Assembly (NCBI RefSeq): GCF_014323725.1
Contig: NZ_JABVED010000005.1
Span: forward strand, 1 to 64,000
Direction: 5' to 3'
DNA length: 64,000 bases
Source of the DNA: Actinokineospora xionganensis
GTDB taxonomy: Bacteria > Actinomycetota > Actinomycetes > Mycobacteriales > Pseudonocardiaceae
Shown: positions 1 through 64,000 of the stretch, one piece after another
How the letters are laid out: each line of letters starts with the position of its first letter
How positions within the stretch are numbered: position 1 is the stretch's first letter
Notes under the pieces: model-generated
Seen by the model: only the letters and a program-made list of their open reading frames with translations
The model's database searches: none
What the model was told of the DNA's origin: nothing
Made by a program: the position numbers and the translations under genes

Positions 1-1506
1 TCCAACCTCGTGTTGGTCCCCGAACCGGTCGCCGCGGCCGCGCACTTCGCCTCGTTCGGCCACACCCTCGCGCCCAACCAGGCGCTCGCCGTGTACGACC
101 TGGGTGCGGGCACCTTCGACGTCGCCATCGTCGCCGCGACCCAGAACGGGTTCGCCGTGCTCGCCGAGAACGGCCTGCCCGACCTCGGCGGCATGGACGT
201 CGACCAGACGCTGCTCGAGCACGTCGGCCGCCAGGTCTCCCGCCGCGACCCGGGTGGCTGGCAGCGGCTGCTGCGCCCGGAGTCCCTCGGCGACCGGCGC
301 GCGCGTCGGGCCTTGCTGGAGGACGTGAAGGCGGCCAAGGAGGCGCTTTCACGGCACCCGCAGACCGAGGTGCCGATGCCCGAGCCGTTCGACGACGTCC
401 TGGTCACCCGGGCCGAGTTGGAGGCGCTGATCCGGCCCAGCATGCTGCGCAGCGTCGAGTTGCTCGCGGGGACGATCCGCGCGACCGGGCTGTCGCCGGA
501 TCGGCTCGTGGGGATCTACCTGGTGGGCGGCTCCAGCCGGATCCCGCTCGTGGCGACTTTGATCGCGGAGCAGCTCCGCGTGGTGCCCACGAGTCTCGAC
601 CAGCCGGAAACCGCCGTGGCCCTCGGCGCGCACCACGTGTCCCAAGAGGGCATCAGCATGCGCACCTCGCAGGTCGGGCCGCAGTCCGCGGGTGTGCGGG
701 CACAGCCGTTCCCGCAGCCGTCGACGGGTGGTTTCCCCGCCCAGCAGGCAGCAGGCGGTTTCGCGACCCAGCAGCCCGCGTCGGGGGGCTTCGCCGCGCA
801 CCAGGGTGCTCAGTCTCCGGCGGGCGGCTTCGCGACCGCGCAGTCCGGCGCCGCGGGATCACAGCCGCCGCAGACCGGCGCCTTCGCCGCTCAGCAGAGC
901 TTTCCGCAGTCGACGCAGCAGCAGGCGAACTTCCCGAGCCTGGCGGGCAACTTCCCGACCCCGCCGCGGCAGCCCGCCGCGGCCGCGGGGCGCAAGAAGC
1001 TGGTGGTCACCGCCGTCGCCGCGGTGGTCGCGCTCGCGGCGGTCGCGGGCGGGATCTTCTTCTTCACACGGTCGGGTGAACTTCCGACGGCTCAGTCCTG
1101 TGCGACCAAGGGCACGCCGGACGACAAGGGTTTCACCGACTGCCTGCGGCAACTGGCGGGCGGCGTGCCGGAGGCCAACACCTGTGAGCGCGGCGCCGAC
1201 GTCACGTGCGCGCTGCCGGACGCCTACCGGGTCACCTACACCCACGCCGGTTCCATCGAGGACGTCCAGCGCGTCTGGGAGACCGAACTCGGCAAGGTCG
1301 ACGCGGGCGAGCACGTCGTCGCCGACTGGCGGGGCAACGGCCTCGACGGCAAGCTGCGCGCCGGCGTCAAGGACGGCGTCGGGGTGCTGGTGTTCACGGT
1401 GAAGGACCGGCCGCTGGTGGGCACGCTCACCAAGTCCGACGCGGCAGACCTGACCCCGGACAAGCTGGCGGACTTCTTCGCCAGCACCGTCCAGCCGGGA
1501 GCTTGA
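1..1506 (+). CDS. Membrane-anchored Hsp70-like protein, 5' truncated
   Basis: The reading frame is open from base 1, so the start lies outside the window; the first GTG at position 10 is internal. The N-terminal part is the second half of an Hsp70/actin-type ATPase. It has the phosphate-binding motif YDLGAGTFDVAI, a GGMDVD loop and the adenosine motif LVGGSSRIPLV near visible residue 170. In place of the usual substrate-binding domain there is a low-complexity linker with repeated GGFA/QQ units (about residues 230-320). One transmembrane helix follows near residue 335, then a roughly 140-residue exported domain with four cysteines. By analogy with actinobacterial Hsp70-like proteins of this build, the ATPase is cytoplasmic and the C-terminus extracytoplasmic. 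The client is unknown. Confidence 0.85.
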   Translation, partial: SNLVLVPEPVAAAAHFASFGHTLAPNQALAVYDLGAGTFDVAIVAATQNGFAVLAENGLPDLGGMDVDQTLLEHVGRQVSRRDPGGWQRLLRPESLGDRRARRALLEDVKAAKEALSRHPQTEVPMPEPFDDVLVTRAELEALIRPSMLRSVELLAGTIRATGLSPDRLVGIYLVGGSSRIPLVATLIAEQLRVVPTSLDQPETAVALGAHHVSQEGISMRTSQVGPQSAGVRAQPFPQPSTGGFPAQQAAGGFATQQPASGGFAAHQGAQSPAGGFATAQSGAAGSQPPQTGAFAAQQSFPQSTQQQANFPSLAGNFPTPPRQPAAAAGRKKLVVTAVAAVVALAAVAGGIFFFTRSGELPTAQSCATKGTPDDKGFTDCLRQLAGGVPEANTCERGADVTCALPDAYRVTYTHAGSIEDVQRVWETELGKVDAGEHVVADWRGNGLDGKLRAGVKDGVGVLVFTVKDRPLVGTLTKSDAADLTPDKLADFFASTVQPGA

Positions 1507-1537
1507 CGCACGCGGTTCCGACAACCGGCCTGGCGGA

Positions 1538-1660
1538 CTACTTGCGGTTTCGGAGGGCGATGAGGCCGACGACGATTGCGGCGACGCAGGCGCCGATGGA
1601 TCCGATGGTCAGCCACAGTTCCTCGGTGGCCGACGGGTTCTCGATGGCGAAGGTGAACAC
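1538..1660 (-). CDS. Possible 40-residue single-pass membrane protein
   Basis: A short minus-strand frame starts with GTG at 1660 and ends at a TAG (1538-1540). The peptide begins MFTFAIENPSATEELWL and has one strongly hydrophobic helix (residues about 20-36) ending in a positive tail, RNRK. This is a credible small membrane protein, with the C-terminal basic residues inside. The ribosome-binding site is weak (a G-rich stretch about 6 bases upstream), and the gene is convergent with the Hsp70-like gene. The hydrophobic pattern appears in only this frame. No family was recognised. Confidence 0.45.
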   Translation of the reverse strand: MFTFAIENPSATEELWLTIGSIGACVAAIVVGLIALRNRK

Positions 1661-1692
1661 GTGCCCGAGTCTGCCACCTACACTCAGCCGCG

Positions 1693-1887
1693 ATGCGCAT
1701 CACCGCCTTCCGGTCCCGCCTCGCTGAGGAATTCGGCGCTCAGCGGGCCGACACCATCGCCCACGACCATGTCTTCAGCGCGCTCGGCGGCCGTACCGTC
1801 GACCAGGCGCTCGACGCCGGGATTCCCACGAAGGAGATCTGGCGGGCCGTCTGCGAGGCCTTCGAGGTCCCGCCCGAACGACGCTGA
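1693..1887 (+). CDS. DUF3046 family protein
   Basis: This 64-residue protein has the family hallmarks: an MRITAFRSRLAEEFG start, a central HDHVFSALGGRT and an ending that predicts a small helical fold. DUF3046 genes sit immediately before recA in mycobacteria (Rv2738c beside recA) and other actinomycetes, and the same order is seen here. The function is unknown. The conserved location suggests co-evolution with recA, although the LexA box lies after this gene, so only recA-recX should be SOS-induced from that site. Confidence 0.9.
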   Translation: MRITAFRSRLAEEFGAQRADTIAHDHVFSALGGRTVDQALDAGIPTKEIWRAVCEAFEVPPERR

Positions 1888-1923
1888 GCGCCAGCTACAC
1901 CATCGGCGTGTCACTACCAGGAT

Positions 1924-1937
1924 CGAACAGGTGTTCG
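1924..1937. promoter_or_regulatory. LexA (SOS) box upstream of recA
   Basis: CGAACAGGTGTTCG is a perfect match to the Gram-positive/actinobacterial LexA operator CGAAC-N4-GTTCG. It lies about 130 bases before the chosen recA start, in the gap after the DUF3046 gene. The matching LexA is encoded at 28549-29310. Confidence 0.93.
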
Positions 1938-2067
1938 CTACCATGTTGTCCACATCGGGTCCGCTTGTCCACAGACTGGCGGTGCCTTCCGAGAAACGTC
2001 GGCCCTTGCCCGTAGCGTCGGCGCCGTGAGTACGAAACAGTCTCGAGTCAACCGAGGTGGAACCAAG

Positions 2068-3107
<1,040 letters not shown>

Positions 3108-3108
<1 letters not shown>

Positions 3109-3689
3109 TGGCGGAGCGCAAGTACGCGCGCAGGACTCGGGGGACGGGCGGCGACTCGTCCCCCGAGGAATCGCGTAAAACCGAGGAACAGGACCCGGCC
3201 GCCAAGGCCCGGGAGATCTGCTATCGCCTGCTCACGGTCCGCTCCCGGACCCGGCAGGAGCTCGAACAAGCCTTGCAGCGCAAGGAGATCCCGGACGACA
3301 TCGCTCAGACCGTGCTCGGCAAGTTCGCCGCCATCGGCCTGATCGACGACGAAGCCTTCGCCGAGAGCTGGGTCCGCTCCCGCCACACCTACCAGGGCCT
3401 GGGCCGTCGCGCCCTCGCCATGGAACTACGCCGCAAGGGCGTGGCCGACGAGGTCGTCGCCGAAGCCGTGGACGCGGTCGACAGCGAGGCCGAGGACGAA
3501 CGCGCCCGGCAGTTGGTGCGCAAGAAACTCGGCGCCATGTCGGGTCTGGAAGACCAGGTCCGCATCCGCCGACTCGTGGGAATGCTGGCCCGCAAAGGGT
3601 ATTCGGAGGGAATGGCCTTCCGGGTGGTGCGCGAGGAGTTGTCCGCCCACGGCGGTGACGCGTCCGAGTTGGACACCATCCCGGACTGA
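3108..3689 (+). CDS. recX: Regulatory protein RecX
   Basis: RecX binds and inhibits RecA filaments. The start is GTG 3108, sharing one base with the recA stop, so translation is coupled. The 193-residue product begins with a basic, disordered tail of about 30 residues. It then has the RecX three-helix repeats with signatures RLLTVRSRTRQELEQAL, LIDDEAFAESWVRSR and GLGRRALAMELRRKGV. Length and arrangement match actinobacterial RecX. It is co-transcribed with recA. Confidence 0.96.
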
Positions 3690-3699
3690 GCCGCGCGGC

Positions 3700-3725
3700 C
3701 CGGTCGTGCCAAAGGGCGCGACCGG
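3700..3725 (+). terminator. Hairpin after recA-recX
   Basis: The 11-bp stem CCGGTCGTGCC / GGCGCGACCGG has one G-U pair and a four-base AAAG loop, and starts 11 bases after the recX stop. There is no T tract, which is common for terminators in this kind of genome. It lies before the next gene and argues for separate transcription of that gene. Confidence 0.6.
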
Positions 3726-3752
3726 CAGGTGAGTGTCTGCGAAGCTGTCGCG

Positions 3753-4241
3753 GTGAACGAAGACTGGGAGCGGCGCACCGCCGAGGCGTGGGCCGCCATC
3801 GACAACCACGACGCCGAGAAGTTCCGGGCGCTGATCGGCACTCTGGCCGATGAACTCCCCGCCGACAGCGCTATCGCGGACTTTGAGCGGGCCTGTGCCT
3901 TCGACTCGACCGGCCACTCCGACCGCGCCGTCCCGCTCTACCGCAAGGCGCTCGAACGCGGCCTGACCGGTGAACGCAGGCGCCGAGCCGTGATCCAGTT
4001 GTCCAGTTCCCTACGCAACATCGGCAACCCGCAGGAGAGCGTCGACCTGCTGACCGCCGAGATGAACGCGGGTTCCGACCGGCTGGACGACGCCATTCGT
4101 GCCGTGCTCGCCCTGGCACTCACCGATCTTGGCCGGGAACGGGAGGCCGTCTCCCTGGCCGTCGGCGCTCTCGCCCGGCACCTACCGCGCTACCAGCGCT
4201 CCATGGCCGACTACGCCCGCCTCCTGATCGAAAAGGAGTAG
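3753..4241 (+). CDS. Tetratricopeptide-repeat protein
   Basis: This 162-residue cytoplasmic helical protein begins VNEDWERRTAEAWAAI. The sequence reads as paired helices of TPR type: a repeat around FERACAFDSTGHSDRAVPLY with a KALERG helix after it, then RRRAVIQLSSSLRNIGNPQE and ALALTDLGREREAV. It matches a common actinobacterial small TPR family probably used as a protein-protein adaptor. The start is GTG 3753; an in-frame GTG at 3729 would place the start almost on the preceding hairpin. No specific partner can be named. Confidence 0.83.
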   Translation: MNEDWERRTAEAWAAIDNHDAEKFRALIGTLADELPADSAIADFERACAFDSTGHSDRAVPLYRKALERGLTGERRRRAVIQLSSSLRNIGNPQESVDLLTAEMNAGSDRLDDAIRAVLALALTDLGREREAVSLAVGALARHLPRYQRSMADYARLLIEKE

Positions 4242-4306
4242 ATCAGCTCTTTACGCGAGAATTACTCGCGAGTATCTTTCGGGTTTCGACCTGGAGGAGG
4301 AACCCG

Positions 4307-6331
4307 ATGATCCGTCCTCGCTTATCCGTCCGAAAGCTGACCGTCGCGGTCGCCGTGCTGCTCGCCGCGGGTGTCACGGCGTTGCCGGGGATGGGCCAGG
4401 CCGCCCAGAGTCCGCCCGGCGCTGACGTCGGGGCGGTGGGTGTGCCGTTCAAGGGAACCTTGTCGGACGGGACCGTCCAGGGTTTCCTCGATGCCCACAC
4501 GCACGTCTTCTCCAACGTCGCGTTCGGCGGGAATGTGGTGTGCGGCAAGCCATTCGACCCCGCTGGACCGCAGAAGGCGCTCGTCGACTGCCCGGATCAC
4601 CTCCCCAACGGCGAGTTCGCCTGGTTCGAGAACTTCACCAAGACCGGCTCGCCCGTCGGCACCCACGACCCGGTCGGGTATCCGAGCTTCAAGGACTGGC
4701 CCGCGCACAATTCCCTGACCCACCAACAGGCCTATTACAAATGGATCGAACGGGCCTGGCGCGGCGGGCTGCGGCTGATGGTCAACCACCTGGTCTCCAA
4801 CCGCCAACTCTGCGACCTGTACCCGATCAAGAACCAGCCCTGCAACGAGATGGACTCCATCCGGCTGCAGGCCCGCCTGATGAACGACCTGCAGAACTAC
4901 ATCGACGCCGAGAGCGGGGGCGCGGGCAAGGGCTGGCTGCGGGTCGTGCGCAGCCAAGATGAGGCGCGCAAGACGATCGAGGGCGGCAAGCTCGCCGTAC
5001 TGCTCGGTGTGGAGACCTCCGAGCCGTTCGGCTGCAGGCAGATCCTTGGGGTCGCCCAGTGCTCGAAGGGCGACATCGATCGTGGACTCGACGAGATGCA
5101 CGCGCTCGGCGTGCGCACGATGTTCGTCTGCCACAAGTACGACAACGCCCTGTGCGGTGTGCGCTTCGACGGCGGCGCCGCCGGTGTGGCGGTCAACGCG
5201 GCCAACTTCCTGGGAACCGGGCAGTTCTGGGACGCCCGCACCTGCACCACCGAGTACTCCGACAACACCATCGCCGCCGCGGGCACCATCCCAGACGCCC
5301 TCAAGCCGTTGGTCCCGTTGCCGGTGTATCCGCCCGCGCCGCACTGCAACACCCGCGGGCTGACCGACCTCGGCGAACACATGGTCAAGGGCATGATGGC
5401 GCGCGGCATGATGGTCGAGGTCGACCACATGAGCGTCAAGGCGGCCGACCGCACCCTCGACCTGCTCGAGGAGGTCCGCTATCCGGGTGTCGTGTCCTCG
5501 CACAGTTGGACCGACAGCAAGTACTTCCCGCGGATCTACGCGCTCGGCGGCATGATCGCCCAGTACGGCCACTCCGCCCCGCAGTTCCTCGCGGGCTGGC
5601 AGCAGGGCGAGGCCTACCGCGACCAGCACGGCATCGCGGGCTACGGGTTCGGCATCGACGTCAACGGTCTCGGGGGCCTGCCTGGGCCCCGCGCGGACAA
5701 CGCGGGCAACGGCGTGTCCTACCCGTTCACCTCGGTCGACGGCACCGTGCGCCTGGACCGGCAGCGGATGGGCGAGCGGACCTGGGACGTCAACAAGGAG
5801 GGTATGGCGCACTACGGCCTGATGCCCGACTGGATCGAGGACATCCGAAAGGTGGCGGGCGATGAGATCGTCCAGGACCTCGTCGGCGGCGCCGAGGCCT
5901 ACCTGCGCACCTGGCGGGCCGCTGAGCGTTTCCAGGCGCCCGCCAACCTGGCCAGAGGCGCCGCCGCGACGGCGAGTGCGTCGGAATGGAGCCCCTGGTA
6001 CGACTTCCGGCCGCACCGCGCCGTCGACGGCGATCTCGGCACCCGCTGGGCTTCGGGCTGGAGCGACGGCCAGTGGTTCCGGATCGATCTAGGCGACCAG
6101 CGCCGGATCAGCAGGGTCGCGCTGCGCTGGGAGGCCGCCTATGGGTCGGCCTACCGGGTCGAGGTGTCCGATGACGGCCAGAGCTGGCGGTCCGTCGCCG
6201 CCGTCGAGGGCGCGTCCGGCGGACTCGATGTGGTCTCATTCGCGCCGACTACGGCCCGTCATGTGAAAGTCCAGGGAGTCCGCAGGGGGACGAACTACGG
6301 CTACTCACTGCTGGAGGTCGGCGTCTACTGA
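4307..6331 (+). CDS. Secreted M19-like dipeptidase with F5/8 type C domain
   Basis: A strong ribosome-binding site (GGAGGAGG) precedes ATG 4307. The 674-residue product has a signal peptide (residues 1-32, cleavage near GQAAQ). Its catalytic part has the metal-binding DAHTH motif (His64, His66) and the later motifs VEVDHMS, VVSSHSWTDS and GFGIDVNG, the order seen in renal-dipeptidase-like M19 metallohydrolases. Residues about 545-674 form a discoidin (F5/8 type C) domain: NLARGAAATAS, then AVDGDLGTRWASGW, then a C-terminal strand pattern. Such domains bind carbohydrate or cell surface. Probable role: an extracellular zinc hydrolase acting on peptides or modified amino-acid substrates at the envelope. 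The substrate is not predictable. A strong terminator follows. Confidence 0.85.
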   Translation: MIRPRLSVRKLTVAVAVLLAAGVTALPGMGQAAQSPPGADVGAVGVPFKGTLSDGTVQGFLDAHTHVFSNVAFGGNVVCGKPFDPAGPQKALVDCPDHLPNGEFAWFENFTKTGSPVGTHDPVGYPSFKDWPAHNSLTHQQAYYKWIERAWRGGLRLMVNHLVSNRQLCDLYPIKNQPCNEMDSIRLQARLMNDLQNYIDAESGGAGKGWLRVVRSQDEARKTIEGGKLAVLLGVETSEPFGCRQILGVAQCSKGDIDRGLDEMHALGVRTMFVCHKYDNALCGVRFDGGAAGVAVNAANFLGTGQFWDARTCTTEYSDNTIAAAGTIPDALKPLVPLPVYPPAPHCNTRGLTDLGEHMVKGMMARGMMVEVDHMSVKAADRTLDLLEEVRYPGVVSSHSWTDSKYFPRIYALGGMIAQYGHSAPQFLAGWQQGEAYRDQHGIAGYGFGIDVNGLGGLPGPRADNAGNGVSYPFTSVDGTVRLDRQRMGERTWDVNKEGMAHYGLMPDWIEDIRKVAGDEIVQDLVGGAEAYLRTWRAAERFQAPANLARGAAATASASEWSPWYDFRPHRAVDGDLGTRWASGWSDGQWFRIDLGDQRRISRVALRWEAAYGSAYRVEVSDDGQSWRSVAAVEGASGGLDVVSFAPTTARHVKVQGVRRGTNYGYSLLEVGVY

Positions 6332-6342
6332 GTCCACTCGGG

Positions 6343-6387
6343 AACTGGCGGGAGCTGTTGCGACGCAACGGTTCCCGCCAGTTTTTT
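6343..6387 (+). terminator. Rho-independent terminator
   Basis: The 11-bp stem AACTGGCGGGA / TCCCGCCAGTT encloses a smaller hairpin GTTGC-GAC-GCAAC and is followed by a run of six T. It lies 12 bases after the dipeptidase-like gene. It is the most classical terminator in the window. Confidence 0.92.
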
Positions 6388-6472
6388 GTGCCCGGCATCA
6401 CCCGGTGTGTGCGGGAAATCACACCGGAATATGCTTCTCCGTAGCGACTCAGTGACCCGCTGGTTCGCGCCA

Positions 6473-6488
6473 TGTGGTACTTGTCACA
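6473..6488. promoter_or_regulatory. Candidate Crp/GlxR binding site upstream of the sdh operon
   Basis: TGTGGTACTTGTCACA matches the Crp/GlxR palindrome TGTGA-N6-TCACA at nine of ten conserved positions. It lies 95 bases before the small gene that leads the succinate dehydrogenase operon. GlxR is known to control sdhCAB in Corynebacterium. No convincing promoter hexamers were identified, so the direction of control is unknown. Confidence 0.55.
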
Positions 6489-6582
6489 TCTGCTGTCGGC
6501 AGGCAAAGTCGGCAACGAGCGGGCACCCTCGGTCTACCCACGGCCGGGGTCCGCGAACGGACCGGCGTACGGAGGTGCGTAC

Positions 6583-6864
6583 ATGTCGAGCACGGAGATC
6601 CACGAACTGCAGCGAACGATCGGCCAACTGCGGCACTGTGTCGGCGCGCTGCGGGGTCGCTACGGCGACATCCCCGCGGTGCGCAGGCTCATGAACGACA
6701 TCGAACGGCTTGACATCGACTCGAGCGAGTTCTCCGCGACTCCCAGCACACCGGTGCCCAGGCCCGCGGCCGAAGGCGAGTTCGTCGTCGTGCCGGACAC
6801 CCCGTACGACCCCGCCCTGTGGCAGGGAGCCGACGACGAAGGAGTCGGCGGCTACCACCGATAG
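6583..6864 (+). CDS. Small conserved hypothetical protein leading the sdh operon
   Basis: ATG 6583 follows an excellent GGAGGTG (6571-6577). The 93-residue product starts MSSTEIHELQRTIGQLRHCV. Its N-terminal half is predicted helical, up to about residue 48 (RRLMNDIERLDIDSSEF). A proline/acidic-rich, probably disordered tail containing FVVVPDTPYDPALWQGADDE follows. No transmembrane segment or catalytic motif is visible. It precedes the sdh membrane-anchor gene by 81 bases in the same direction and shares the candidate Crp-controlled leader, so it may assist the complex. This is inference. I recognise no named family. Confidence 0.75.
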   Translation: MSSTEIHELQRTIGQLRHCVGALRGRYGDIPAVRRLMNDIERLDIDSSEFSATPSTPVPRPAAEGEFVVVPDTPYDPALWQGADDEGVGGYHR

Positions 6865-6945
6865 CGCCCCAGGGTCCCCACCACGAGACGTATCCGACGC
6901 GGGCCGCCCCGAGCCCGCGAGGATCGCGACAAAGACGAGGAAACG

Positions 6946-7728
6946 ATGACGTCAGGCGTCGGCGCCCCCAGGCGGGCGCGGATCTCCGCGCGCACCCTTC
7001 GGACGGACCGGTGGTGGCTCCCGCCGCTGCTGACGAACCTCGGCCTGCTGACGTTCGTGGTCTACGCGGGCGCCCGTTCGTTCATGGGCAAGTGGTACTG
7101 GGTCGAGGAGTACGGCTACCTCACGCCGTTCTACTCGCCCTGCCTGAGTGAGTCGTGCCTGCCGGGATCCAGCCACTTCGGCACTCCGCTGCCGGAACTG
7201 CCGGGCTGGATCCCGCTGGGCTTCGTGGCCCTGCCGTTCCTGCTGGGCTTCCGTCTGACCTGCTACTACTACCGCAAGGCGTACTACCGCTCGGTGTGGC
7301 AGTCCCCGCCTGCCTGCGCGGTCGCCGAGCCACACGGCAGCTACTCCGGTGAGACCCGGCTGCCGCTGATCGTGCAGAACGCCCACCGGTACTTCTTCTA
7401 CGTCGCGCTGGTCGTCTCAGTGATCAACACTTACGACGCCGCGCTGTCGTTCACCCACGGTGTCGGCCTGGGCTCGCTGGTCCTGACGACCAACGTGATC
7501 CTGCTCTGGGGCTACACGCTGTCCTGCCACTCGTGCAGGCACATCGCCGGTGGCCGCCTCAAGCACTTCTCCAAGCACCCCGTGCGCTACCGCGCCTGGA
7601 CGCTGATCTCCAAGCTGAACGTCCGCCACATGCAGCTGGCGTGGACGACCTTGGCGACGCTGATGCTGACCGACCTCTACGTGATGCTCGTCGCCAGCGG
7701 CGCCATCTCCGACCTGCGGTTCTTCTAG
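6946..7728 (+). CDS. sdhC: Succinate dehydrogenase membrane anchor (Sdh1 type)
   Basis: This 260-residue membrane protein has about five hydrophobic helices (residues 25-44, 90-108, 143-163, 172-192 and 228-250). Conserved histidines in or near helices (NAHRYFFYVAL, SCHSCRHIAGG, NVRHMQLAW) fit haem coordination. It corresponds to the single large anchor subunit of the mycobacterial Sdh1 enzyme (Rv0249c type) rather than the split SdhC/SdhD pair. It passes electrons from the FAD/Fe-S subunits to menaquinone. GAGGAAACG precedes ATG 6946, and sdhA starts 44 bases downstream. Confidence 0.88.
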   Translation: MTSGVGAPRRARISARTLRTDRWWLPPLLTNLGLLTFVVYAGARSFMGKWYWVEEYGYLTPFYSPCLSESCLPGSSHFGTPLPELPGWIPLGFVALPFLLGFRLTCYYYRKAYYRSVWQSPPACAVAEPHGSYSGETRLPLIVQNAHRYFFYVALVVSVINTYDAALSFTHGVGLGSLVLTTNVILLWGYTLSCHSCRHIAGGRLKHFSKHPVRYRAWTLISKLNVRHMQLAWTTLATLMLTDLYVMLVASGAISDLRFF

Positions 7729-7772
7729 AAGACCCGCCTTCCCCACCACAGTTTGTCTTTCGAGAGGATCCA

Positions 7773-9686
7773 ATGAGTCAGGTCGAGCGGCACTCCTACG
7801 ACGTCGTCGTCGTCGGAGCGGGCGGCGCGGGGCTCCGCGCGGTGATCGAGGCCCGCCAGCGCGGGCTGCGCGTGGCGGTCGTGTGCAAGTCGTTGTTCGG
7901 TAAGGCCCACACCGTGATGGCCGAGGGCGGCTGCGCGGCGTCGATGGGCAACGCCAACTCCAACGACAACTGGCAGGTCCACTTCCGCGACACGATGCGC
8001 GGCGGCAAGTTCCTCAACAACTGGCGCATGGCCGAGCTGCACGCCCGGGAAGCGCCGGACCGCGTCTGGGAGCTGGAGACCTACGGCGCGCTGTTCGATC
8101 GCACCGAGGACGGCCGGATCAGCCAGCGCAACTTCGGCGGCCACACGTACCCGCGGCTCGCGCACGTCGGCGACCGCACCGGCCTCGAGCTGATCCGCAC
8201 CATGCAGCAGAAGATCGTCTCGCTGCAGCAGGAGGACTTCGCCGAGACCGGTGACTACGAGGCGCGGATCAAGGTCTTCGCCGAAGTGACCATCACTGAG
8301 CTGGTCAAAGATGACGGCCGCATCGCGGGTGCGTTCGGCTACTACCGCGAGACCGGCCGGTTCGTGCTGTTCGAGGCCCCCGCGGTGGTGCTCGCGACCG
8401 GCGGCATCGGCAAGTCGTTCAAGGTCACGTCGAACTCCTGGGAGTACACCGGCGACGGCCACGCGCTGGCCATGCGCGCGGGCGCGACCCTGATCAACAT
8501 GGAGTTCGTCCAGTTCCACCCGACCGGCATGGTCTGGCCGCCCAGCGTCAAGGGCATCCTGGTCACCGAGGGCGTGCGCGGCGACGGCGGCGTGCTGAAG
8601 AACTCCGAGGGCAAGCGCTTCATGTTCGAGTACGTCCCCGAGGTGTTCAAGGGGCAGTACGCGGAGACCGAGGAAGAAGCCGACCGCTGGTACACCGACC
8701 AGGAGAACAACCGGCGCACCCCCGACCTGCTGCCCCGTGACGAGGTCGCCCGCGCGATCAACTCCGAGGTCAAGGCGGGTCGCGGCTCACCGCACGGCGG
8801 CGTCTACCTCGACATCGCGAGCAGGCTGCCCGCCGAGGAGATCAAGAAGCGGCTGCCGTCGATGTACCACCAGTTCAAGGAACTGGCCGACGTCGACATC
8901 ACCGCGGAGCCGATGGAGGTCGGTCCGACCTGTCACTACGTGATGGGCGGCATCGAGGTCGACCCGGACACCGCGGCGGCGAGCGTCCCCGGTCTGTTCG
9001 CCGCGGGTGAGTGCTCCGGTGGTATGCACGGTTCCAACCGCCTCGGCGGCAACTCGCTGTCGGACCTGCTGGTCTTCGGCAGGCGCGCGGGTCTCGGCGC
9101 GGCGTCCTATGTGGAGTCGCTGGAGTCGCGGCCGACCGTGTCGCAGTCCGATGTGGACGCGGCGGCGGAGATGGCGCTCTCGCCGTTCGACCCGCCCGCT
9201 GAGGGGGTCGAGGAGAACCCGTACACGCTGCAGAACGAGCTGCAGCAGTCGATGAACGACCTCGTCGGCATCATCCGCAAGTCCGAGGAGATCGAGCGGG
9301 CGCTGGAGAAGCTCGCCGAGATCCGCTCGCGCATCCGCAACGTCACCGTCGAGGGCCATCGGCAGTTCAACCCGGGCTGGCACCTCGCGATCGACCTGCG
9401 CAACATGCTGATGGTCAGCGAGTGCGTCGCCCGCGCGGCGCTGATCCGCACGGAGAGCCGTGGCGGCCACACCCGCGACGACCACCCGGGGCTCGACGCC
9501 CAGTGGCGCAACAAGCTTCTGGTGTGCAGCGCGAAGGACGACGATCCGGTGGTTCCCGGTGTCGAGGTCACGCCGAAGGAGCAGCTGCCGATGCGGCAGG
9601 ACCTGATCGAGCTCTTCGAGCTCCCTGAGCTGGAGAAGTACTACACCGAGGACGAGCTGGGCAGCCACCCGGGAAGGACGGCCTGA
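7773..9686 (+). CDS. sdhA: Succinate dehydrogenase flavoprotein subunit
   Basis: This is the catalytic subunit, oxidising succinate to fumarate on the cytoplasmic face. ATG 7773 is preceded by GAGAGGATC. The 637-residue protein shows the dinucleotide-binding GAGGAGL (15-21), the covalent-FAD histidine region GKAHTVMAEGG (His46 by position), the substrate loop FVQFHPTGM, TEGVRGDGG, and the C-terminal GECSGGMHGSNRLGGNSL. The C-terminal helical domain includes RTESRGGHTRDDHP. Length and sequence match the Sdh1 class of actinobacteria. It is cotranscribed with the anchor and iron-sulfur subunits. Confidence 0.97.
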   Translation: MSQVERHSYDVVVVGAGGAGLRAVIEARQRGLRVAVVCKSLFGKAHTVMAEGGCAASMGNANSNDNWQVHFRDTMRGGKFLNNWRMAELHAREAPDRVWELETYGALFDRTEDGRISQRNFGGHTYPRLAHVGDRTGLELIRTMQQKIVSLQQEDFAETGDYEARIKVFAEVTITELVKDDGRIAGAFGYYRETGRFVLFEAPAVVLATGGIGKSFKVTSNSWEYTGDGHALAMRAGATLINMEFVQFHPTGMVWPPSVKGILVTEGVRGDGGVLKNSEGKRFMFEYVPEVFKGQYAETEEEADRWYTDQENNRRTPDLLPRDEVARAINSEVKAGRGSPHGGVYLDIASRLPAEEIKKRLPSMYHQFKELADVDITAEPMEVGPTCHYVMGGIEVDPDTAAASVPGLFAAGECSGGMHGSNRLGGNSLSDLLVFGRRAGLGAASYVESLESRPTVSQSDVDAAAEMALSPFDPPAEGVEENPYTLQNELQQSMNDLVGIIRKSEEIERALEKLAEIRSRIRNVTVEGHRQFNPGWHLAIDLRNMLMVSECVARAALIRTESRGGHTRDDHPGLDAQWRNKLLVCSAKDDDPVVPGVEVTPKEQLPMRQDLIELFELPELEKYYTEDELGSHPGRTA

Positions 9687-9687
9687 G

Positions 9688-10443
9688 GTGTCGTACAAGG
9701 CGAAGTTCAAGATCTGGCGCGGCGACGACCAGACCGGGGAGCTGCACGATTACCTGATCGAGGTGAACGAGGGCGAGGTCGTCCTCGACATCATCCACCG
9801 GCTGCAGGCCACCCACGCCCCCGATCTAGCTGTGCGCTGGAACTGCAAGGCGGGCAAGTGCGGCTCGTGCTCGGCGGAGATCAACGGCAGGCCGAAGCTG
9901 CTGTGCATGACCCGGATGTCGACGTTCACCGAGGACGAGGTCATCACGGTCACGCCGCTGCGCGCGTTCCCGGTGATCCGCGACCTGGTGACCGACGTGT
10001 CCTTCAACTACAAGAAGGCCCGCGAGATCCCGTCCTTCACCCCGCCGCCGGGCCTCGGGCCGGGCGAATACCGGATGAAGCAGGTCGACGTCGAGCGCTC
10101 GCAGGAATTCCGCAAGTGCATCGAGTGCTTCCTGTGTCAGGACACCTGTCACGTGATCCGTGACCACGAGGAGAACAAGGAGTCCTTCGCGGGCCCGCGT
10201 TTCCTCATGCGGATCGCCGAACTGGAGATGCACCCGCTGGACTCGGCCGACCGGGTGCGCGAGGCGCAGGACGAGCACGGCCTCGGCTACTGCAACATCA
10301 CCAAGTGCTGCACCGAGGTCTGCCCGGAAGGCATCAAGATCACCGACAACGCGCTCATCCCGATGAAGGAGCGCGTCGCCGACCGCAAGTACGACCCGAT
10401 CGTCTGGTTGGGCAGCAAGCTGTTCAAGCGCGAGAAGGCGTGA
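9688..10443 (+). CDS. sdhB: Succinate dehydrogenase iron-sulfur subunit
   Basis: The start is GTG 9688, one base after the sdhA stop. The 251-residue protein carries a 2Fe-2S ferredoxin domain (NCKAGKCGSCSAEINGR with a distant LLCMTR cysteine). The C-terminal cysteine clusters CIECFLCQDTCHV and CNITKCCTEVCPEG ligate the 4Fe-4S and 3Fe-4S centres. It transfers electrons from FAD to the membrane anchor. The final 20 bases overlap the 3' end of the convergent transporter gene, and no terminator separates them. Confidence 0.96.
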   Translation: MSYKAKFKIWRGDDQTGELHDYLIEVNEGEVVLDIIHRLQATHAPDLAVRWNCKAGKCGSCSAEINGRPKLLCMTRMSTFTEDEVITVTPLRAFPVIRDLVTDVSFNYKKAREIPSFTPPPGLGPGEYRMKQVDVERSQEFRKCIECFLCQDTCHVIRDHEENKESFAGPRFLMRIAELEMHPLDSADRVREAQDEHGLGYCNITKCCTEVCPEGIKITDNALIPMKERVADRKYDPIVWLGSKLFKREKA

Positions 10444-11335
10444 GTTCCGGGGCTTCCGGGAGTCGAGTTCGGCTCTCGGAAGCCCTGGCCAGCGCCACCT
10501 GGGCCGCGACGATGCCGGTGAGCATCACGACCGAGCCCACGAGTTGAACGGGTGTCAGCAACTCGCCCAGGAGCACCGCCGCGAGCCCAGCGCCCACGAG
10601 GATCTCCACACACGAGACGAGACTCGCGGCCGTCGACGAGATCGTGCGCTGTCCGAGCGCGCTGAGCAGGACCGCCGCGGCCATGCCGACGACACCGATC
10701 CAGGTCAGCAGGAACCAGTCTTTCGCGTCGACCCGCTCGAACGGGAACGGCGCGAGCGGAAGCAGCGCCACCGCGCCGACGCAGGCGCCCCACGTCGTGA
10801 GGACCAGGGGGTCGTGGACGCGGAGACCGTGTTCGGCCAACAGGAACCGCCCGGCCAGCGTCGCGGCCGCCACCATCGCCGTCAGCAGGCCCAAAGCGTC
10901 CAATGACAGCGACGTCCACACCTGGCTGATCAGCGCCAGGCCGAGCAGCGTCGTGCCAATCCCCACCCACAGCGTGACGGGCAGCCGCGTGCGGCGCACG
11001 AAGCGGATCCAGAGGGCGATCAGCACCGGGGCCAGATACTCGATCAGCAACGTGATCCCGACCGGGAGCCGGGTGATCGCGAAGGTGTAGCTGACTTGGT
11101 TGAGCGACAACGTGAACACGCCGTAGAGACCGAGCAGCCACCAGTGTCGACGGTGGATCCGCAGGCTGCGTCGGGTGGCCACGGCGAGCAGCAGCAGGGC
11201 GATCGCGCCGATGGCCATGCGGCCCTGGATGACGTTGACCGCGGACAAACCCGACCCGGCGAGCATCTTCAGCACGGGAGCGGAACTGCCCATGGCCACC
11301 GCTCCCGCCGCGGCGAACGCCAATCCTCGTCTCAT
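10424..11335 (-). CDS. EamA/DMT-family transporter
   Basis: This 303-residue integral membrane protein has about ten hydrophobic helices in two homologous halves, the drug/metabolite transporter (EamA, RhtA-like) architecture. Typical motifs are QGRMAIGAIALLLL, NQVSYTFAITRLPVGI, LLIEYLAPVLIAL and, in the second half, [18 protein letters not shown]. Members usually export amino acids or metabolites. It is transcribed divergently from an Lrp/AsnC regulator across a 70-base gap, a common exporter/regulator arrangement, so an amino acid or related compound is the likely substrate (inference). Confidence 0.88.
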   Translation of the reverse strand: MRRGLAFAAAGAVAMGSSAPVLKMLAGSGLSAVNVIQGRMAIGAIALLLLAVATRRSLRIHRRHWWLLGLYGVFTLSLNQVSYTFAITRLPVGITLLIEYLAPVLIALWIRFVRRTRLPVTLWVGIGTTLLGLALISQVWTSLSLDALGLLTAMVAAATLAGRFLLAEHGLRVHDPLVLTTWGACVGAVALLPLAPFPFERVDAKDWFLLTWIGVVGMAAAVLLSALGQRTISSTAASLVSCVEILVGAGLAAVLLGELLTPVQLVGSVVMLTGIVAAQVALARASESRTRLPEAPELTPSRA

Positions 11336-11405
11336 GTGGGCGACGCTAATCGAGACGCCCGTGGCCGCGATTGAAAATTTTCCCGTGCGGACGCAAGATT
11401 GTTGC

Positions 11406-11876
11406 GTGGCTACCTCCGCGCTCGACGAGACCGATCACGAGCTGCTTGCCTTGCTGCAGCGGGATTCCGCCCGCACGCTGGGCGAACTCGGCGAGCTGGT
11501 GTCCCTGTCGCCAAGCGCCGTGCAGCGGCGGATCGACCGCTACCGCAAGGCGGGACTCATCGAGCGTCAGGTCGCGGTGCTCGACCCGACCCAGGTCGAC
11601 GTGCTTCTCGCGATATGTCTCGTGACCCTCGCCAAGGAGTCCCGCGCGCTGCACGCCGCGTTCCGCCGCAGGCTGCTCGCCGCCCCGGAGGTCCAGCAGC
11701 TCTACAGCGTCTCGGGGGAGACGGACTTCGTCGTGGTGCTGGCCACCACGAGCATGTCCCACTTCCGTGAGGTGTCCGAGCGGCTGCTCAAGGACGCGCC
11801 CAACATCCAGCGCTACAGCACGATGTTCGTCCTCGACCCGGTCCGCACCGGCACGGCTCTGCCCACCCGCCGCTAG
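11406..11876 (+). CDS. Lrp/AsnC family transcriptional regulator
   Basis: This 156-residue protein has an N-terminal AsnC-type winged helix-turn-helix (LDETDHELLALLQRDSARTL; recognition helix LSPSAVQRRIDRYR). A C-terminal RAM ligand-binding domain follows (LLAICLVTL, VQQLYSVSGETDFVVVL). The start is GTG 11406, giving the usual family length. Members sense amino acids. Divergence from the EamA transporter suggests that it controls that exporter from the shared 70-base region. Confidence 0.9.
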   Translation: MATSALDETDHELLALLQRDSARTLGELGELVSLSPSAVQRRIDRYRKAGLIERQVAVLDPTQVDVLLAICLVTLAKESRALHAAFRRRLLAAPEVQQLYSVSGETDFVVVLATTSMSHFREVSERLLKDAPNIQRYSTMFVLDPVRTGTALPTRR

Positions 11877-11883
11877 AGACGAC

Positions 11884-11917
11884 GATGGCCGCCTCCCAGG
11901 TGCGGGAGGCGGCCATC
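11884..11917. terminator. Bidirectional terminator between lrp-like gene and gluD
   Basis: A perfect 14-bp stem GATGGCCGCCTCCC / GGGAGGCGGCCATC with a six-base loop lies between two convergent genes. It starts 7 bases after one stop and ends 14 bases before the other. No T tract is present on either strand. Confidence 0.8.
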
Positions 11918-11931
11918 GAAGGTCGTTGGGG

Positions 11932-12828
11932 TCAGCCCACGTTGGTGGCCCCGGCGCCCGCGAGGTCGTCGGCGTGCACGACCGCGGCGCCCTCGTCGGT
12001 CTTGGCGGCCTTCTTGCCCTGGCTCAGCCTGCGTTCGACGTAGATCGCGAACCGGCTCAGCGCGTAGTTGACCACGATGAAGATCACCGCGATCAGCAGG
12101 TAGGTCTGGATCGGGTTGCTGAGGTTCTGGACGATCTGGCCCGCGACCCGGACTGTCTCCTCGTAGCTGATGATGAAGCCCAGCGACGTGTCCTTGAGGA
12201 TCACGACGAGCTGGCTGATCAGCGCGGGCAGCATCGCCCGGAACGCCTGCGGAAGCAGGACCAGCCGAAGCACCTGTCCGCGGGTCAAGCCAAGCGACTC
12301 GGCCGCTTCACGCTGTCCCTTGGGCAGGGAGTTGATGCCCGCTCTCACGATCTCGGCGATGACCACCGAGTTGTAGAGCGTCAGACCGATCACCAGGTAC
12401 CACATCGGTTCCAGGCTCACACCGAACTCCGGCAGCACGCGCGCGACGAAGAAGATGGCGATGACGACGGGGATACCGCGCAGCAGTTCGATGAACCCGA
12501 CCACGATCCAGCGGTACCACGGTGCGGAGGTGACCCGGGTGACCGCCAGCAGGGTGCCGATGACCAGCGAGAACACCACCGCGAGCGCAGCCGCCATCAG
12601 CGTGTTGGCCATGCCCTCGCCGATGCGTGCCCAGACCAGTTCGAAACTGTCGTCGGTCGGATCGAACAGCGGAGACCACTTGTCGGCGTCGAACTGGTTT
12701 TGCTTGTCGAGCTGGCGGTACACCACGTACAAGCCTGCAAGCAGGCCCACCAGGGCGAGCACGCTGAACAGCATGACCCGCCGCTTGGCCCGTGGCCCCG
12801 GGACGTCGTAGAGGACGGACGCGCTCAT
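11932..12828 (-). CDS. gluD: Glutamate-type ABC transporter permease, GluD
   Basis: This 298-residue HisM/GlnP-type permease has an N-terminal membrane segment and a periplasmic-side stretch, followed by the core transmembrane domain. The ATPase-contact (EAA) motif is REAAESLGLTRGQVLRLVLLP, with upstream GFIELLRGIPVVI and EIVRAGINSLPKGQ. The C-terminal tail is long and polar. It pairs with GluC to form the channel for a polar amino acid, most likely glutamate by homology to the Corynebacterium gluABCD system. The gene overlaps gluC by four bases (ATGA) and is the last in the operon. Confidence 0.93.
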   Translation of the reverse strand: MSASVLYDVPGPRAKRRVMLFSVLALVGLLAGLYVVYRQLDKQNQFDADKWSPLFDPTDDSFELVWARIGEGMANTLMAAALAVVFSLVIGTLLAVTRVTSAPWYRWIVVGFIELLRGIPVVIAIFFVARVLPEFGVSLEPMWYLVIGLTLYNSVVIAEIVRAGINSLPKGQREAAESLGLTRGQVLRLVLLPQAFRAMLPALISQLVVILKDTSLGFIISYEETVRVAGQIVQNLSNPIQTYLLIAVIFIVVNYALSRFAIYVERRLSQGKKAAKTDEGAAVVHADDLAGAGATNVG

Positions 12829-13475
12829 CGGGCGATCGCCACCTTTCGCTCCAGCCAGCCGAGGAACGCGCCGGCCGGGAGTGTGATCAGCAGGTAGGCG
12901 ATGACGATGCCGGTCAGCACCGGCAGTGCGGCCTCACCGCGCGACCCGGTCAGCGTGTCCGACACCGCGAACAGTTCCCCGCCGACACCGAAGGCGCCGA
13001 CGATGGCCGAGTTCTTGATCATCGCGATGATCACGCTGCCCAGCGGCGGCACCACGGTGCGGATCGCCTGCGGCAGGATGATGGTGGTCAGCGACTGGCC
13101 GAACGTCAGTCCGACCGCGCGCGCCGCCTCGGCCTGACCCGCGGGCACCGAGTTGATGCCACTGCGCACCGCCTCGCAGACGAACGCCGCGGTGTAGAGC
13201 ACCAGGGCCGTGATGCTGAACCAGAAGTAGGCGCCGTTGATCCCCACCTCCGGCAGACCGAAGGCGCAGAAGAACAGCACCACGGTGAGCGGGCAGTTGC
13301 GGAAGACGTTGACCCACGACGTGCCGATCCACCGCAGCGGAGGCACAGGGGACACTCGGAAACCCGCCAGGATCGTCCCGAGGACGAGCGAGCCGACCAT
13401 GGCGTAGGCGCAGATGAGCAGAGTCTTGAAGAACCCGTCGCGGTACAGCGCGAAGTTCTCGAAAATGACGTTCAC
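12825..13475 (-). CDS. gluC: Glutamate-type ABC transporter permease, GluC
   Basis: The 216-residue permease carries the HisM/GlnP signature SWVNVFRNCPLTVVLFF and the EAA loop AEAARAVGLTFGQSLTTIILP. About five transmembrane helices are visible, and no long N-terminal extension is present, which distinguishes it from GluD. It forms the heterodimeric membrane channel with GluD. A strong hairpin separates it from gluB, which probably lowers permease expression relative to the binding protein. Confidence 0.93.
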   Translation of the reverse strand: MNVIFENFALYRDGFFKTLLICAYAMVGSLVLGTILAGFRVSPVPPLRWIGTSWVNVFRNCPLTVVLFFCAFGLPEVGINGAYFWFSITALVLYTAAFVCEAVRSGINSVPAGQAEAARAVGLTFGQSLTTIILPQAIRTVVPPLGSVIIAMIKNSAIVGAFGVGGELFAVSDTLTGSRGEAALPVLTGIVIAYLLITLPAGAFLGWLERKVAIAR

Positions 13476-13498
13476 GTGGACTCCGAGCCCGATTAAGG

Positions 13499-13532
13499 CT
13501 CGGGGCGCCTGCTGGTCAGCAGACGCCCCGAG
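13499..13532 (-). terminator. Intra-operon attenuator hairpin between gluB and gluC
   Basis: The 15-pair stem CTCGGGGCG/CGCCCCGAG continues as CTGCTG/CAGCAG after one mismatch and has a tiny GT loop. It begins 15 bases after the gluB stop. Such partial terminators after binding-protein genes are a usual way to make more of the soluble receptor than of the permeases. Confidence 0.75.
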
Positions 13533-13546
13533 GGCGGGTCAGTCGA

Positions 13547-14422
13547 TCAGCTGCAGGTGGCCAGCGTGGGCAGCTTGGGGGTCTCGGGCGAGACCTTGCC
13601 CGCGGTGTCCTTCCACGCCTTCTCGTACTCGGCGGGCGAGTCGGTCAGGGTCTTGTGGATGAACTCGCAGAACTTGGTGTCGCCCTTCTTGATGCCGATG
13701 CCGTACGGCTCCTTGGTGAAGGGCTTGCCGACAAGCTTGAACTCACCCTTGCTGGCGTCGATCAGGCCGAGCAGGATCACGTTGTCGGTGGTGACGGCCT
13801 GCACCTGGCCGGTGCGCAGCGCGTCGGCGCACTTCGAGTACACGTCGAACAGCACGACGTTGGCCGGGTCGACGTACTCCTTGATCTTCTCGGCGGGCGT
13901 GGAGCCGGTGACCGAGCAGACCTTGGCGTTGGCGGCCTTGAGCGCCTCCGGACCCGCGATGTCGGAGTCCTTCTTCACCATCAGGTCCTGACCCGCTTCG
14001 TAGTACGGGCCGGCGAACGAGATGCGCTCCTTGCGCTTCGCGTTGATCGTGTAGGTGGCGACGACGAAGTCGACCTTGCCCTGCTCGATGACCTCCTCAC
14101 GGATCTTCGAGGGGGTCTCGACCCACTCGATCTTGTCCGCGGAGATGCCGAGCTTGGCCGCGATCAGCTTCCCGATCTCGACGTCGAAGCCCGCGGGCTT
14201 GCCGTCGAGACCCTTGAGGCCGAAGAGCGGCTGGTCGAACTTCGTGCCGATCGTGACCTTGCCCGCCTTCTGCAGCGTGGCCATGGTCGTGCCCTCGTCG
14301 AACTTCGCCTCGGTGTTGACCGGTGGGTTGGTTCCCGCGTCGTTGCCTTTGTCACCGCAAGCGGTCATCGAGAGGGCGAGAGCGGCGGTCACGGTGCCAA
14401 CCAGAAGGCCCCGGAGTCGCAT
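13547..14422 (-). CDS. gluB: Glutamate-binding lipoprotein GluB
   Basis: ATG at 14422 is preceded by AAAGGAGC. The 291-residue product has a lipoprotein signal peptide with lipobox LSMTAC (Cys22). It then has a family-3 amino-acid binding domain: FDQPLFGLKGLDGKPAGFDVE near the start, KIREEVIEQGKVDFVVATYTI and the hinge FAGPYYEAGQDLMV. Two later cysteines (KVCSVTGSTP and YSKCADAL) may pair. It delivers the amino acid to the GluC/GluD channel on the outer face of the membrane. A longer upstream frame exists but reads through the gluA coding region and is not used. Confidence 0.95.
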   Translation of the reverse strand: MRLRGLLVGTVTAALALSMTACGDKGNDAGTNPPVNTEAKFDEGTTMATLQKAGKVTIGTKFDQPLFGLKGLDGKPAGFDVEIGKLIAAKLGISADKIEWVETPSKIREEVIEQGKVDFVVATYTINAKRKERISFAGPYYEAGQDLMVKKDSDIAGPEALKAANAKVCSVTGSTPAEKIKEYVDPANVVLFDVYSKCADALRTGQVQAVTTDNVILLGLIDASKGEFKLVGKPFTKEPYGIGIKKGDTKFCEFIHKTLTDSPAEYEKAWKDTAGKVSPETPKLPTLATCS

Positions 14423-14478
14423 GTGGTGCTCCTTTGTTTTCGATTCGGCTGCGGTCCAGCCGAACGGTTGTGGACTTG

Positions 14479-15234
14479 CTAGTGAGTCAGGATCTTGCCA
14501 AGGAAGTCCTTCGCGCGCGCGGACTTCGGCGCGGTGAAGAACTCGTCGGGGGTCGTGTCCTCGCAGACCTCGCCGTCGGACATGAAGATCACCCGATGGG
14601 CTGCTTTTCTGGCGAAGCCCATCTCGTGGGTGACGACGAGCATCGTCATGCCCTCGCTCGCCAGGGAGGTCATCACGTCGAGCACCTCCTGGACCATCTC
14701 CGGGTCCAGCGCGGAGGTCGGCTCGTCGAACAGCATGACCTTGGGCTTCATCGCCAGCGCTCGCGCGATGGCCGCGCGCTGCTGCTGGCCGCCGGACAGC
14801 TGCGCGGGGTACTTGTCCGCCTGGTTGGCGATGCCCACCCGATCGAGGAGCGCCATCGTCGTCTTGCGAGCCTCCGCGGCGGGCATCTTGCGCACCTTGA
14901 GCGGGGCGAGACTGACGTTCTCGGCGATCGTCTTGTGGGCGAAGAGGTTGAACGACTGGAACACCATGCCGACCTCGGCCCGAAGCTGCGCGAGTTGCTT
15001 GCCCTCGGCGGGCAGCGGCTTGCCGTCGACCTCGATGAGGCCGGAGTTGATCGGCTCCAGCCGGTTGATCGCGCGGCACAGCGTCGACTTGCCGGAACCG
15101 GACGGACCCAGGACGACGACGACCTGGCCCTTCGGGACCTCGAGGTTGATGTCCTTGAGGACGTGCAAAGTCCCGAAGTACTTGTCCACCGCCTCCATCC
15201 GGATCATGGCTGGGGCGGTGTTCGAGGCGGTCAT
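14479..15234 (-). CDS. gluA: Glutamate-type ABC transporter ATP-binding protein, GluA
   Basis: The 251-residue ABC ATPase has Walker [11 protein letters not shown]-loop VFQSFNLF, signature LSGGQQQR, Walker [13 protein letters not shown] and H-loop VVTHEMGF. The order gluA-gluB-gluC-gluD and the polar-amino-acid subclass match Corynebacterium glutamate uptake. It powers import from the cytoplasmic face. It is the first gene of the operon. The upstream region (15235-15389) is shared with a divergent response regulator and contains an inverted repeat. Confidence 0.94.
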
Positions 15235-15326
15235 GTAGGTCCTCCACGAGCGCGTTCGTGACGTTGGCGGCTTCGGCGGGCACGCGATGGCGGAAACCTA
15301 CTCCGGCTCCCGCCGATGTCCAGGCC

Positions 15327-15353
15327 AGTTGAGCAACACTTAGGGTCTCAACT
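15327..15353. promoter_or_regulatory. Inverted repeat between gluA and the two-component system
   Basis: AGTTGAG and CTCAACT are exact 7-base complements separated by 13 bases, midway in the 155-base divergent intergenic region. Spacing and symmetry fit a dimeric regulator such as the adjacent response regulator. Assignment to a particular protein is inference. Confidence 0.45.
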
Positions 15354-15389
15354 CTGTCACACACCCGCCTGGTGAACCGGAGGACACGC

Positions 15390-16073
15390 GTGCGAGTGCT
15401 GCTCGTGGAAGACGACGACCGGGTCGCCGAGGCGCTGATCCCGGCCCTGGTGCGGCGCGGGCTGGCCATCAAGCGGCTCGCCTCGGGGGCCGGGGTGCTC
15501 GAGACCGTGCGCGAGGTCGACGTCGTCCTGCTCGACCTCGGGCTGCCCGACGTCGACGGGATCGTCCTCTGTCGACAGATCCGCGCGGCCAGCGACGTGG
15601 CGGTCATCGTTGTCTCCGCGCGCGGGGAGGTCGACGACCGCATCCTCGGTCTTCGCGCGGGGGCGGACGACTATCTGGTGAAGCCCTACGACGTCGACGA
15701 ACTCGTCGCCCGCGTGCACGCCGTGCGCAGGCGCAAGTCGCCCACACCCGGCGGGCCGGGTCTGGGCGGCGTCGCGGAGGTCGGTGACGTCCGGGTCGAC
15801 CTCGACCGGCATGAGGTCACTGTGGACGGTGCGGTGATCGCGTTGTCCCGCAAAGAGTTCCACGTCTTCTCGCTGATCGTCGCGGCCCAGGGCGCGGTGT
15901 GCACCCGCGACCAGATCCTCGCCGAGGTGTGGGGTCGGGCAGGATCGGCGGAGAACCGCTCGCTCGACGTGCACGTCGCGACGCTGCGCACCAAGCTCGG
16001 CAGGCCCGCGCTGATCGAGACCGTGCGCGGGGTCGGATACCGGCTGGCGAACCAGCCGGGCAAACTCGCCTGA
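15390..16073 (+). CDS. OmpR-family response regulator
   Basis: The start is GTG 15390, six bases after GGAGG, in preference to an in-frame GTG at 15372 that lacks one. The 227-residue protein has a receiver domain with acidic pocket LLVEDDD, phospho-acceptor Asp49 (VVLLDLGLPD) and switch residues VVSA and KPYD. An OmpR/PhoB winged-helix DNA-binding domain follows (LSRKEFHVFSLIV; DVHVATLRTKLG; TVRGVGYRL). Its kinase follows after 18 bases. The divergent gluABCD operon is a plausible target. Confidence 0.94.
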   Translation: MRVLLVEDDDRVAEALIPALVRRGLAIKRLASGAGVLETVREVDVVLLDLGLPDVDGIVLCRQIRAASDVAVIVVSARGEVDDRILGLRAGADDYLVKPYDVDELVARVHAVRRRKSPTPGGPGLGGVAEVGDVRVDLDRHEVTVDGAVIALSRKEFHVFSLIVAAQGAVCTRDQILAEVWGRAGSAENRSLDVHVATLRTKLGRPALIETVRGVGYRLANQPGKLA

Positions 16074-16091
16074 GCAACCTGGGGAGGTCTC

Positions 16092-17495
16092 GTGCGGACG
16101 CGGCTGTTGGGGATGATCTGGTTTCTCGTCGCGCTGGTCGTGTTCGGGCTGGGCATCCCGCTCGCGCTGGCCGTGGCGGGCGCCGAGCAGCAGAAGCTCT
16201 TCCTCGACCGGCTCACCGACACGAGCCGGTTCGCCTCGATGGCGCAGCGCCCGCTGACCGACGCCCGGCCCGAGTCGCTGCGGGAGGAACTGCAGCGGTA
16301 CTCCGAGACCTACGGCATCGACGTGGTGGTCGTCGACCAGGACGCGAACCCGGCGGTCGGCTCGGGACGGGCGGACGCCCCCAGCCCGGTCGACCTGACC
16401 GATCCAGACGTGCGCGAGCAGGTGCAGGCCGCGCTCGCGGGCACGCGGCCCAAGGCCGGGCCGCTGCTGATGCCATGGGACGACGAGCCGCTGGTGCTGG
16501 CCGGGCCGGTACTGGTCGACGGGGAGGTGCGCGGCGCGGTCGTGTCGGTGTCGCCCACCGACCGCAGTCGGTCCCGGATGCTCTGGTGGTGGCTGCTCAT
16601 CGGCGCGGGCGGGGTGCTGGCGTTCGGGCTCGCGCTGATGCTCGCCGTGCCGGTCATCCAGTGGATCCTGCGGCCCGTGCGCAGGCTCGACGAAGCCACC
16701 GGGTCGCTGGTGAGCGCCGTGGTGAGCGGCCGCGACGCCGAACTGGTCGGTGGTGCCCACGGCCCACCTGAGCTGCGTAAACTCGGCCGTTCGTTCGACC
16801 AGATGGCAGCCAGTGTCGGCGACACCCTCGCCGCGCAGCGCGCGTTCGTCGCCGACGCGTCGCACCAGCTGCGCAACCCGCTGACCGCGCTCAAGCTGCG
16901 GCTGGTCAACCTCGAAGGCCATGTGGACGCCGAGGCCGAGGTCCACCGGGTCGCCGCGGCCGCCGAAGCCGACCGGCTCAACCAGATCCTCGACGAACTG
17001 CTGTCGATGGCGCGGGCCGAGAGCTCGGGCAGCGACCTGGTCCCCACCGACGTCGACACGGTCGTCGCCGAGCGGGTCGCCGACTGGCGGGTCGTGGCGG
17101 TCTCGCGCGACATCGCGCTCGACTGCGTCGGGGCGGCGGGTGACACGTGGGCGATGGCACCGCCCCGGGGCGTCGACGGCATCCTCGACGCGCTGCTGGA
17201 CAACGCGCTCAAGTTCACCGGATCAGGTTGTGCCGTGGAGCTGACCGTCGACGTGGTCGACGACGTCGTGCGGCTCTCGGTGCGTGACCACGGGCCGGGT
17301 CTGCGACCCGAGGAGTTGGAGCGGGCCACCGACCGGTTCTGGCGCAGCCACAGCCACCAGAACGTCCCCGGCTCAGGCCTGGGGCTGGCCATCGTGAGCC
17401 GCATCGTCGCCAGGGCGGGTGGGGACCTGCGCCTCGACCTGCCGGAGGGCGGCGGCCTGCGGGTGACCGTCGACCTGCCCGCCGACCGGCTTTAG
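16092..17495 (+). CDS. Sensor histidine kinase
   Basis: The 467-residue membrane sensor has transmembrane helices near residues 8-30 and 164-188, which frame an extracytoplasmic sensing domain of about 130 residues. A HAMP segment, a DHp domain with the phosphorylated His258 ([10 protein letters not shown]), and an HATPase domain follow, with N-box [11 protein letters not shown]1 VRDHGPGL and G2 [16 protein letters not shown]-like bases precede GTG 16092. It forms a pair with the upstream regulator. Its last four bases overlap the convergent TAXI-type lipoprotein gene, which may supply its ligand. Confidence 0.94.
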
Positions 17496-18427
17496 GCCTT
17501 CTCGTCGCGGTAGTAGCGTTTCGCGCCCGGGTGCAGCGGGACCGGATCGGTCTCGATGGCCGAGTGGATGTCGATCGCCAGGGCCGCGCGGTTGGCCCTC
17601 GCCAGCTCGCCATGCGCGTCGAACAACCCCCGGACGAGAGCCTCGGCGACCTCCGCGGGCATCGCGTCGGTGACGAGCAGGTAGTTCGGCAGGGCCAACG
17701 TCGTGACCGGCCCACCCGCCAGGTTGTAGGTCGACACCGGGATCGACGCGGTGTTGTAGACCGGGTACTGGTTGCGCATGCTCGGCATCGCGTCGGTCAG
17801 GTCGAGCAGGCGCAGCGGGAGCACCGCGGCAAGGTCGGTGATCGCCTTGGTCGGCAGGCCGCCCGACCAGAAGAACGCGTCGACCTCCCCGCGCTTGAAC
17901 GCCTCGATGGACTCGGTCAGGCCGAGATGCACCTTGGTCAGCGTGCCGGGGTCGGACAGCCCCGAGAGGTCGAGCAGGCGTTTCGCGATGAACGCGACGC
18001 CGGATTCGGCCGACCCGATCGCCACCCGCGTGCCGCGCAGCCCGTCCAAGCCGCGGATCGGCCCGTCGCCACGCACCACGATGTGCAGGTAGTCGTCGTA
18101 GAGCCGGGCGAGTGCCTGCGGCTTGCGCTGGGTGTTCGTGGGCAGCGAGGCGACGTCGGCCGCGCTGAAGGCCACATCGGCCTCGCCCGCGCACAGCTTG
18201 CGGATGTTCTCCGGGGACCCGCTGGTCTTGATGACCTCCGGCCGTTCGATCTCCAGCTGCCGCTGCCACGCGGCGGCCAGCGACTCGGACAGGCTGTGAT
18301 AGACCCCGGAGGGAAAACCGGCGGCGATCCGCAGCCGCACCCCGGCGAACTGGCTGTCGCACCCGGACAGCACGCTCGCCAGGCAGACCAGGGCCAGGAC
18401 CATGCCGCCGAGTCGTGTCCGCACCAT
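17492..18427 (-). CDS. TAXI-type solute-binding lipoprotein
   Basis: The 311-residue product starts at ATG 18427 and has a lipoprotein signal peptide with lipobox VLSGC (Cys23). The binding domain has the TAXI-family pattern: [56 protein letters not shown], and [19 protein letters not shown] proteins normally serve TRAP transporters. No TRAP membrane gene lies nearby; instead the gene ends on top of the histidine-kinase gene, pointing to a sensing role (inference). An alternative start GTG 18424 lies one codon downstream. Confidence 0.87.
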
Positions 18428-18493
18428 TGGCCGATCGTGCCAGACGCCTGCCTTCGGCGGGACCGGGAAGGCCGCGTACCCTCGGACAGCGAG

Positions 18494-19969
18494 ATGAGCG
18501 CGCGCACTTACGAAGTTCGCACCTATGGGTGCCAGATGAACGTCCACGACTCCGAGCGGCTGTCGGGGTTGCTTGAGGACGCAGGCTACGTCGCCGCCGA
18601 CAGCGGCTCCGTGGCCGATGTCGTCGTCTTCAACACCTGCGCGGTCCGGGAGAACGCCGACAACAAGTTGTACGGCAACCTCGGCCACCTCGCACCGGCG
18701 AAGACGGCGAACCCGGACATGCAGATCGCCGTCGGCGGCTGCCTCGCCCAGAAGGACCGCGGCGAGATCGTCCGCCGCGCACCCTGGGTCGACGTCGTCT
18801 TCGGCACCCACAACATCGGCTCGCTGCCCGCCCTGCTCGACCGGGCCCGGCACAACCAGCGGGCCGAGGTCGAGATCCTGGAGTCGCTGGAGGTCTTCCC
18901 CTCCACGCTGCCCGCGCGGCGCGACTCGGCGCACTCGGGCTGGGTGTCGATCTCGGTGGGCTGTAACAACACGTGCACCTTCTGCATCGTCCCGTCGCTA
19001 CGCGGCACCGAGCGCGACCGGCGCCCGGGCGACATCCTGGCCGAGGTCGAGGCCCTGGTCGCCGAGGGTGTCCTCGAGGTGACCCTGCTCGGCCAGAACG
19101 TGAACTCCTACGGCGTCGAGTTCGGCGACCGGTTCGCCTTCGGCAAGCTGCTGCGCGCGTGCGGCGAGATCGAGGGCCTGGAGCGGGTCCGGTTCACCTC
19201 GCCGCACCCCAAGGACTTCACCGACGACGTCATCGCCGCGATGGCCGAGACGCCGAACGTGTGCCACCAGCTGCACATGCCGCTGCAGTCCGGTTCGGAC
19301 AAGGTGCTCAAGGACATGCGCCGCTCGTACCGGACGGCCCGCTACCTCTCGATCATCGAGAAGGTCCGCGCGGCCATGCCGGACGCGGCCATCACCACCG
19401 ACATCATCGTCGGCTTCCCCGGCGAGACCGAGGAGGACTTCCAGGGCACCCTCGACGTCGTCCGCCAGTCCCGCTTCACCAGCGCCTACACGTTCCAGTA
19501 CTCCAAGCGCCCCGGAACGCCGGCGGCGACGATGGCGGGACAGGTGCCGAAGAAGGTCGTCCAGGAGCGCTATGAGCGGCTCGTGGACCTGCAGGAGGAG
19601 ATCTCCTGGGACCTGAACAAGGAACTGGTCGGCCGCACCGTCGAGGTCGTCGTCGCGGCGGGGGAGGGGCGCAAGGACGCCGACACCCACCGCATGAGCG
19701 GTCGCGCGCGCGACAACCGCCTTGTGCACTTCGCTCCGACCGGCGCCACCGAGTCGATCCGCCCGGGCGATGTCGTCGAAACGACCATCACCTACGCGGC
19801 CCCACACCACCTGGTCGCCGACGGCGACGTCGTGTCCCACCGCCGCACCCGCGCGGGCGACCACCACGAGGCCGGGATCCGCCCGAAGACCACCGGTGTC
19901 GGCCTGGGCCTGCCCGCGTTCGGCGTGCCCGCCCCGCTGCCCGAGGCCTCCGGCTGCGTGACCACGTGA
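18494..19969 (+). CDS. miaB: tRNA-2-methylthio-N6-isopentenyladenosine-37 synthase MiaB
   Basis: MiaB adds the methylthio group to i6A37 of tRNAs reading U-starting codons, using two Fe-S clusters and SAM. The 491-residue protein has the N-terminal methylthiotransferase domain with Cys13, Cys49 and Cys83, and the radical-SAM triad CNNTCTFC (Cys157, 161, 164). A TRAM domain follows ([12 protein letters not shown] to the [10 protein letters not shown] region). A C-terminal extension of about 40 residues contains the [15 protein letters not shown] stretch typical of actinobacterial MiaB. The start is ATG 18494. The stop overlaps the next gene by four bases. Its partner enzyme MiaA is encoded 4 kb downstream. 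Confidence 0.97.
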
Positions 19970-20439
19970 GCGACGACGACCTCTCCGGCCTCAAGAAAGA
20001 GATCGACGAAGTCGAGCACCAGGCGGCCCGCACGGTCGAACTGGGCGGCCGCGCGGTGATCATCTCGGTCGCCGTGTTCGTGCTGATCGTCGGGTATCTG
20101 CTGCCCTGGATGGGCAACGCCCCCGGCTGGGAAGTCCTTCTCCACCAAGGTGACGCGGCGGGCAAGGCAGGCATGGTCCCGCGCTTGTTCGCCGCCACCG
20201 CACTTCTCTTCGGCGTCTTCGCCTCGGCTCTGGCCTTGATCACCCGGCGCTGGGGTCTCACCTGGGTCTGCGCCCTGGGCTGCTGGTTCGCCTCGGTGGA
20301 CGGCCTCCTGGCCATCTGGACCCGCCAGTCGGTCGCGGGTCTGACCTCACCCGGCCCCGGTATCGGTTTGGTGATCAGCGAAGCCGCGATGGTCGTCCTG
20401 GGTGTGCTTTGGTTCCGCACGGCTTGGTCCCGGCTGTGA
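19966..20439 (+). CDS. Conserved membrane protein coupled to miaB
   Basis: The start GTG 19966 overlaps the miaB stop (GTGA). The 157-residue product begins with an acidic coiled segment ([17 protein letters not shown]) and has four hydrophobic helices at about residues 29-47, 72-93, 97-115 and 133-151. A membrane protein in the same position next to miaB is found in mycobacteria (Rv2732c beside Rv2733c), so the neighbourhood is conserved. The function is unknown. Confidence 0.85.
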
Positions 20440-20497
20440 ACCTCGCTCGCACGAGACAAGTGGCCGCTTCCGGAGCGCAATCGCGATAGCGTGACAG

Positions 20498-21022
20498 ATG
20501 ATCGTGTGGCTGAACGGAACCTTCGGAGCCGGCAAGACCACCACCGCTCGCGAGCTGACTCAGCTTATTTCGCGGTCCCGGATGTTCGACTCCGAGCAGA
20601 TCGGGTCCATGTTGCGGCACGTCCTGACCGAGCCCGTCGAGGACTTCCAGGACTGGCCGCCCTGGCGCCCGCTGGTGACTCAGACGGCGGTCGAGGTACT
20701 CCGCTATGTCGGGGGCACTCTCGTCATCCCGCAGACCGTCTTGGTCGAACGCTACGCACGAGAGATCTTCCGAGGCTTCGACGAAGCAGGCATCCCCGTT
20801 CAGCACTTCCTGCTGCATGTGCGGCCAGACGAGCTTGTTGCCCGAATTGAGGCAGACCAGGTCGAAACGCTCGCGCGAGAGTGGCGACTGAACCACATCG
20901 CCGCCTACCAGGCAGCCCTGCCATGGCTTCGCGATGCCGCTGACGTCATCGACACCTCGAACCTGGCTCCCGAGAACGTCGCACAGGAGATCTCAAACCG
21001 GGTCGTGCTTGAGAATTCGTGA
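20498..21022 (+). CDS. Small P-loop kinase-like protein (TmrB-like)
   Basis: The 174-residue protein begins MIVWLNGTFGAGKTTTAREL, a P-loop at residues 7-14 right after the first strand, as in AAA_33/nucleotide-kinase-like proteins and the tunicamycin-resistance protein TmrB. Later features are a base-contact region FDSEQIGSMLRHVL, a VIPQTVLVERY strand/turn and a lid-like arginine region. It likely phosphorylates a small molecule, but the substrate is unknown. Codon use is a little less GC-rich than in its neighbours, suggesting accessory status. A dispersed repeat and a terminator follow before the convergent DUF349 gene. Confidence 0.8.
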   Translation: MIVWLNGTFGAGKTTTARELTQLISRSRMFDSEQIGSMLRHVLTEPVEDFQDWPPWRPLVTQTAVEVLRYVGGTLVIPQTVLVERYAREIFRGFDEAGIPVQHFLLHVRPDELVARIEADQVETLAREWRLNHIAAYQAALPWLRDAADVIDTSNLAPENVAQEISNRVVLENS

Positions 21023-21066
21023 TCCCGCGACATCGGTTCCGCACGGCTTCGTCGCGGCTGTTGCCT

Positions 21067-21126
21067 GAATGTCGAACTCACCTGCCGGAAGGGGGAACTC
21101 ACTTGCCGGAAGGGGCGACTCGCGGG
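21067..21126 (+). repeat. Dispersed intergenic repeat, copy A (two 21-bp units plus tail)
   Basis: Two 21-base units, GAACTCACCTGCCGGAAGGG+G and GAACTCACTTGCCGGAAGGG+G, start at 21074 and 21095 and are followed by CGACTCGCGG. The same layout, with diverged units and an identical tail, is found inverted at 39229-39286. Both copies lie between the 3' ends of convergent genes. Confidence 0.75.
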
Positions 21127-21129
21127 ATG

Positions 21130-21164
21130 CGAAAGGCCGCTCCGGAATCCGGAGCGGCCTTTCG
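21130..21164. terminator. Bidirectional terminator between kinase-like gene and DUF349 gene
   Basis: The 16-bp stem CGAAAGGCCGCTCCGG / CCGGAGCGGCCTTTCG with an AAT loop lies 8 bases from the stop of the minus-strand gene. The A-rich left edge and T-rich right edge make it usable on both strands. Confidence 0.85.
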
Positions 21165-21172
21165 CGATAGGG

Positions 21173-22963
21173 CTAGCGAGAAGCGACGGCCTGTTCGGCG
21201 GCGGCCAGCCACTCGCGCCACTGCGCCGCCTGGGCCTCGGCCTGCTCAGCCCGACGCTTGTCGCCTGCGGCCCGCGCCTTCGCGGCCTGTGCCTCGAACT
21301 GCTCGACGCGCTCACGGAACTGGGCGGCCCGTGCCTCGGCCTCCGGGTCGGTCTTGCGCCACTGCGCGTCCGCCGCGGTCCGGACCTTCTCCTCGACCGC
21401 GCGCATCCGGCCCTCGAGCTCGCGGATCCGCTCACGCGGAACCTTGCCGATGAGCTCCCATTTCTCCTGGATCTTGTGGAGCTGGGCGCGGGCGGCGTCG
21501 AGGTCGCCCTTGACGTTGATCTTCTCCGCCTCGGCGAGCAGCTCTTCCTTGGCCTTCGCGTTCTGGGCGAACTCGGCGTCACGCTCGTCGAACACCGACG
21601 AACGCCTGCTGAAGAACTTGTCCTGCGCGGCTCGGAACCGCTGCCATAGCGTGTCGTCGGCGTCCTTGGGCGCGCGGCCCGCCGCCTTCCACTCCAGCAT
21701 CAGTTCCTTGTAGCGGGCGGCCGTCGGACCCCAGTCGTCGGACTCGGACAGCAACTCGGCCTCGTCGACCAGTTCCTGCTTGCGGGACTTGGCCGTGGAG
21801 CGCTGGCGGTCGAGGTCGGCGAAGTGCGAGCCGCGCCTGCGGTTGAACGTGTCGCGGGCCTTGGAGAACCGGCGCCACAGCTGCTCGTCGGTCTTACGGT
21901 CGACGCCCTTGATCGTCTTCCACTCGTCGAGGATCTGGCGCAGCCGGTCGCCCGCGACCTTCCACTGCGTCGACTCCTCGGCCAGCTGCTCGGCCTCGGT
22001 GACCAGCTCTTCCTTGCGCGCCACCGAACCGGCCCGCGCTTCGTCGCGCGCGTGCTTGGCGTGGTCGAGCGCGACCGCGGCGTGTGCGATCACCTGGTCG
22101 AGCCGGGCCTGCAGACCCACCAGGTCGCCGACCACGTGCGCCTCGGCGAGGGAGTCCTTGATGTGCTTGGCGTTCGTCGCCGCGTGCTTGGGATCGCCGG
22201 AACCGGACGCCAGCCGCGTCTCCAACAACTCGACCTCGGTGCGGATGTCGTCGAAGCGGCGCGCGAAGTGCGCGAGCCCTTCCTCCGGCTCACCGGCCTG
22301 CCACGACCCGACCACGCGCTCGCCGTCGGCGGTGCGCACGTAGACGGTGCCTTCCTCGTCGACCCGACCCCACTTGGACGGGTCGGCGGACGCCACCGCG
22401 ACCGGGGGCAGCGCGTCGACCGGCGCCGCGGCGGGCACGGGTGCGGCGACCGGCGCGGCGTGCGCGACCTTCGCGACAGCCGACGGCAGCGCGACCGGCT
22501 TCGGCTTCGCCGCGGGCTTGGCAGGGGCGGCGGGCTTGGTCTCAGCCGTCTCCGCGGACTGAGGCTCGTCGGCGGGCTCGGCGTCTGCCGTCTCAGCGGA
22601 CGGAGCTTCGTCGGCAGGCGCGGCGGACTGAGCCTCGGCGGCGCCGTCGGTGTCGCCGCTGGTGACGTCGGCGGCCGTGGGGTTCGCGGTCTCGGTCTCG
22701 GGGTCGACCGCCACCGGGGCGGTTGCCTCGGCAGCGGTGTTGTCCTCGGAGATGTCCGCGCCCGTCACAGCGGCAGGCTGGGCGGCCTCGGTCACCGGGG
22801 CGTCCGCGGCCGTGTCGGCGGGCTCAGCGGGGCGGGGCTCGCCTCCCGGACGTTGCGTGACCGCTTCGGGAACGCTCCCGGGCGCATCGAGAACGGCATC
22901 GACGCCGTCAACGCCGTTGTCCCGCTCCGTCACCGTCTCGGCGCTGTTGTCCCTGTCCGTCAT
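21173..22963 (-). CDS. DUF349 domain protein with long disordered N-terminus
   Basis: ATG 22963 is preceded by AAAAGGAGC. The 596-residue product has an Ala/Glu/Pro/Thr-rich, probably disordered region over about residues 1-185. A conserved patch follows (PSKWGRVDEEGTVYVRTADG), then several DUF349 repeats read from WKVAGDRLRQILDEWKTI, DDTLWQRFRAAQDKFFSRR and INVKGDLDAARAQLHKI. The rest is coiled-coil rich (EAEARAAQFRERVEQFEAQA) to the end. No membrane segment or catalytic motif is visible. DUF349 proteins are widespread in actinobacteria near miaB/miaA; the biochemical role is not established. The long helices suggest a scaffold or nucleic-acid-associated function (inference). Confidence 0.9.
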   Translation of the reverse strand: MTDRDNSAETVTERDNGVDGVDAVLDAPGSVPEAVTQRPGGEPRPAEPADTAADAPVTEAAQPAAVTGADISEDNTAAEATAPVAVDPETETANPTAADVTSGDTDGAAEAQSAAPADEAPSAETADAEPADEPQSAETAETKPAAPAKPAAKPKPVALPSAVAKVAHAAPVAAPVPAAAPVDALPPVAVASADPSKWGRVDEEGTVYVRTADGERVVGSWQAGEPEEGLAHFARRFDDIRTEVELLETRLASGSGDPKHAATNAKHIKDSLAEAHVVGDLVGLQARLDQVIAHAAVALDHAKHARDEARAGSVARKEELVTEAEQLAEESTQWKVAGDRLRQILDEWKTIKGVDRKTDEQLWRRFSKARDTFNRRRGSHFADLDRQRSTAKSRKQELVDEAELLSESDDWGPTAARYKELMLEWKAAGRAPKDADDTLWQRFRAAQDKFFSRRSSVFDERDAEFAQNAKAKEELLAEAEKINVKGDLDAARAQLHKIQEKWELIGKVPRERIRELEGRMRAVEEKVRTAADAQWRKTDPEAEARAAQFRERVEQFEAQAAKARAAGDKRRAEQAEAQAAQWREWLAAAEQAVASR

Positions 22964-23194
22964 GGCCGGCTCCTTTTGCCTGCGTGCCCGTGTTCCCACG
23001 GGCGCCCCGCTCGCGGCGGGGCCCAGCACTGTTCCTACGACCCTCTGGGCCGTGCGGCTCTACCCGCGCGCATTCAAACAGGTCAGGAGCCGCCTGGGTA
23101 CTCCGAGGGCCGCAATGGTCATCATGGTGCCGCAACTCGGCCGTTCGTGGGCCGACAACGACAAGATACTTTGACTGACAGTAACCTCGGCCGG

Positions 23195-23911
23195 GTGATA
23201 TCCCGCGTCGCGGTGCTTCCGCAGCCACCCCTGCTCGTGCCCGAACTCGTCGGCGGGGAGGACTCCGACGCGGCGGCGGTCAGGATGACCGCCGTGGCGG
23301 TCGGGATGGACCTGGCGCAGGTCGCGTCCACCTGGCTGGCCGTCGGCGCGGGGGAGCGGGCCGAGCGGATCGAGAACGCCGCGGGGACGTTTCGCGGCTT
23401 CGGCGCCGACGTGCGGGTCGAGCTGGGGCCGGGTGCCGCCGAACGGGTGGCCGACGTCGACCTGCCGCTGGCCGCGCTGGTGGCCGGATGGCTCCGCGGC
23501 CAGGTCGGGGCCGCCGAGGTCGCGGTGGAGTTGGTGCCCGCGGTTCTGCCCACCGCGGCCTGCGTCGCCGAAGGCAGGCGGCTCGCGGCCGGTGGGGAGC
23601 CCGTGGGGCTCCTGGTGCTCGGCGACGGGTCCCACCGCCACGGCGAGAAGGCGATCGGCAGGCCCGACGCCCGCGCGGGCTCGTTCGACGAGTCGGTCGC
23701 GGCCGCGTTCGCCCAGGTCGACCTCGACGCGCTGCTCGCACTGGACCCGGCAGAAGCCGACGAACTCGGCGCCGTGGGCCGCGCCCCGTGGCAGGTGCTC
23801 GCCGGTGCGGTCCGGGCGGACGGCCGGTCCTGGCGGTGCGTGCGCTCCAGCGTCCAGCTGCCTTTCGGCGTCGCCTACCACTTCGCTGTGTGGGAACCGG
23901 TGGTCGCGTGA
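23195..23911 (+). CDS. Class III extradiol dioxygenase-like (LigB-type) protein
   Basis: The 238-residue protein starts at GTG 23195 (VISRVAVLPQPPLLVPELVGG). It has the LigB-superfamily fold pattern with AVLPQPPLLVPEL, GLLVLGDGSHRHGEKA and a C-terminal LPFGVAYHFAVWEP. It is the counterpart of Rv2728c in the conserved actinobacterial string with miaA, dapF and hflX. True extradiol dioxygenases need two His and a Glu. HRHGEKA offers histidines, but the first metal histidine near the N-terminus is not obvious, so activity is uncertain. It overlaps miaA by four bases. Confidence 0.85.
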   Translation: MISRVAVLPQPPLLVPELVGGEDSDAAAVRMTAVAVGMDLAQVASTWLAVGAGERAERIENAAGTFRGFGADVRVELGPGAAERVADVDLPLAALVAGWLRGQVGAAEVAVELVPAVLPTAACVAEGRRLAAGGEPVGLLVLGDGSHRHGEKAIGRPDARAGSFDESVAAAFAQVDLDALLALDPAEADELGAVGRAPWQVLAGAVRADGRSWRCVRSSVQLPFGVAYHFAVWEPVVA

Positions 23912-24810
23912 CCCTGGCCGTCGCGGTGGTCGGTCCGACGGCCACCGGCAAGTCCGACCTCGGCGTGGCGCTGGCCGAACGCCTTGGCGGCGAGGTCGTC
24001 AACGCCGACGCCATGCAGCTCTACCGGGGCATGGACATCGGCACCGCGAAGATCACCACAGAGGAGCGGCGAGGCATCCCGCACCACCAGCTCGACGTGC
24101 TCGACGTGCGCGAGACCGCCTCGGTCGCGGCCTACCAGCGACACGCCCGCGCGGCCGTGGAGGACATCCTGGCGCGCGGCCGGGTCCCGATCCTCGTCGG
24201 CGGCTCCGGCCTCTATGTGCAAGCCGTGGTGGACGAACTGGACTTTCCCGGCACGGACGCCGCCCTGCGCACCCGGCTGGAATCCGAACTGGACACCGTG
24301 GGTGCTACCGCCCTCTACGCGCGGTTGCGGGCGCTCGACCCGGTGGCCGCCGAGTCGATCCTGCCGACCAACAGCAGGCGGATAGTCCGCGCGCTCGAAG
24401 TCATCGAACTGACCGGCCGCCCGTACTCCGCGACCATGCCGAAGCCCGGACCGGCCCGCTACGGCATGGTCATGGTCGGCATCGACCGCGACGCCGCCGC
24501 GCTGGACGAGCGGGTCGACCTGCGGGTCGAGCGCATGTTCGCCGGTGGGCTGGCCGACGAGGTTCGCGACTTGGAGAACCAGGGTCTTCGCGAAGGGCGT
24601 ACCGCCTCGCGCGCGCTCGGCTACCAACAGGTCCTCACCGCGTTCGACGGCGACCACGATCTCGAAGCCGCCGCGGCCGAGACCGCGCGGGCGACTCGCC
24701 GTTTCGTCCGCAGGCAGCGGTCGTGGTTCCGCCGCGACAAGCGCCTGACCTGGCTCGACGCCGCCCGTCCCGACCTGGTCGACGCGGCTCTCGCCCTGGT
24801 CGAACGGTAG
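23908..24810 (+). CDS. miaA: tRNA dimethylallyltransferase MiaA
   Basis: MiaA transfers the dimethylallyl group to N6 of A37 in tRNAs, the step before MiaB. The start GTG 23908 overlaps the previous stop (GTGA). The 300-residue protein has the P-loop GPTATGKS (9-16), the DAMQLYRGMDIGTAK substrate loop, HHQLDV, GGSGLYVQAV, LPTNSRRIVRALEV and the C-terminal RATRRFVRRQRSWFRRD tRNA-contact region. It has normal family length. It is transcribed with dapF after a 9-base gap. Confidence 0.97.
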   Translation: MTLAVAVVGPTATGKSDLGVALAERLGGEVVNADAMQLYRGMDIGTAKITTEERRGIPHHQLDVLDVRETASVAAYQRHARAAVEDILARGRVPILVGGSGLYVQAVVDELDFPGTDAALRTRLESELDTVGATALYARLRALDPVAAESILPTNSRRIVRALEVIELTGRPYSATMPKPGPARYGMVMVGIDRDAAALDERVDLRVERMFAGGLADEVRDLENQGLREGRTASRALGYQQVLTAFDGDHDLEAAAAETARATRRFVRRQRSWFRRDKRLTWLDAARPDLVDAALALVER

Positions 24811-24819
24811 CCTGGGCAC

Positions 24820-25656
24820 GTGGCGATCACGTTTCTCAAAGGACATGGCACCGAGAACGACTTCGTGCTGCTGCCCGATCCCGACGGGTCTCTCGACCTC
24901 ACCGTCGCGCGGATCCGGACACTGTGCGACCGCGGTCGCGGCCTCGGCGCGGACGGCGTCCTGCGGGTCGTGCGGACCAAAGCCCTGCCCGACGCGCCCG
25001 CGGGCATCGACGGCGACGTGTGGTTCATGGACTACCGCAACGCCGACGGCTCCATCGCCGAGATGTGCGGCAACGGCGTGCGGGTCTTCGCCCGCTACCT
25101 CCACGACACCGGCCTGGTCGACGGCCCCGAGTTCCCGGTCGGCTCCCGCGCGGGGCTGCGCCCCGTGGTCGTGCACCCGGACGGCACGGTGACCATAGAC
25201 ATGGGACCGGTGCGCCGCCTCGGCAACTCCGTCGCGGTCGTCGACGGCTCGACGTTCCCGGGTATCGGCATCGACGTCGGCAATCCGCACCTGGCCTGCG
25301 TCCTCGATTCCATCGATCTAGACAGTCTCGACCTGACAGTCCAGCCGGAATTCGACACGGACCTCTTCCCGAACGGGGTGAACGTCGAATTCGTCGCCCC
25401 GGTGGGCCCGGACGAAATCCACCTGCGTGTCCACGAGCGCGGCGTCGGCGAGACCAGGTCCTGCGGCACCGGCACGGTCGCCGCGACGGCCGCCGCCCTC
25501 GCGGCCCGGGGCGAGACCACAGGATCGTGCACGGTTCACGTCCCAGGCGGGACCGTGCACGTCACGATCAGCGACACGTCGAGCACCCTCACCGGCCCCG
25601 CGGTCTTCGTGGCGCGCGGCGAACTCGACCAGGCCTGGTGGGACGCCCAGCGCTGA
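24820..25656 (+). CDS. dapF: Diaminopimelate epimerase DapF
   Basis: DapF interconverts LL- and meso-diaminopimelate for lysine and peptidoglycan synthesis, using two cysteines without a cofactor. Both are present: Cys83 in AEMCGNGVRVFARY and Cys215 in ETRSCGTGTVA. Other family motifs are GHGTENDFVLL at the N-terminus and IDVGNPHLACVL. The start is GTG 24820 (MAITFLKGHG), and the product has 278 residues, normal for the family. It sits between miaA and hflX as in other actinomycetes. Confidence 0.97.
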   Translation: MAITFLKGHGTENDFVLLPDPDGSLDLTVARIRTLCDRGRGLGADGVLRVVRTKALPDAPAGIDGDVWFMDYRNADGSIAEMCGNGVRVFARYLHDTGLVDGPEFPVGSRAGLRPVVVHPDGTVTIDMGPVRRLGNSVAVVDGSTFPGIGIDVGNPHLACVLDSIDLDSLDLTVQPEFDTDLFPNGVNVEFVAPVGPDEIHLRVHERGVGETRSCGTGTVAATAAALAARGETTGSCTVHVPGGTVHVTISDTSSTLTGPAVFVARGELDQAWWDAQR

Positions 25657-25793
25657 TCGCGGCGTAAGGGGTACCCACCCGCGGGGCGTGCCAACCCGCG
25701 GGAATAACTGAGTCGAATACGTCGCTGAACCATGGGACTATGGGAACAACGGAATCGACCGATTCCACCCGACGCGAAGGATGTGCTCACCAG

Positions 25794-27245
<1,452 letters not shown>

Positions 27246-27264
27246 TCGGACAGAGCGGCAGACA

Positions 27265-27294
27265 TCGGCGGCCCGGAGTGATCCGGGCCGCCGA
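27265..27294 (+). terminator. Terminator after hflX
   Basis: A perfect 13-bp stem TCGGCGGCCCGGA / TCCGGGCCGCCGA with a four-base GTGA loop, 19 bases after the hflX stop; no T tract. It closes the miaA-dapF-hflX string. Confidence 0.85.
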
Positions 27295-27394
27295 CGCACG
27301 TCCGGGTGGAACGCGACTCGCTGCGACACGTCCACCGTTCCGTGAACCATCCGACGGCTACCGTTGGTGCGACAAGCGGAATGGGGAGGTGGCA

Positions 27395-28414
27395 GTGCGG
27401 GCGTTGGTGACGACTGCGCTCGTGGCGGGTCTGGTGGGCTTCGGAGCCACGAGCGCGTCCGCGCGTGAGCAGGCTCCGCAAGACGTGTGCGTGATGGCCG
27501 ACAAGCGGGTCGGGGAGCTGTCCGGGCTCGTCGCCGACGGCGACCGCTGGTACGCCGTCAACGACGGCGGCACCAAGTCGACGGTGTACGTGCTGACGAA
27601 GGAATGCAGGGTCGAACGGGTCATCAACGGCCCGACCGACCCGTTCGACGTCGAAGACCTCGCCCGCGGCGCCGACGGGACCTTCTGGCTGGCCGACACC
27701 GGCGACAACGACAAGAAGCGCGAGACGGTCGCGCTGATCTCGCTCACCCCGGACGGCAAGACCAAGCTGCACCGGCTGACCTACCCCGACGGCGCGCACG
27801 ACACCGAGGCGCTGCTGCTGGACCGGTCCGGCACGCCCTATCTGATCACCAAGAACCCCTTCGGCCGCGGCGACATCTACCGGCCCGTCGCCGCGATCAC
27901 CAGCCCTGGACCGACCGCGCTGGAGAAAGTCGGGTCGGTGCAGCTGACCAGCACCGACACCAAAGGCGGCCCGGTCAACCCGACCATCGGCTCGGTCGTG
28001 GTGACCGGCGCGGCCTCGAATCCCGACGGCACGGTGGTCGCGGTGCGCACCTACACCGACGCGTACCTCTACGCCGTGCCCGACGGCGATCTGCTCGCCG
28101 CGTTCAAGAGCGAACCGGTGCGGATTCCGCTGCCCGAGGAGAAGCAGGGGGAGGCCATCGGGCTCGAACCCGACGGCACCCTCGTGTCGGCGTCCGAGGG
28201 CGTCGGCCAGCCGATCCGCGCCGTCGCCGGGGCCGCCGGACGGCTGGCCCCCGCGACGCCGAAGGCGGAGGAGGAGTCGCGCTCCGGTGGGCAGTCGGCC
28301 GCCGCGAAGAGCGCCGATGGCGGCGGGCTGGACCCGCTACCCGCCGTCGGCTTCACCGTCATCGCGATCGGCGGAGTGCTGTGGTTCATGCACCGCAGGT
28401 CCGCCGCCAGGTAA
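27395..28414 (+). CDS. Exported membrane-anchored protein, beta-propeller-like
   Basis: GGGGAGG precedes GTG 27395 by five bases; an in-frame GTG at 27389 is less well spaced. The 339-residue product has a signal peptide (RALVTTALVAGLVGFGATSASA) and an exported domain with repeated strand-turn units. Examples are RWYAVNDGGTKSTVYVL, DVEDLARGADGTFWLADTGDN, HDTEALLLDRSGTPYLI and YLYAVPDGDLLAAF. These resemble a beta-propeller. A low-complexity linker and one C-terminal transmembrane helix (AVGFTVIAIGGVLWF) with a basic tail follow. No LPXTG motif is present. It probably faces outside as a receptor or surface enzyme. The function is unknown. Confidence 0.8.
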   Translation: MRALVTTALVAGLVGFGATSASAREQAPQDVCVMADKRVGELSGLVADGDRWYAVNDGGTKSTVYVLTKECRVERVINGPTDPFDVEDLARGADGTFWLADTGDNDKKRETVALISLTPDGKTKLHRLTYPDGAHDTEALLLDRSGTPYLITKNPFGRGDIYRPVAAITSPGPTALEKVGSVQLTSTDTKGGPVNPTIGSVVVTGAASNPDGTVVAVRTYTDAYLYAVPDGDLLAAFKSEPVRIPLPEEKQGEAIGLEPDGTLVSASEGVGQPIRAVAGAAGRLAPATPKAEEESRSGGQSAAAKSADGGGLDPLPAVGFTVIAIGGVLWFMHRRSAAR

Positions 28415-28548
28415 ATCAGTCTGACAACCGGCAGCGCATCCAACCGCTAGCTAAGGGGACCGTGACGGCACCCAGCCGCGGTCACCGACCAGCCGCACGC
28501 GTCACAAGGCACGTGACCCAACGTCAAATTCCGGGGAGGCGGCCCAGT

Positions 28549-29310
28549 TCACAGTCGCCGGAGTACGGCGACGACCTTGCCGAGGATGGTGGCGTCGTCG
28601 CCCGGGATGGGTTCGTACGCGTCGTTGTGCGGCAGCAGCCACACGTGGTCGTCGCGGTGCTTCAGCGTCTTCACCGTCGCCTCGCCATCGATCATCGCGG
28701 CGACGATCTCGCCGTTGTTCGCGGTGGGCTGCTGGCGGACCACGACCCAGTCGCCGTCGGCGATCGCCGCGTTGATCATCGAGTCGCCCGCGACCTTCAG
28801 CATGAACAGCGAGCCCTCGCCGACGATCTCCTTCGGCAGCGGGAACACTTCCTCCACGGCCTGCTCGGCCAGGATGGGCCCACCGGCGGCGATCCGGCCG
28901 AGGACCGGCACGTAGGTGGGCTTCGGGCCCTGGTCGGCCTGTTCGATGAGCACCGGGACGACCTGCTCCCCGCGCAGCTGGCCCGGGGTGGCGTCCGCGG
29001 GCAGCACGCCGATCGCGCGCGGGCGGTTCGGGTCTCGGCGCAGGTAGCCCTTCTCCTCCAACGCGCGCAGCTGGTAGGCCACTGACGACGTCGACGTGAG
29101 CCCGACGGCCTCGCCGATCTCACGAACGCTCGGGGGATAGCCGAAGCGCTGGACCCACGAGCGGATGACTTCGAGGACCTGACGCTGGCGCAGCGGCAGC
29201 TCAGCGCCGTCCGGCGTTTGGTCCAGCTCGGGAAAACTGCGCACGTTGCCCCCCGACAAGGGCTTCCGCTTCGGTGTCCCTGCGGGCTTGCGACCACTCG
29301 TGCCTGCCAC
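28549..29310 (-). CDS. lexA: SOS repressor LexA
   Basis: LexA represses DNA-repair genes and cleaves itself when stimulated by RecA filaments. The 253-residue protein has a winged helix-turn-helix ([27 protein letters not shown]) and the cleavage site Ala142-Gly143 (AAGGP). The catalytic dyad is Ser177 (GDSM) and Lys214 (VKTLK), 37 residues apart as in E. coli LexA. The start is GTG 29310, with GGGAGG eight bases upstream. Its N-terminus carries a basic extension of about 35 residues, as in related actinomycetes. LexA boxes at 29412-29506 lie in the divergent region shared with the LysM gene, giving autoregulation. Confidence 0.98.
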
Positions 29311-29411
29311 TGCGCTGCCTCCCTGCGAACCCGGGACGGCCGATCGCGTCCCGGAGTGGATCGACGTCGATCATCTCCGGTCTCGACGTTAGTCCGCCGA
29401 CCTGGGCAGAT

Positions 29412-29425
29412 CAAACACCTGTTCG
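29412..29425. promoter_or_regulatory. LexA box proximal to lexA
   Basis: CAAACACCTGTTCG differs from the consensus CGAAC-N4-GTTCG at one position. It lies about 100 bases upstream of the lexA start, suitable for autorepression. Confidence 0.8.
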
Positions 29426-29476
29426 AGCGACACGCCGGACGGGTCTCGATTTTGTCGGTGCCGGGTGGTAGACATT

Positions 29477-29506
29477 CGCACGGACGTTCGATCGAACGGT
29501 AGTTCG
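29477..29506. promoter_or_regulatory. Tandem LexA boxes before the LysM gene
   Basis: Two boxes are adjacent: CGCACGGACGTTCG (29477-29490, one mismatch) and CGAACGGTAGTTCG (29493-29506, perfect match). The second ends 11 bases before ATG 29518, overlapping the translation-initiation region. Tight SOS repression of the downstream gene is expected. Confidence 0.9.
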
Positions 29507-29517
29507 AGGAGGTTGCG

Positions 29518-29994
29518 ATGGCTGCGACTGCCGCGGTGGCGGTGCCGAGGTCGGCCGGCTTGGCGGAAGGCCGATACCCGCAGGTGGCGGCCCCGCCGAG
29601 GCCAGTACCGCGTCCCGCCCGGCCGGTCGGGCAGGGCAGGTTGCGGCCGCCGACCAGGCGGCGCCGGGTGCTCGCGCCGCACGTCGTGGCCGTCCCCGAC
29701 CGGGGTTCCCGGTGTGCGTCGCCGCCGATCGCCGTTCTGGTCGGTCTCGCGGTCGTGGTCGCGCTCGCCATCTTCGGTCTGGGCTCGTTCGCGGGGTCCA
29801 TGGCGGGTGCCGACGTGCCGACGGCGACCACCGTGGTCCGGGTGGAGCCCGGGGAGACCCTCTCCGACCTCGCCGTGAGGATGGCGCCCGACAGCGACGT
29901 CTCCGCGGTCGTCGCCAGGATTCAAAAGCTCAACGCGCTCGACGGTTCGATGGTTCACCCCGGCCAACCGCTGACGGTCCCGTTCTCCCGCTGA
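29518..29994 (+). CDS. SOS-induced LysM membrane protein (Rv2719c/ChiZ, DivS, YneA type)
   Basis: The 158-residue protein is transcribed divergently from lexA. It has a basic, proline-rich cytoplasmic N-terminus of about 75 residues and one transmembrane helix (PPIAVLVGLAVVVALAIFG). An extracytoplasmic LysM domain follows (VVRVEPGETLSDLAVRMAP to GQPLTVPF). This position and build match the SOS-induced division suppressors of mycobacteria (Rv2719c), Corynebacterium (DivS) and Bacillus (YneA), which delay septation during DNA damage. GAGGAGG precedes ATG 29518, and two LexA boxes lie just upstream. No separate hydrolase domain is visible. Confidence 0.9.
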   Translation: MAATAAVAVPRSAGLAEGRYPQVAAPPRPVPRPARPVGQGRLRPPTRRRRVLAPHVVAVPDRGSRCASPPIAVLVGLAVVVALAIFGLGSFAGSMAGADVPTATTVVRVEPGETLSDLAVRMAPDSDVSAVVARIQKLNALDGSMVHPGQPLTVPFSR

Positions 29995-30015
29995 TCTCGA
30001 CGCTCCAGTCGAACT

Positions 30016-30042
30016 GACCCGCGCCTTCGGGAGGTGCGGGTC
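30016..30042 (+). terminator. Terminator after LysM gene
   Basis: The stem GACCCGC / GCGGGTC has a short inner GCC/GGTG pairing around a TTCGG loop and is followed by TTGT. It lies 22 bases after the stop. Confidence 0.65.
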
Positions 30043-30130
30043 TTGTGCTGTCCGGGCAGTAGTTGATCTACGGTGTCGCCCGGCCGGGTACGCCCGCGAC
30101 TCCGCCGAAAGAGTGAATAAACGGGTTCAC

Positions 30131-30248
30131 CTGGATGTTGGAACTACTGGATGTGCACCCGAGTTCCGACCCCTCACGTTCGGTGCTATAGCGGCGTGCC
30201 AACTTGCATCATGTGGCGTCGAGGAATAAGTTCAACCCCAACATCTAG
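30131..30248. promoter_or_regulatory. nrdR leader with candidate NrdR repeats
   Basis: The 395-base gap before nrdR (29995-30389) is AT-richer than its neighbours. It contains three copies of the motif CTRGATGTKS: CTGGATGTTG at 30131, CTGGATGTGC at 30147 (16 bases apart) and, inverted, CAACATCTAG at 30239. Repeated AT-rich boxes before nrd genes are the usual NrdR operator signal, so autoregulation is likely. Two sites resembling the actinobacterial DnaA box, each containing GTCCACAG, lie at about 30269 and 30301. No B12-riboswitch signature was seen. Confidence 0.5.
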
Positions 30249-30389
30249 TAGTTACGCCGCTGTAGTTCGTCCACAGGTTGGGTTGGGTTACCCACAAGCT
30301 GTCCACAGATTGATCACCAAGCGTGGTCGTGGACGCCCGGACATGCGGCTACTCGGATGACCGGCGCGGAGAGGGAGGGGTGAGACCCG

Positions 30390-30863
30390 ATGAGGTGTCC
30401 ATTCTGTCGCCACTCGGACTCCCGGGTCGTCGACTCGCGGGAGGTCGACGAAGGTCAGGTGATCCGCCGCAGGCGGTCCTGCTCCAAGTGCAGCCGCCGC
30501 TTCACCACCGTCGAGGAAGCGGTTCTCGCCGTGGTGAAGCGGTCGGGGGTCACCGAGCCCTTCAGCCGGGACAAGGTGATCACGGGCGTGCGACGGGCCT
30601 GCCAGGGCAGGCCGGTCGATGAAGACCAGCTGCAGCTGCTCGCCCAGAAGGTCGAGGAGACGATTCGCGCGACCGGCAGCGCCGAGATCCCGAGCCACGA
30701 GGTCGGGCTGGCGATCCTGGGGCCGCTGCGGGAGTTGGACGGGGTCGCGTACCTGCGGTTCGCCAGCGTCTACCGCGCTTTTACCTCGGTAGAGGACTTC
30801 GAGAAGGAGATCGCCGACTTGCGTGCCGCGATGGCGGGCGAGGCGAAGACAGATGACGACTAG
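30390..30863 (+). CDS. nrdR: Ribonucleotide reductase repressor NrdR
   Basis: NrdR senses ATP/dATP and represses ribonucleotide reductase genes. The 157-residue protein has the N-terminal zinc ribbon ([17 protein letters not shown] and [15 protein letters not shown], four cysteines). The ATP-cone domain follows ([20 protein letters not shown] to [13 protein letters not shown]). Length and sequence are typical. It is followed after 118 bases by nrdJ, the same order as in Streptomyces nrdRJ. Confidence 0.97.
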
Positions 30864-30981
30864 ACGCACCACGCGCACCCAGGGCGGGAGCAGGCGTGGC
30901 AAGAAACTTGAGCCGCATCGGACGGGGAGCCCGGACGTGGCCACACCAGGACAAGCCAGTGATGAGGGAGAGGGACCGGTC

Positions 30982-33816
30982 ATGACCGAAACCGTGGGCA
31001 CCCCGGCGAAGGGCGACCGCGCGGAGCGCAACGGCACGCCGAAGCAGGGGCTCAGCGTGCAGCGCGTCTACACCACCGAGGGGGTGCATCCCTATGACGA
31101 GGTCACCTGGGAGCACCGCGACGTGGTGATGACCAACTGGCGCGACGGCTCGGTGAACTTCGAGCAGCGGGGTGTCGAGTTCCCCGACTTCTGGTCGGTC
31201 AACGCGACCAACATCGTCACCAGCAAGTACTTCCGCGGCGCCGTCGGCAGCTCGGTGCGCGAGCACTCGCTGCGCCAGCTGATCGACCGCGTCGTGAAGT
31301 CCTATGTCGCCGCGGGCATCAAGTTCGGCTACTTCGCGACCCCGAAGGACGCCGAGGTCTTCGAGCACGAGCTGACCTGGATGCTGCTGCACCAGGTGTT
31401 CAGCTTCAACTCCCCGGTGTGGTTCAACGTCGGCACCAGCTCCCCGCAGCAGGTCAGCGCCTGCTTCATCCTGGCCGTCGACGACACGATGGACTCGATC
31501 CTCAACTGGTACAAGGAAGAGGGGCTGATCTTCAAGGGCGGCTCCGGCGCGGGCCTGAACCTGTCCCGCATCCGGTCCTCGAAGGAGTTGCTCTCCTCCG
31601 GCGGCACCGCGTCCGGCCCGGTGTCCTTCATGCGCGGCGCCGACGCCTCCGCGGGAACCATCAAGTCCGGCGGCGCGACCCGCCGCGCGGCGAAGATGGT
31701 CGTGCTCGACGTCGACCACCCCGACGTCGAGGAGTTCATCGAGACCAAGGCGCGCGAAGAGGCCAAGATCCGGGTCCTGCGCGACGCGGGCTTCGACATG
31801 GACCTCGGCGGTAGCGACATCACCTCGGTCCAGTACCAGAACGCGAACAACTCGATCCGCGTGTCCGACGCCTTCATGCACGCCGTGGAGAACGACGGCA
31901 AGTTCGGGCTGCGCTCGCGCACCACCGGCGAGGTCATCGAGGAGGTCGGCGCCAAGCCGCTGTTCCGCAAGCTCGCGCAGGCCGCGTGGTCGTGCGCCGA
32001 CCCGGGCATCCAGTACGACGACACGATCAACGACTGGCACACCTGCCCCGAGTCGGGCCGGATCAGCGCGTCGAACCCGTGCAGCGAGTACATGCACCTG
32101 GACAACTCGAGCTGCAACCTGGCGTCGCTCAACCTGATGAAGTTCCTCGGCGACGACGGCACGTTCGACGCCGAGACCTTCGTCAAGGCCGTCGAGATCG
32201 TCATCACCGCGATGGACATCTCCATCTGCTTCGCGGACTTCCCGACCGAGCCGATCGCCGACACCACCCGCAAGTTCCGCCAGTTGGGCATCGGCTACGC
32301 CAACATCGGCGCGCTGCTGATGGCCACCGGCCACGCCTACGACTCCGAGGGCGGCCGAGCCTTGGCGGCGGCGATCACGTCGCTGATGACCGGCACCGCC
32401 TACCGCCGCTCCGCGGAGCTGGCGGGCGTCGTCGGCGCGTTCGAGGGCTACGCCCGCAACGCCGACGCGCACCAGCGGGTCATGCGCAAGCACGCCGCCG
32501 CGAACGACCTGCTGCGCACCCACCACTCCACCGACGCCACCGTGCAGCGCGTCGCGACCCGCGAGTGGCAGGCCGCGCTGGAGATCGGCACCAAGTCGGG
32601 CTGGCGCAACGCGCAGGCGAGCGTCCTCGCGCCGACTGGCACCATCGGTCTGATGATGGACTGCGACACCACCGGCATCGAGCCGGACCTGGCGTTGGTC
32701 AAGTTCAAGAAGCTCGTCGGCGGCGGCTCCATGCAGATCGTCAACCAGACGGTGCCGCGCGCGCTGAAGTCCCTGGGCTACCAGGACGAGCAGGTCGAGG
32801 CCATCGTCGAGTACATCGCCGAGCACGGCCACGTCGTGGACGCCCCGGGTCTGCGCCAAGAGCACTACGAGGTCTTCGACTGCGCCATGGGCGAGCGCTC
32901 CATCGCGCCGATGGGCCACGTGCGGATGATGGCCGCGGTGCAGCCGTTCATCTCGGGCGCCATCTCCAAGACCGTCAACATGCCGGAAGCGGCGTCGGTC
33001 GAGGACGTCGAGGAGATCTACTTCCAGGGCTGGAAGTTGGGCCTCAAGGCGCTGGCGATCTACCGCGACAACTGCAAGGTCGGCCAGCCGCTGTCGGCGG
33101 GCAAGGGCGCCAACAACGGCACCGCGGCCAAGGCCGAGCCGGAGAAGGTCATCGAGTACCGGCCGGTCCGCAAGCGCCTGCCGAAGAAGCGCCCGTCGCA
33201 GACCGTGTCGTTCACCGTCGGCGGCGCCGAGGGCTACCTGCACGCGGGCTCGTACCCGGACGACGGCCTCGGCGAGATCTTCGTCAAGCTCGGCAAGCAG
33301 GGCTCCACCCTGGCGGGCGTGATGGACGCGTTCTCGATGTCGATCTCGGTGGGCCTGCAGTACGGCATTCCGCTGGAGTTCTACGTCTCGAAGTTCCAGA
33401 ACCTCCGCTTCGAACCGGCGGGCATGACCGACGACCCGGACGTCCGAATCGCCACCAGCGTCCTCGACTACCTGTTCCGCAGGTTGGCCCTGGACTACCT
33501 GCCGTACGAGAAGCGCGCCCAACTCGGCATCTTCACCGCCGACGAACGCTCCGCCGAGGTCTCCGCTGGATACGGCGGCCCGTCCGATGTGGACCTGGAA
33601 GGCCTCCGCACCTCGGTCGACGCCAGCCCCCGCGCAACCATCGAGGCCGCGGATTCCACGGAAAAGTCCGAGGCGCACAGCTCCACGGAACTGCTGGAAC
33701 TGCACCTGGGCAAGGCGGCTGACGCCCCGCTGTGCATGACCTGCGGAACGAAGATGCGCCCGGCAGGCTCTTGCTACGTGTGCGAGGGCTGCGGCAGCAC
33801 TTCGGGCTGCAGCTGA
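30982..33816 (+). CDS. nrdJ: Vitamin B12-dependent (class II) ribonucleotide reductase NrdJ
   Basis: NrdJ reduces ribonucleotides using adenosylcobalamin, so it works with or without oxygen. I chose ATG 30982 (MTETVGTPAKG), which has GGGAGAGGGA upstream. A longer frame from 30853 overlaps nrdR but gives an atypical basic leader. The 944-residue protein shows VHPYDEVTWEHRDVVMTNW near the start and the finger-loop and radical-site motifs NPCSEYMHLDNSSCNLASLN. It also has PTGTIGLMMDCDTTG and a C-terminal cysteine-rich tail (CMTCGTKM, CYVCEGCG) for redox relay or zinc binding. It is regulated by NrdR and preceded by candidate boxes. Confidence 0.97.
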   Translation: MTETVGTPAKGDRAERNGTPKQGLSVQRVYTTEGVHPYDEVTWEHRDVVMTNWRDGSVNFEQRGVEFPDFWSVNATNIVTSKYFRGAVGSSVREHSLRQLIDRVVKSYVAAGIKFGYFATPKDAEVFEHELTWMLLHQVFSFNSPVWFNVGTSSPQQVSACFILAVDDTMDSILNWYKEEGLIFKGGSGAGLNLSRIRSSKELLSSGGTASGPVSFMRGADASAGTIKSGGATRRAAKMVVLDVDHPDVEEFIETKAREEAKIRVLRDAGFDMDLGGSDITSVQYQNANNSIRVSDAFMHAVENDGKFGLRSRTTGEVIEEVGAKPLFRKLAQAAWSCADPGIQYDDTINDWHTCPESGRISASNPCSEYMHLDNSSCNLASLNLMKFLGDDGTFDAETFVKAVEIVITAMDISICFADFPTEPIADTTRKFRQLGIGYANIGALLMATGHAYDSEGGRALAAAITSLMTGTAYRRSAELAGVVGAFEGYARNADAHQRVMRKHAAANDLLRTHHSTDATVQRVATREWQAALEIGTKSGWRNAQASVLAPTGTIGLMMDCDTTGIEPDLALVKFKKLVGGGSMQIVNQTVPRALKSLGYQDEQVEAIVEYIAEHGHVVDAPGLRQEHYEVFDCAMGERSIAPMGHVRMMAAVQPFISGAISKTVNMPEAASVEDVEEIYFQGWKLGLKALAIYRDNCKVGQPLSAGKGANNGTAAKAEPEKVIEYRPVRKRLPKKRPSQTVSFTVGGAEGYLHAGSYPDDGLGEIFVKLGKQGSTLAGVMDAFSMSISVGLQYGIPLEFYVSKFQNLRFEPAGMTDDPDVRIATSVLDYLFRRLALDYLPYEKRAQLGIFTADERSAEVSAGYGGPSDVDLEGLRTSVDASPRATIEAADSTEKSEAHSSTELLELHLGKAADAPLCMTCGTKMRPAGSCYVCEGCGSTSGCS

Positions 33817-33829
33817 CAATCGGTCTGTG

Positions 33830-33863
33830 AAGCGGGGAGTCGACGTCTGTCGGCTCCCCGCTT
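33830..33863 (+). terminator. Terminator after nrdJ
   Basis: The stem AAGCGGGGAG / CTCCCCGCTT encloses a smaller TCGAC/GTCG pairing and is followed by TTA. It lies 14 bases after the nrdJ stop and also faces the convergent phosphoribosyltransferase gene. Confidence 0.8.
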
Positions 33864-33879
33864 TACGTCGGGTCAGCGG

Positions 33880-34731
33880 TCAGTACCGTATGACTCGTGC
33901 TGCCACGAGCCCGAGAATCGTGGTCGCGCCCGCATGTCGCGCCGCTCTGGCGACTCCCGCCATGGTGCACCCCGTGTGGTAGATGTCGTCGACGATCAAG
34001 ACCGATTTGTCTTCGAGATTTTCCCTGATGCGGAACTCACCTAGCAGGGCGGTGCGCTCGCTGAGCAGTTTCATGTCCTTGGCTGAGGTCCGGTGTTCGT
34101 GGCGGGTGTAGATCTGGGTGAGAGGGATGCCCAGATCATGATGCAAGGCGGCGCCCAGCCGGACGCTCGCACTCGGCGGCCCGCTCCGGGAGTGGCCAGG
34201 CACGGGCAGGATGCGGTCAGCCCTGTTGAGCCAAGGGTGCTGCATGACCACTTCGTAGAGGTCATCGCACAGTGCGCGACCCGCGCGCATCACCTCAGCG
34301 TTGTCGCACGACCGATATCCCTTGATCGTGCGTATCAGTTCGGCGGTTGGCGTGTTCTCAAGCTGCGTGGGATCGGTCGCGGACGGTTTCTTGTAGAAGT
34401 CAAGTGCGACCGCGCCGTCGAGGTCGCTGGACCCGCGAACCCACAGCACAAGGATCTTCCTGAGCAGATCAAGGAATTCTTTCAGTTCTTCATGCGGGGC
34501 GAAGTCGAGCCGGATCCGATGGGTCCACTGCGGCTGATCGTGCGGGTGGATGTTGATGGACTTCGCTCGAGGCCACGCCCCGACGACATGGTTCACGATC
34601 TCCGGTGCGCCACGAAGCATCAAGTACCACATTTGCTTGGATACCGGGACAAGATCCCAATCATCAAGTCTGTTGGCGCGGGGGTGCGCCGTGTAGGGAG
34701 TCGGTGCGGGTGAGATGGTCACGCGGTCCAC
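33880..34731 (-). CDS. ComF-like phosphoribosyltransferase of a DprA-paired locus
   Basis: The 283-residue protein has a C-terminal type I phosphoribosyltransferase domain. Its PRPP-binding motif is SVLIVDDIYHTGCTM (243-257), and the upstream ADRILPVPGHSRSG resembles the ComF/amidophosphoribosyltransferase N-strand and loop. The first 160 residues are an unfamiliar domain with WYLMLRGAPEIVNHVV, WTHRIRLDFAPHEELKEFLD and an acidic patch. No zinc finger as in true ComF is visible. It is divergent from a DprA-like gene across 142 bases. Codons such as ATA, TTG, CGA and TCA are more frequent than in neighbours, pointing to acquisition. The substrate base is unknown. The start is GTG 34731, with a GTG three codons in as an alternative. 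Confidence 0.8.
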   Translation of the reverse strand: MDRVTISPAPTPYTAHPRANRLDDWDLVPVSKQMWYLMLRGAPEIVNHVVGAWPRAKSINIHPHDQPQWTHRIRLDFAPHEELKEFLDLLRKILVLWVRGSSDLDGAVALDFYKKPSATDPTQLENTPTAELIRTIKGYRSCDNAEVMRAGRALCDDLYEVVMQHPWLNRADRILPVPGHSRSGPPSASVRLGAALHHDLGIPLTQIYTRHEHRTSAKDMKLLSERTALLGEFRIRENLEDKSVLIVDDIYHTGCTMAGVARAARHAGATTILGLVAARVIRY

Positions 34732-34873
34732 GCGCTCGAAGTCTCCTGTGCTGGGTCTCGGTCGCTACGTTTGCCAGAGTCGCACAAGCACGTGCGTCAC
34801 GGATGCGGATCAGCGGATCTGGCGGGATTACGATGCGGGCATGTCGCTTGAATCTGTTGCTGAGTAAGGCGCT

Positions 34874-35752
34874 ATGGGAACCAGCGATCACCCGGACGTC
34901 ATCGAACGTGAACTGTGGCTGGCGCTGCTGGCCCCGCGCGCGTGCGGCGGGGCCCGAAGCGCGGTGAAAGTATTGCTGCAGTCGGGCAGGCATCAGCTGA
35001 TGGCATTGATAGATCAGTTGGATGAGTCTGAACGAGTCGAAGCCGAATCCTCCGCGAGGCGCTTGCGTGAGGACGGCGTGCGGGTGCTGCTTTGCGACGA
35101 TCCTTCGTACCCAGGGCGACTCCGATGTTTCCCAGGCGCGCCACCGACGCTGTTCTACCGGGGACCGCTCGAACTCCTCAACGCGGTCGCTGTCGGTGTC
35201 TGCGGGGCACGGGATGCGAGTGCCAGAGGCCTGGGTGCCGCGCACGCTTGTGGAGAGGACGCGGCTCGTTCCGGAGTCACCGTTGTGTCCGGGTATGCCA
35301 GAGGTGTCGACACACAAAGCCATCTAGCCGCTCTGAACGCCGGAGGTGCGACGATCGCGGTTCTCGCCGAAGGCATCGACCATTTCCGCCTCAAACAGGA
35401 TTACCGAACCGTGTCAGGCGATGTCGGGCAACGAATGCTGGTGATCTCTCAGTTCCCGCCGTCCCAGCGGTGGACGGCCGGAGCTGCCATGTCACGCAAC
35501 CATGTCATCGTCGGGCTTGGCCGCGCACTCGTAGTGGTTGAGGCACGTGGTTCAGGAGGCACACTCAAGGCAGGTGAACTCGCGCTTCGAACCAAACGAC
35601 CCACCCTGGTCCTCGGCCTCACTGACGACGTGCCGATCGGCAACCAGCGACTATTGGCTGCCGGAGCTCGTCAGATCATGAACCGTGAGCAACTGCTCGA
35701 CCAGTTGCAGCAGTTGCATGTCGAGCAAACGCCTGAGCTTCCACTCGGTTGA
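34874..35752 (+). CDS. Stand-alone DprA/Smf-like (SLOG) protein
   Basis: The 292-residue protein has a helical N-terminus (1-100) and a Rossmann-like DprA core: VGVCGARDASARGLGAAHA, VTVVSGYARGVDTQSHLAAL, TIAVLAEGID, ISQFPPSQRW, MSRNHVIVGLGRALVVVEA and GGTLKAGELAL. These match the DprA motifs GxR, SGxARGID, FPP and RN-II-GLS in order. The winged-helix end found in many chromosomal DprA proteins is absent. DprA belongs to the SLOG superfamily, whose other members sense nucleotides (for example Thoeris ThsA). Codon use is less GC-rich than in the flanking core genes. The divergent phosphoribosyltransferase suggests a two-part system rather than ordinary competence DprA. Confidence 0.82.
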   Translation: MGTSDHPDVIERELWLALLAPRACGGARSAVKVLLQSGRHQLMALIDQLDESERVEAESSARRLREDGVRVLLCDDPSYPGRLRCFPGAPPTLFYRGPLELLNAVAVGVCGARDASARGLGAAHACGEDAARSGVTVVSGYARGVDTQSHLAALNAGGATIAVLAEGIDHFRLKQDYRTVSGDVGQRMLVISQFPPSQRWTAGAAMSRNHVIVGLGRALVVVEARGSGGTLKAGELALRTKRPTLVLGLTDDVPIGNQRLLAAGARQIMNREQLLDQLQQLHVEQTPELPLG

Positions 35753-35756
35753 GCAA

Positions 35757-36368
35757 TCACTTGTCAGTGAAAGCCAGTTTCGCTCCCAGGACAAGGAAAG
35801 CGCCCGCGAAAGTGCGGCGCATCCACGCCAGGATCTTCGGCCGCGAGATGACGTGCGTCCGGATCGCGGCGGCAAAGAGGCCGTAGGCGGTGAAGACGAC
35901 GAACGTCATGGCCATGAAGACGCCGCTCATGGCGATCATGCGGAGGAAGGCGTTCGGTTCGCCCGCGGTCACGAACTGCGGCAGGAACGCGAAGAAGAAG
36001 ATCGTAAGTTTCGGGTTCAGCAGGTTCAGCACGATCGCCGAGGTGATCACTTTGCGCACCGACAGCGGTCCCGTCTCCTCCGTGACGGTCAACGCGCTCC
36101 GGTCGCGGAACGTGCTGATCGCCATGTACAGCAGGTACGCGACGCCCAGGTACTTGAGGATTTGGAAGGCCAGTGCGCTCGTGTGCAGGAGGGCCGCGAG
36201 TCCGGTGATGGCGGCCAGCATGTGCGGCACGATCCCCACGGTGGAGCCCAGTGCCGCCACGACGCTCGCGCGTGAGCCGCGGGCGAGCCCGGCCGCCATC
36301 GTGTAGACGACGCCCGTTCCCGGTGTGATGACAATGATGAACGTGGTCAGCCAGAACTCGACGCTCAC
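35757..36368 (-). CDS. LysE family translocator
   Basis: The 203-residue integral membrane protein has about six helices and the LysE/RhtB signature: FIIVITPGTGVVYTMAAGLARG near the N-terminus, then GVAYLLYMAISTF, LLNPKLTIFFFAFLPQFV and an RRTFAGAFLVLGAKLA ending. Such proteins export amino acids or derivatives. I chose GTG 36368 (VSVEFWLTTF), which has GGAGG nine bases upstream and gives the family's usual length; starts further upstream add residues before the first helix. It lies back-to-back with the ECF41 sigma gene. Its stop is 4 bases from that of the convergent DprA-like gene. Confidence 0.9.
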   Translation of the reverse strand: MSVEFWLTTFIIVITPGTGVVYTMAAGLARGSRASVVAALGSTVGIVPHMLAAITGLAALLHTSALAFQILKYLGVAYLLYMAISTFRDRSALTVTEETGPLSVRKVITSAIVLNLLNPKLTIFFFAFLPQFVTAGEPNAFLRMIAMSGVFMAMTFVVFTAYGLFAAAIRTHVISRPKILAWMRRTFAGAFLVLGAKLAFTDK

Positions 36369-36450
36369 GGGCGTGAACCTCCGTGTGATGTGCGCTTCCC
36401 CAGTGCCGGTCAACGTACTCGGATCTTTGTCTTCAGGGAGGATTCGGACC

Positions 36451-37344
36451 GTGGACGATGTGGTCGAGTTCGAGGCGCACCGGTCGCGGCTGTTCGGGAT
36501 CGCCTACCGGATGCTCGGGTCGGCCACCGAGGCTGAGGACATCGTCCAAGACGCCTACCTGCGGTGGAGCCAGGCCGAGGATGTCGAGACCCCCTCCGCC
36601 TGGCTGGCCACCGTGGTCACCAACCTGTGCCTCAACCAGCTCACCTCCGCCCGCGCCCGCCGCGAGCGCTACGTCGGGCCCTGGCTGCCCGAGCCCGTGG
36701 CGACCGCGGACGGCACGCTGGGCCCGGTGGACACCGCCGAGCGGCGGGAGTCGGTGTCGTTCGCGCTGCTGGTGTTGCTGGAGCAACTCACGCCCGTCGA
36801 GCGCGCCGTGTTCGTGCTCCGTGAGGCCTTCGCCTACCCGCACGCCGAGGTGGCCGCGGTGCTCGGGCTCAGCGAGGCCAACAGCCGCCAGGTGCACCGC
36901 CGGGCCCGGCAGCGGTTGGTGGGCCACCAGCCGCGGCGGAGCGCGAGCCGCGGCCAGGAGCTGTTGGAACGCTTCCTCGCCGCCGCCTACGAAGGCGACG
37001 TCGCCGGACTTGAGCGGCTGCTCGCCGCCGACGCCACGTCGTGGGCCGACGGCGGCGGCAAGGTCAACGCCGCGCGCAGGCCGGTGGTCGGGGCGAACCG
37101 GGTGGCCCGCTACCTCATCGGCATCCTCGCCCGGTTCGACACGGCGACGAACGTCAGCTTCGTGGAGGTCAACGGCGATCTCGCGGTCGTCGGCTGGGTC
37201 GGCGAGACACCGTTGGGCCTGTTCGCCCCGCAGATCGAGGGAGACTGGGTGGTCGCCCTGCGAATTGTGGCGAACCCCGACAAGCTGACCTATCTGGCCG
37301 CGCAGCTGTCACGTTCCGGGGAGCTGTCCGGTCTGCAGGGGTGA
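36451..37344 (+). CDS. ECF41-type sigma factor (SigJ family)
   Basis: The start is GTG 36451, eight bases after AGGGAGGA. The 297-residue protein has sigma region 2 (FGIAYRMLGSATEAEDIVQDAYLRW) and region 4 (LTPVERAVFVLREAF, with EANSRQVHRRARQRL as recognition helix). A SnoaL-like C-terminal extension of about 120 residues ends with the conserved NPDKL motif (275-279), the hallmark of ECF41. In this group the extension itself controls activity and no anti-sigma gene is used. The partner gene of the usual carboxymuconolactone-decarboxylase/oxidoreductase/epimerase type follows directly (37366), which is the likely target. Confidence 0.92.
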   Translation: MDDVVEFEAHRSRLFGIAYRMLGSATEAEDIVQDAYLRWSQAEDVETPSAWLATVVTNLCLNQLTSARARRERYVGPWLPEPVATADGTLGPVDTAERRESVSFALLVLLEQLTPVERAVFVLREAFAYPHAEVAAVLGLSEANSRQVHRRARQRLVGHQPRRSASRGQELLERFLAAAYEGDVAGLERLLAADATSWADGGGKVNAARRPVVGANRVARYLIGILARFDTATNVSFVEVNGDLAVVGWVGETPLGLFAPQIEGDWVVALRIVANPDKLTYLAAQLSRSGELSGLQG

Positions 37345-37365
37345 CCGTTCAACCCTGGAGGACCA

Positions 37366-38088
37366 GTGACCCCACCGATTCTGGTGACCGGCGGCCGAGG
37401 CACCCTCGGCCTCGTCGTTGTCCGACAGCTGACCGACGCGCGCAGGCCCGTGCGCGCGGTCAGCCGTTCGACTACGCCACCCGTCGACCTGCTCACCGGC
37501 GACGGCCTCGACACCGCGCTGGCAGGCGTGGGCACCGTCATCCACTGCGCGACGACGCTGGGAAGCAAGGACGTCGTGGCCACCGAGAACCTCCTCACCG
37601 CGGCCAGAGCGGCCGGTGTCAAGCACTTGGTCTATATCTCGATCGTCGGCATCGATCGCATTCCACTGCCGTACTACAAGACCAAGTTGGCGGTAGAGCG
37701 GCTGATCGAGGATTCGGGCATTCCGTGGACCACCTTGCGCACCACGCAGTTCCATGACCTGCTCGCGCTCCTGTGGTCGCGGCAGCGGCTCCCAGTCCTG
37801 TTCTATCCCTCGCTCCGGTTCCAGCCTGTCGACACCGAGAGCGTGGCCGCCCGGCTCATCGACCTGGCGGACGGTCCGCCCGCCGGCCGCGTTCCCGACC
37901 TGGGTGGGCCAAAAGTCGAGAAGGCGGGCGACCTCGCCCGCGCCTACCTGCGGTCGACCGGCAGCCGCCGCCCCGCCGTCCCGCTGTGGCTGCCCGGCAA
38001 GACCTTCGCCGCCTATCGGCGCGGGGAACACCTGACACCCGACCATGCCTATGGACTCGTCGACTTCGACACCTTCCTGGCGCGGTGA
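37366..38088 (+). CDS. NAD(P)-binding epimerase/NmrA-like partner of ECF41
   Basis: The 240-residue protein has the nucleotide-binding GGRGTLG motif (residues 9-15), a VIHCATTLGSKDVVATENLL segment, the catalytic-like YYKTKLAVERLI and an SDR-like C-terminus. It resembles atypical short-chain dehydrogenase/NmrA proteins. GGAGG precedes the GTG start 22 bases after the sigma gene. ECF41 sigma factors characteristically activate such a neighbouring oxidoreductase or epimerase gene. The substrate is unknown. Confidence 0.88.
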   Translation: MTPPILVTGGRGTLGLVVVRQLTDARRPVRAVSRSTTPPVDLLTGDGLDTALAGVGTVIHCATTLGSKDVVATENLLTAARAAGVKHLVYISIVGIDRIPLPYYKTKLAVERLIEDSGIPWTTLRTTQFHDLLALLWSRQRLPVLFYPSLRFQPVDTESVAARLIDLADGPPAGRVPDLGGPKVEKAGDLARAYLRSTGSRRPAVPLWLPGKTFAAYRRGEHLTPDHAYGLVDFDTFLAR

Positions 38089-38257
38089 TGAGGGCGATCG
38101 TCGCACTGCTCGCCCGCACCGAGGCTCGTGCGAGTCGCGCTCGGGGACGTCTGCCGCAAACGGTGTCATAGCGCTCCGCATATGATGGACACGGCCGGTT
38201 CGGGGGGTCCGCACGCCAGTCGGGCGCCGGTCCACAGGGGCCGACGACGGGGGGCAC

Positions 38258-39226
38258 GTGAGCGAACCAGAGGGTGAGCGTCCGCGGACGCCCGCGCTGC
38301 CCGAGGACTACCGGGACATCTTCCTGTCCCAGGTCTCCGTCGTCACCATCGCCGAGCCGCCGCGCCGCAACTCGCCGATCGTGCTGTTCGCCGTGCTCTG
38401 CATCGTGCTGGTCGGCATCGCGTGGATCGCGGTGATCGGCAAGGTGACCTCCGGCGGTCTGTCCACGACGGTCGAAGGCACCGCGTACGCGGTCGGCGAG
38501 CACGGTGTCGGCCAACGTCCCCGCGCCAATCCGGGTTCGCTCGCTGAACTCGCGGCCAACCCGGTGCTGGTTCCCGGCGCGGCGCTGCGCTCGGCCGCGT
38601 GCGACCTGCCGGACCTCGACACGGGTGCGGGCGAACTCGAAAGCTACTACCGCAAGGGGATCACCTGCCTCGACGAGGCGTGGCGGCCCGTGTTGACCTC
38701 GGTGAACCTGCCGTTCCGCAGCCCCGGGCTCAACATCGCCGACGACCCGCGCACCAAGTGCGGATTCGCACCGGGTGAGCACGAGGCGACGGCTTTCTAC
38801 TGCGCCCGCGACAAGATCATCTACATGCCCCGCGAGCGGCTGATCCGGGACGCCGGGGACGAGACGGCGTATCACCTCGCCGTCCTCGCCCACGAGTACG
38901 GGCATCACGTGCAAGCCCAGTCGGGCATCCTGCGCGCGGCTCAGGACCAGGAACAGGTGGCCGACGAAGACGAGTTGCCCGAACTGAGCAGGCGCGTGGA
39001 GCTCCAGGCGAACTGCTTCGCCGGGGCGTTCCTGGCCGCTGTCGCCGGAAACGGTTCGGTGGACCAGGATCTGGCGCAGGCCGCAGTCGACAGCTTCAAC
39101 GACACGCTGAACAGTGACACCCACGGCAGCCGCAAGAACCAGTCCGCCTGGGCGAAGGCCGGTTTCACCGGCAAGTCGAGTGCCTCATGCAACACCTGGC
39201 AGGCACCCGCCGACGAGGTCAAATAA
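38258..39226 (+). CDS. Membrane-anchored neutral zinc metallopeptidase
   Basis: The 322-residue protein has a cytoplasmic N-terminus of about 40 residues, one transmembrane helix (residues 41-61) and an extracytoplasmic peptidase domain. The zinc motif is HEYGHHVQ (His212, Glu213, His216), and RRVELQANCFAGAF supplies the third ligand region. Several conserved cysteines are present. It matches the YpfJ-like neutral zinc metallopeptidase family, whose substrates are unknown. The start is GTG 38258. A dispersed repeat follows the stop directly. Confidence 0.9.
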   Translation: MSEPEGERPRTPALPEDYRDIFLSQVSVVTIAEPPRRNSPIVLFAVLCIVLVGIAWIAVIGKVTSGGLSTTVEGTAYAVGEHGVGQRPRANPGSLAELAANPVLVPGAALRSAACDLPDLDTGAGELESYYRKGITCLDEAWRPVLTSVNLPFRSPGLNIADDPRTKCGFAPGEHEATAFYCARDKIIYMPRERLIRDAGDETAYHLAVLAHEYGHHVQAQSGILRAAQDQEQVADEDELPELSRRVELQANCFAGAFLAAVAGNGSVDQDLAQAAVDSFNDTLNSDTHGSRKNQSAWAKAGFTGKSSASCNTWQAPADEVK

Positions 39227-39228
39227 CC

Positions 39229-39286
39229 GCGAGTCGTCCATTCCCGACAATGAGTTCACCGTTCAGGACAGTGAGTTCGCATTTCA
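39229..39286 (-). repeat. Dispersed intergenic repeat, copy B (inverted)
   Basis: Read on the minus strand this gives GAACTCACTGTCCTGAACGG+T, then GAACTCATTGTCGGGAATGG+A, then CGACTCGCGG: two 21-base units plus the tail, as in copy A at 21067. It fills almost the whole 57-base gap between two convergent genes and touches the DUF2293 stop codon. Confidence 0.75.
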
Positions 39287-40312
39287 CGGCGCCCGCCACT
39301 GGGCGAGCACCCGCTCGATGTCGTCTCGGATGCGCTCGCGTGCCTCGGCGCGGGCGACCCCGGCCATGAGCATCGCGTCGTACTCGGTCTCCTCGTGCCG
39401 GATGGCGGCGACCACGGCGAGCGTCACCGCGTTCTCGTCCAACGCCTGACCGGCCGCCGAGCGCCCAACCCGGCCGCTGGACCGTGTCCCCGCGTGTTCG
39501 GCGATCGCCTTCGCCCTGTCGACCGCCAGCCGGGGGAACAGTTCGGCGATGCGCAGCGCGAACGCCGCCTGGAATTCGACGTCCTGGGCGGCGCGCCGCT
39601 CACGGTCGCGGGCTTTGCGCCGCTCACGAAGCTCCTCGTCGGCGAAGCACTGCTCCTCGGCGACGTCGAGTGCGGCCCGCTCGACCAGCAGCCCACGCCG
39701 CTGGAACCGTTTGCGGGACTTGTCCCACCGCACCACCACCGCGGCCAGCCCGCTGGCCTTGCGGGCGCGCCGGGTCAGGGCCGTGTCGCCCGACGGCAGG
39801 AACACCAGGTGGTCCATGTCCGCGCAGCCCAGGCACAGCGGGCGCTCGTCCTGCAGGAAGTGGAAGTCGCCGGTGTCCTGGCACTGCGAGCAATACCAGT
39901 GCCTGTCCGGCTGGATGACCACGAGGTCCGGCACTTTCCGCTGCCGTTCCAGCACCTTCTCCCGGCGCGCCGCGGGAAGTTCCGGGTCGGTCCAGTGCGT
40001 GCGGTACCGCTTGTCGTCGCTCGCGCTGAAGACCAACGCGCGGCGGTCGCGGGTCGCGGCGATGTAGTCCACTTCGGACGGCGCGAGCGCGCGCTCCTCG
40101 GCCCACTCGTGCAGCAGGTCGACTGCCTCCGCCATCCGCTCCGCGGGCACGGCCGCGACTTGGTCCAGCTGCGGGGTCCGGCCCTGCTCCCAGGCCTCGA
40201 CCACCCGTCCGCTGAGCCAGCCCAGCCCGGCCATGACGTCGAGCGGGCTGACGAACTTCTTGCGGCGCAGCAGTTCCTCGGCGACCGCGGCCACCCGTCC
40301 GGCAAGTCTCAT
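39284..40312 (-). CDS. DUF2293 domain protein
   Basis: The 342-residue protein has an N-terminal helical part (LAGRVAAVAEELLRRKKFV). It then has a zinc-binding cluster of two CxxC pairs (CSQCQDTGDFHF and CLGCADMDHLVFLPSG), a TRRARKASGLAAVVVRW stretch, a highly charged coiled segment, and the C-terminal DUF2293 region (IAELFPRLAVDRAKAIAEHAG). The last gene of the SNF2-SWIM operon, it overlaps the upstream SWIM gene by four bases. Function unknown; the zinc cluster and nucleic-acid-related partners suggest DNA or RNA binding (inference). Confidence 0.87.
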   Translation of the reverse strand: MRLAGRVAAVAEELLRRKKFVSPLDVMAGLGWLSGRVVEAWEQGRTPQLDQVAAVPAERMAEAVDLLHEWAEERALAPSEVDYIAATRDRRALVFSASDDKRYRTHWTDPELPAARREKVLERQRKVPDLVVIQPDRHWYCSQCQDTGDFHFLQDERPLCLGCADMDHLVFLPSGDTALTRRARKASGLAAVVVRWDKSRKRFQRRGLLVERAALDVAEEQCFADEELRERRKARDRERRAAQDVEFQAAFALRIAELFPRLAVDRAKAIAEHAGTRSSGRVGRSAAGQALDENAVTLAVVAAIRHEETEYDAMLMAGVARAEARERIRDDIERVLAQWRAP

Positions 40313-41124
40313 GAACCTTCCACCATGGTCCGGTACGCGGGTCGGAGGAATTCCACCAGCGCACGCCCGCGTACGATCACCGGCAGCGGGTCGAGCTGGT
40401 CGAGCAGCGCGTCCGGCTTGTCCGCCGCGGCGGGCGCGTCCCCGGTGCGCGGGGATGGCTTGCCCCAGAAGGAATCGAGCACCGACGAAAGCGGCTCACC
40501 GACGTCCGCTGGCGCTGTGGTCACCGTGCTGTCCCGCAACGCGCGGAGATGATCCAGGAGTTCCTGTCTGCCCCGGCCGCGCCAGGCGAGCATCTCGAAC
40601 GGGTCGGCGTCGAACGACTCCGCGAGCAGGTAGCAGGCGGCGGCCAGGTGTTTGCACGGCACTTCCCAGTCCGGGCACGAACAGTCCATCGACAGCTCGC
40701 GCGACGAGTCGGGGAACAGCTTGAGGCCGACGGTCCCGAACACGGCCTCGATGTCGGCGGGCATCTCGCCCGCCAGCAGCTTCGCCATGAACAACGCCTG
40801 CCCCGCAAGCGCTTTCTCCACTTCGATCCACTGCTCAGGGGTGAACGCCCTGACCCCGATGCGCACCCGGTACGGCTCCGGGCGCGAGCCCTGGACCTGC
40901 GCGACAGCGATGCTGGTGGACAGCGACAGACTCAACACCTGCCCCGCGCGCGCGTACCGCTTGCCGCGTTCAAGCCTGCCGCCCATGCCGAGCGACTCCA
41001 GCACCTCGAAGAACCGCCGGGACCACCAGGTGCGCGCTATGTCGCCATGCTGACTGCGCGTGCGGATCCCGCCCTCGACCCGGATTGTCTTGGTCGGCTC
41101 GGTTCGCCACCACTCCTCACTCAC
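40309..41124 (-). CDS. SWIM zinc-finger protein
   Basis: The 271-residue protein carries the SWIM motif CxCxnCxH as CSCPDWEVPCKH (Cys148, Cys150, Cys157, His159). An N-terminal domain reads GDIARTWWSRRFFEVLESLG, and AFTPEQWIEVEKALAG lies ahead of the finger. Actinobacterial SWIM proteins of this type are regularly encoded beside SNF2 helicases, as here. The gene overlaps the helicase stop by eight bases and the DUF2293 gene by four. A DNA or protein-binding partner of the helicase is likely (inference). Confidence 0.9.
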   Translation of the reverse strand: MSEEWWRTEPTKTIRVEGGIRTRSQHGDIARTWWSRRFFEVLESLGMGGRLERGKRYARAGQVLSLSLSTSIAVAQVQGSRPEPYRVRIGVRAFTPEQWIEVEKALAGQALFMAKLLAGEMPADIEAVFGTVGLKLFPDSSRELSMDCSCPDWEVPCKHLAAACYLLAESFDADPFEMLAWRGRGRQELLDHLRALRDSTVTTAPADVGEPLSSVLDSFWGKPSPRTGDAPAAADKPDALLDQLDPLPVIVRGRALVEFLRPAYRTMVEGS

Positions 41125-44100
41125 CGACGGCCTCCGCGGACAGGGTGACCAACTCGCGCAACTCGGCCGTGGACAGCTCGGTCAGCCAGTCCTCGCCCGC
41201 GCCCACGACCAGTTGGGCAAGCGCTTTCTTCTGTTCGATCATCTTGTCGATCCGCTCCTCGAGCGTGCCGATGCAGACGAACTTGCGGACCTGGACGTCC
41301 CGCCGCTGGCCGATGCGGAAGGCTCTATCGGTGGCCTGGTCTTCGACCGCCGGATTCCACCAGCGGTCCAGGTGGATGACGTGGTTCGCCGCGGTGAGCG
41401 TCAGACCGGTGCCGCCCGCCTTGAGCGACAGCAGGAAGATCGACGGGCCGTCGCCGGACTGGAAGCGCTCGACCATCGCGTCGCGCTGCCTCTTGGGTGT
41501 ACCGCCGTGCAGGAAGAGCACGTCGGTATCAAACCGGGCGGCCAGATAGGGGACCAGCATCGCGCCGTAGCTCGCGAACTGGGTGAAGCACAGCGCGCGG
41601 TCGCCCTCGGCGAGCGCTTCCTCCAGGATGTCCTCCAGCCGGGCCAGTTTGCCCGAGCGGCCCGCGATGCGGGAGCCGTCGCCGAGGAACTGCGCCGGGT
41701 GGTTGCAGACCTGCTTGAGCTTGGTCATGGTCGCGAGCACCAGACCCTTGCGCTGCACGCCTTCGCTCTCCTCGATCTTGCCGAGCATGTCGTCGACGAC
41801 CGCGCGGTAGAGCGTGGCCTGCTCGGTGGTGAGGTTGCAGAGCTGCTTCATCTCGATCTTGTCCGGCAGGTCGTCGATGATCGCCGGATCGGTCTTCACC
41901 CGGCGCAGCACGAACGGCCCGGTGATTCGCCGCAGCCGGGCCGCGGCCTCCTCGTCGCCATAGCGCTCCACGGGAACCGCGTAGCGCGCGCGGAACCTCG
42001 ACAGGGGGCCGAGGAGTCCCGGGTTCGCGAAGTCCATGATCGACCACAGTTCGGCGAGCCGGTTCTCCACCGGTGTGCCGGTAAGCGCGATCCGGTGCCG
42101 CGCCGGGAGAGACCGGACCGCCTGCGCCTGCCGGGACGCGCTGTTCTTGATGTTCTGCGCCTCGTCGAGCACGATCCGGTCCCACGTCAGCTCGGCCAGC
42201 TCCGCGGTGTCGCGGGCGGCCAGGGCGTAGGTGGTGATGACCAGGTCGGTGCCCGCGACCGCGGCGGCCAGCTCCGGCCCGCTCATCCGGTCGGCGCCGT
42301 GGTGGACGTGTACCCGCAGGGCGGGAGCGAACTTCTCGGCCTCGCGCTGCCAGTTGCCGACAACCGACATGGGGCACACCAGCAGGGTCGGCGCGCGGCC
42401 CGGTGTCGCGCGGGCGGCGACTTCGAGCGCGAGCAGCTGCACCGTCTTGCCCAGGCCCATGTCGTCGGCCAGGCAGGCGCCCAGCCCGAGCCGGTCGAGG
42501 AACGTCAGCCAGGCCAGGCCCCGGCGCTGGTAGGGCCGCAGCTCGGCGGTGAAGCCCGCGGGCGTGTCGACCGGGTCGAGGGTCGCCTCGACGGAACCGC
42601 CGAGCAGGTCGGCCAACCAGCCGGTGCCGCCGACATCGAGCAGCGGGACCGGGAACTCGTCGTCGTCCGGCGGCATCCCGGCCAGGTCGATGACCTCGCC
42701 CGCGGACATCCGGCCGCTGCCCGAGCGCTCCAGGAAGGCCAAGCCCGCGGCGAGTCTGCGCTGGTCAAGGTGCATCCACTGGCCGCGGACCTTCACCAGC
42801 GGCACCTTGGCGGCGGCCAGTTCCTTGAGCTCGTGCTCGCTGAGGGTGAGGTCGCCCAAGGCCAGGTCCCACCGGTAGTCGACCAGTTCGTCCTTGCCCA
42901 GCATCGTGTTGCGGCTGACCGTGCCCGCGGCCCCGCGCGAGGCCGTCGTCAGCCGCAGGCCGATGCCGGAGGACTGGCGCCACCAGGTCGGCAGGAGCAC
43001 GCCGAACCCGGCCTGGTCGAGCGCGGGGGAGTGGCTGAGGAACCGGTGGGCGCCTTCGGTGTCGAGCTTCATGCCGACCGGACGGGAGTCGCGCAGGGCG
43101 GTGTCGAGGTCGGGGAAGATCCGGGCCGCCTTCGCCAGGTCGGCGATCAGCAGCTCCTGCGGGCGGGTCACCCAGCGGTGCAGGACGCTCTCGCCGTTCC
43201 ACACCTGCGCGGCGGGCACGAGGACGCTCGGGTCGTCGGCGGCCTGCAGCAGGAACTCGACCTCCCACTGCTCGGCCTGTTCCGGGGACTTCAGCCGCAG
43301 GCACGTGCGAACCGGGTTCTGGTGCGCGGCGCCGGACCGCCAGGTGTCGAGCTGGCGGCTCAGCAGTTCGACCAGTGAGCTGTCGGCATCGATGTGCGCG
43401 TCGCCGGTCAGCGCGTTGAGGAACGCGCCGGACGCTTCCTCAATGGTCCGATAACTACCCGACGGGGCGACAGGGGAGTCGGCGAGCCTGCTTCGCGCGA
43501 TCCCGTCGACCATGGCGTCGAGCAGTTGGCGCAGCACGTCGTCGGCGTCGCGCCCGTCGAGCAGGTCGGGCTCGAACTGCTCCGCGCGCGCCACCGGGGG
43601 GACGCTGTCGCGCAGCCGGGCGAACCGAGCGGCGTCGGCCCCGGAGAGCACCGGCCGCCAGCGTGCCGCCGGGCCGTCGGCCTCGGTGACGATCGCGGGC
43701 AGCACGCGACCTCGGTCGACCAGGTCTTCGGCGAGGGCGGCCACGGTGGCGACGAAGCGAATGCTCGAGCCCGGCCGGATGTCGTCGTCGAGGTCGAGCA
43801 GTCGCGGCAGCTCGGCGGCTAGCGCGGCCGGGTCACAGCCGAGGACCGGCACCTGCCAGGGCCGCAGCGAAATCTCCCCGCGCGGTTTGGCGAGGACGAC
43901 CATGGGGTCGCGGACCAACTCGGGGGAGTCGACCGGCGCGGCCGGGCGCGACGGCAGCAGGACCGGCAGCGTCCGCGCCTTGGCCGCCAAACCAAGCCGG
44001 TCGGCAAGGACGTCGGAGGGCACCGCGAACGGATGAGCCCGAGCCGTCCGACTCGCCCGGCGCGGCGGCGACTCCGAATCCTCAGCCCACAGCGCCACCT

Positions 44101-44146
44101 CTCCCGCGGCCGTGGCCAGACAGTGCAGCGCCAACACGCGGTACAC
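41117..44146 (-). CDS. SNF2-family DEAD/DEAH helicase
   Basis: This 1009-residue DNA-dependent ATPase has an N-terminal non-catalytic half (1-530) of the SNF2_N-accessory type. The motor follows: motif I DDMGLGKT (561-568), Ia LLVCPMSVVGNWQ, II DEAQ (661-664), III LTGTPVEN. The second lobe has ALCFTQFASYGAML, KAGGTGLTL and the final QATDRAFRIGQ. SNF2 proteins move along or remodel DNA-bound complexes; bacterial ones act in transcription recycling, repair or defence. Start taken as GTG 44146. The operon runs helicase, SWIM protein, DUF2293 with overlapping genes. Confidence 0.95.
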   Translation of the reverse strand: MYRVLALHCLATAAGEVALWAEDSESPPRRASRTARAHPFAVPSDVLADRLGLAAKARTLPVLLPSRPAAPVDSPELVRDPMVVLAKPRGEISLRPWQVPVLGCDPAALAAELPRLLDLDDDIRPGSSIRFVATVAALAEDLVDRGRVLPAIVTEADGPAARWRPVLSGADAARFARLRDSVPPVARAEQFEPDLLDGRDADDVLRQLLDAMVDGIARSRLADSPVAPSGSYRTIEEASGAFLNALTGDAHIDADSSLVELLSRQLDTWRSGAAHQNPVRTCLRLKSPEQAEQWEVEFLLQAADDPSVLVPAAQVWNGESVLHRWVTRPQELLIADLAKAARIFPDLDTALRDSRPVGMKLDTEGAHRFLSHSPALDQAGFGVLLPTWWRQSSGIGLRLTTASRGAAGTVSRNTMLGKDELVDYRWDLALGDLTLSEHELKELAAAKVPLVKVRGQWMHLDQRRLAAGLAFLERSGSGRMSAGEVIDLAGMPPDDDEFPVPLLDVGGTGWLADLLGGSVEATLDPVDTPAGFTAELRPYQRRGLAWLTFLDRLGLGACLADDMGLGKTVQLLALEVAARATPGRAPTLLVCPMSVVGNWQREAEKFAPALRVHVHHGADRMSGPELAAAVAGTDLVITTYALAARDTAELAELTWDRIVLDEAQNIKNSASRQAQAVRSLPARHRIALTGTPVENRLAELWSIMDFANPGLLGPLSRFRARYAVPVERYGDEEAAARLRRITGPFVLRRVKTDPAIIDDLPDKIEMKQLCNLTTEQATLYRAVVDDMLGKIEESEGVQRKGLVLATMTKLKQVCNHPAQFLGDGSRIAGRSGKLARLEDILEEALAEGDRALCFTQFASYGAMLVPYLAARFDTDVLFLHGGTPKRQRDAMVERFQSGDGPSIFLLSLKAGGTGLTLTAANHVIHLDRWWNPAVEDQATDRAFRIGQRRDVQVRKFVCIGTLEERIDKMIEQKKALAQLVVGAGEDWLTELSTAELRELVTLSAEAVGE

Positions 44147-44193
44147 AGTAGCCGGCGGGTGTGACAGGTTCGCGCTTGGACGTCATCGGTTGT

Positions 44194-44442
44194 TCAGCCG
44201 CGCGGCCTCCCGCAGTGCCTCGTCCACCGGTTCGTCTCGGTTCGCTCCAACCGCAACACCGCCCGAGCAACCTGATCGCAACGCGAAGCGAACTCCGCCG
44301 CGATCCTTGTGGTGAGCCCGCCCGTGGGGATGGCGGCCATCATCACGGAGGGTTCGGTGCGCAATCGGCCAAGATCGCGGATCACCGAGAACCCGACCTC
44401 CGGCGGCTCGGCACTGATCAGGTCGGTCGGCTGGTGCTTCAA
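44194..44442 (-). CDS. 82-residue protein of an accessory small-gene operon
   Basis: The TTG start at 44442 overlaps the upstream stop (TTGA) and has GGAAGG upstream, indicating coupled translation. The product (LKHQPTDLISAEPPEVGFSV…) has no transmembrane segment. It carries a conserved-looking GGLTTRIAAEFASRCDQVARAVLRLERTET stretch (read in two parts) that is probably helical and basic at the end. No family was recognised. It is the last of three overlapping small genes beside a DUF5753/DUF397 pair. Confidence 0.6.
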   Translation of the reverse strand: MKHQPTDLISAEPPEVGFSVIRDLGRLRTEPSVMMAAIPTGGLTTRIAAEFASRCDQVARAVLRLERTETNRWTRHCGRPRG

Positions 44443-44669
44443 CGTTTGGTCCTTCCCTGGTCTTGATGCGCGCGCCATTTGCCGTGGCAGTCCCGACACA
44501 TGGGCCGAAGCCGGTCGCGCCGGAAGTCTTCGGGGGCGAGGACGACTTCGAGGCCGCAGAGGGTGGTGAAATCGGCGCCGGGGAGTGGTGGGTAGGGGCG
44601 GTGGGTCGTGTTGGGGATGGCGTGCAGTCCGCCGTCGACGGCCTGCCACTCGAAGGGGCGGTCAGTCAT
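44439..44669 (-). CDS. Small zinc-finger protein
   Basis: The start ATG 44669 (MTDRPFEWQAVDGGLHAI) lies inside the end of the upstream gene; the two overlap by eight bases. The 76-residue product has Cys38 and a CRDCH motif (Cys58, Cys61, His62) separated by 20 residues, a probable zinc-binding site, and a basic C-terminus (HGKWRAHQDQGRTKR). Small Cys/His proteins with an HAIPNTTHRPYPPL-type N-terminus are common next to XRE/DUF397 genes in Pseudonocardiaceae. The role is probably regulatory, but it is untested. Confidence 0.7.
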   Translation of the reverse strand: MTDRPFEWQAVDGGLHAIPNTTHRPYPPLPGADFTTLCGLEVVLAPEDFRRDRLRPMCRDCHGKWRAHQDQGRTKR

Positions 44670-44844
44670 CGTTTCTCGGCAGTTGGCCGATCGCGACACG
44701 AAGCTTGCGATGGACATCCTGTGCGACGTCCGAGCTCTCGGTACGGAATATCCCGGGTGTATCCAGAGTGATGATCAAGCTGTCACGCGGAACCTCGATC
44801 GCCATGATGCGACCGTCGTCATCCGTGACCGTCCAACGGGCCAT
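44662..44844 (-). CDS. 60-residue protein, first gene of the small-gene operon
   Basis: ATG 44844 is preceded by GAGGTGG at good spacing. The product MARWTVTDDDGRIMAIEVPR… reads as a short beta-strand pair followed by a helix (DVAQDVHRKLRVAIGQL). There is no cysteine or membrane segment. It is divergent from the XRE/DUF5753 gene across 117 bases and overlaps the zinc-finger gene. I recognise no family. Confidence 0.6.
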   Translation of the reverse strand: MARWTVTDDDGRIMAIEVPRDSLIITLDTPGIFRTESSDVAQDVHRKLRVAIGQLPRNDD

Positions 44845-44869
44845 GCAAGCCACCTCGCATCGAATGAAT

Positions 44870-44897
44870 GCTACAGAGCGTACGTGCGCTACGTAGC
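44870..44897. promoter_or_regulatory. Candidate operator between divergent accessory genes
   Basis: GCTAC (44870) and GTAGC (44893) flank a run of related CGTACGT/CTACGT half-sites in the 117-base region shared by the small-gene operon and the XRE regulator. TAGGGT seven bases before ATG 44962 could be a -10 element giving a leaderless transcript. Confidence 0.35.
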
Positions 44898-44961
44898 GTC
44901 CATGCAATGCCCTGATCGGGGGACTCCGCGCCGCGCGCAGGCGCCGCGTAGGGTTTGCTAC

Positions 44962-45804
44962 ATGTCCGTAAGCAAGCCCGCAGCAGCACGTGAAATGGGT
45001 GCGGAGCTTCGAAAGCTTCGAGCGGCCGCAGGTATGACCCTTCGCGCCGTCGAGAGTCGAACGGGCATCAGCAACGCCAAGATCAGTCTGTGGGAGACCG
45101 GGCAGCGGTTGGCCGCGCACGACGACCTCTTGCTCGTCCTCGATGCGATCGGCGCCGTTGGGGATGATCGTGAGCGCCTTCTCGGGAAGTGGCGTGCGGC
45201 GACAGAAGGTCCGGGTCAGCTCTTGGGAAGCGCGCCGTTGGTCGGAACGGCGCTCGCTCAGCTCATCGATCAGGAACAAGCCGCACGTCGGATAACAACG
45301 GTGTCCCCGCTACTCATCCCCGGGTTGCTACAGATCAGTAGCTACGCGCGGGAGATCTTCGGTCAGAGTCCGGATGCGCATACGCGTCTTGCTATTCGCA
45401 TGGGGCGTCAGGAGATTCTCACGCGCAAGAGGAACCCGGTTGAACTGCACGCACTGATCGACGATGGGGCGCTGATGCGGCCCATCGCGCCGCCTGAGGC
45501 GATGACCGACCAGATGCGCCACTTGCTCACGATGGCTGAACTTCCGAACGTGACCATTCAGTTGGTGCCATCCACGGCGCCTGGATACTCGCCGCATCTT
45601 GCTGGTGCTTTCATCATGTTCGAGTTCCCGTCTGCTGCGCCGATAGTCCATCTGGAGCACTACCGGGCGAGTGTCACGTTGTGGGATGAAGAAGATGTCA
45701 GCGGCTTCGCCGCTGCCGCGGTGAAGGTGGCGGAACGGGCACTGTCTCCAGTGCGCACGCTCGACGTGATCAAGGAGCTGATCGAAGGGATGGAGGCCGA
45801 ATGA
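44962..45804 (+). CDS. XRE-family regulator with DUF5753
   Basis: The 280-residue protein starts MSVSKPAAAREMGAELRKLR. It has an N-terminal XRE helix-turn-helix (AAGMTLRAVESRTGISNAKISLWETGQ, read in two parts), and then the DUF5753 domain with SPLLIPGLLQISSYAREIFG, RMGRQEIL and LHALIDDGALMRPI. This is the class to which Streptomyces WhiJ belongs, which works with small DUF397 proteins. No good Shine-Dalgarno sequence precedes the ATG, so translation may be leaderless. The stop overlaps the DUF397 start (ATGA). Confidence 0.93.
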   Translation: MSVSKPAAAREMGAELRKLRAAAGMTLRAVESRTGISNAKISLWETGQRLAAHDDLLLVLDAIGAVGDDRERLLGKWRAATEGPGQLLGSAPLVGTALAQLIDQEQAARRITTVSPLLIPGLLQISSYAREIFGQSPDAHTRLAIRMGRQEILTRKRNPVELHALIDDGALMRPIAPPEAMTDQMRHLLTMAELPNVTIQLVPSTAPGYSPHLAGAFIMFEFPSAAPIVHLEHYRASVTLWDEEDVSGFAAAAVKVAERALSPVRTLDVIKELIEGMEAE

Positions 45805-45977
45805 GTGCTCGACCGGTCGAGGCAATCAGGTGGCGGAAGGCGAGTCGTTCGGACGGCAATGACACTTGCGTCGAGCTAGCAAACACCCTCGATGCGCTGC
45901 GCGACAGCAAGAATCCGGGCGGCCCGATGATTCGTGGTGATGTGCGGCAACTTCTTCGTGCGGTCCGGATGGCCTAG
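45801..45977 (+). CDS. DUF397 protein
   Basis: The 58-residue product (MSARPVEAIRWRKASRSD…) has the DUF397 pattern: W-RKASRS near the start, then DTCVELA and LRDSKNPGGPMI, and a helical end. DUF397 genes nearly always follow an XRE/DUF5753 gene in actinomycetes, with overlapping stop and start as here, and the two products are thought to act as a regulatory or toxin-antitoxin-like pair. It lacks any membrane segment. Confidence 0.9.
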   Translation: MSARPVEAIRWRKASRSDGNDTCVELANTLDALRDSKNPGGPMIRGDVRQLLRAVRMA

Positions 45978-45982
45978 CGCGG

Positions 45983-46013
45983 AACGGCTCCTCTCCATCG
46001 AAGAGGAGCCGTT
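45983..46013. terminator. Bidirectional terminator
   Basis: The stem AACGGCTCCTCT / AGAGGAGCCGTT has a seven-base loop and is followed by a pyrimidine run. It lies between the DUF397 gene and the convergent peptidase gene, 6 bases after one stop and 6 before the other. Confidence 0.85.
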
Positions 46014-46018
46014 CCCTT

Positions 46019-48028
46019 CTAAATCAGTGTGCGCAGTAGGAACTCGTAGACGATGGCCGACATGAAGGCCCGCTGCTCGTTGTCCGCCGCCGCCCCGTGG
46101 CCGCCCTCGATGTTCTCGTAATACTTCGGTTCATAACCGAGTTCACGCATCCTCGCCGCCATCTTGCGGGCGTGCCCAGGGTGCACGCGGTCGTCGCGGG
46201 TGGAGGTGATGAAGAAGACCGGCGGGTACTCGCGTCCACTGTGGACGTTGTGGTACGGCGAGAACTCCTTGAGGTAGGCCCAGTCGGCCGGGTCGTCCGG
46301 GTCGCCCCACTCAGCCATCCAGGACGCGCCCGCGAGGAGCAGGTGGTACCGGCGGAGGTCGAGCAGCGGGACCTGGCTGACGACCGCGCCGAACAGCTCC
46401 GGGTAGCGGGTCAGCATGACGCCCGCGAGCAGGCCGCCGTTGCTGCCGCCCTGCATGCCCAGGCGCGAGGGCGTGGTCACTCCGCGCGCCACGAGGTCGC
46501 GCGCGACGGCCGCGAAGTCCTCGTACGCGCGGGGGCGGTTCTCACGCAGTGCGGCCCGGTGCCAGGCGGGGCCGTACTCGCCGCCGCCGCGGATGTTGGC
46601 GACCACGTACGTGCCGCCCTGGGCGAGCCACGCGCGGCCCATCCCGCCCGCGTAGGACGGGGTCAGCGAGATCTCGAAGCCGCCGTACCCGTAGAGCAGC
46701 GTGGGCCCCTTCGGGTCGCTCCCGGCGACCACGAAATAGGGGACCTGCGTGCCGTCGTCGGACGTGGCGAAGTGCTGCTGGACCGTGAGCCCCTCGGTGT
46801 CGAAGAACGCGGGCGCCTGCTTGAGCGCCTCGACCTCGCCGCCGATCTCCCCGCGCAGCAGGGTCGCGGGCTGCAGGTAGCCGCTGACGTTGAGCAGGTA
46901 CTCGTCGCTGTGGTCCGGGTCGGTGTCGATCACGTCCGCGGAGCTCAGCTCCGGCGCCCCGGGAAGCGGTGCGCGCGTCCAGCCGTCCGGTCCTGGAGTC
47001 AGCGCTTCGAGCCTGGTGTTCACGTCGACGAGCTCGTTGAGGATCAGGTGGTTGCGGGTCCACGAGTAGCCTGCCAGCGAGCTGTGCGCGTCGGGCTCGA
47101 ACAGCACTGTCATGGACCGCTCGCCCGCGAGGAAGGCGTCGAAATTCGCGGCGAGCAGCGAGCCGGACCTGTGCGTGGTGTCGCCGATGGTCCAGTCCGA
47201 GCGCAACCAGACCAGCAGCCACTCGCGGTGGGCGTCGGACGTGGCGTCGTCCGGTACGTCGATGCGGACCAGGCCGCCCGGGGTCCGCACGAACTCCTCG
47301 GAGGTGAAGAACTCCGGGTGGCGGCCGACAAAGTCCCGCTCGAACCCGGGCGTCGAGTCGTGCACCGCGTAGGCGGAGACGTCCTCGGGCTTGCCCTCGA
47401 AGACGGTGACCGCCTCCGCCAACGGCGTGCCGCGCCGCCACTCCTTGATCACCCGCGGATAGCCGGACGTGGTCAGCGAGCCGTCGCCGAAGTCGGTGCC
47501 GACGTAGATCCGGTCCGCGTCGATCCAGCTGACCCGGGACTTGGCCTCCGGCAGGGTGAACCCGTCGGTGACGAACTCGCCGGTGCGCAGGTCGAACTCG
47601 CGGACCACCGTCGCGTCCGCGCCGCCGCGGGAGAGCTCCACCAGCGCGAGGTGGTAGTCGGGCTTGAGGACCGCGGCCCCTGCCCACACCCAGTTCTCAT
47701 CCTCGCGCTCGGCGAGGGCATCGACGTCGAGCAGGATCTCCCATTCGGGTTCGGCTGTGCGGTACTGCTCCAGCGTCGTCCGCCGCCACAGCCCCCGCAC
47801 ATGGGTGGCGTCCTGCCAGAAGTTGTAGAGGAACTCGCCGCGCCGCCGCGGGTACGGGATCCGGTCGTCGGCGTCGAGGACCTCCCTGATTCCCGCGCGA
47901 AGAGAGTCGAACCGCTCACCCGCCAGTTCGGCCGTGGTCTCGGCGTTGCGCGCCTTCACCCAGTCCAGGGCGGTCTCGTCGGTGACCTCTTCCAGCCACA
48001 GGTACGGGTCGTCGAGTCCCTCAGTCAT
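46019..48028 (-). CDS. Prolyl oligopeptidase family serine peptidase
   Basis: The 669-residue protein starts at ATG 48028 (MTEGLDDPYLWLEEVTDE), which matches the usual S9A N-terminus. It has a beta-propeller domain in the middle and an alpha/beta hydrolase domain at the C-terminus. The nucleophile is Ser529 in GGSNGG, the acid Asp612 in TRDDRVHP and the base His644 in EGGHGA. It cleaves short peptides after proline and is probably cytoplasmic, since no signal peptide is seen. An upstream extension of the frame reads into the neighbouring gene's promoter and is not needed. Confidence 0.94.
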   Translation of the reverse strand: MTEGLDDPYLWLEEVTDETALDWVKARNAETTAELAGERFDSLRAGIREVLDADDRIPYPRRRGEFLYNFWQDATHVRGLWRRTTLEQYRTAEPEWEILLDVDALAEREDENWVWAGAAVLKPDYHLALVELSRGGADATVVREFDLRTGEFVTDGFTLPEAKSRVSWIDADRIYVGTDFGDGSLTTSGYPRVIKEWRRGTPLAEAVTVFEGKPEDVSAYAVHDSTPGFERDFVGRHPEFFTSEEFVRTPGGLVRIDVPDDATSDAHREWLLVWLRSDWTIGDTTHRSGSLLAANFDAFLAGERSMTVLFEPDAHSSLAGYSWTRNHLILNELVDVNTRLEALTPGPDGWTRAPLPGAPELSSADVIDTDPDHSDEYLLNVSGYLQPATLLRGEIGGEVEALKQAPAFFDTEGLTVQQHFATSDDGTQVPYFVVAGSDPKGPTLLYGYGGFEISLTPSYAGGMGRAWLAQGGTYVVANIRGGGEYGPAWHRAALRENRPRAYEDFAAVARDLVARGVTTPSRLGMQGGSNGGLLAGVMLTRYPELFGAVVSQVPLLDLRRYHLLLAGASWMAEWGDPDDPADWAYLKEFSPYHNVHSGREYPPVFFITSTRDDRVHPGHARKMAARMRELGYEPKYYENIEGGHGAAADNEQRAFMSAIVYEFLLRTLI

Positions 48029-48062
48029 GCCGCCAGTGTGCCGTATCAGTAGCGTGGGTCTC

Positions 48063-48959
48063 GTGCTCATCGGATTCGCCGCCCCGGTGTCAGGCTCGTG
48101 GGCGACTGTGGACAACCTCGTGCGGGTCGCCACCCGCGCCGAGGAACTCGGCTACCACTCGGTGTGGACGTTCCAGCGGCTGCTCTCGCCACCCGACGGG
48201 AGTTGGGGTGAGTCCTACCGGTCGGTCCTCGACCCCGTCGCGGCCACGTCGTTCCTCGCCGCCCACACCACCCGGGTGCGGCTCGGCATCGCCGTGCTCA
48301 ACCTGCCGTTTTTCGCCCCGCCGCTGCTCGCCAAGCAGTTGGCCACCCTCGACGTGCTCAGCGGTGGGCGGCTCGACGCGGGCCTGGGCATCGGCTGGGC
48401 GCCGGAGGAGTACGCCGCCGTCGGCGTGGACATGGCGGGCCGTGGCAAGCGCGCGGAGGAATACCTGCCGCTGCTGCGCCGGTTCTGGACCGACGACGTC
48501 GTCGAGCACGAGGGCGAGTTCTACCGCGTCCCCGCGACCCGGATGGATCCCAAACCGGTGCAGGAGGGCGGCCCGCCGGTCCTGCTGGGCGCCTCAGCCG
48601 AACCGGCGCTGCGTCGAGCGGGTCGGCTGTGCGCCGGCTGGGTGAGCAGCAGCCGCGCCGACCCGGCCGCCATCGGCGAGTCGGTCAACGTCGTGCGCGC
48701 GGCCGCGGCCGACGCCGGCCGTGACCCCGATGGGCTTCGGTTCGTGTGCCGAGGCGCGGTCCGCGTGCGCGCGGAGCGGACCCGTCCACTCACCGGCACC
48801 CTGGAGCAGATCCGCGCCGACTTCGCCCTGCTCGAGGAGCAGGGCGTCACCGAGCTGTTCATCGACCTGAACTTCGACCCGGAGATCGGCTCCCCGGACG
48901 CCGACCCGGCCGAGTCGATGCGCCGGGCCGAGGATGCGCTGACCGCGTTCGCGCCCTAG
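48063..48959 (+). CDS. LLM-class (F420- or flavin-dependent) oxidoreductase
   Basis: The 298-residue protein has the luciferase-like monooxygenase TIM-barrel pattern: LVRVATRAEELGYHSVWT, VAATSFLAAHTTRVRLGIAVL, LAKQLATLDVLSGGRLDAGLGIGW, and GPPVLLGA. Actinomycete members often use F420 as hydride carrier. The start is GTG 48063, with an in-frame GTG at 48054. It is divergent from the peptidase gene by 34 bases, so transcripts may be leaderless. The substrate is unknown. Confidence 0.88.
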   Translation: MLIGFAAPVSGSWATVDNLVRVATRAEELGYHSVWTFQRLLSPPDGSWGESYRSVLDPVAATSFLAAHTTRVRLGIAVLNLPFFAPPLLAKQLATLDVLSGGRLDAGLGIGWAPEEYAAVGVDMAGRGKRAEEYLPLLRRFWTDDVVEHEGEFYRVPATRMDPKPVQEGGPPVLLGASAEPALRRAGRLCAGWVSSSRADPAAIGESVNVVRAAAADAGRDPDGLRFVCRGAVRVRAERTRPLTGTLEQIRADFALLEEQGVTELFIDLNFDPEIGSPDADPAESMRRAEDALTAFAP

Positions 48960-48984
48960 GCCCCCGTGGATCACGGGACACGTC

Positions 48985-49022
48985 CGAGTCGGGTGGCCCG
49001 GCGGAGCGGGCCACCCGACTCG
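48985..49022. terminator. Bidirectional terminator
   Basis: A perfect 16-bp stem CGAGTCGGGTGGCCCG / CGGGCCACCCGACTCG with a short GCGGAG loop lies between the convergent LLM gene and DUF4394 gene, 17 bases before the stop of the minus-strand gene. Confidence 0.88.
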
Positions 49023-49038
49023 GTGTTCGGGCTCGGAC

Positions 49039-49917
49039 TCAGCCGACGAACGCGATGCCGACCGCGGTACCGAACAGCGGGGCGACGACGTGCGCCTTTC
49101 CGGTGGCCAGGTTGACCTTTGCCAGCACCGACAGGCTCCGCGGCCCGTCGAACTGCACGGCCGCGAGGGCCTCGTAGTCACGCGGGTTGAACGGGCCGGC
49201 GGGCGCCGCGCCACGGATGTCGAAGCCGTTGACGGCGGTGACCCGCAGGCCGAGCTTGCCGACGGTGAACAGTTGCCCGGTGTTCGGCGAGACGACTGGG
49301 GTGACGCCGGGAGCCGAGCCCTGGGTGACCAAGGTGTCGCGGGCGGCGTCGATGTCGTAGAGCAGCGTACTGGTCGCGCCCGCCACGCTGTTCGTGTAAC
49401 CGGCGGCGCCGACCTTCGGGGTGGTGCCCGCGGCCGGGTCGGTCATGGCGTAGGCCAGCGGGCCGTCGGTGGCCGCGAGGGCGCCGGTGTCCGGGACCAG
49501 CCGGAAATTCTGGCCGGTGTCGGTGACGACCCGGATGCGGTCGACCGTCGGGTTGAAGTCGAAGCCGATCGCCGAGCCGTTCAGCGCCACCGGCGTCCCG
49601 ACGGCCGTGGCCCGCCCGGAGTCCTGGTCGACGGTGTAGAGCTGACCCTTGGCGGACAGCGAGTACAGGACGCCGGTCGCCGGCCGGACGTCGATGCCGA
49701 TCAGTTTGTCCCCCCTGGCGACACCGGTGATCCGGGTCTTGCCCCTGGGCAGCAGTGGGAAGCCCGAGTCGTGCCTGCTCAGTACCCCGTTCGAGTGCAG
49801 TACCACCAGGTCTCCGCCGGAAGGGTGGTGGCGCGGGGTGGCGGACGCGGCGCCGGTGCTCAGCATCGCGGCCGCGAGCGCCGCGCCGATCACGATCGCG
49901 GTTGTCGCTTTACGCAT
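49039..49917 (-). CDS. Secreted DUF4394 protein
   Basis: The 292-residue protein has a signal peptide (TTAIVIGAALAAAMLSTGAASA). A repeat-rich beta-propeller-like DUF4394 domain follows: ARGDKLIGIDVRPATGVLYSL, AIGFDFNPTVDRIRVVTDTG, and LLYDIDAARDTLVTQGS. Such proteins are exported, and their role is unknown. The gene is divergent from an ECF sigma/anti-sigma pair across 144 bases, so it is a plausible target of that sigma factor (inference). Confidence 0.88.
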   Translation of the reverse strand: MRKATTAIVIGAALAAAMLSTGAASATPRHHPSGGDLVVLHSNGVLSRHDSGFPLLPRGKTRITGVARGDKLIGIDVRPATGVLYSLSAKGQLYTVDQDSGRATAVGTPVALNGSAIGFDFNPTVDRIRVVTDTGQNFRLVPDTGALAATDGPLAYAMTDPAAGTTPKVGAAGYTNSVAGATSTLLYDIDAARDTLVTQGSAPGVTPVVSPNTGQLFTVGKLGLRVTAVNGFDIRGAAPAGPFNPRDYEALAAVQFDGPRSLSVLAKVNLATGKAHVVAPLFGTAVGIAFVG

Positions 49918-50061
49918 TGGGTGCTCCTAGGTCTCGACGAGCGTGCGTCGGTGCTTTCGGGTCGGATGGCGTGCGCGTTCAATCGGTCCGAAGTTTTCGT
50001 CGGAAGGTGAACATCTGCTGCCTCGGCTCCGAATAAGCCCAAGAGAGCGAGGGGATACCCG

Positions 50062-50637
50062 ATGGGCAGGCTCGTGCGAAGGAGTCGGACGACACAGGGA
50101 GCCGACGAACCCGACCTCGCGTCCGACCAGGCTCTGCGAGCCGCGTACCGGGCGCACGGACCGGAGCTGTACCGCTTCGCGTTGCGTCAGTTGCGCGACG
50201 ACGGCGGCGCGCAGGACGTCGTGCAGGAGGTGTTCCTGCGGGCCTGGCGCTCGGCCGACCGGTTCGACCCGAACATCGCGAGCCTGCGAGTGTGGTTGTT
50301 CGCCATAGCGCGGCACGTGGTGGTGGACGAGATCCGGCGAAGCGGGGCCCGGCCCGCGCGGGCGTTCGGCCTGGCGATGGAGGAGACCTCGGGTGCGAAG
50401 GGCATCGCTGACAACGGTTTCGACGAGCAGAAGATGACAGCGTGGCTTATCGAGGAGGCATTGAGCAGGATCAGCCCCGAGCACCGCACCGCGTTGGTGG
50501 AGACATACTTTCGCGGACGTCCTCATGCGGAGGTCGCCGCAGAGCAGGGTGTGCCGACCGGGACGTTGCGCAGCAGGTTGTTCTACGGGTTGAAGTCGCT
50601 CAGGGTGGTCATGGAGGAGATGGGGGTGGAGCCGTGA
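50062..50637 (+). CDS. ECF sigma factor
   Basis: The 191-residue protein has sigma region 2 (YRFALRQLRDDGGAQDVVQEVFLRAW, FAIARHVVVDEIRR) and region 4 (ALSRISPEHRTALVETYFRG; VPTGTLRSRLFYGLKSLR). The group resembles SigK/SigL-type sigma factors with zinc-containing anti-sigma partners. The stop overlaps the anti-sigma start (GTGA). The start is ATG 50062. The divergent DUF4394 gene may be in its regulon. Confidence 0.92.
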   Translation: MGRLVRRSRTTQGADEPDLASDQALRAAYRAHGPELYRFALRQLRDDGGAQDVVQEVFLRAWRSADRFDPNIASLRVWLFAIARHVVVDEIRRSGARPARAFGLAMEETSGAKGIADNGFDEQKMTAWLIEEALSRISPEHRTALVETYFRGRPHAEVAAEQGVPTGTLRSRLFYGLKSLRVVMEEMGVEP

Positions 50638-51299
50638 ACGACGCCCATCGGTCCCTACGCGAGCTTCTCGGTGCCTACGCGCTCGACCAGCTCGACGACC
50701 ACGAACGCATCGCAGTCGACGCGCACCTCGCCGGCTGCCCCGACTGCCGCGCCGAGTTGGACGAGATCGCCCCGGTCGCGCAGAGTCTGCGGCTGGTCGA
50801 CCTGGACCGGCTCGGCCAACTCGCCCCGGCTCCGCCTGCCAGTCTCGGTGACGCCGTCCTTGCCCGGATCCAGATCGAACGCGCTCGCAGGCGGGAGGCT
50901 CCACGCTGGGCGTTACCGGCCGCCGCCGTCGTGGCCGCGATCGCCCTCGGAGCCGGCGTCGGGTGGGTGGCGCACCCGGACGTGCCCGACCAGCCCGTGG
51001 TCCTTCTGGAGGCGGTCGAGGTCGCGGGTCCGGACGCCAGGATCAGCGCCAGCGCCGACCTCGTCCCGCACACCTGGGGCGTGGAGATCAAGCTGACCGC
51101 GAGCGGGTTCGAGGCGGGCGCGCCGTATCGGGTGGCCGTGACCACGGTCGATGGCAACAAGGTCCCGGCCGGTGAGTTCCTCGGCACCGGCGCCAAGCAG
51201 ATGAAGTGCAACCTCAACAGCTCGGTGCTGCGCGACCAGGCCACGGGGTTCGAGGTCACCGACTCTGCCGGGACGCTGGTTCTGACCTCGACGTTCTGA
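50634..51299 (+). CDS. Zinc-type anti-sigma factor, membrane-anchored
   Basis: The start GTG 50634 overlaps the sigma stop. The 221-residue protein has an N-terminal zinc-binding anti-sigma domain, LLGAYALDQLDDHERIAVDAHLAGCPDC (read in parts), with His31, Cys35 and Cys38 in the HxxxCxxC arrangement. One transmembrane helix lies near residue 85 (PRWALPAAAVVAAIALGAG), and the extracytoplasmic RskA-like C-terminal domain is about 120 residues with one late cysteine. It should hold the sigma factor at the membrane until an envelope or redox signal triggers its release. Confidence 0.92.
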   Translation: MNDAHRSLRELLGAYALDQLDDHERIAVDAHLAGCPDCRAELDEIAPVAQSLRLVDLDRLGQLAPAPPASLGDAVLARIQIERARRREAPRWALPAAAVVAAIALGAGVGWVAHPDVPDQPVVLLEAVEVAGPDARISASADLVPHTWGVEIKLTASGFEAGAPYRVAVTTVDGNKVPAGEFLGTGAKQMKCNLNSSVLRDQATGFEVTDSAGTLVLTSTF

Positions 51300-51353
51300 G
51301 GGGCGGGTCGGTCGATCACCACTAACACGTGACCCACGATGATCAGACAGGAC

Positions 51354-52925
51354 CTAGTCCCGCCAGCCCGAGACCTCCACGCCCTTGGCGATGTCGAGGC
51401 GGAAGCCGAGGTCGATCTCCGCCGTTTTGCCCGGGGCCAGGTTCAGCTTCCAGGTGACTTTGCCGAGTTCGTCGCGTTCTGCCGGGTCGGGGCGCAGCGT
51501 GACCTCTCGGATGACGATGGACTCGCTTCGTGAAACGGGAACCTGGTCTATGACCGTGACTCGCGCGGCGCGCGGACCGAAGTTGCCGACCTTGATCCGG
51601 TAAGCGGCCTCTTGGCGCCGCGTGCCGCCGAGGACAGCCTTGCCCGCCGAGCGCCGGACCAGTTCACGCTCGACCCGGATGCGTTCGTCGACGCCCAGCG
51701 TCAGCTCGACCTCCTCACCCGGCGCCCACGGCTGCAGCTCGGTCGCACCGACGAACTCCGTGTCGTGGAAGATCGACGCCCGGCCCGGGCGCAAGGTGTG
51801 CTCGGACGTGTTGGTCACCGTGGCCCGCAGATAGGCCTCCGGGCCGCGCACGGGCACGGTCACGTGATCGGTCTCGGCCGGCAGATCAAAGGCCGCGACT
51901 GTGGTGCGGTGGGCCGTGCCGTCCGCCGGCACGGCGATAGGGCGCGTGGGCCGGTAGGTGGCCGAAGTGGCGCCCTGCTCGACGGCCGCGTACCGCTCCT
52001 CCATCATCGGTGCCGCCGCCATGGCGGGCATGGGGACGGCTCCGCCCGGTGCGGCGTCCATGGCGGCTCCGTACGCGATGCCACGCGACGCCTGGGGGGC
52101 GATCGGCCTCGGCCGCACCACGTCGACATACCAAGGCGACAGCTCGGGCACGTTCAGGCCGTCGGTCGGCTGCGCGGTCGAGAGCCGCAGGTCGCACTCC
52201 GGCCAGTCCTCGCCGCTGTGCTGGGTGACCAGCCCGTACCAGGTGACCGCCAGCGAGCCCGCTGACAGCCGCACGTCGTAGCGCGATTCCCAGTTGCCGC
52301 CGTGCACCAGGTAGGACAGCTCGAACTCCAGCTCACCGGCCTCAGCGACCTCCACGTCGACGTCGACGGCCATGCGGTCCGGTGCGCGTCGGGTGCGGCG
52401 GTCGTTGAGCTTGCGCTCGATCTCGTCGTGCTTCTCCTGGACCCTGCGTCGCTCGGAAGCGAGGTCGCGTCGGTCTGCCAGCACGGAGGAGAGCTGCCGC
52501 GCCAGTTCGTCGGACACGGACGCGACCCGCGCGGCGTCGGTCTGCTCGCGCGCGAGCGCCTTCGCGAAGGTGCCGCCCGCGTGTTCACCCAACTTGGTGA
52601 CCATGTCCGCCCGCGCGGCGAGAACAGTCTCCTTGTCGCCCAGTTCGTCGAGGGCGGCGCGGACCATGTCCCGCTGCTCCTCCAACTCCGCGATAGCGCC
52701 ATCGGGCGTTCGCGGGTGGTGTTCAGCGCGCACATCGACACCCAGCACGGTCGCCGCGCCGCGGCCGTTGACCCGCACCGAATCCGGATGCAGCGACATC
52801 GGCAGCCCGCCGATGGCCACCCGCTGCTCGCCCACCTCGAGGCTGAGCACTCCGCGGCGGGTGATCCGCGCTTGTCCTGGATAAACGGTCACGGCGACGA
52901 TCGGGGCGTCGAGTCGGCTGGTCAC
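51354..52925 (-). CDS. DUF4139 (MuiA-like) protein
   Basis: The 523-residue protein starts at GTG 52925 (VTSRLDAPIVAVTVYPGQARITRRG). It has the DUF4140 N-terminal strand-rich segment and a long coiled coil (residues about 85-190, rich in Glu/Arg). The DUF4139 beta-rich domain follows (GNWESRYDVRLSAGSLAVTWYGLV) to the end (RLDIAKGVEVSGWRD). An Ala/Pro/Met-rich loop (residues about 300-330) interrupts the domain. No signal peptide is seen. Related proteins were named after a mucoidy inhibitor, but their biochemical function is unknown. Confidence 0.87.
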   Translation of the reverse strand: MTSRLDAPIVAVTVYPGQARITRRGVLSLEVGEQRVAIGGLPMSLHPDSVRVNGRGAATVLGVDVRAEHHPRTPDGAIAELEEQRDMVRAALDELGDKETVLAARADMVTKLGEHAGGTFAKALAREQTDAARVASVSDELARQLSSVLADRRDLASERRRVQEKHDEIERKLNDRRTRRAPDRMAVDVDVEVAEAGELEFELSYLVHGGNWESRYDVRLSAGSLAVTWYGLVTQHSGEDWPECDLRLSTAQPTDGLNVPELSPWYVDVVRPRPIAPQASRGIAYGAAMDAAPGGAVPMPAMAAAPMMEERYAAVEQGATSATYRPTRPIAVPADGTAHRTTVAAFDLPAETDHVTVPVRGPEAYLRATVTNTSEHTLRPGRASIFHDTEFVGATELQPWAPGEEVELTLGVDERIRVERELVRRSAGKAVLGGTRRQEAAYRIKVGNFGPRAARVTVIDQVPVSRSESIVIREVTLRPDPAERDELGKVTWKLNLAPGKTAEIDLGFRLDIAKGVEVSGWRD

Positions 52926-53064
52926 GTCCGCGAGGCTACCCACGGTGAGCCGGTCCGGCACGTGTCCACAGTGGAGACAACGACTTTCGGCGTATTGACA
53001 CCCTGTGGATGTTGACGGAATGGTTCGGCCCGACCTGACACCCTGCCTCGTCTGGAGCCAACCC

Positions 53065-54900
53065 ATGAGACGTGCGCGACCCGCCGTCACGGCCCTGGCC
53101 GCTTTACTCGCCGTTCCGCTGCTCACCAGCACCGCCTCCGCCCAGGTCGACCCGCCCAAGCCGGTCTTCGTCGACGGCCAGGCGCAGCCGGTCTTCGACC
53201 CGAAGGACGTTGTCCGCCAGTCCCTCTGGGTCTCCGCGCCGGTCGACTCCGACTTCGACGGCAAGGACGACCTGGTCCACGTCGAGGTCGTCCGGCCCAA
53301 GGCGACCGAACTCGGCATGAAGGTGCCGGTCGTCTACCAGGCGAGCCCGTACTACGCCGGCGGCAACGATGTGCCCAACCACGGCGTCGACCAAGAGCTC
53401 TACGTTCCGGGCAAGCCCGGGAACGGTGCTGACAAGACCGCTTCGCGCGGGTTGTCCGACGAGCGGGTCACCGCCGCGATGGGGCCGAACGCACCGATCA
53501 CCTGGCGGTACGAGTCCTACTTCACCGCCCGCGGCTTCGCCGTGGTCTACGCCGAGTCGCTCGGTTCCGGGCTCTCCACGGGCTGCCCCACCAGCGGCGG
53601 ACGCAACGAGACCATCGGCGCCAAGTCGGTCGTCGACTGGCTCAACGGCCGTGCCCCGGCCGCCGACGCGGCAGGCGCCCCGGTCGCCGCGGACTGGACC
53701 ACCGGCAAGGTCGGCATGATGGGCGTGTCCTACAACGGCACCCTGCCGACCGCGGTCGCGACGACCGGTGTCGAGGGTCTGGAGACCATCGTCCCGATCG
53801 CGGCGATCTCCAGTTGGTACGACTACTACCGGGCCGACGGCCTGATCGTGGCGCCGGGAACGTTCCAGGGCGAGGACCTCGACGTGCTCGCCGACTACGT
53901 CTACACGCGCGAAGACCGTGAGATCTGCAAGCCGGTGATCGCCGACATCGTGGCCAAGCAGGACCGGGTGACCGGCGACTACAGCCCGTTCTGGGACGAG
54001 CGAAACTATCTCAACGATGTCGGGAACGTCCGGGCTTCGGTGCTCGCCGTGCACGGGCTCAACGACTGGAACGTCAAGATGACCCACGTCGAGCAGCTGT
54101 ACTCGGCACTCAAGCGCAACGGGGTCGAGCACAAGATCTGGCTGCACCAGTCCGGGCACGCCGACCCGTACCGGCTGCGCCAGGCCGAATGGCTCACCAC
54201 GCTCAACCGCTGGATGTCGCACTACCTCTACGCGATCGACAACGGTGTCGAGGACGAGCCGAAGTCGACCGTGCAGCGCGAGGACAAGACCTGGCACGAC
54301 GAAGCCGAGTGGCCCGCGCCGGGAACCATGTCCGCCCGGCTCTACCCGTCGGTGGGCGGCTCCGCTCACGGTGGGCTGAGCGCGCGTCCGTCGTTCGGTC
54401 GTCCGTTGGTCGAGACGCTGACCGATGACGTGGCCAAGACCGCCGAGGACCTCGCGGCCGCGGCGGCGTCGGAGAACCGGCTGTCTTACGTGACCCGCCC
54501 CGCCGCGCGGCCGCTGCGGATCAGCGGTGTCGTGCAAGCCGACCTGCGGCTCTCGTTCAGCAAGCCCGCGGCGAACGTGACCGTGCTGCTGGTCGACCGC
54601 GCACCCGACGGCAAGACGTCGATCGTGACGCGGGGATGGACCGACCCGCAGAACCGGCAGTCGCCCAGCCGGACCAAGCCGATCCAGCCGGGCAAGGCTT
54701 ACGACATCCAGGTGGACTTGGTCCCGGACGACTACGTTCTCGCTGCGGGTCACAGCCTCGCGGTGGTAGTCATGTCCAGCGACTACGACTACACGCTGCG
54801 CCCACGTCCGGGCGCGGGGATCTCCCTGGACCTGTCGCACAGCTACCTGACCCTGCCCGCGGTGGGAGGTCAGGCGGCCGTTCGCGCCTCCGTTGGATAG
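53065..54900 (+). CDS. Secreted Xaa-Pro dipeptidyl-peptidase (S15)
   Basis: The 611-residue protein has a signal peptide (ALAALLAVPLLTSTASA). The S15/CocE catalytic core follows, with nucleophile Ser222 in GVSYNG, an acid in VLAVHGLNDWNVKMTH and the base in QSGHADPY. The C-terminal beta-jelly-roll domain (LRISGVVQADLRLSF, GHSLAVVVMSSDYDYT) is present. It removes Xaa-Pro dipeptides from peptides outside the cell. ATG 53065 follows GGAG by eight bases. An in-frame start at 53005 would put residues before the signal peptide. Confidence 0.92.
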   Translation: MRRARPAVTALAALLAVPLLTSTASAQVDPPKPVFVDGQAQPVFDPKDVVRQSLWVSAPVDSDFDGKDDLVHVEVVRPKATELGMKVPVVYQASPYYAGGNDVPNHGVDQELYVPGKPGNGADKTASRGLSDERVTAAMGPNAPITWRYESYFTARGFAVVYAESLGSGLSTGCPTSGGRNETIGAKSVVDWLNGRAPAADAAGAPVAADWTTGKVGMMGVSYNGTLPTAVATTGVEGLETIVPIAAISSWYDYYRADGLIVAPGTFQGEDLDVLADYVYTREDREICKPVIADIVAKQDRVTGDYSPFWDERNYLNDVGNVRASVLAVHGLNDWNVKMTHVEQLYSALKRNGVEHKIWLHQSGHADPYRLRQAEWLTTLNRWMSHYLYAIDNGVEDEPKSTVQREDKTWHDEAEWPAPGTMSARLYPSVGGSAHGGLSARPSFGRPLVETLTDDVAKTAEDLAAAAASENRLSYVTRPAARPLRISGVVQADLRLSFSKPAANVTVLLVDRAPDGKTSIVTRGWTDPQNRQSPSRTKPIQPGKAYDIQVDLVPDDYVLAAGHSLAVVVMSSDYDYTLRPRPGAGISLDLSHSYLTLPAVGGQAAVRASVG

Positions 54901-55015
54901 TCCCCTAATGAACCCCTATCCAGGAAACTGTTCACTGCGGAGTCGTCTGTCGAACCTTTCGCGCCGACATACGTCGTGGTCCGATCGATGTATCGGATCT
55001 TCGCGGAGGTGTCAG

Positions 55016-55858
55016 ATGAACAGGTACTTATCCCTGGCGTGCACCACAGTCGTCGCGGCGGCGCTCCTCGTGTTGGGCGAGGGCGTCGCCGCGGCCGCTC
55101 CGGGCTTCCAAATGCCATTCCCCTGTGGGCAGGTCTGGTCCGGGCAGACCCGGACCAACCACAGCCCGGCCAACGCGGTGGACTTCAACCGCACCGACGA
55201 CCTGAACGACCCGGTGGTCGCGTCCGCGGGCGGCACGGTCAGCCGCTCCGAGAGCGAGGGCGACGCCAGCTACGGGCAGTGGGTCGAGATCGATCACGGC
55301 TCCGGTTGGCGGACCCGCTACGCGCACCTGTCGGTGCGGCGCGTCTCGGTCGGACAGTCCGTCACGATCGGGCAGCTCATCGGCAATGTCGGCAACACCG
55401 GCGAATCGTCCGGCGCGCACCTGCACTTCGAGCAGCGACTCAACGGCGTCGCACAGCGGATCGTGTTCAACGGCAGCCAGATCTTCTACTGGGGCACTCG
55501 CAGCTACACCAGTAACAACCGGTGCGGTGGCGGGAATCCGTACACGCCGCAGGAAGTGTGCGGCAGCGGCTACAGCGTGATCGACTCCGCGGCGCTGGGC
55601 ACCTCGGGTCGGACCTACCTGCTCTACAACTCCGGCAACGGTTACAACTGTGTGGCCACGATCAAGTCGGTGAACATCGGCACGGCCTCCCCGGTCTCGG
55701 CGTTCCTCGAGGTCGCGGGCGGCACACGGACCACGGATTCCGGGTCCTACAAGTACTACGCGGGACCGGTGAAGCGGTCCGCGCCGGGCAAGTGCGTCAA
55801 GTGGGGCGGGTCGGTCGGATCGGCTTCCTACGCCAGCCCGTTCGAGCACTGCGGCTGA
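55016..55858 (+). CDS. Secreted M23 metallopeptidase
   Basis: The 280-residue protein has a signal peptide (RYLSLACTTVVAAALLVLGEG). The LytM/M23 catalytic domain follows, with zinc ligands in His49-x6-Asp56 (NHSPANAVDF) and the final His135-x-His137 (GAHLHFEQ). A C-terminal domain of about 130 residues with four cysteines (RCGGGNP, CGSGY, YNCVATI, GKCVKW) is probably disulfide-stabilised for cell-wall or surface binding. It cleaves peptidoglycan cross-bridges. GCGGAGG precedes ATG 55016; longer upstream frames lack a site. Confidence 0.92.
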   Translation: MNRYLSLACTTVVAAALLVLGEGVAAAAPGFQMPFPCGQVWSGQTRTNHSPANAVDFNRTDDLNDPVVASAGGTVSRSESEGDASYGQWVEIDHGSGWRTRYAHLSVRRVSVGQSVTIGQLIGNVGNTGESSGAHLHFEQRLNGVAQRIVFNGSQIFYWGTRSYTSNNRCGGGNPYTPQEVCGSGYSVIDSAALGTSGRTYLLYNSGNGYNCVATIKSVNIGTASPVSAFLEVAGGTRTTDSGSYKYYAGPVKRSAPGKCVKWGGSVGSASYASPFEHCG

Positions 55859-55869
55859 AGAGGGTAACG

Positions 55870-55906
55870 CGGGGACCCGACGAACCACGGTCTCGTCGGG
55901 TCCCCG
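55870..55906 (+). terminator. Terminator after the M23 gene
   Basis: A perfect 14-bp stem CGGGGACCCGACGA / TCGTCGGGTCCCCG with a nine-base loop begins 12 bases after the M23 peptidase stop; no T tract. Confidence 0.85.
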
Positions 55907-55984
55907 TCCACAGTGGGCGATCCGCTATCCACAGTGGAATCGCCGGGGGTGTTCACACCGCCGGATCCGCCGCACAGTGGTCTC

Positions 55985-57049
55985 ATGACGCACCTCCACG
56001 CCACCATCACCTTCGCCGACGAAGGCGACTTCGTCGCTGCCGTGCCCTCGCTGCTGGGCTTCCACCCGGTCGACTCCATCGTCGTGCTCGCCGTCGTCGA
56101 CGACGGTCCGCGCTGCCGGATCGGGCAACTCATGCGCTCGGACCTGCGGCTACCGGGTGACGACCTGTTCATGGCGCGGTACCTGAGTCAGACGTGCGCC
56201 CAGAACGGCGGCTCGCGCGTCTTCGTCCTGATCACCGGAGGCGGTTCGGAGCGTCTGCCCCAGAGCGATTTCGTCGACCTGGTCCGCGCGGCGTTCGACG
56301 AGGAGGGGGTGTCGGTCGAGCTGGCCGTCTGGGCTCGGTCCGCCAGGGCGGGCGAGAAGTGGTGGTGCTACGACGATCCCGAGCGGTGCGGGGAAGTCCC
56401 AGACCCGGACATCGCTCCGGTCGCCGCCGCCCTGACTGTCGCGGGCCTGGTGAAGTACCCCACTCGTGAGGCTCTCGCCGCGACGCTGGCGCCCGATCCT
56501 CCGGACGACATAAGGCGTCGGAGCGTCCTGATCGATGCCCGGCTCCAGGCTGAATTCAGGAACGGGCAAGCAGGCGAGTGCGATCCCGAGGCCTTCTCGC
56601 GGGACTGGGCTCTGGTCGATGCCGCGCTGGACGACTTCACGCGGTCCACAGAGGATCTTTCGGGCCGCGGATCGGAGCCACTCTGGGAGGACGAGAGAAT
56701 CGTGGGGCTGGCCGTCGCCCTGTGCCACAGCGACGTCAGAAGTGAATGCCTCAAGGTCGCGCTGTCCGCACGGGCGCCCGCGGCCGTGCGCCTGTGGACC
56801 CGGCTGACCCGGTCGACCCCGGCCCCCGAACGCGCGCAACCAGCCGTCCTGCTGGCGATCGGCGCGTACCTCCGCGGCGACGGCCCGCTCGCGCATATCG
56901 CCTTGGACGTCGCCATGGAGGCAAACCCGGGCCACGCCCTCGCCTCACTCTTGCGCGCGGCCATCGGCCACGCGATCGCACCGACTGAACTTCGCGAGAT
57001 CATCACCCGCGCGAGCCAATACTCGACTCGCACCGTGGCGGCGCCGTGA
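55985..57049 (+). CDS. DUF4192 domain protein
   Basis: The 354-residue protein (MTHLHATITFADEGDFVAAV) matches DUF4192: PSLLGFHPVDSIVVLAVV early, a central helical part (PVAAALTVAGLVKYPTREALAATL) and TPAPERAQPAVLLAIGAYLRGDGPLAHIAL in the last third. There is no membrane segment or signal peptide. The function is unknown; the family is abundant in high-GC actinomycetes. Confidence 0.88.
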   Translation: MTHLHATITFADEGDFVAAVPSLLGFHPVDSIVVLAVVDDGPRCRIGQLMRSDLRLPGDDLFMARYLSQTCAQNGGSRVFVLITGGGSERLPQSDFVDLVRAAFDEEGVSVELAVWARSARAGEKWWCYDDPERCGEVPDPDIAPVAAALTVAGLVKYPTREALAATLAPDPPDDIRRRSVLIDARLQAEFRNGQAGECDPEAFSRDWALVDAALDDFTRSTEDLSGRGSEPLWEDERIVGLAVALCHSDVRSECLKVALSARAPAAVRLWTRLTRSTPAPERAQPAVLLAIGAYLRGDGPLAHIALDVAMEANPGHALASLLRAAIGHAIAPTELREIITRASQYSTRTVAAP

Positions 57050-57350
57050 ATCGTGCACACCGCGGTCGGCGGCCAAGTGGTTACGCGCGACCAACTCTGC
57101 TCCGGAGCTGGTCAGCGGTCATCGACTCGCGTCCGCGGAAGGCTCCTTCCGCGGAGCGTGGTTCGGTCGTTGTGGTGCGTGCCAGAGGACCGAGATCGCC
57201 GTTCTTGACCCGCTTTCCTGGGGCTTGCCAAGGGCATCAGCGCACTGGCGATGAACGCGGCAGCGCTGAACCTCCGCTGCGCCAGTGGGTGCTTCAGGCG
57301 CTCACCATGCTCAGTGAGCAGCGGGGCAAGACGCTGCCTGTCCGTGTGGA
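57050..57350. other. 301-base gap between DUF4192 gene and galE
   Basis: No gene is recognised. A perfect 11-bp inverted repeat TCCGCGGAAGG / CCTTCCGCGGA with a 2-base spacer (57132-57155) is a likely terminator for one or both convergent genes. Further along, CACTGGCG and CGCCAGTG (about 57243-57290) could form a longer stem. An open frame starting at 57046 has no family resemblance and crosses galE antisense. Confidence 0.5.
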
Positions 57351-58307
57351 TCAGCCTCGGGCGCGGGTGAACTCCCAGGCGTCGCTGACGATGGTGCGCA
57401 GGTCCGGGCGCTCGGGCTTCCAGCCCAGCCGGGTGCTCGCGGCATCCGACGAGGCGACGAGGATCGCCGGGTCGCCGGGGCGGCGGTCGGCGAAGTCCGC
57501 CGGGATGGCGTGGCCGGTGACCTCGCGGCAGGTCTGCACGACCTCGCGGTTGGAGAAGCCGGTGCCGGTGCCGAGGTTGAAGATCTGGTGCTCGCCCGCG
57601 ACGGCGTGGCCCAAGGCGAGGAGGTGGGCCTCGGCGAGGTCGAGGACATGGATGTAGTCGCGCACGCAGGTGCCGTCGGGGGTCGGGTAGTCCTCCCCGT
57701 AGATGGACAGCTTGTCCCGCTTGCCCATGGCGACCTGCAGCACGATCGGGATCAGGTGCGTCTCGGTGGTGTGCCGCTCGCCGAAGGAGCCGTACGCGCC
57801 CGCGACGTTGAAGTAGCGCAGGCTCACCGCGGCCAGGCCGTGCGCGGCGGCGTACGAGGTGATGGCGTGGTCGATGGCCAGCTTGGTGGCGCCATAGGTG
57901 TTGGTCGGGCGGGTGGGGGCTGTCTCGAGGATCGGGACCTGCTCCGGCTCGCCGTAGGTCGCGGCGGTGGAGGAGAAGACCAGCCGCGGGGTGCCGTGCT
58001 CACGCATGGCGTCGAGCAGCCGGAGGGAGGTGAGGACGTTGCCGTTCCAGTACTTGCCGGGGTCCTGCATGGACTCGCCGACCAATGACTTCGCCGCGAA
58101 GTGCAGCACGCCGTCGAATCCCTCGGCGAGCAGCTTGGGCGCCACCTCGGCGAGGTCGCCCTCGACGAACCGGGCACCCTCGGGGATGGCGTCCGCGTGC
58201 CCGGTCGACAGGTCGTCCACGACCACGACGTCGTGCCCGGTCTCCACCAGCCTCGCCGCGCAGACGCTGCCGACATATCCCGCTCCGCCGGTCACGAGCA
58301 GCTTCAC
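57351..58307 (-). CDS. galE: UDP-glucose 4-epimerase GalE
   Basis: GalE interconverts UDP-glucose and UDP-galactose. The 318-residue protein starts at GTG 58307 ([14 protein letters not shown]), after GAGGA. It has the NAD motif GGAGYVG (7-13), the catalytic serine segment [10 protein letters not shown] and the YGATK dyad. Further motifs are [13 protein letters not shown] and [21 protein letters not shown]. Length is normal. It follows galK in the same direction after a 272-base gap (58308-58579) in which I see nothing notable. Together with galK and a uridylyltransferase outside the window it completes the Leloir pathway. Confidence 0.95.
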
Positions 58308-58579
58308 CGTGGTCCTCGCCTTCCTCGTCCGCGCGATGGCGTGTCTCGCCCTCGCGACGACCCTAGGGCATGTCCTGCGGACCGTGGCAGGCGCTATTCG
58401 CGGCCGCGCGGCCACTGTTCGCACCGCGGGAACGGCCACGGACAACCGGCACGCGACCGTCCCCTCGGCATGCCCAGGAGCCAGTCGGGTCACGAATCCC
58501 GCCCGCAATGGTCCACAGGATCCGCCCAGGGCGCGCACGGCACACCCCGGCCAACGTCCCAACTACCTCGCGGCGACGC

Positions 58580-59980
58580 TCAGAGGTCTCGGCCCGCGCC
58601 CGCGGACGGGACAGCCGGGAACATGCGCGGCGGTTCGAACGACCGCTCCGCGAACGCGGCCAGCACGGCCGAGCGAACCCGCGCGGCATGGTCGACCGGC
58701 ACCAGCGCGATGGCTGTGCCACCGAATCCACCACCGGTCATCCGGGCGCCCAGGGCTCCGGCACCCACCGCGGCCGCCACCGCGACGTCGAGTTCCTCGC
58801 ACGACACGCGGTAGTCGTCGCGCAGGCTGCGGTGCGACTCCGTCAAGAGGTCACCGATCCGCCCGGGAGCGTCCGCGCGCAGCGCGGCCACGGTTTTCAG
58901 CACCCGTTCGTTCTCGGACACCACGTGTTTGGCCAGCGGCAACAGGTCCGGTGGAAGCGCGGACACCTCGCTCGCGTCACGAAGGGAGGCGAGACCCAAC
59001 AGCTCGGCCGCGCGTTCGCAACCCTTGCGCCGGTCGCCGTAGGCCGAGTCGGCCAGCGAGTGGCGGACCCGGGTGTCGATCGCCAGGACCTCAAGGCCGT
59101 GGGCTGCCGCGTCGAATGGGATCTGCTCCTGCTCGCCGGAGCGGACGTCGACGAACAGGACGTGCGCGGCCACGCAGCACAGGGACGCGGTCTGGTCGAG
59201 CAGGCCGGTGGGGGCGCCGACGAAGTCGTTCTCGGACCGCTGGATCCAGCGAGCCAACTCGGCCAGTGGCGGCTTCTCGCCCGAGCCGAGGCCGAGCAGG
59301 GCGAGTGCGACCGCGCACTGCAGCGCGTGCGACGACGACAGCCCGGCGCCTGTCGGGACGTCGCCCGCGATGACCAGGTCGGCCCCGGTGTCGAAACCGT
59401 GGTCGCGCAGCACCCAGGCCACACCGCACGGGTACGCGGCCCAGCCGGTCACCCCACCGGGACGCAGATCGGCCACCGCGACCGGGCCCGCGTGCTGGGT
59501 GGTGCCGTCGTCGCCAACGGTCGTGGCGGTCAGCATTCCATCGTCCCGCGGCGACGCGGCGACGGCGATACGGAAGGGGAGAGCGAAAGGGAGGACGAAG
59601 CCGTCGTTGTAATCGGTGTGCTCACCGATGAGATTCACCCGACCGGGGGCGGACCAGACACCGGCGGGGGCACGGCCGTGCTTCTGCCGGAACGCGCCGG
59701 CCGCCCGGATGGCCGGGGTCGCGGCGTCGCGCCCGACCGCGGTGGCGGCGAGCCCTGGCGGCGGTGCACTCGGTGCGCCAGGGCTTCCGTCTGCCCTTAT
59801 GCCGGGGGAGCGGACGGGGCCTGCCGCCGACGGCTCCTGGAGAGATCCAGGAGCCGTTCCCGGTGATTTGCCGGTCGGGCTCTCGGTGGTGACGCGGGAG
59901 ACGTCGTCGAGGGAGCCGGCCGGTATGGTGCTGGGCGTGTCGTGGGGCAGGTCGGCGCCTCGGTCGGAACCTCGGGTCAC
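58580..59980 (-). CDS. galK: Galactokinase with long N-terminal extension
   Basis: GalK phosphorylates galactose. The catalytic core from AFRQKHGRAPAGVWSAPGRVN on (about 385 residues) has the galactose motif GRVNLIGEHTDYNDG, the GHMP ATP loop PTGAGLSSSHAL and the C-terminal ARMTGGGFGG. There is no ATG, GTG or TTG close to the core. The nearest in-frame start is GTG 59980, overlapping the ideR stop (GTGA), which gives a 466-residue protein. Its roughly 80-residue low-complexity leader is rich in Gly, Pro and Ser. Either the leader is real or initiation uses a rare codon. The order is ideR-galK-galE. Confidence 0.85.
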   Translation of the reverse strand: MTRGSDRGADLPHDTPSTIPAGSLDDVSRVTTESPTGKSPGTAPGSLQEPSAAGPVRSPGIRADGSPGAPSAPPPGLAATAVGRDAATPAIRAAGAFRQKHGRAPAGVWSAPGRVNLIGEHTDYNDGFVLPFALPFRIAVAASPRDDGMLTATTVGDDGTTQHAGPVAVADLRPGGVTGWAAYPCGVAWVLRDHGFDTGADLVIAGDVPTGAGLSSSHALQCAVALALLGLGSGEKPPLAELARWIQRSENDFVGAPTGLLDQTASLCCVAAHVLFVDVRSGEQEQIPFDAAAHGLEVLAIDTRVRHSLADSAYGDRRKGCERAAELLGLASLRDASEVSALPPDLLPLAKHVVSENERVLKTVAALRADAPGRIGDLLTESHRSLRDDYRVSCEELDVAVAAAVGAGALGARMTGGGFGGTAIALVPVDHAARVRSAVLAAFAERSFEPPRMFPAVPSAGAGRDL

Positions 59981-60669
59981 GTCGAGCGAGCCAGCACCGC
60001 GTGCAGGACGATCGGGGCCAGCTGGGCGGTGTTGCCCGCGCCGGTGATCTCGATGTTGCCGTCGCCCTTGGACGCGCCGACGGCGATCATCTCGCCGGGG
60101 AGGATCCCGACGGCCTTGAGTTCGCCCATCAGCTGCGAGTCGAGCTGTACGTGCTCGGCGATGCGGCGGACCTCGACCGTGCCGCCGCCGCGGCGGGCGA
60201 CCTCGTCGAGGCGGACCAAGCCCGCTTCGACCGGGGGAGCGGGCTCGCCCTCGCCCAGTTCGTCCAGGCCGGGGATCGGGTTGCCGTACGGCGACGTCGT
60301 CGGGTGGTTGAGGAGCTTGACGAGCTTGCGCTCGACGGCCTCGCTCATCACGTGCTCCCAGCGGCACGCCTCGCTGTGGACCTGCTCCCACTCCAGGCCG
60401 ATGACGTCGACGAGCAGGCGCTCGGCGAGGCGATGCTTGCGCATCACGGCGATGGCCAGGGACCGGCCGTGGTCGGTGAGTTCGAGGTGCCGGTCGCCCG
60501 CGACGATCAGCAGCCCGTCGCGCTCCATGCGGCCGACGGTCTGGCTCACGGTGGGGCCGCTCTGGCCGAGGCGTTCCGCGATGCGGGCACGCAGGGGGAC
60601 GACGCCCTCTTCCTCGAGTTCGTAGATCGTCCGGAGGTACATCTCTGTGGTGTCGATGAGATCGTTCAC
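59977..60669 (-). CDS. ideR: Iron-dependent repressor IdeR (DtxR family)
   Basis: IdeR binds iron and represses iron-uptake genes. The 230-residue protein matches mycobacterial IdeR in length and sequence. It has a winged helix-turn-helix, LIDTTEMYLRTIYELEEEGV then ARIAERLGQSGPTVSQTVGRM, the metal-binding and dimer region RHLELTDHGR, EWEQVHSEACRWEHVMSE and FeoA-like C-terminus (AHVQLDSQLMGELKAVGILPG). The start is GTG 60669, after AAGGGGA; a longer frame adds 13 residues. Its stop overlaps the GTG of galK, so they may be translated together. Confidence 0.96.
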   Translation of the reverse strand: MNDLIDTTEMYLRTIYELEEEGVVPLRARIAERLGQSGPTVSQTVGRMERDGLLIVAGDRHLELTDHGRSLAIAVMRKHRLAERLLVDVIGLEWEQVHSEACRWEHVMSEAVERKLVKLLNHPTTSPYGNPIPGLDELGEGEPAPPVEAGLVRLDEVARRGGGTVEVRRIAEHVQLDSQLMGELKAVGILPGEMIAVGASKGDGNIEITGAGNTAQLAPIVLHAVLARST

Positions 60670-60770
60670 GCCGTTCCCCTTCGTCGGCTCCAATGGTAGT
60701 CGCTGCACCCGACAGGGCTGCGGCTATGTAGCCCGTGAGTGATCACATGGCGGTACGGCAGGATGGTGGG

Positions 60771-61634
60771 GTGACCGCACTCACCGGGCCCCTCATCTCC
60801 GCCGCCGACCTTCTGTCCTGCCTGGACAGTGCGGATTCGCCGGTGCTGCTCGACGTCCGCTGGCGCCTCGGCGGCCCTCCCGGGCGGCAGGACTACGTCG
60901 CGGGCCACCTCCCTGGCGCCGTCTACCTCGACCTCGACGCCGATCTCGCCGCCGCGCCCGGCGACGGCGGAAGGCACCCGCTACCAGCGCCGGAAGACCT
61001 GCAGCGGGTGCTGCGGGAAGCCGGTGTGCGCGCCGACCGCCGGGTTGTGGCCTACGACTCCGACAACGGCTCGATAGCCGCCCGCGCCTGGTGGTTGCTG
61101 CGATGGGCGGGCCACGAGGACGTCGCGGTGCTCGACGGCGGCTACGCGGCCTGGGTGGCGGCAGGCAACCCGGTGACCACCGTTGAGGCGACCCCCGAAG
61201 GGGGCGACATCGAGGTCCGCCCCGGCGGGATGCCGGTGCTGGGCGCCGACGAGGCGGCCGACCTCGCCCGCGACGGCGTGCTGCTCGACGCCCGCGCGCC
61301 CGAGCGGTACCGCGGCGACATCGAACCCATCGACCCGCGCGCCGGGCACGTGCCGGGCGCCCGCAACGCCCCCTTCACCGAGCACCTGCGTGATGGCGGC
61401 TGGAAGCCCGCCGCCGAGCTGGCCGAACGCTTCGAGGCGCTGGGCGTGCGGCCCGGTCAGCCCGTCGGCGCGTACTGCGGCTCCGGCGTGACCGCGGCGT
61501 CGGTGGTCCTCGCCCTGCAGGCCTCGGGTCTCACCAGCCGCGAGCGCCCGGCCGCCCTCTACGCGGGCTCCTGGTCGCACTGGTGCGTCGACCCCACCCG
61601 CCCGGTGGCGACGGGCGACCAGCCGGGCGAATAG
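60771..61634 (+). CDS. Rhodanese-type sulfurtransferase
   Basis: The 287-residue protein has two rhodanese domains. The N-terminal one (LISAADLLSCLDSADSPVLLDVRW) is inactive, with Asp where the active cysteine would be (AYDSDNGSIAARAWWLL). The C-terminal one has Cys236 in AYCGSGVTAAS. The CGSGVTA loop is typical of 3-mercaptopyruvate sulfurtransferases. It moves sulfane sulfur to cyanide or other acceptors. The start is GTG 60771; an in-frame ATG at 60747 is possible. It is divergent from ideR by 101 bases. Confidence 0.92.
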   Translation: MTALTGPLISAADLLSCLDSADSPVLLDVRWRLGGPPGRQDYVAGHLPGAVYLDLDADLAAAPGDGGRHPLPAPEDLQRVLREAGVRADRRVVAYDSDNGSIAARAWWLLRWAGHEDVAVLDGGYAAWVAAGNPVTTVEATPEGGDIEVRPGGMPVLGADEAADLARDGVLLDARAPERYRGDIEPIDPRAGHVPGARNAPFTEHLRDGGWKPAAELAERFEALGVRPGQPVGAYCGSGVTAASVVLALQASGLTSRERPAALYAGSWSHWCVDPTRPVATGDQPGE

Positions 61635-61741
61635 CTCCAGGCGCCGGGAAGACGGGCCCACCGGTCGTCATGGGCACAAGTGCGTCGGATCGCATGGCTC
61701 CGGTGGCGACGGGGAGCGGGTCGGGACACTAGGGTCGGCAT

Positions 61742-62917
61742 ATGGGTGATCGAGCCGCCGTCGTCTGGGACTCCTCGCTGCTCGGTTACGACCTCGGCGG
61801 CGAACACCCGTTCAATCCGATCCGCCTCGAACTCACCATGCGCCTGGCCGCGGCGCTCGGCGTGCTCGACGGGGTGGAGCTGAGGATCCCCGAGTCCGCG
61901 ACCGAGTCCGATTTGGAGCGGGTGCACGAACTCGGCTACGTGCGGGCCGTGCAGCAGGCGCCGACGGTGACCTGGGATGTCGGGCACGGGCTCGGCACCG
62001 ACGACAACCCCGTGTTCGACCGCATGCACGCCGCGTCCGCGCTGGTCGTGGGCGGATCCCTGCTGGGAGCGCGCGAGATCGCGTCCGGGACTGTCGACCG
62101 GGCCGTGAGCATCGCGGGCGGACTGCACCACGCGATGCGTGACCGCGCCGCCGGGTTCTGCGTGTACAACGACTGCGCCGTGGCCATCTCCTGGCTGCTC
62201 GACAACGGCTTCGACCGCATCGCCTACCTCGACGTCGACGTCCACCACGGCGACGGCGTGCAGGCCGCGTTCTACGACGACCCGCGCGTCCTGACCGTGT
62301 CCCTGCACCAGAACCCGGCGACCCTGTGGCCGGGCACCGGCTTCGTCGACGAGCTCGGCGGCCGCGAGGCCATGGGCTCCTCGGTCAATATCCCCCTCCC
62401 GCCGCACACACGCGACCCGGCGTGGCTGCGCGTGTTCACCGCGGTCGTCCCGTCGCTGCTGTCGGCGTTCCACCCGCAGATCCTGGTCACCCAGTGCGGC
62501 GTGGACACCCACGAAGAGGACCCGCTCGCCGACCTGTCGCTCTCGGTCGACGGCCACCGCGAGATCTACCGGACCCTGCGTCGGCTGGCCGACCAGTACG
62601 CGGGCGGCAAGTGGCTGGCCACCGGCGGCGGCGGATACCAGCTGCTGCGCGTGGTCCCGCGCTCCTGGACCCATCTGATCGCCACCGTGCTCGACCGCGA
62701 CGTCGCCCCCGAGACCCGGGTGCCCGCGGACTGGACGGCGACCGTGCGCAAGATAGCGCCGCACGCCGATCTCCCGACGACCATGAGCGACGGGCGCGAC
62801 ACCGCGTTCGACCCGTGGGGCGGGGGACTGGACCGGCCGGTCGACGCCGTGATCCGGGACGTGCGGCGGGCCGTGTTCCCGCTGCACGGGCTCGATCCCG
62901 ACGACCCGAGGGACTGA
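61742..62917 (+). CDS. acuC: AcuC family protein deacetylase
   Basis: The 391-residue class I histone-deacetylase fold protein starts MGDRAAVVWDSSLLGYDLGGEHPF. It has the catalytic His pair in GGLHHAM (His129, His130) and the zinc ligands Asp166 and His168 in DVDVHHGDG. Further along are QCGVDTHEEDPLADL and GGGGYQ for the transition-state tyrosine. It deacetylates lysines, typically of acetyl-CoA synthetase. It is one base before the GNAT/acyl-CoA synthetase fusion, so acetylation and deacetylation activities are in one operon. Confidence 0.95.
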   Translation: MGDRAAVVWDSSLLGYDLGGEHPFNPIRLELTMRLAAALGVLDGVELRIPESATESDLERVHELGYVRAVQQAPTVTWDVGHGLGTDDNPVFDRMHAASALVVGGSLLGAREIASGTVDRAVSIAGGLHHAMRDRAAGFCVYNDCAVAISWLLDNGFDRIAYLDVDVHHGDGVQAAFYDDPRVLTVSLHQNPATLWPGTGFVDELGGREAMGSSVNIPLPPHTRDPAWLRVFTAVVPSLLSAFHPQILVTQCGVDTHEEDPLADLSLSVDGHREIYRTLRRLADQYAGGKWLATGGGGYQLLRVVPRSWTHLIATVLDRDVAPETRVPADWTATVRKIAPHADLPTTMSDGRDTAFDPWGGGLDRPVDAVIRDVRRAVFPLHGLDPDDPRD

Positions 62918-62918
62918 C

Positions 62919-64000
62919 GTGGCCGACACGCCCGCGTACGACCCGTACGACTATCCGCGCCGCTGGGAAGCCGACGTCGTGCTCTCCGACGGTCAGACTG
63001 TCCACTTGCGGCCCATCGTGCCCAGCGACGGCGACGCGCTGCTCGCCTTCCACGGCAAGCTGTCCGACCGCACCCGCTACTTCCGTTACTTCTCACCGTA
63101 TCCGCGCATCCCCGCGCGCGACCTGGTGCGGTTCAGCACGGTCGACCACCGCGACCGGGTCGCGTTCGTGGCCCTGCTCGGCGACGACATCGTCGCCGTC
63201 GGCCGCTACGAGCGGCTGCCCGGCCATGACTCCGCCGAGGTCGCCTTCGTCGTCGCCGACGACCACCAGCGCCGCGGGCTCGGCTCGATCCTGTTGGAGC
63301 ACCTGGCCGCCGCCGCCCGCGAACGCGGACTGAGCCGGTTCGAGGCCGAGGTGCTCTCGGAGAACGCCCAGATGGTCCGCGTCTTCCGCGACGCCGGCTA
63401 CCAGGTGAGCCGCGAGTTCGAGGAAGGCGTGCTGCACCTGGAGTTCGCGATCGACCCGACCGAGGACTCGGTGCGCGTCGCGTGGTCGCGCGAGCAGGCC
63501 GCCGAGGCGCGCAGTGTGCACAATCTGCTCCATCCCCGGTCGGTCGCGGTGATCGGCGCGTCGACGGATCGCACCAAGGTCGGGTACGCCGTGCTGGGCA
63601 ACATGCTCGGCGCCGACTTCGCCGGTCCGGTGTTCCCGGTCAACGCCGAACACCCGTCGGTGCGCGGAGTCCGGGCGTACGCCACCGTCCTCGACATCCC
63701 GGACCCGGTCGACCTCGCCGTCGTCGCCGTCCCCGCCGCACGGGTCGACGACGTCATGGACGCCTGCCTTGCCAAGGGGGTCAAGGCATTGGTGGTCGTC
63801 ACCTCCGGTTTCGGCGAGACCGGCTCCGAGGGACGCGGCGCCGAGCGCAGGCTCGTCGACGAGGCCCGCGCGCACGGAATGCGGGTCGTCGGGCCGAACG
63901 CCCTCGGCGTGGTCAACCTGGACCCGAAGGTCCGGCTCAACGCCAGCCTCGCCCCGACCCTGCCCGGCCGCGGCCGCACCGGGTTCTTCTGCCAGTCCGG
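62919..64000 (+). CDS. GNAT acetyltransferase / acyl-CoA synthetase fusion, 3' truncated
   Basis: The gene starts at GTG 62919 (VADTPAYDPYDYPRRWEADVV), one base after acuC, and runs past the window end. The first 160 residues are a GNAT domain with VLSDGQTVHLRPIVPSDGDAL, the acetyl-CoA loop DDHQRRGLGSILLEHL and ENAQMVRVFRDAGYQV. Then comes the CoA-binding and ligase-like part of NDP-forming acetyl-CoA synthetases (VHNLLHPRSVAVIGASTDR; VKALVVVTSGFGE; RVVGPNALGVVN). This matches actinobacterial protein acetyltransferases related to Pat. In Salmonella Pat the domains are in the other order. The likely target is acetyl-CoA synthetase, opposed by AcuC. Confidence 0.9.
   Translation, partial: MADTPAYDPYDYPRRWEADVVLSDGQTVHLRPIVPSDGDALLAFHGKLSDRTRYFRYFSPYPRIPARDLVRFSTVDHRDRVAFVALLGDDIVAVGRYERLPGHDSAEVAFVVADDHQRRGLGSILLEHLAAAARERGLSRFEAEVLSENAQMVRVFRDAGYQVSREFEEGVLHLEFAIDPTEDSVRVAWSREQAAEARSVHNLLHPRSVAVIGASTDRTKVGYAVLGNMLGADFAGPVFPVNAEHPSVRGVRAYATVLDIPDPVDLAVVAVPAARVDDVMDACLAKGVKALVVVTSGFGETGSEGRGAERRLVDEARAHGMRVVGPNALGVVNLDPKVRLNASLAPTLPGRGRTGFFCQS

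Follow-up and report, generated by a model that had tools for sequence, protein, structure and literature searches.

Analysis of a 64 000-nucleotide stretch of the Actinokineospora xionganensis genome (the window) suggests that two divergent genes, encoding a phosphoribosyltransferase (PRT) and a short DprA-like protein, form a toxin–antitoxin or abortive-infection pair of the PsyrTA type with a helicase-less toxin; drawn by analogy with published relatives, this reading is given a probability of roughly 0.58. Pairs of DprA and phosphoribosyltransferase (PRTase) proteins are already known as toxin–antitoxin and anti-phage systems, and the original prediction was right to regard such pairs as possible conflict systems, as PMC9122126 documents the class, including ShosTA and PsyrTA/RqlHI. 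The variant described here is helicase-free, divergent and has its own N-terminal domain, and no such variant confined to one bacterial family was listed in searches of open-licence PMC papers. The features of the locus are:

33880–34731, minus strand: PRT, a phosphoribosyltransferase and proposed toxin/effector (ORF of 283 aa; PF00156, E=5.5e-9)
34282–34731, minus strand: N-terminal region of the PRT, residues 1–150, conserved among 16 relatives, with residues 1–126 lacking a model match
33964–34002, minus strand: PRPP-binding motif VLIVDDIYHTGCT, PRT residues 244–256 (translation and alignment)
34732–34873, no strand: 142-bp stretch separating the divergent start codons (sequence)
34874–35752, plus strand: DprA-like protein of 292 aa with a short C-terminal end, proposed antitoxin (PF02481, E=2.8e-47)
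33817–35756, no strand: complete presence/absence unit (blastn and alignment against genome G014, which has 95 bp instead)
33827–33866, plus strand: inverted repeat after nrdJ, a possible nrdJ/PRT terminator (repeat search)

Both window ORFs are open over their full length. The PRT frame runs from a GTG at 34731, with AGGAG approximately 10 nt 5' of it, to a stop at 33880, and the DprA-like frame from an ATG at 34874 to a stop at 35752, so that the back-to-back arrangement at a distance of 142 bases was as first described. The claim of less GC-rich codon use also held, with GC3 values of 0.75 for the PRT and 0.65 for the DprA-like gene against 0.85–0.96 for the lexA, nrdR, nrdJ, lysE, sigma factor and NmrA-type neighbours. 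A regulator with HTH_31 and DUF5753 domains at 44608–45804 has a GC3 of 0.70, likewise low for the window. No sigma70-consensus match was found in the 142-bp intergenic region, and a terminator scan did not call the inverted repeat at 33827–33866.

The DprA-like protein had been described as lacking the winged-helix end, and this is supported by the alignment and by a tail of 24 aa beyond the PF02481 match, compared with 90 aa in the canonical DprA of the same genome; a winged-helix model was matched in neither protein. The canonical dprA lies on another contig (G000:C11) and adjoins Mg_chelatase, UPF0102 and DUF2469 genes, which we take to be the usual dprA company. The window gene is therefore not the only dprA of this genome, and the objection that it might be falls away. 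Using PADLOC, the window protein scored higher with the PsyrA model (163.8 bits) than with the ShosA model (142.5 bits), as did all nine DprA proteins of the clade, and the reverse order was seen in all four hand-picked controls, namely the genome's own canonical DprA and three DprA proteins from tandem pairs. The order of the two scores discriminates among the proteins tested. The ShosA model itself is unspecific, as it has matches in 58 of 61 genomes at 1e-30 and places the genome's canonical DprA (4.1e-48) above the window protein (5.1e-41). Filing the pair as ShosTA by the ShosA match (E=4e-42) alone was considered and dropped, since the same model matches canonical DprA better. Among solved structures searched with phmmer, the best match of the DprA-like protein was DprA (3uqz, E=1.9e-25), followed by ShosA (9vzo, E=6.4e-15), an order that speaks against the PsyrTA-type reading.

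For the PRT, the Pfam match to PF00156 (E=5.5e-9) was confined to residues 184–272, and PADLOC matched PsyrT (E=5.8e-9) and ShosT (E=8.4e-7) across the C-terminal PRTase core alone, at positions 597–683 of the 689-position PsyrT model and 83–211 of the 237-position ShosT model. This restriction also counts against a PsyrTA-type pair, in favour of which all 16 intact PRTs match PsyrT; ShosT is matched by 15 of the 16. No helicase domain was found in the PRT with Pfam. The original prediction described an unfamiliar N-terminal domain of 160 residues. No Pfam, PADLOC, NCBIfam or PHROGs model covers residues 1–126, and two NCBIfam PRTase models begin at residues 127 and 139. A profile built from 16 relatives matched solved structures in this part at chance level only (ribosomal protein L1, E=0.2). 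Judged from sequence, a domain of approximately 125–150 residues without known relatives appears to occupy the place of the RecQ helicase. The 16 aligned PRTs share an invariant D248 and D249, and their invariant N-terminal columns include L22, R40, P54, W69, L110, D111 and K137. An AlphaFold2 model of the PRT built from two sequences was poor (mean pLDDT 54.5); with this model as the query, Foldseek returned PRTase-fold matches (eight at E≤0.001) and, more weakly, ShosT structures 8zvd (E=0.013, rank 44) and 8zvb (E=0.015, rank 49). No fold is claimed for residues 1–150.

A two-sequence PRT profile (E≤1e-7) matched 28 of 390 Pseudonocardiaceae genomes, and 16 of these (the window and 15 others) hold an intact, full-length PRT. 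Eight partial or degraded copies (G013, G016, G479, G502 at a contig end, G581, G591, G603 and G622) and four matches to the C-terminal part only (G643, G645, G663 and G673, the last three judged without a fetched region) were left out. A clade DprA gene lies beside the PRT in 8 of the 16 (window, L013, L080, L088, L089, L091, L092 and L093), and the two genes are divergent in every one of these pairs, with gaps of approximately 45–220 bp using the chosen starts; L093 has a gap of approximately 860 bp plus another possible ORF between the genes. The remaining eight PRTs (L081–L087 and L090) stand without a DprA partner, so the expected co-occurrence was seen in half of the intact loci and the expected layout in all loci that have both genes. 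In the genomes with a lone PRT, the best DprA match had an E value of 1.3e-27 (G551) or weaker, whereas the nine DprA members of the clade reached 6.4e-67 or better. Both genes are decayed in G016, G622 and G603, with the divergent order still visible, and G583 has an intact DprA-like gene with the PRT reduced to a weak trace (19 residues, E=0.003). The constant divergent layout in intact and degraded pairs, the joint decay of both genes in the three genomes and the sporadic distribution of 16 intact PRTs found among 390 genomes all favour a PsyrTA-type pair.

The N-terminal domain was not reached outside the family by any match listed for two overlapping samples of the phylum, of 396 and 346 genomes, the matches listed outside the own genome falling on the C-terminal half of the PRT. 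A contig scan with two patterns gave 57 pattern matches, which came down to one locus, in A. bangkokensis, and is a weak negative because only two patterns were used. Within the family genomes, DprA matches at E≤1e-30 were listed at 39 places, comprising nine clade members, two remnants (G622 and G016) and 28 others, 19 of which were examined (L110–L112 and L114–L129). A same-strand ComF-like PRT lies downstream of DprA in 16 of these 19 loci, a PRT was not detected at 1e-3 in the other three, and no ORF of the 19 loci matched the clade N-terminal profile at 1e-3. Divergent layout and N-terminal domain therefore coincide within the family and set the clade apart.

Proximity to defence genes had also been anticipated, and the window copy did not bear this out. 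Its ten neighbours, examined with Pfam, belong to nine ordinary families (GTPase, LexA, class II ribonucleotide reductase NrdJ, LysE, sigma factor, NmrA-like, zinc peptidase, DUF2293 and HTH_31/DUF5753 regulator) with one unmatched; neither a known defence family nor an integrase was among them, and no long direct repeat flanks the unit. Elsewhere, within L089 10–8017, the pair adjoins a CBASS-type cluster (E1/ThiF, JAB, SAVED-endonuclease, TIR-SAVED and KAP NTPase), which supports the PsyrTA-type reading. Further candidates are a GmrSD_N gene at 8035–9075 of L091, approximately 4 kb from the intact pair, an RmrA-type gene approximately 5 kb off in L088 (PADLOC, E=1.4e-58) and a weak NYN-nuclease match approximately 3 kb off in L013; L089 10210–11598 and L091 736–2028 had no PADLOC match. 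As the proteins scanned were chosen by hand from four loci, these neighbours provide no measure of enrichment. L091 also carries a second DprA-like ORF of 207 aa (39–662) near the contig start.

No PRT match was found in the phage, plasmid and viral-contig collections, the viral contigs being covered by pattern-based scans, and this, together with the window neighbours scanned, weighs against a PsyrTA-type pair. Carriage by a phage or plasmid was itself considered and rejected, as the PRT had no match there, the ten neighbours scanned include no integrase and no bounding long direct repeat was found. The DprA-like protein matched 37 phage and 235 plasmid records at <60 % identity. Tandem DprA>PRT genes are annotated in three of the records inspected (Gordonia phage Vasanti gp30–gp29, Pseudomonas phage Riah and a Streptomyces plasmid); the fourth is an ordinary Salmonella dprA without a PRT. 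The tandem pairs of the family and of these three records resemble the window pair in having both domain types side by side, but they are on one strand with DprA first, and no PRT of the family pairs examined matched the clade N-terminal domain at 1e-3.

The published relatives are toxic or defensive (PMC4670107, PMC9122126 and PMC12593503), in keeping with a PsyrTA-type function. PMC9122126 reports protection against T7 and lambda by a DprA and PRTase pair from P2-like phages, and it describes shosTA, syrTA and rqlHI as toxin–antitoxin systems in which DprA homologues are the antitoxins. According to PMC4670107, the toxicity of RqlH requires the PRTase and its PRPP-pocket Asp, RqlI binds RqlH and relieves the toxicity, and the PRTase domain alone is insufficient. 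By analogy, the PRT would act as a toxin that spends PRPP to harm the nucleotide pool or DNA, and the short DprA-like protein would act as an antitoxin that binds and/or counters it. Infection or DNA stress might then tip the balance between the two and stop growth, and the N-terminal domain may play the part that the remainder of RqlH plays in that system. The earlier proposal of ribosyl-nucleotide sensing by the SLOG protein found no support; in the relatives that have been studied, the antitoxin is the DprA-like protein and the toxin the PRTase.

The pair shares with PsyrTA/RqlHI the PsyrA model as the best PADLOC match of its DprA-like protein, a ComF-like PRTase with a PRPP motif in the toxin, and the occurrence of partnerless copies, as PMC4670107 describes RqlH without a partner in many bacteria. 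It differs in having an N-terminal domain of no known family instead of a RecQ helicase, and in its divergent genes (8/8), whereas in PsyrTA/RqlHI the toxin gene lies upstream of the antitoxin gene on one strand in one operon. The pair is called PsyrTA-like and not PsyrTA because it lacks the RecQ helicase that helps to define PsyrTA. With a short toxin free of the helicase, the PRTase chemistry could be studied alone; PMC4670107 leaves the PRTase substrate of RqlHI open. The clade would also provide a Gram-positive home for PsyrA-like proteins, RqlH only being recorded in 99.6 % of the Gram-positives counted in PMC4670107.

The genomic address of the PRT raises a different explanation, in which it has been domesticated, mainly as a nucleotide enzyme or a regulator linked to the class II ribonucleotide reductase locus, and the DprA-like gene serves as a dispensable regulator or is left over as a historical antitoxin; we regard this as unlikely. 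The nrdJ region holds all eight lone and two of the eight paired PRTs; six lie directly after nrdJ, tail to tail at 46–98 bp (window and L081–L085), and four at 1.8–2.4 kb (L080, L086, L087 and L090). The same region holds the remnants of G013, G016, G591, G603 and G581 and the DprA gene of G583. However, PRT and nrdJ are convergent and not co-transcribed, and nrdJ was not found in the fetched stretch of six of the eight intact pairs, two of them on short contigs. Over all loci, the fetched stretches in which nrdJ was not found are those of L013, L088, L089, L091–L094 and L097, of which L091, L092 and L097 are short contigs. Moreover, all 16 genomes of the genus have nrdJ, and two of them an intact PRT. 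The address may go back to an old inheritance followed by many losses, or to insertions that occurred repeatedly. In the closest species by NrdJ (G014, 98.8 % identical), 95 bp replace the 1.94-kb unit between the nrdJ stop and the lysE stop, with no PRT or DprA remnant above chance (blastn and alignment), and this clean empty site favours the PsyrTA-type pair. The 4 kb after nrdJ in 11 of 13 further same-genus genomes (G004 and G012 left out) held no trace except a DprA match with E=0.09. The empty site (L146, 3508–3602) carries a distinct hairpin of its own downstream of nrdJ, which indicates that the whole intergenic stretch was exchanged, beyond the genes.

The lone PRTs present the main difficulty for a PsyrTA-type pair, as eight genomes carry an intact PRT where a clade DprA was not found, and a protein that is freely toxic would not be expected to persist without its partner. 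They retain D248–D249 and the PRPP loop in the alignment. Pairwise dN/dS values (Nei–Gojobori) of 0.15–0.24 among L081, L083, L084 and L085 show that this lone group is under purifying selection, which supports the ribonucleotide reductase explanation and counts against a PsyrTA-type pair; L082 against the same four gave 0.13–0.22 with dS above 1. The value of 0.51 for L086/L087 is compatible with relaxed constraint, and values between lone groups were 0.38–0.79. Since intact lone PRTs are kept, the pair is not obligatory and a simple toxin–antitoxin reading is weakened. There is a parallel in PMC4670107, where 55.3 % of strains and 99.6 % of the Gram-positives surveyed have rqlH but no rqlI. 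A by-eye look at the neighbours listed revealed no shared alternative partner of the lone PRTs. L018–L020 encode proteins of approximately 700 aa ending with a PRTase core, that of L018 matching PsyrT over its whole length, and no DprA-like ORF was found in the approximately 20 kb around each.

Residue 191 is R in all eight paired PRTs and M, L or I in all eight lone PRTs. This was found post hoc in a scan of 31 columns invariant in paired PRTs, and the tree provides one paired/lone contrast on supported branches, or two at most. Its backbone branches are weakly supported, and an origin of the lone group in one event is not rejected (p-AU 0.099). With one or two independent contrasts the association is beyond statistical testing, and R191 was rejected as proof of detoxification and kept as a lead only. 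It may correspond to the arginine that PMC5512222 describes as common to ComFC-like PRTases. Tentatively, the clade could be a helicase-free PsyrTA branch, so far of one actinobacterial family, in which the N-terminal domain takes the place of the helicase as the targeting part of the toxin, and loss of the antitoxin with loss of R191 left a resident gene next to nrdJ that the host tolerates. Comparing the paired, lone and degraded copies that occur in nature could help to identify the residues behind the toxicity of the enzyme.

A ShosTA-type pair, in which the PRT upsets purine metabolism and the DprA-like protein aids repair, seems rather improbable. According to the review PMC12593503, citing Pu 2025, ShosTA has PRTase and pyrophosphatase activity, disturbed purine metabolism and DNA effects, and is triggered by T7 Gp0.7. 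ShosTA and the P2-like phage pair share with the window pair a build of two small, helicase-free genes, and the ShosT match in 15 of 16 members, the phmmer match to 9vzo and the weak Foldseek matches to 8zvd and 8zvb are consistent with this assignment. Nevertheless, the Foldseek query was the poor model described above, the ShosA model is unspecific, PsyrA is ahead of ShosA in nine of nine clade proteins, and the DprA proteins of the three tandem pairs are better ShosA matches. ShosTA and the P2-like phage system differ further from the window pair in that the window genes are divergent, the PRT matches the ShosT model in part, and no PRT relative was found on the phages or plasmids searched.

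A competence pair of ComFC and DprA serving DNA uptake is highly improbable. The core domains are common to both, the PRTase core of the PRT being ComF-like, and PMC9005727 reports a ComFC–DprA interaction in two competent bacteria; however, the PRT and the DprA-like protein fall far under the curated NCBIfam cut-offs (comF TIGR00201, 30.8 bits against 233.55; dprA TIGR00732, 138.7 bits against 191.15), the C-terminal end of the DprA-like protein is shorter, a canonical dprA is present elsewhere, and the pair is rare, with the closest species lacking the whole unit. Least probable of all is a decaying passenger without a present function in this strain, for although several relatives have remnants only and a low GC3 may be a sign of foreign or relaxed genes, both ORFs of the window pair are open throughout and dN/dS between the window PRT and the seven other paired PRTs is 0.29–0.42, a rough estimate because dS is 1.3–2.4.

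A separate observation concerns nrdJ itself, which contains an insertion of approximately 1.05–1.3 kb near NrdJ residue 608 in L081, L147 and L159, and near residue 210 in L080. The gene with the insertion stays in frame, encoding 1723 aa in L081 and 1516 aa in G007, and on the strength of these open frames the insertions are probably inteins.
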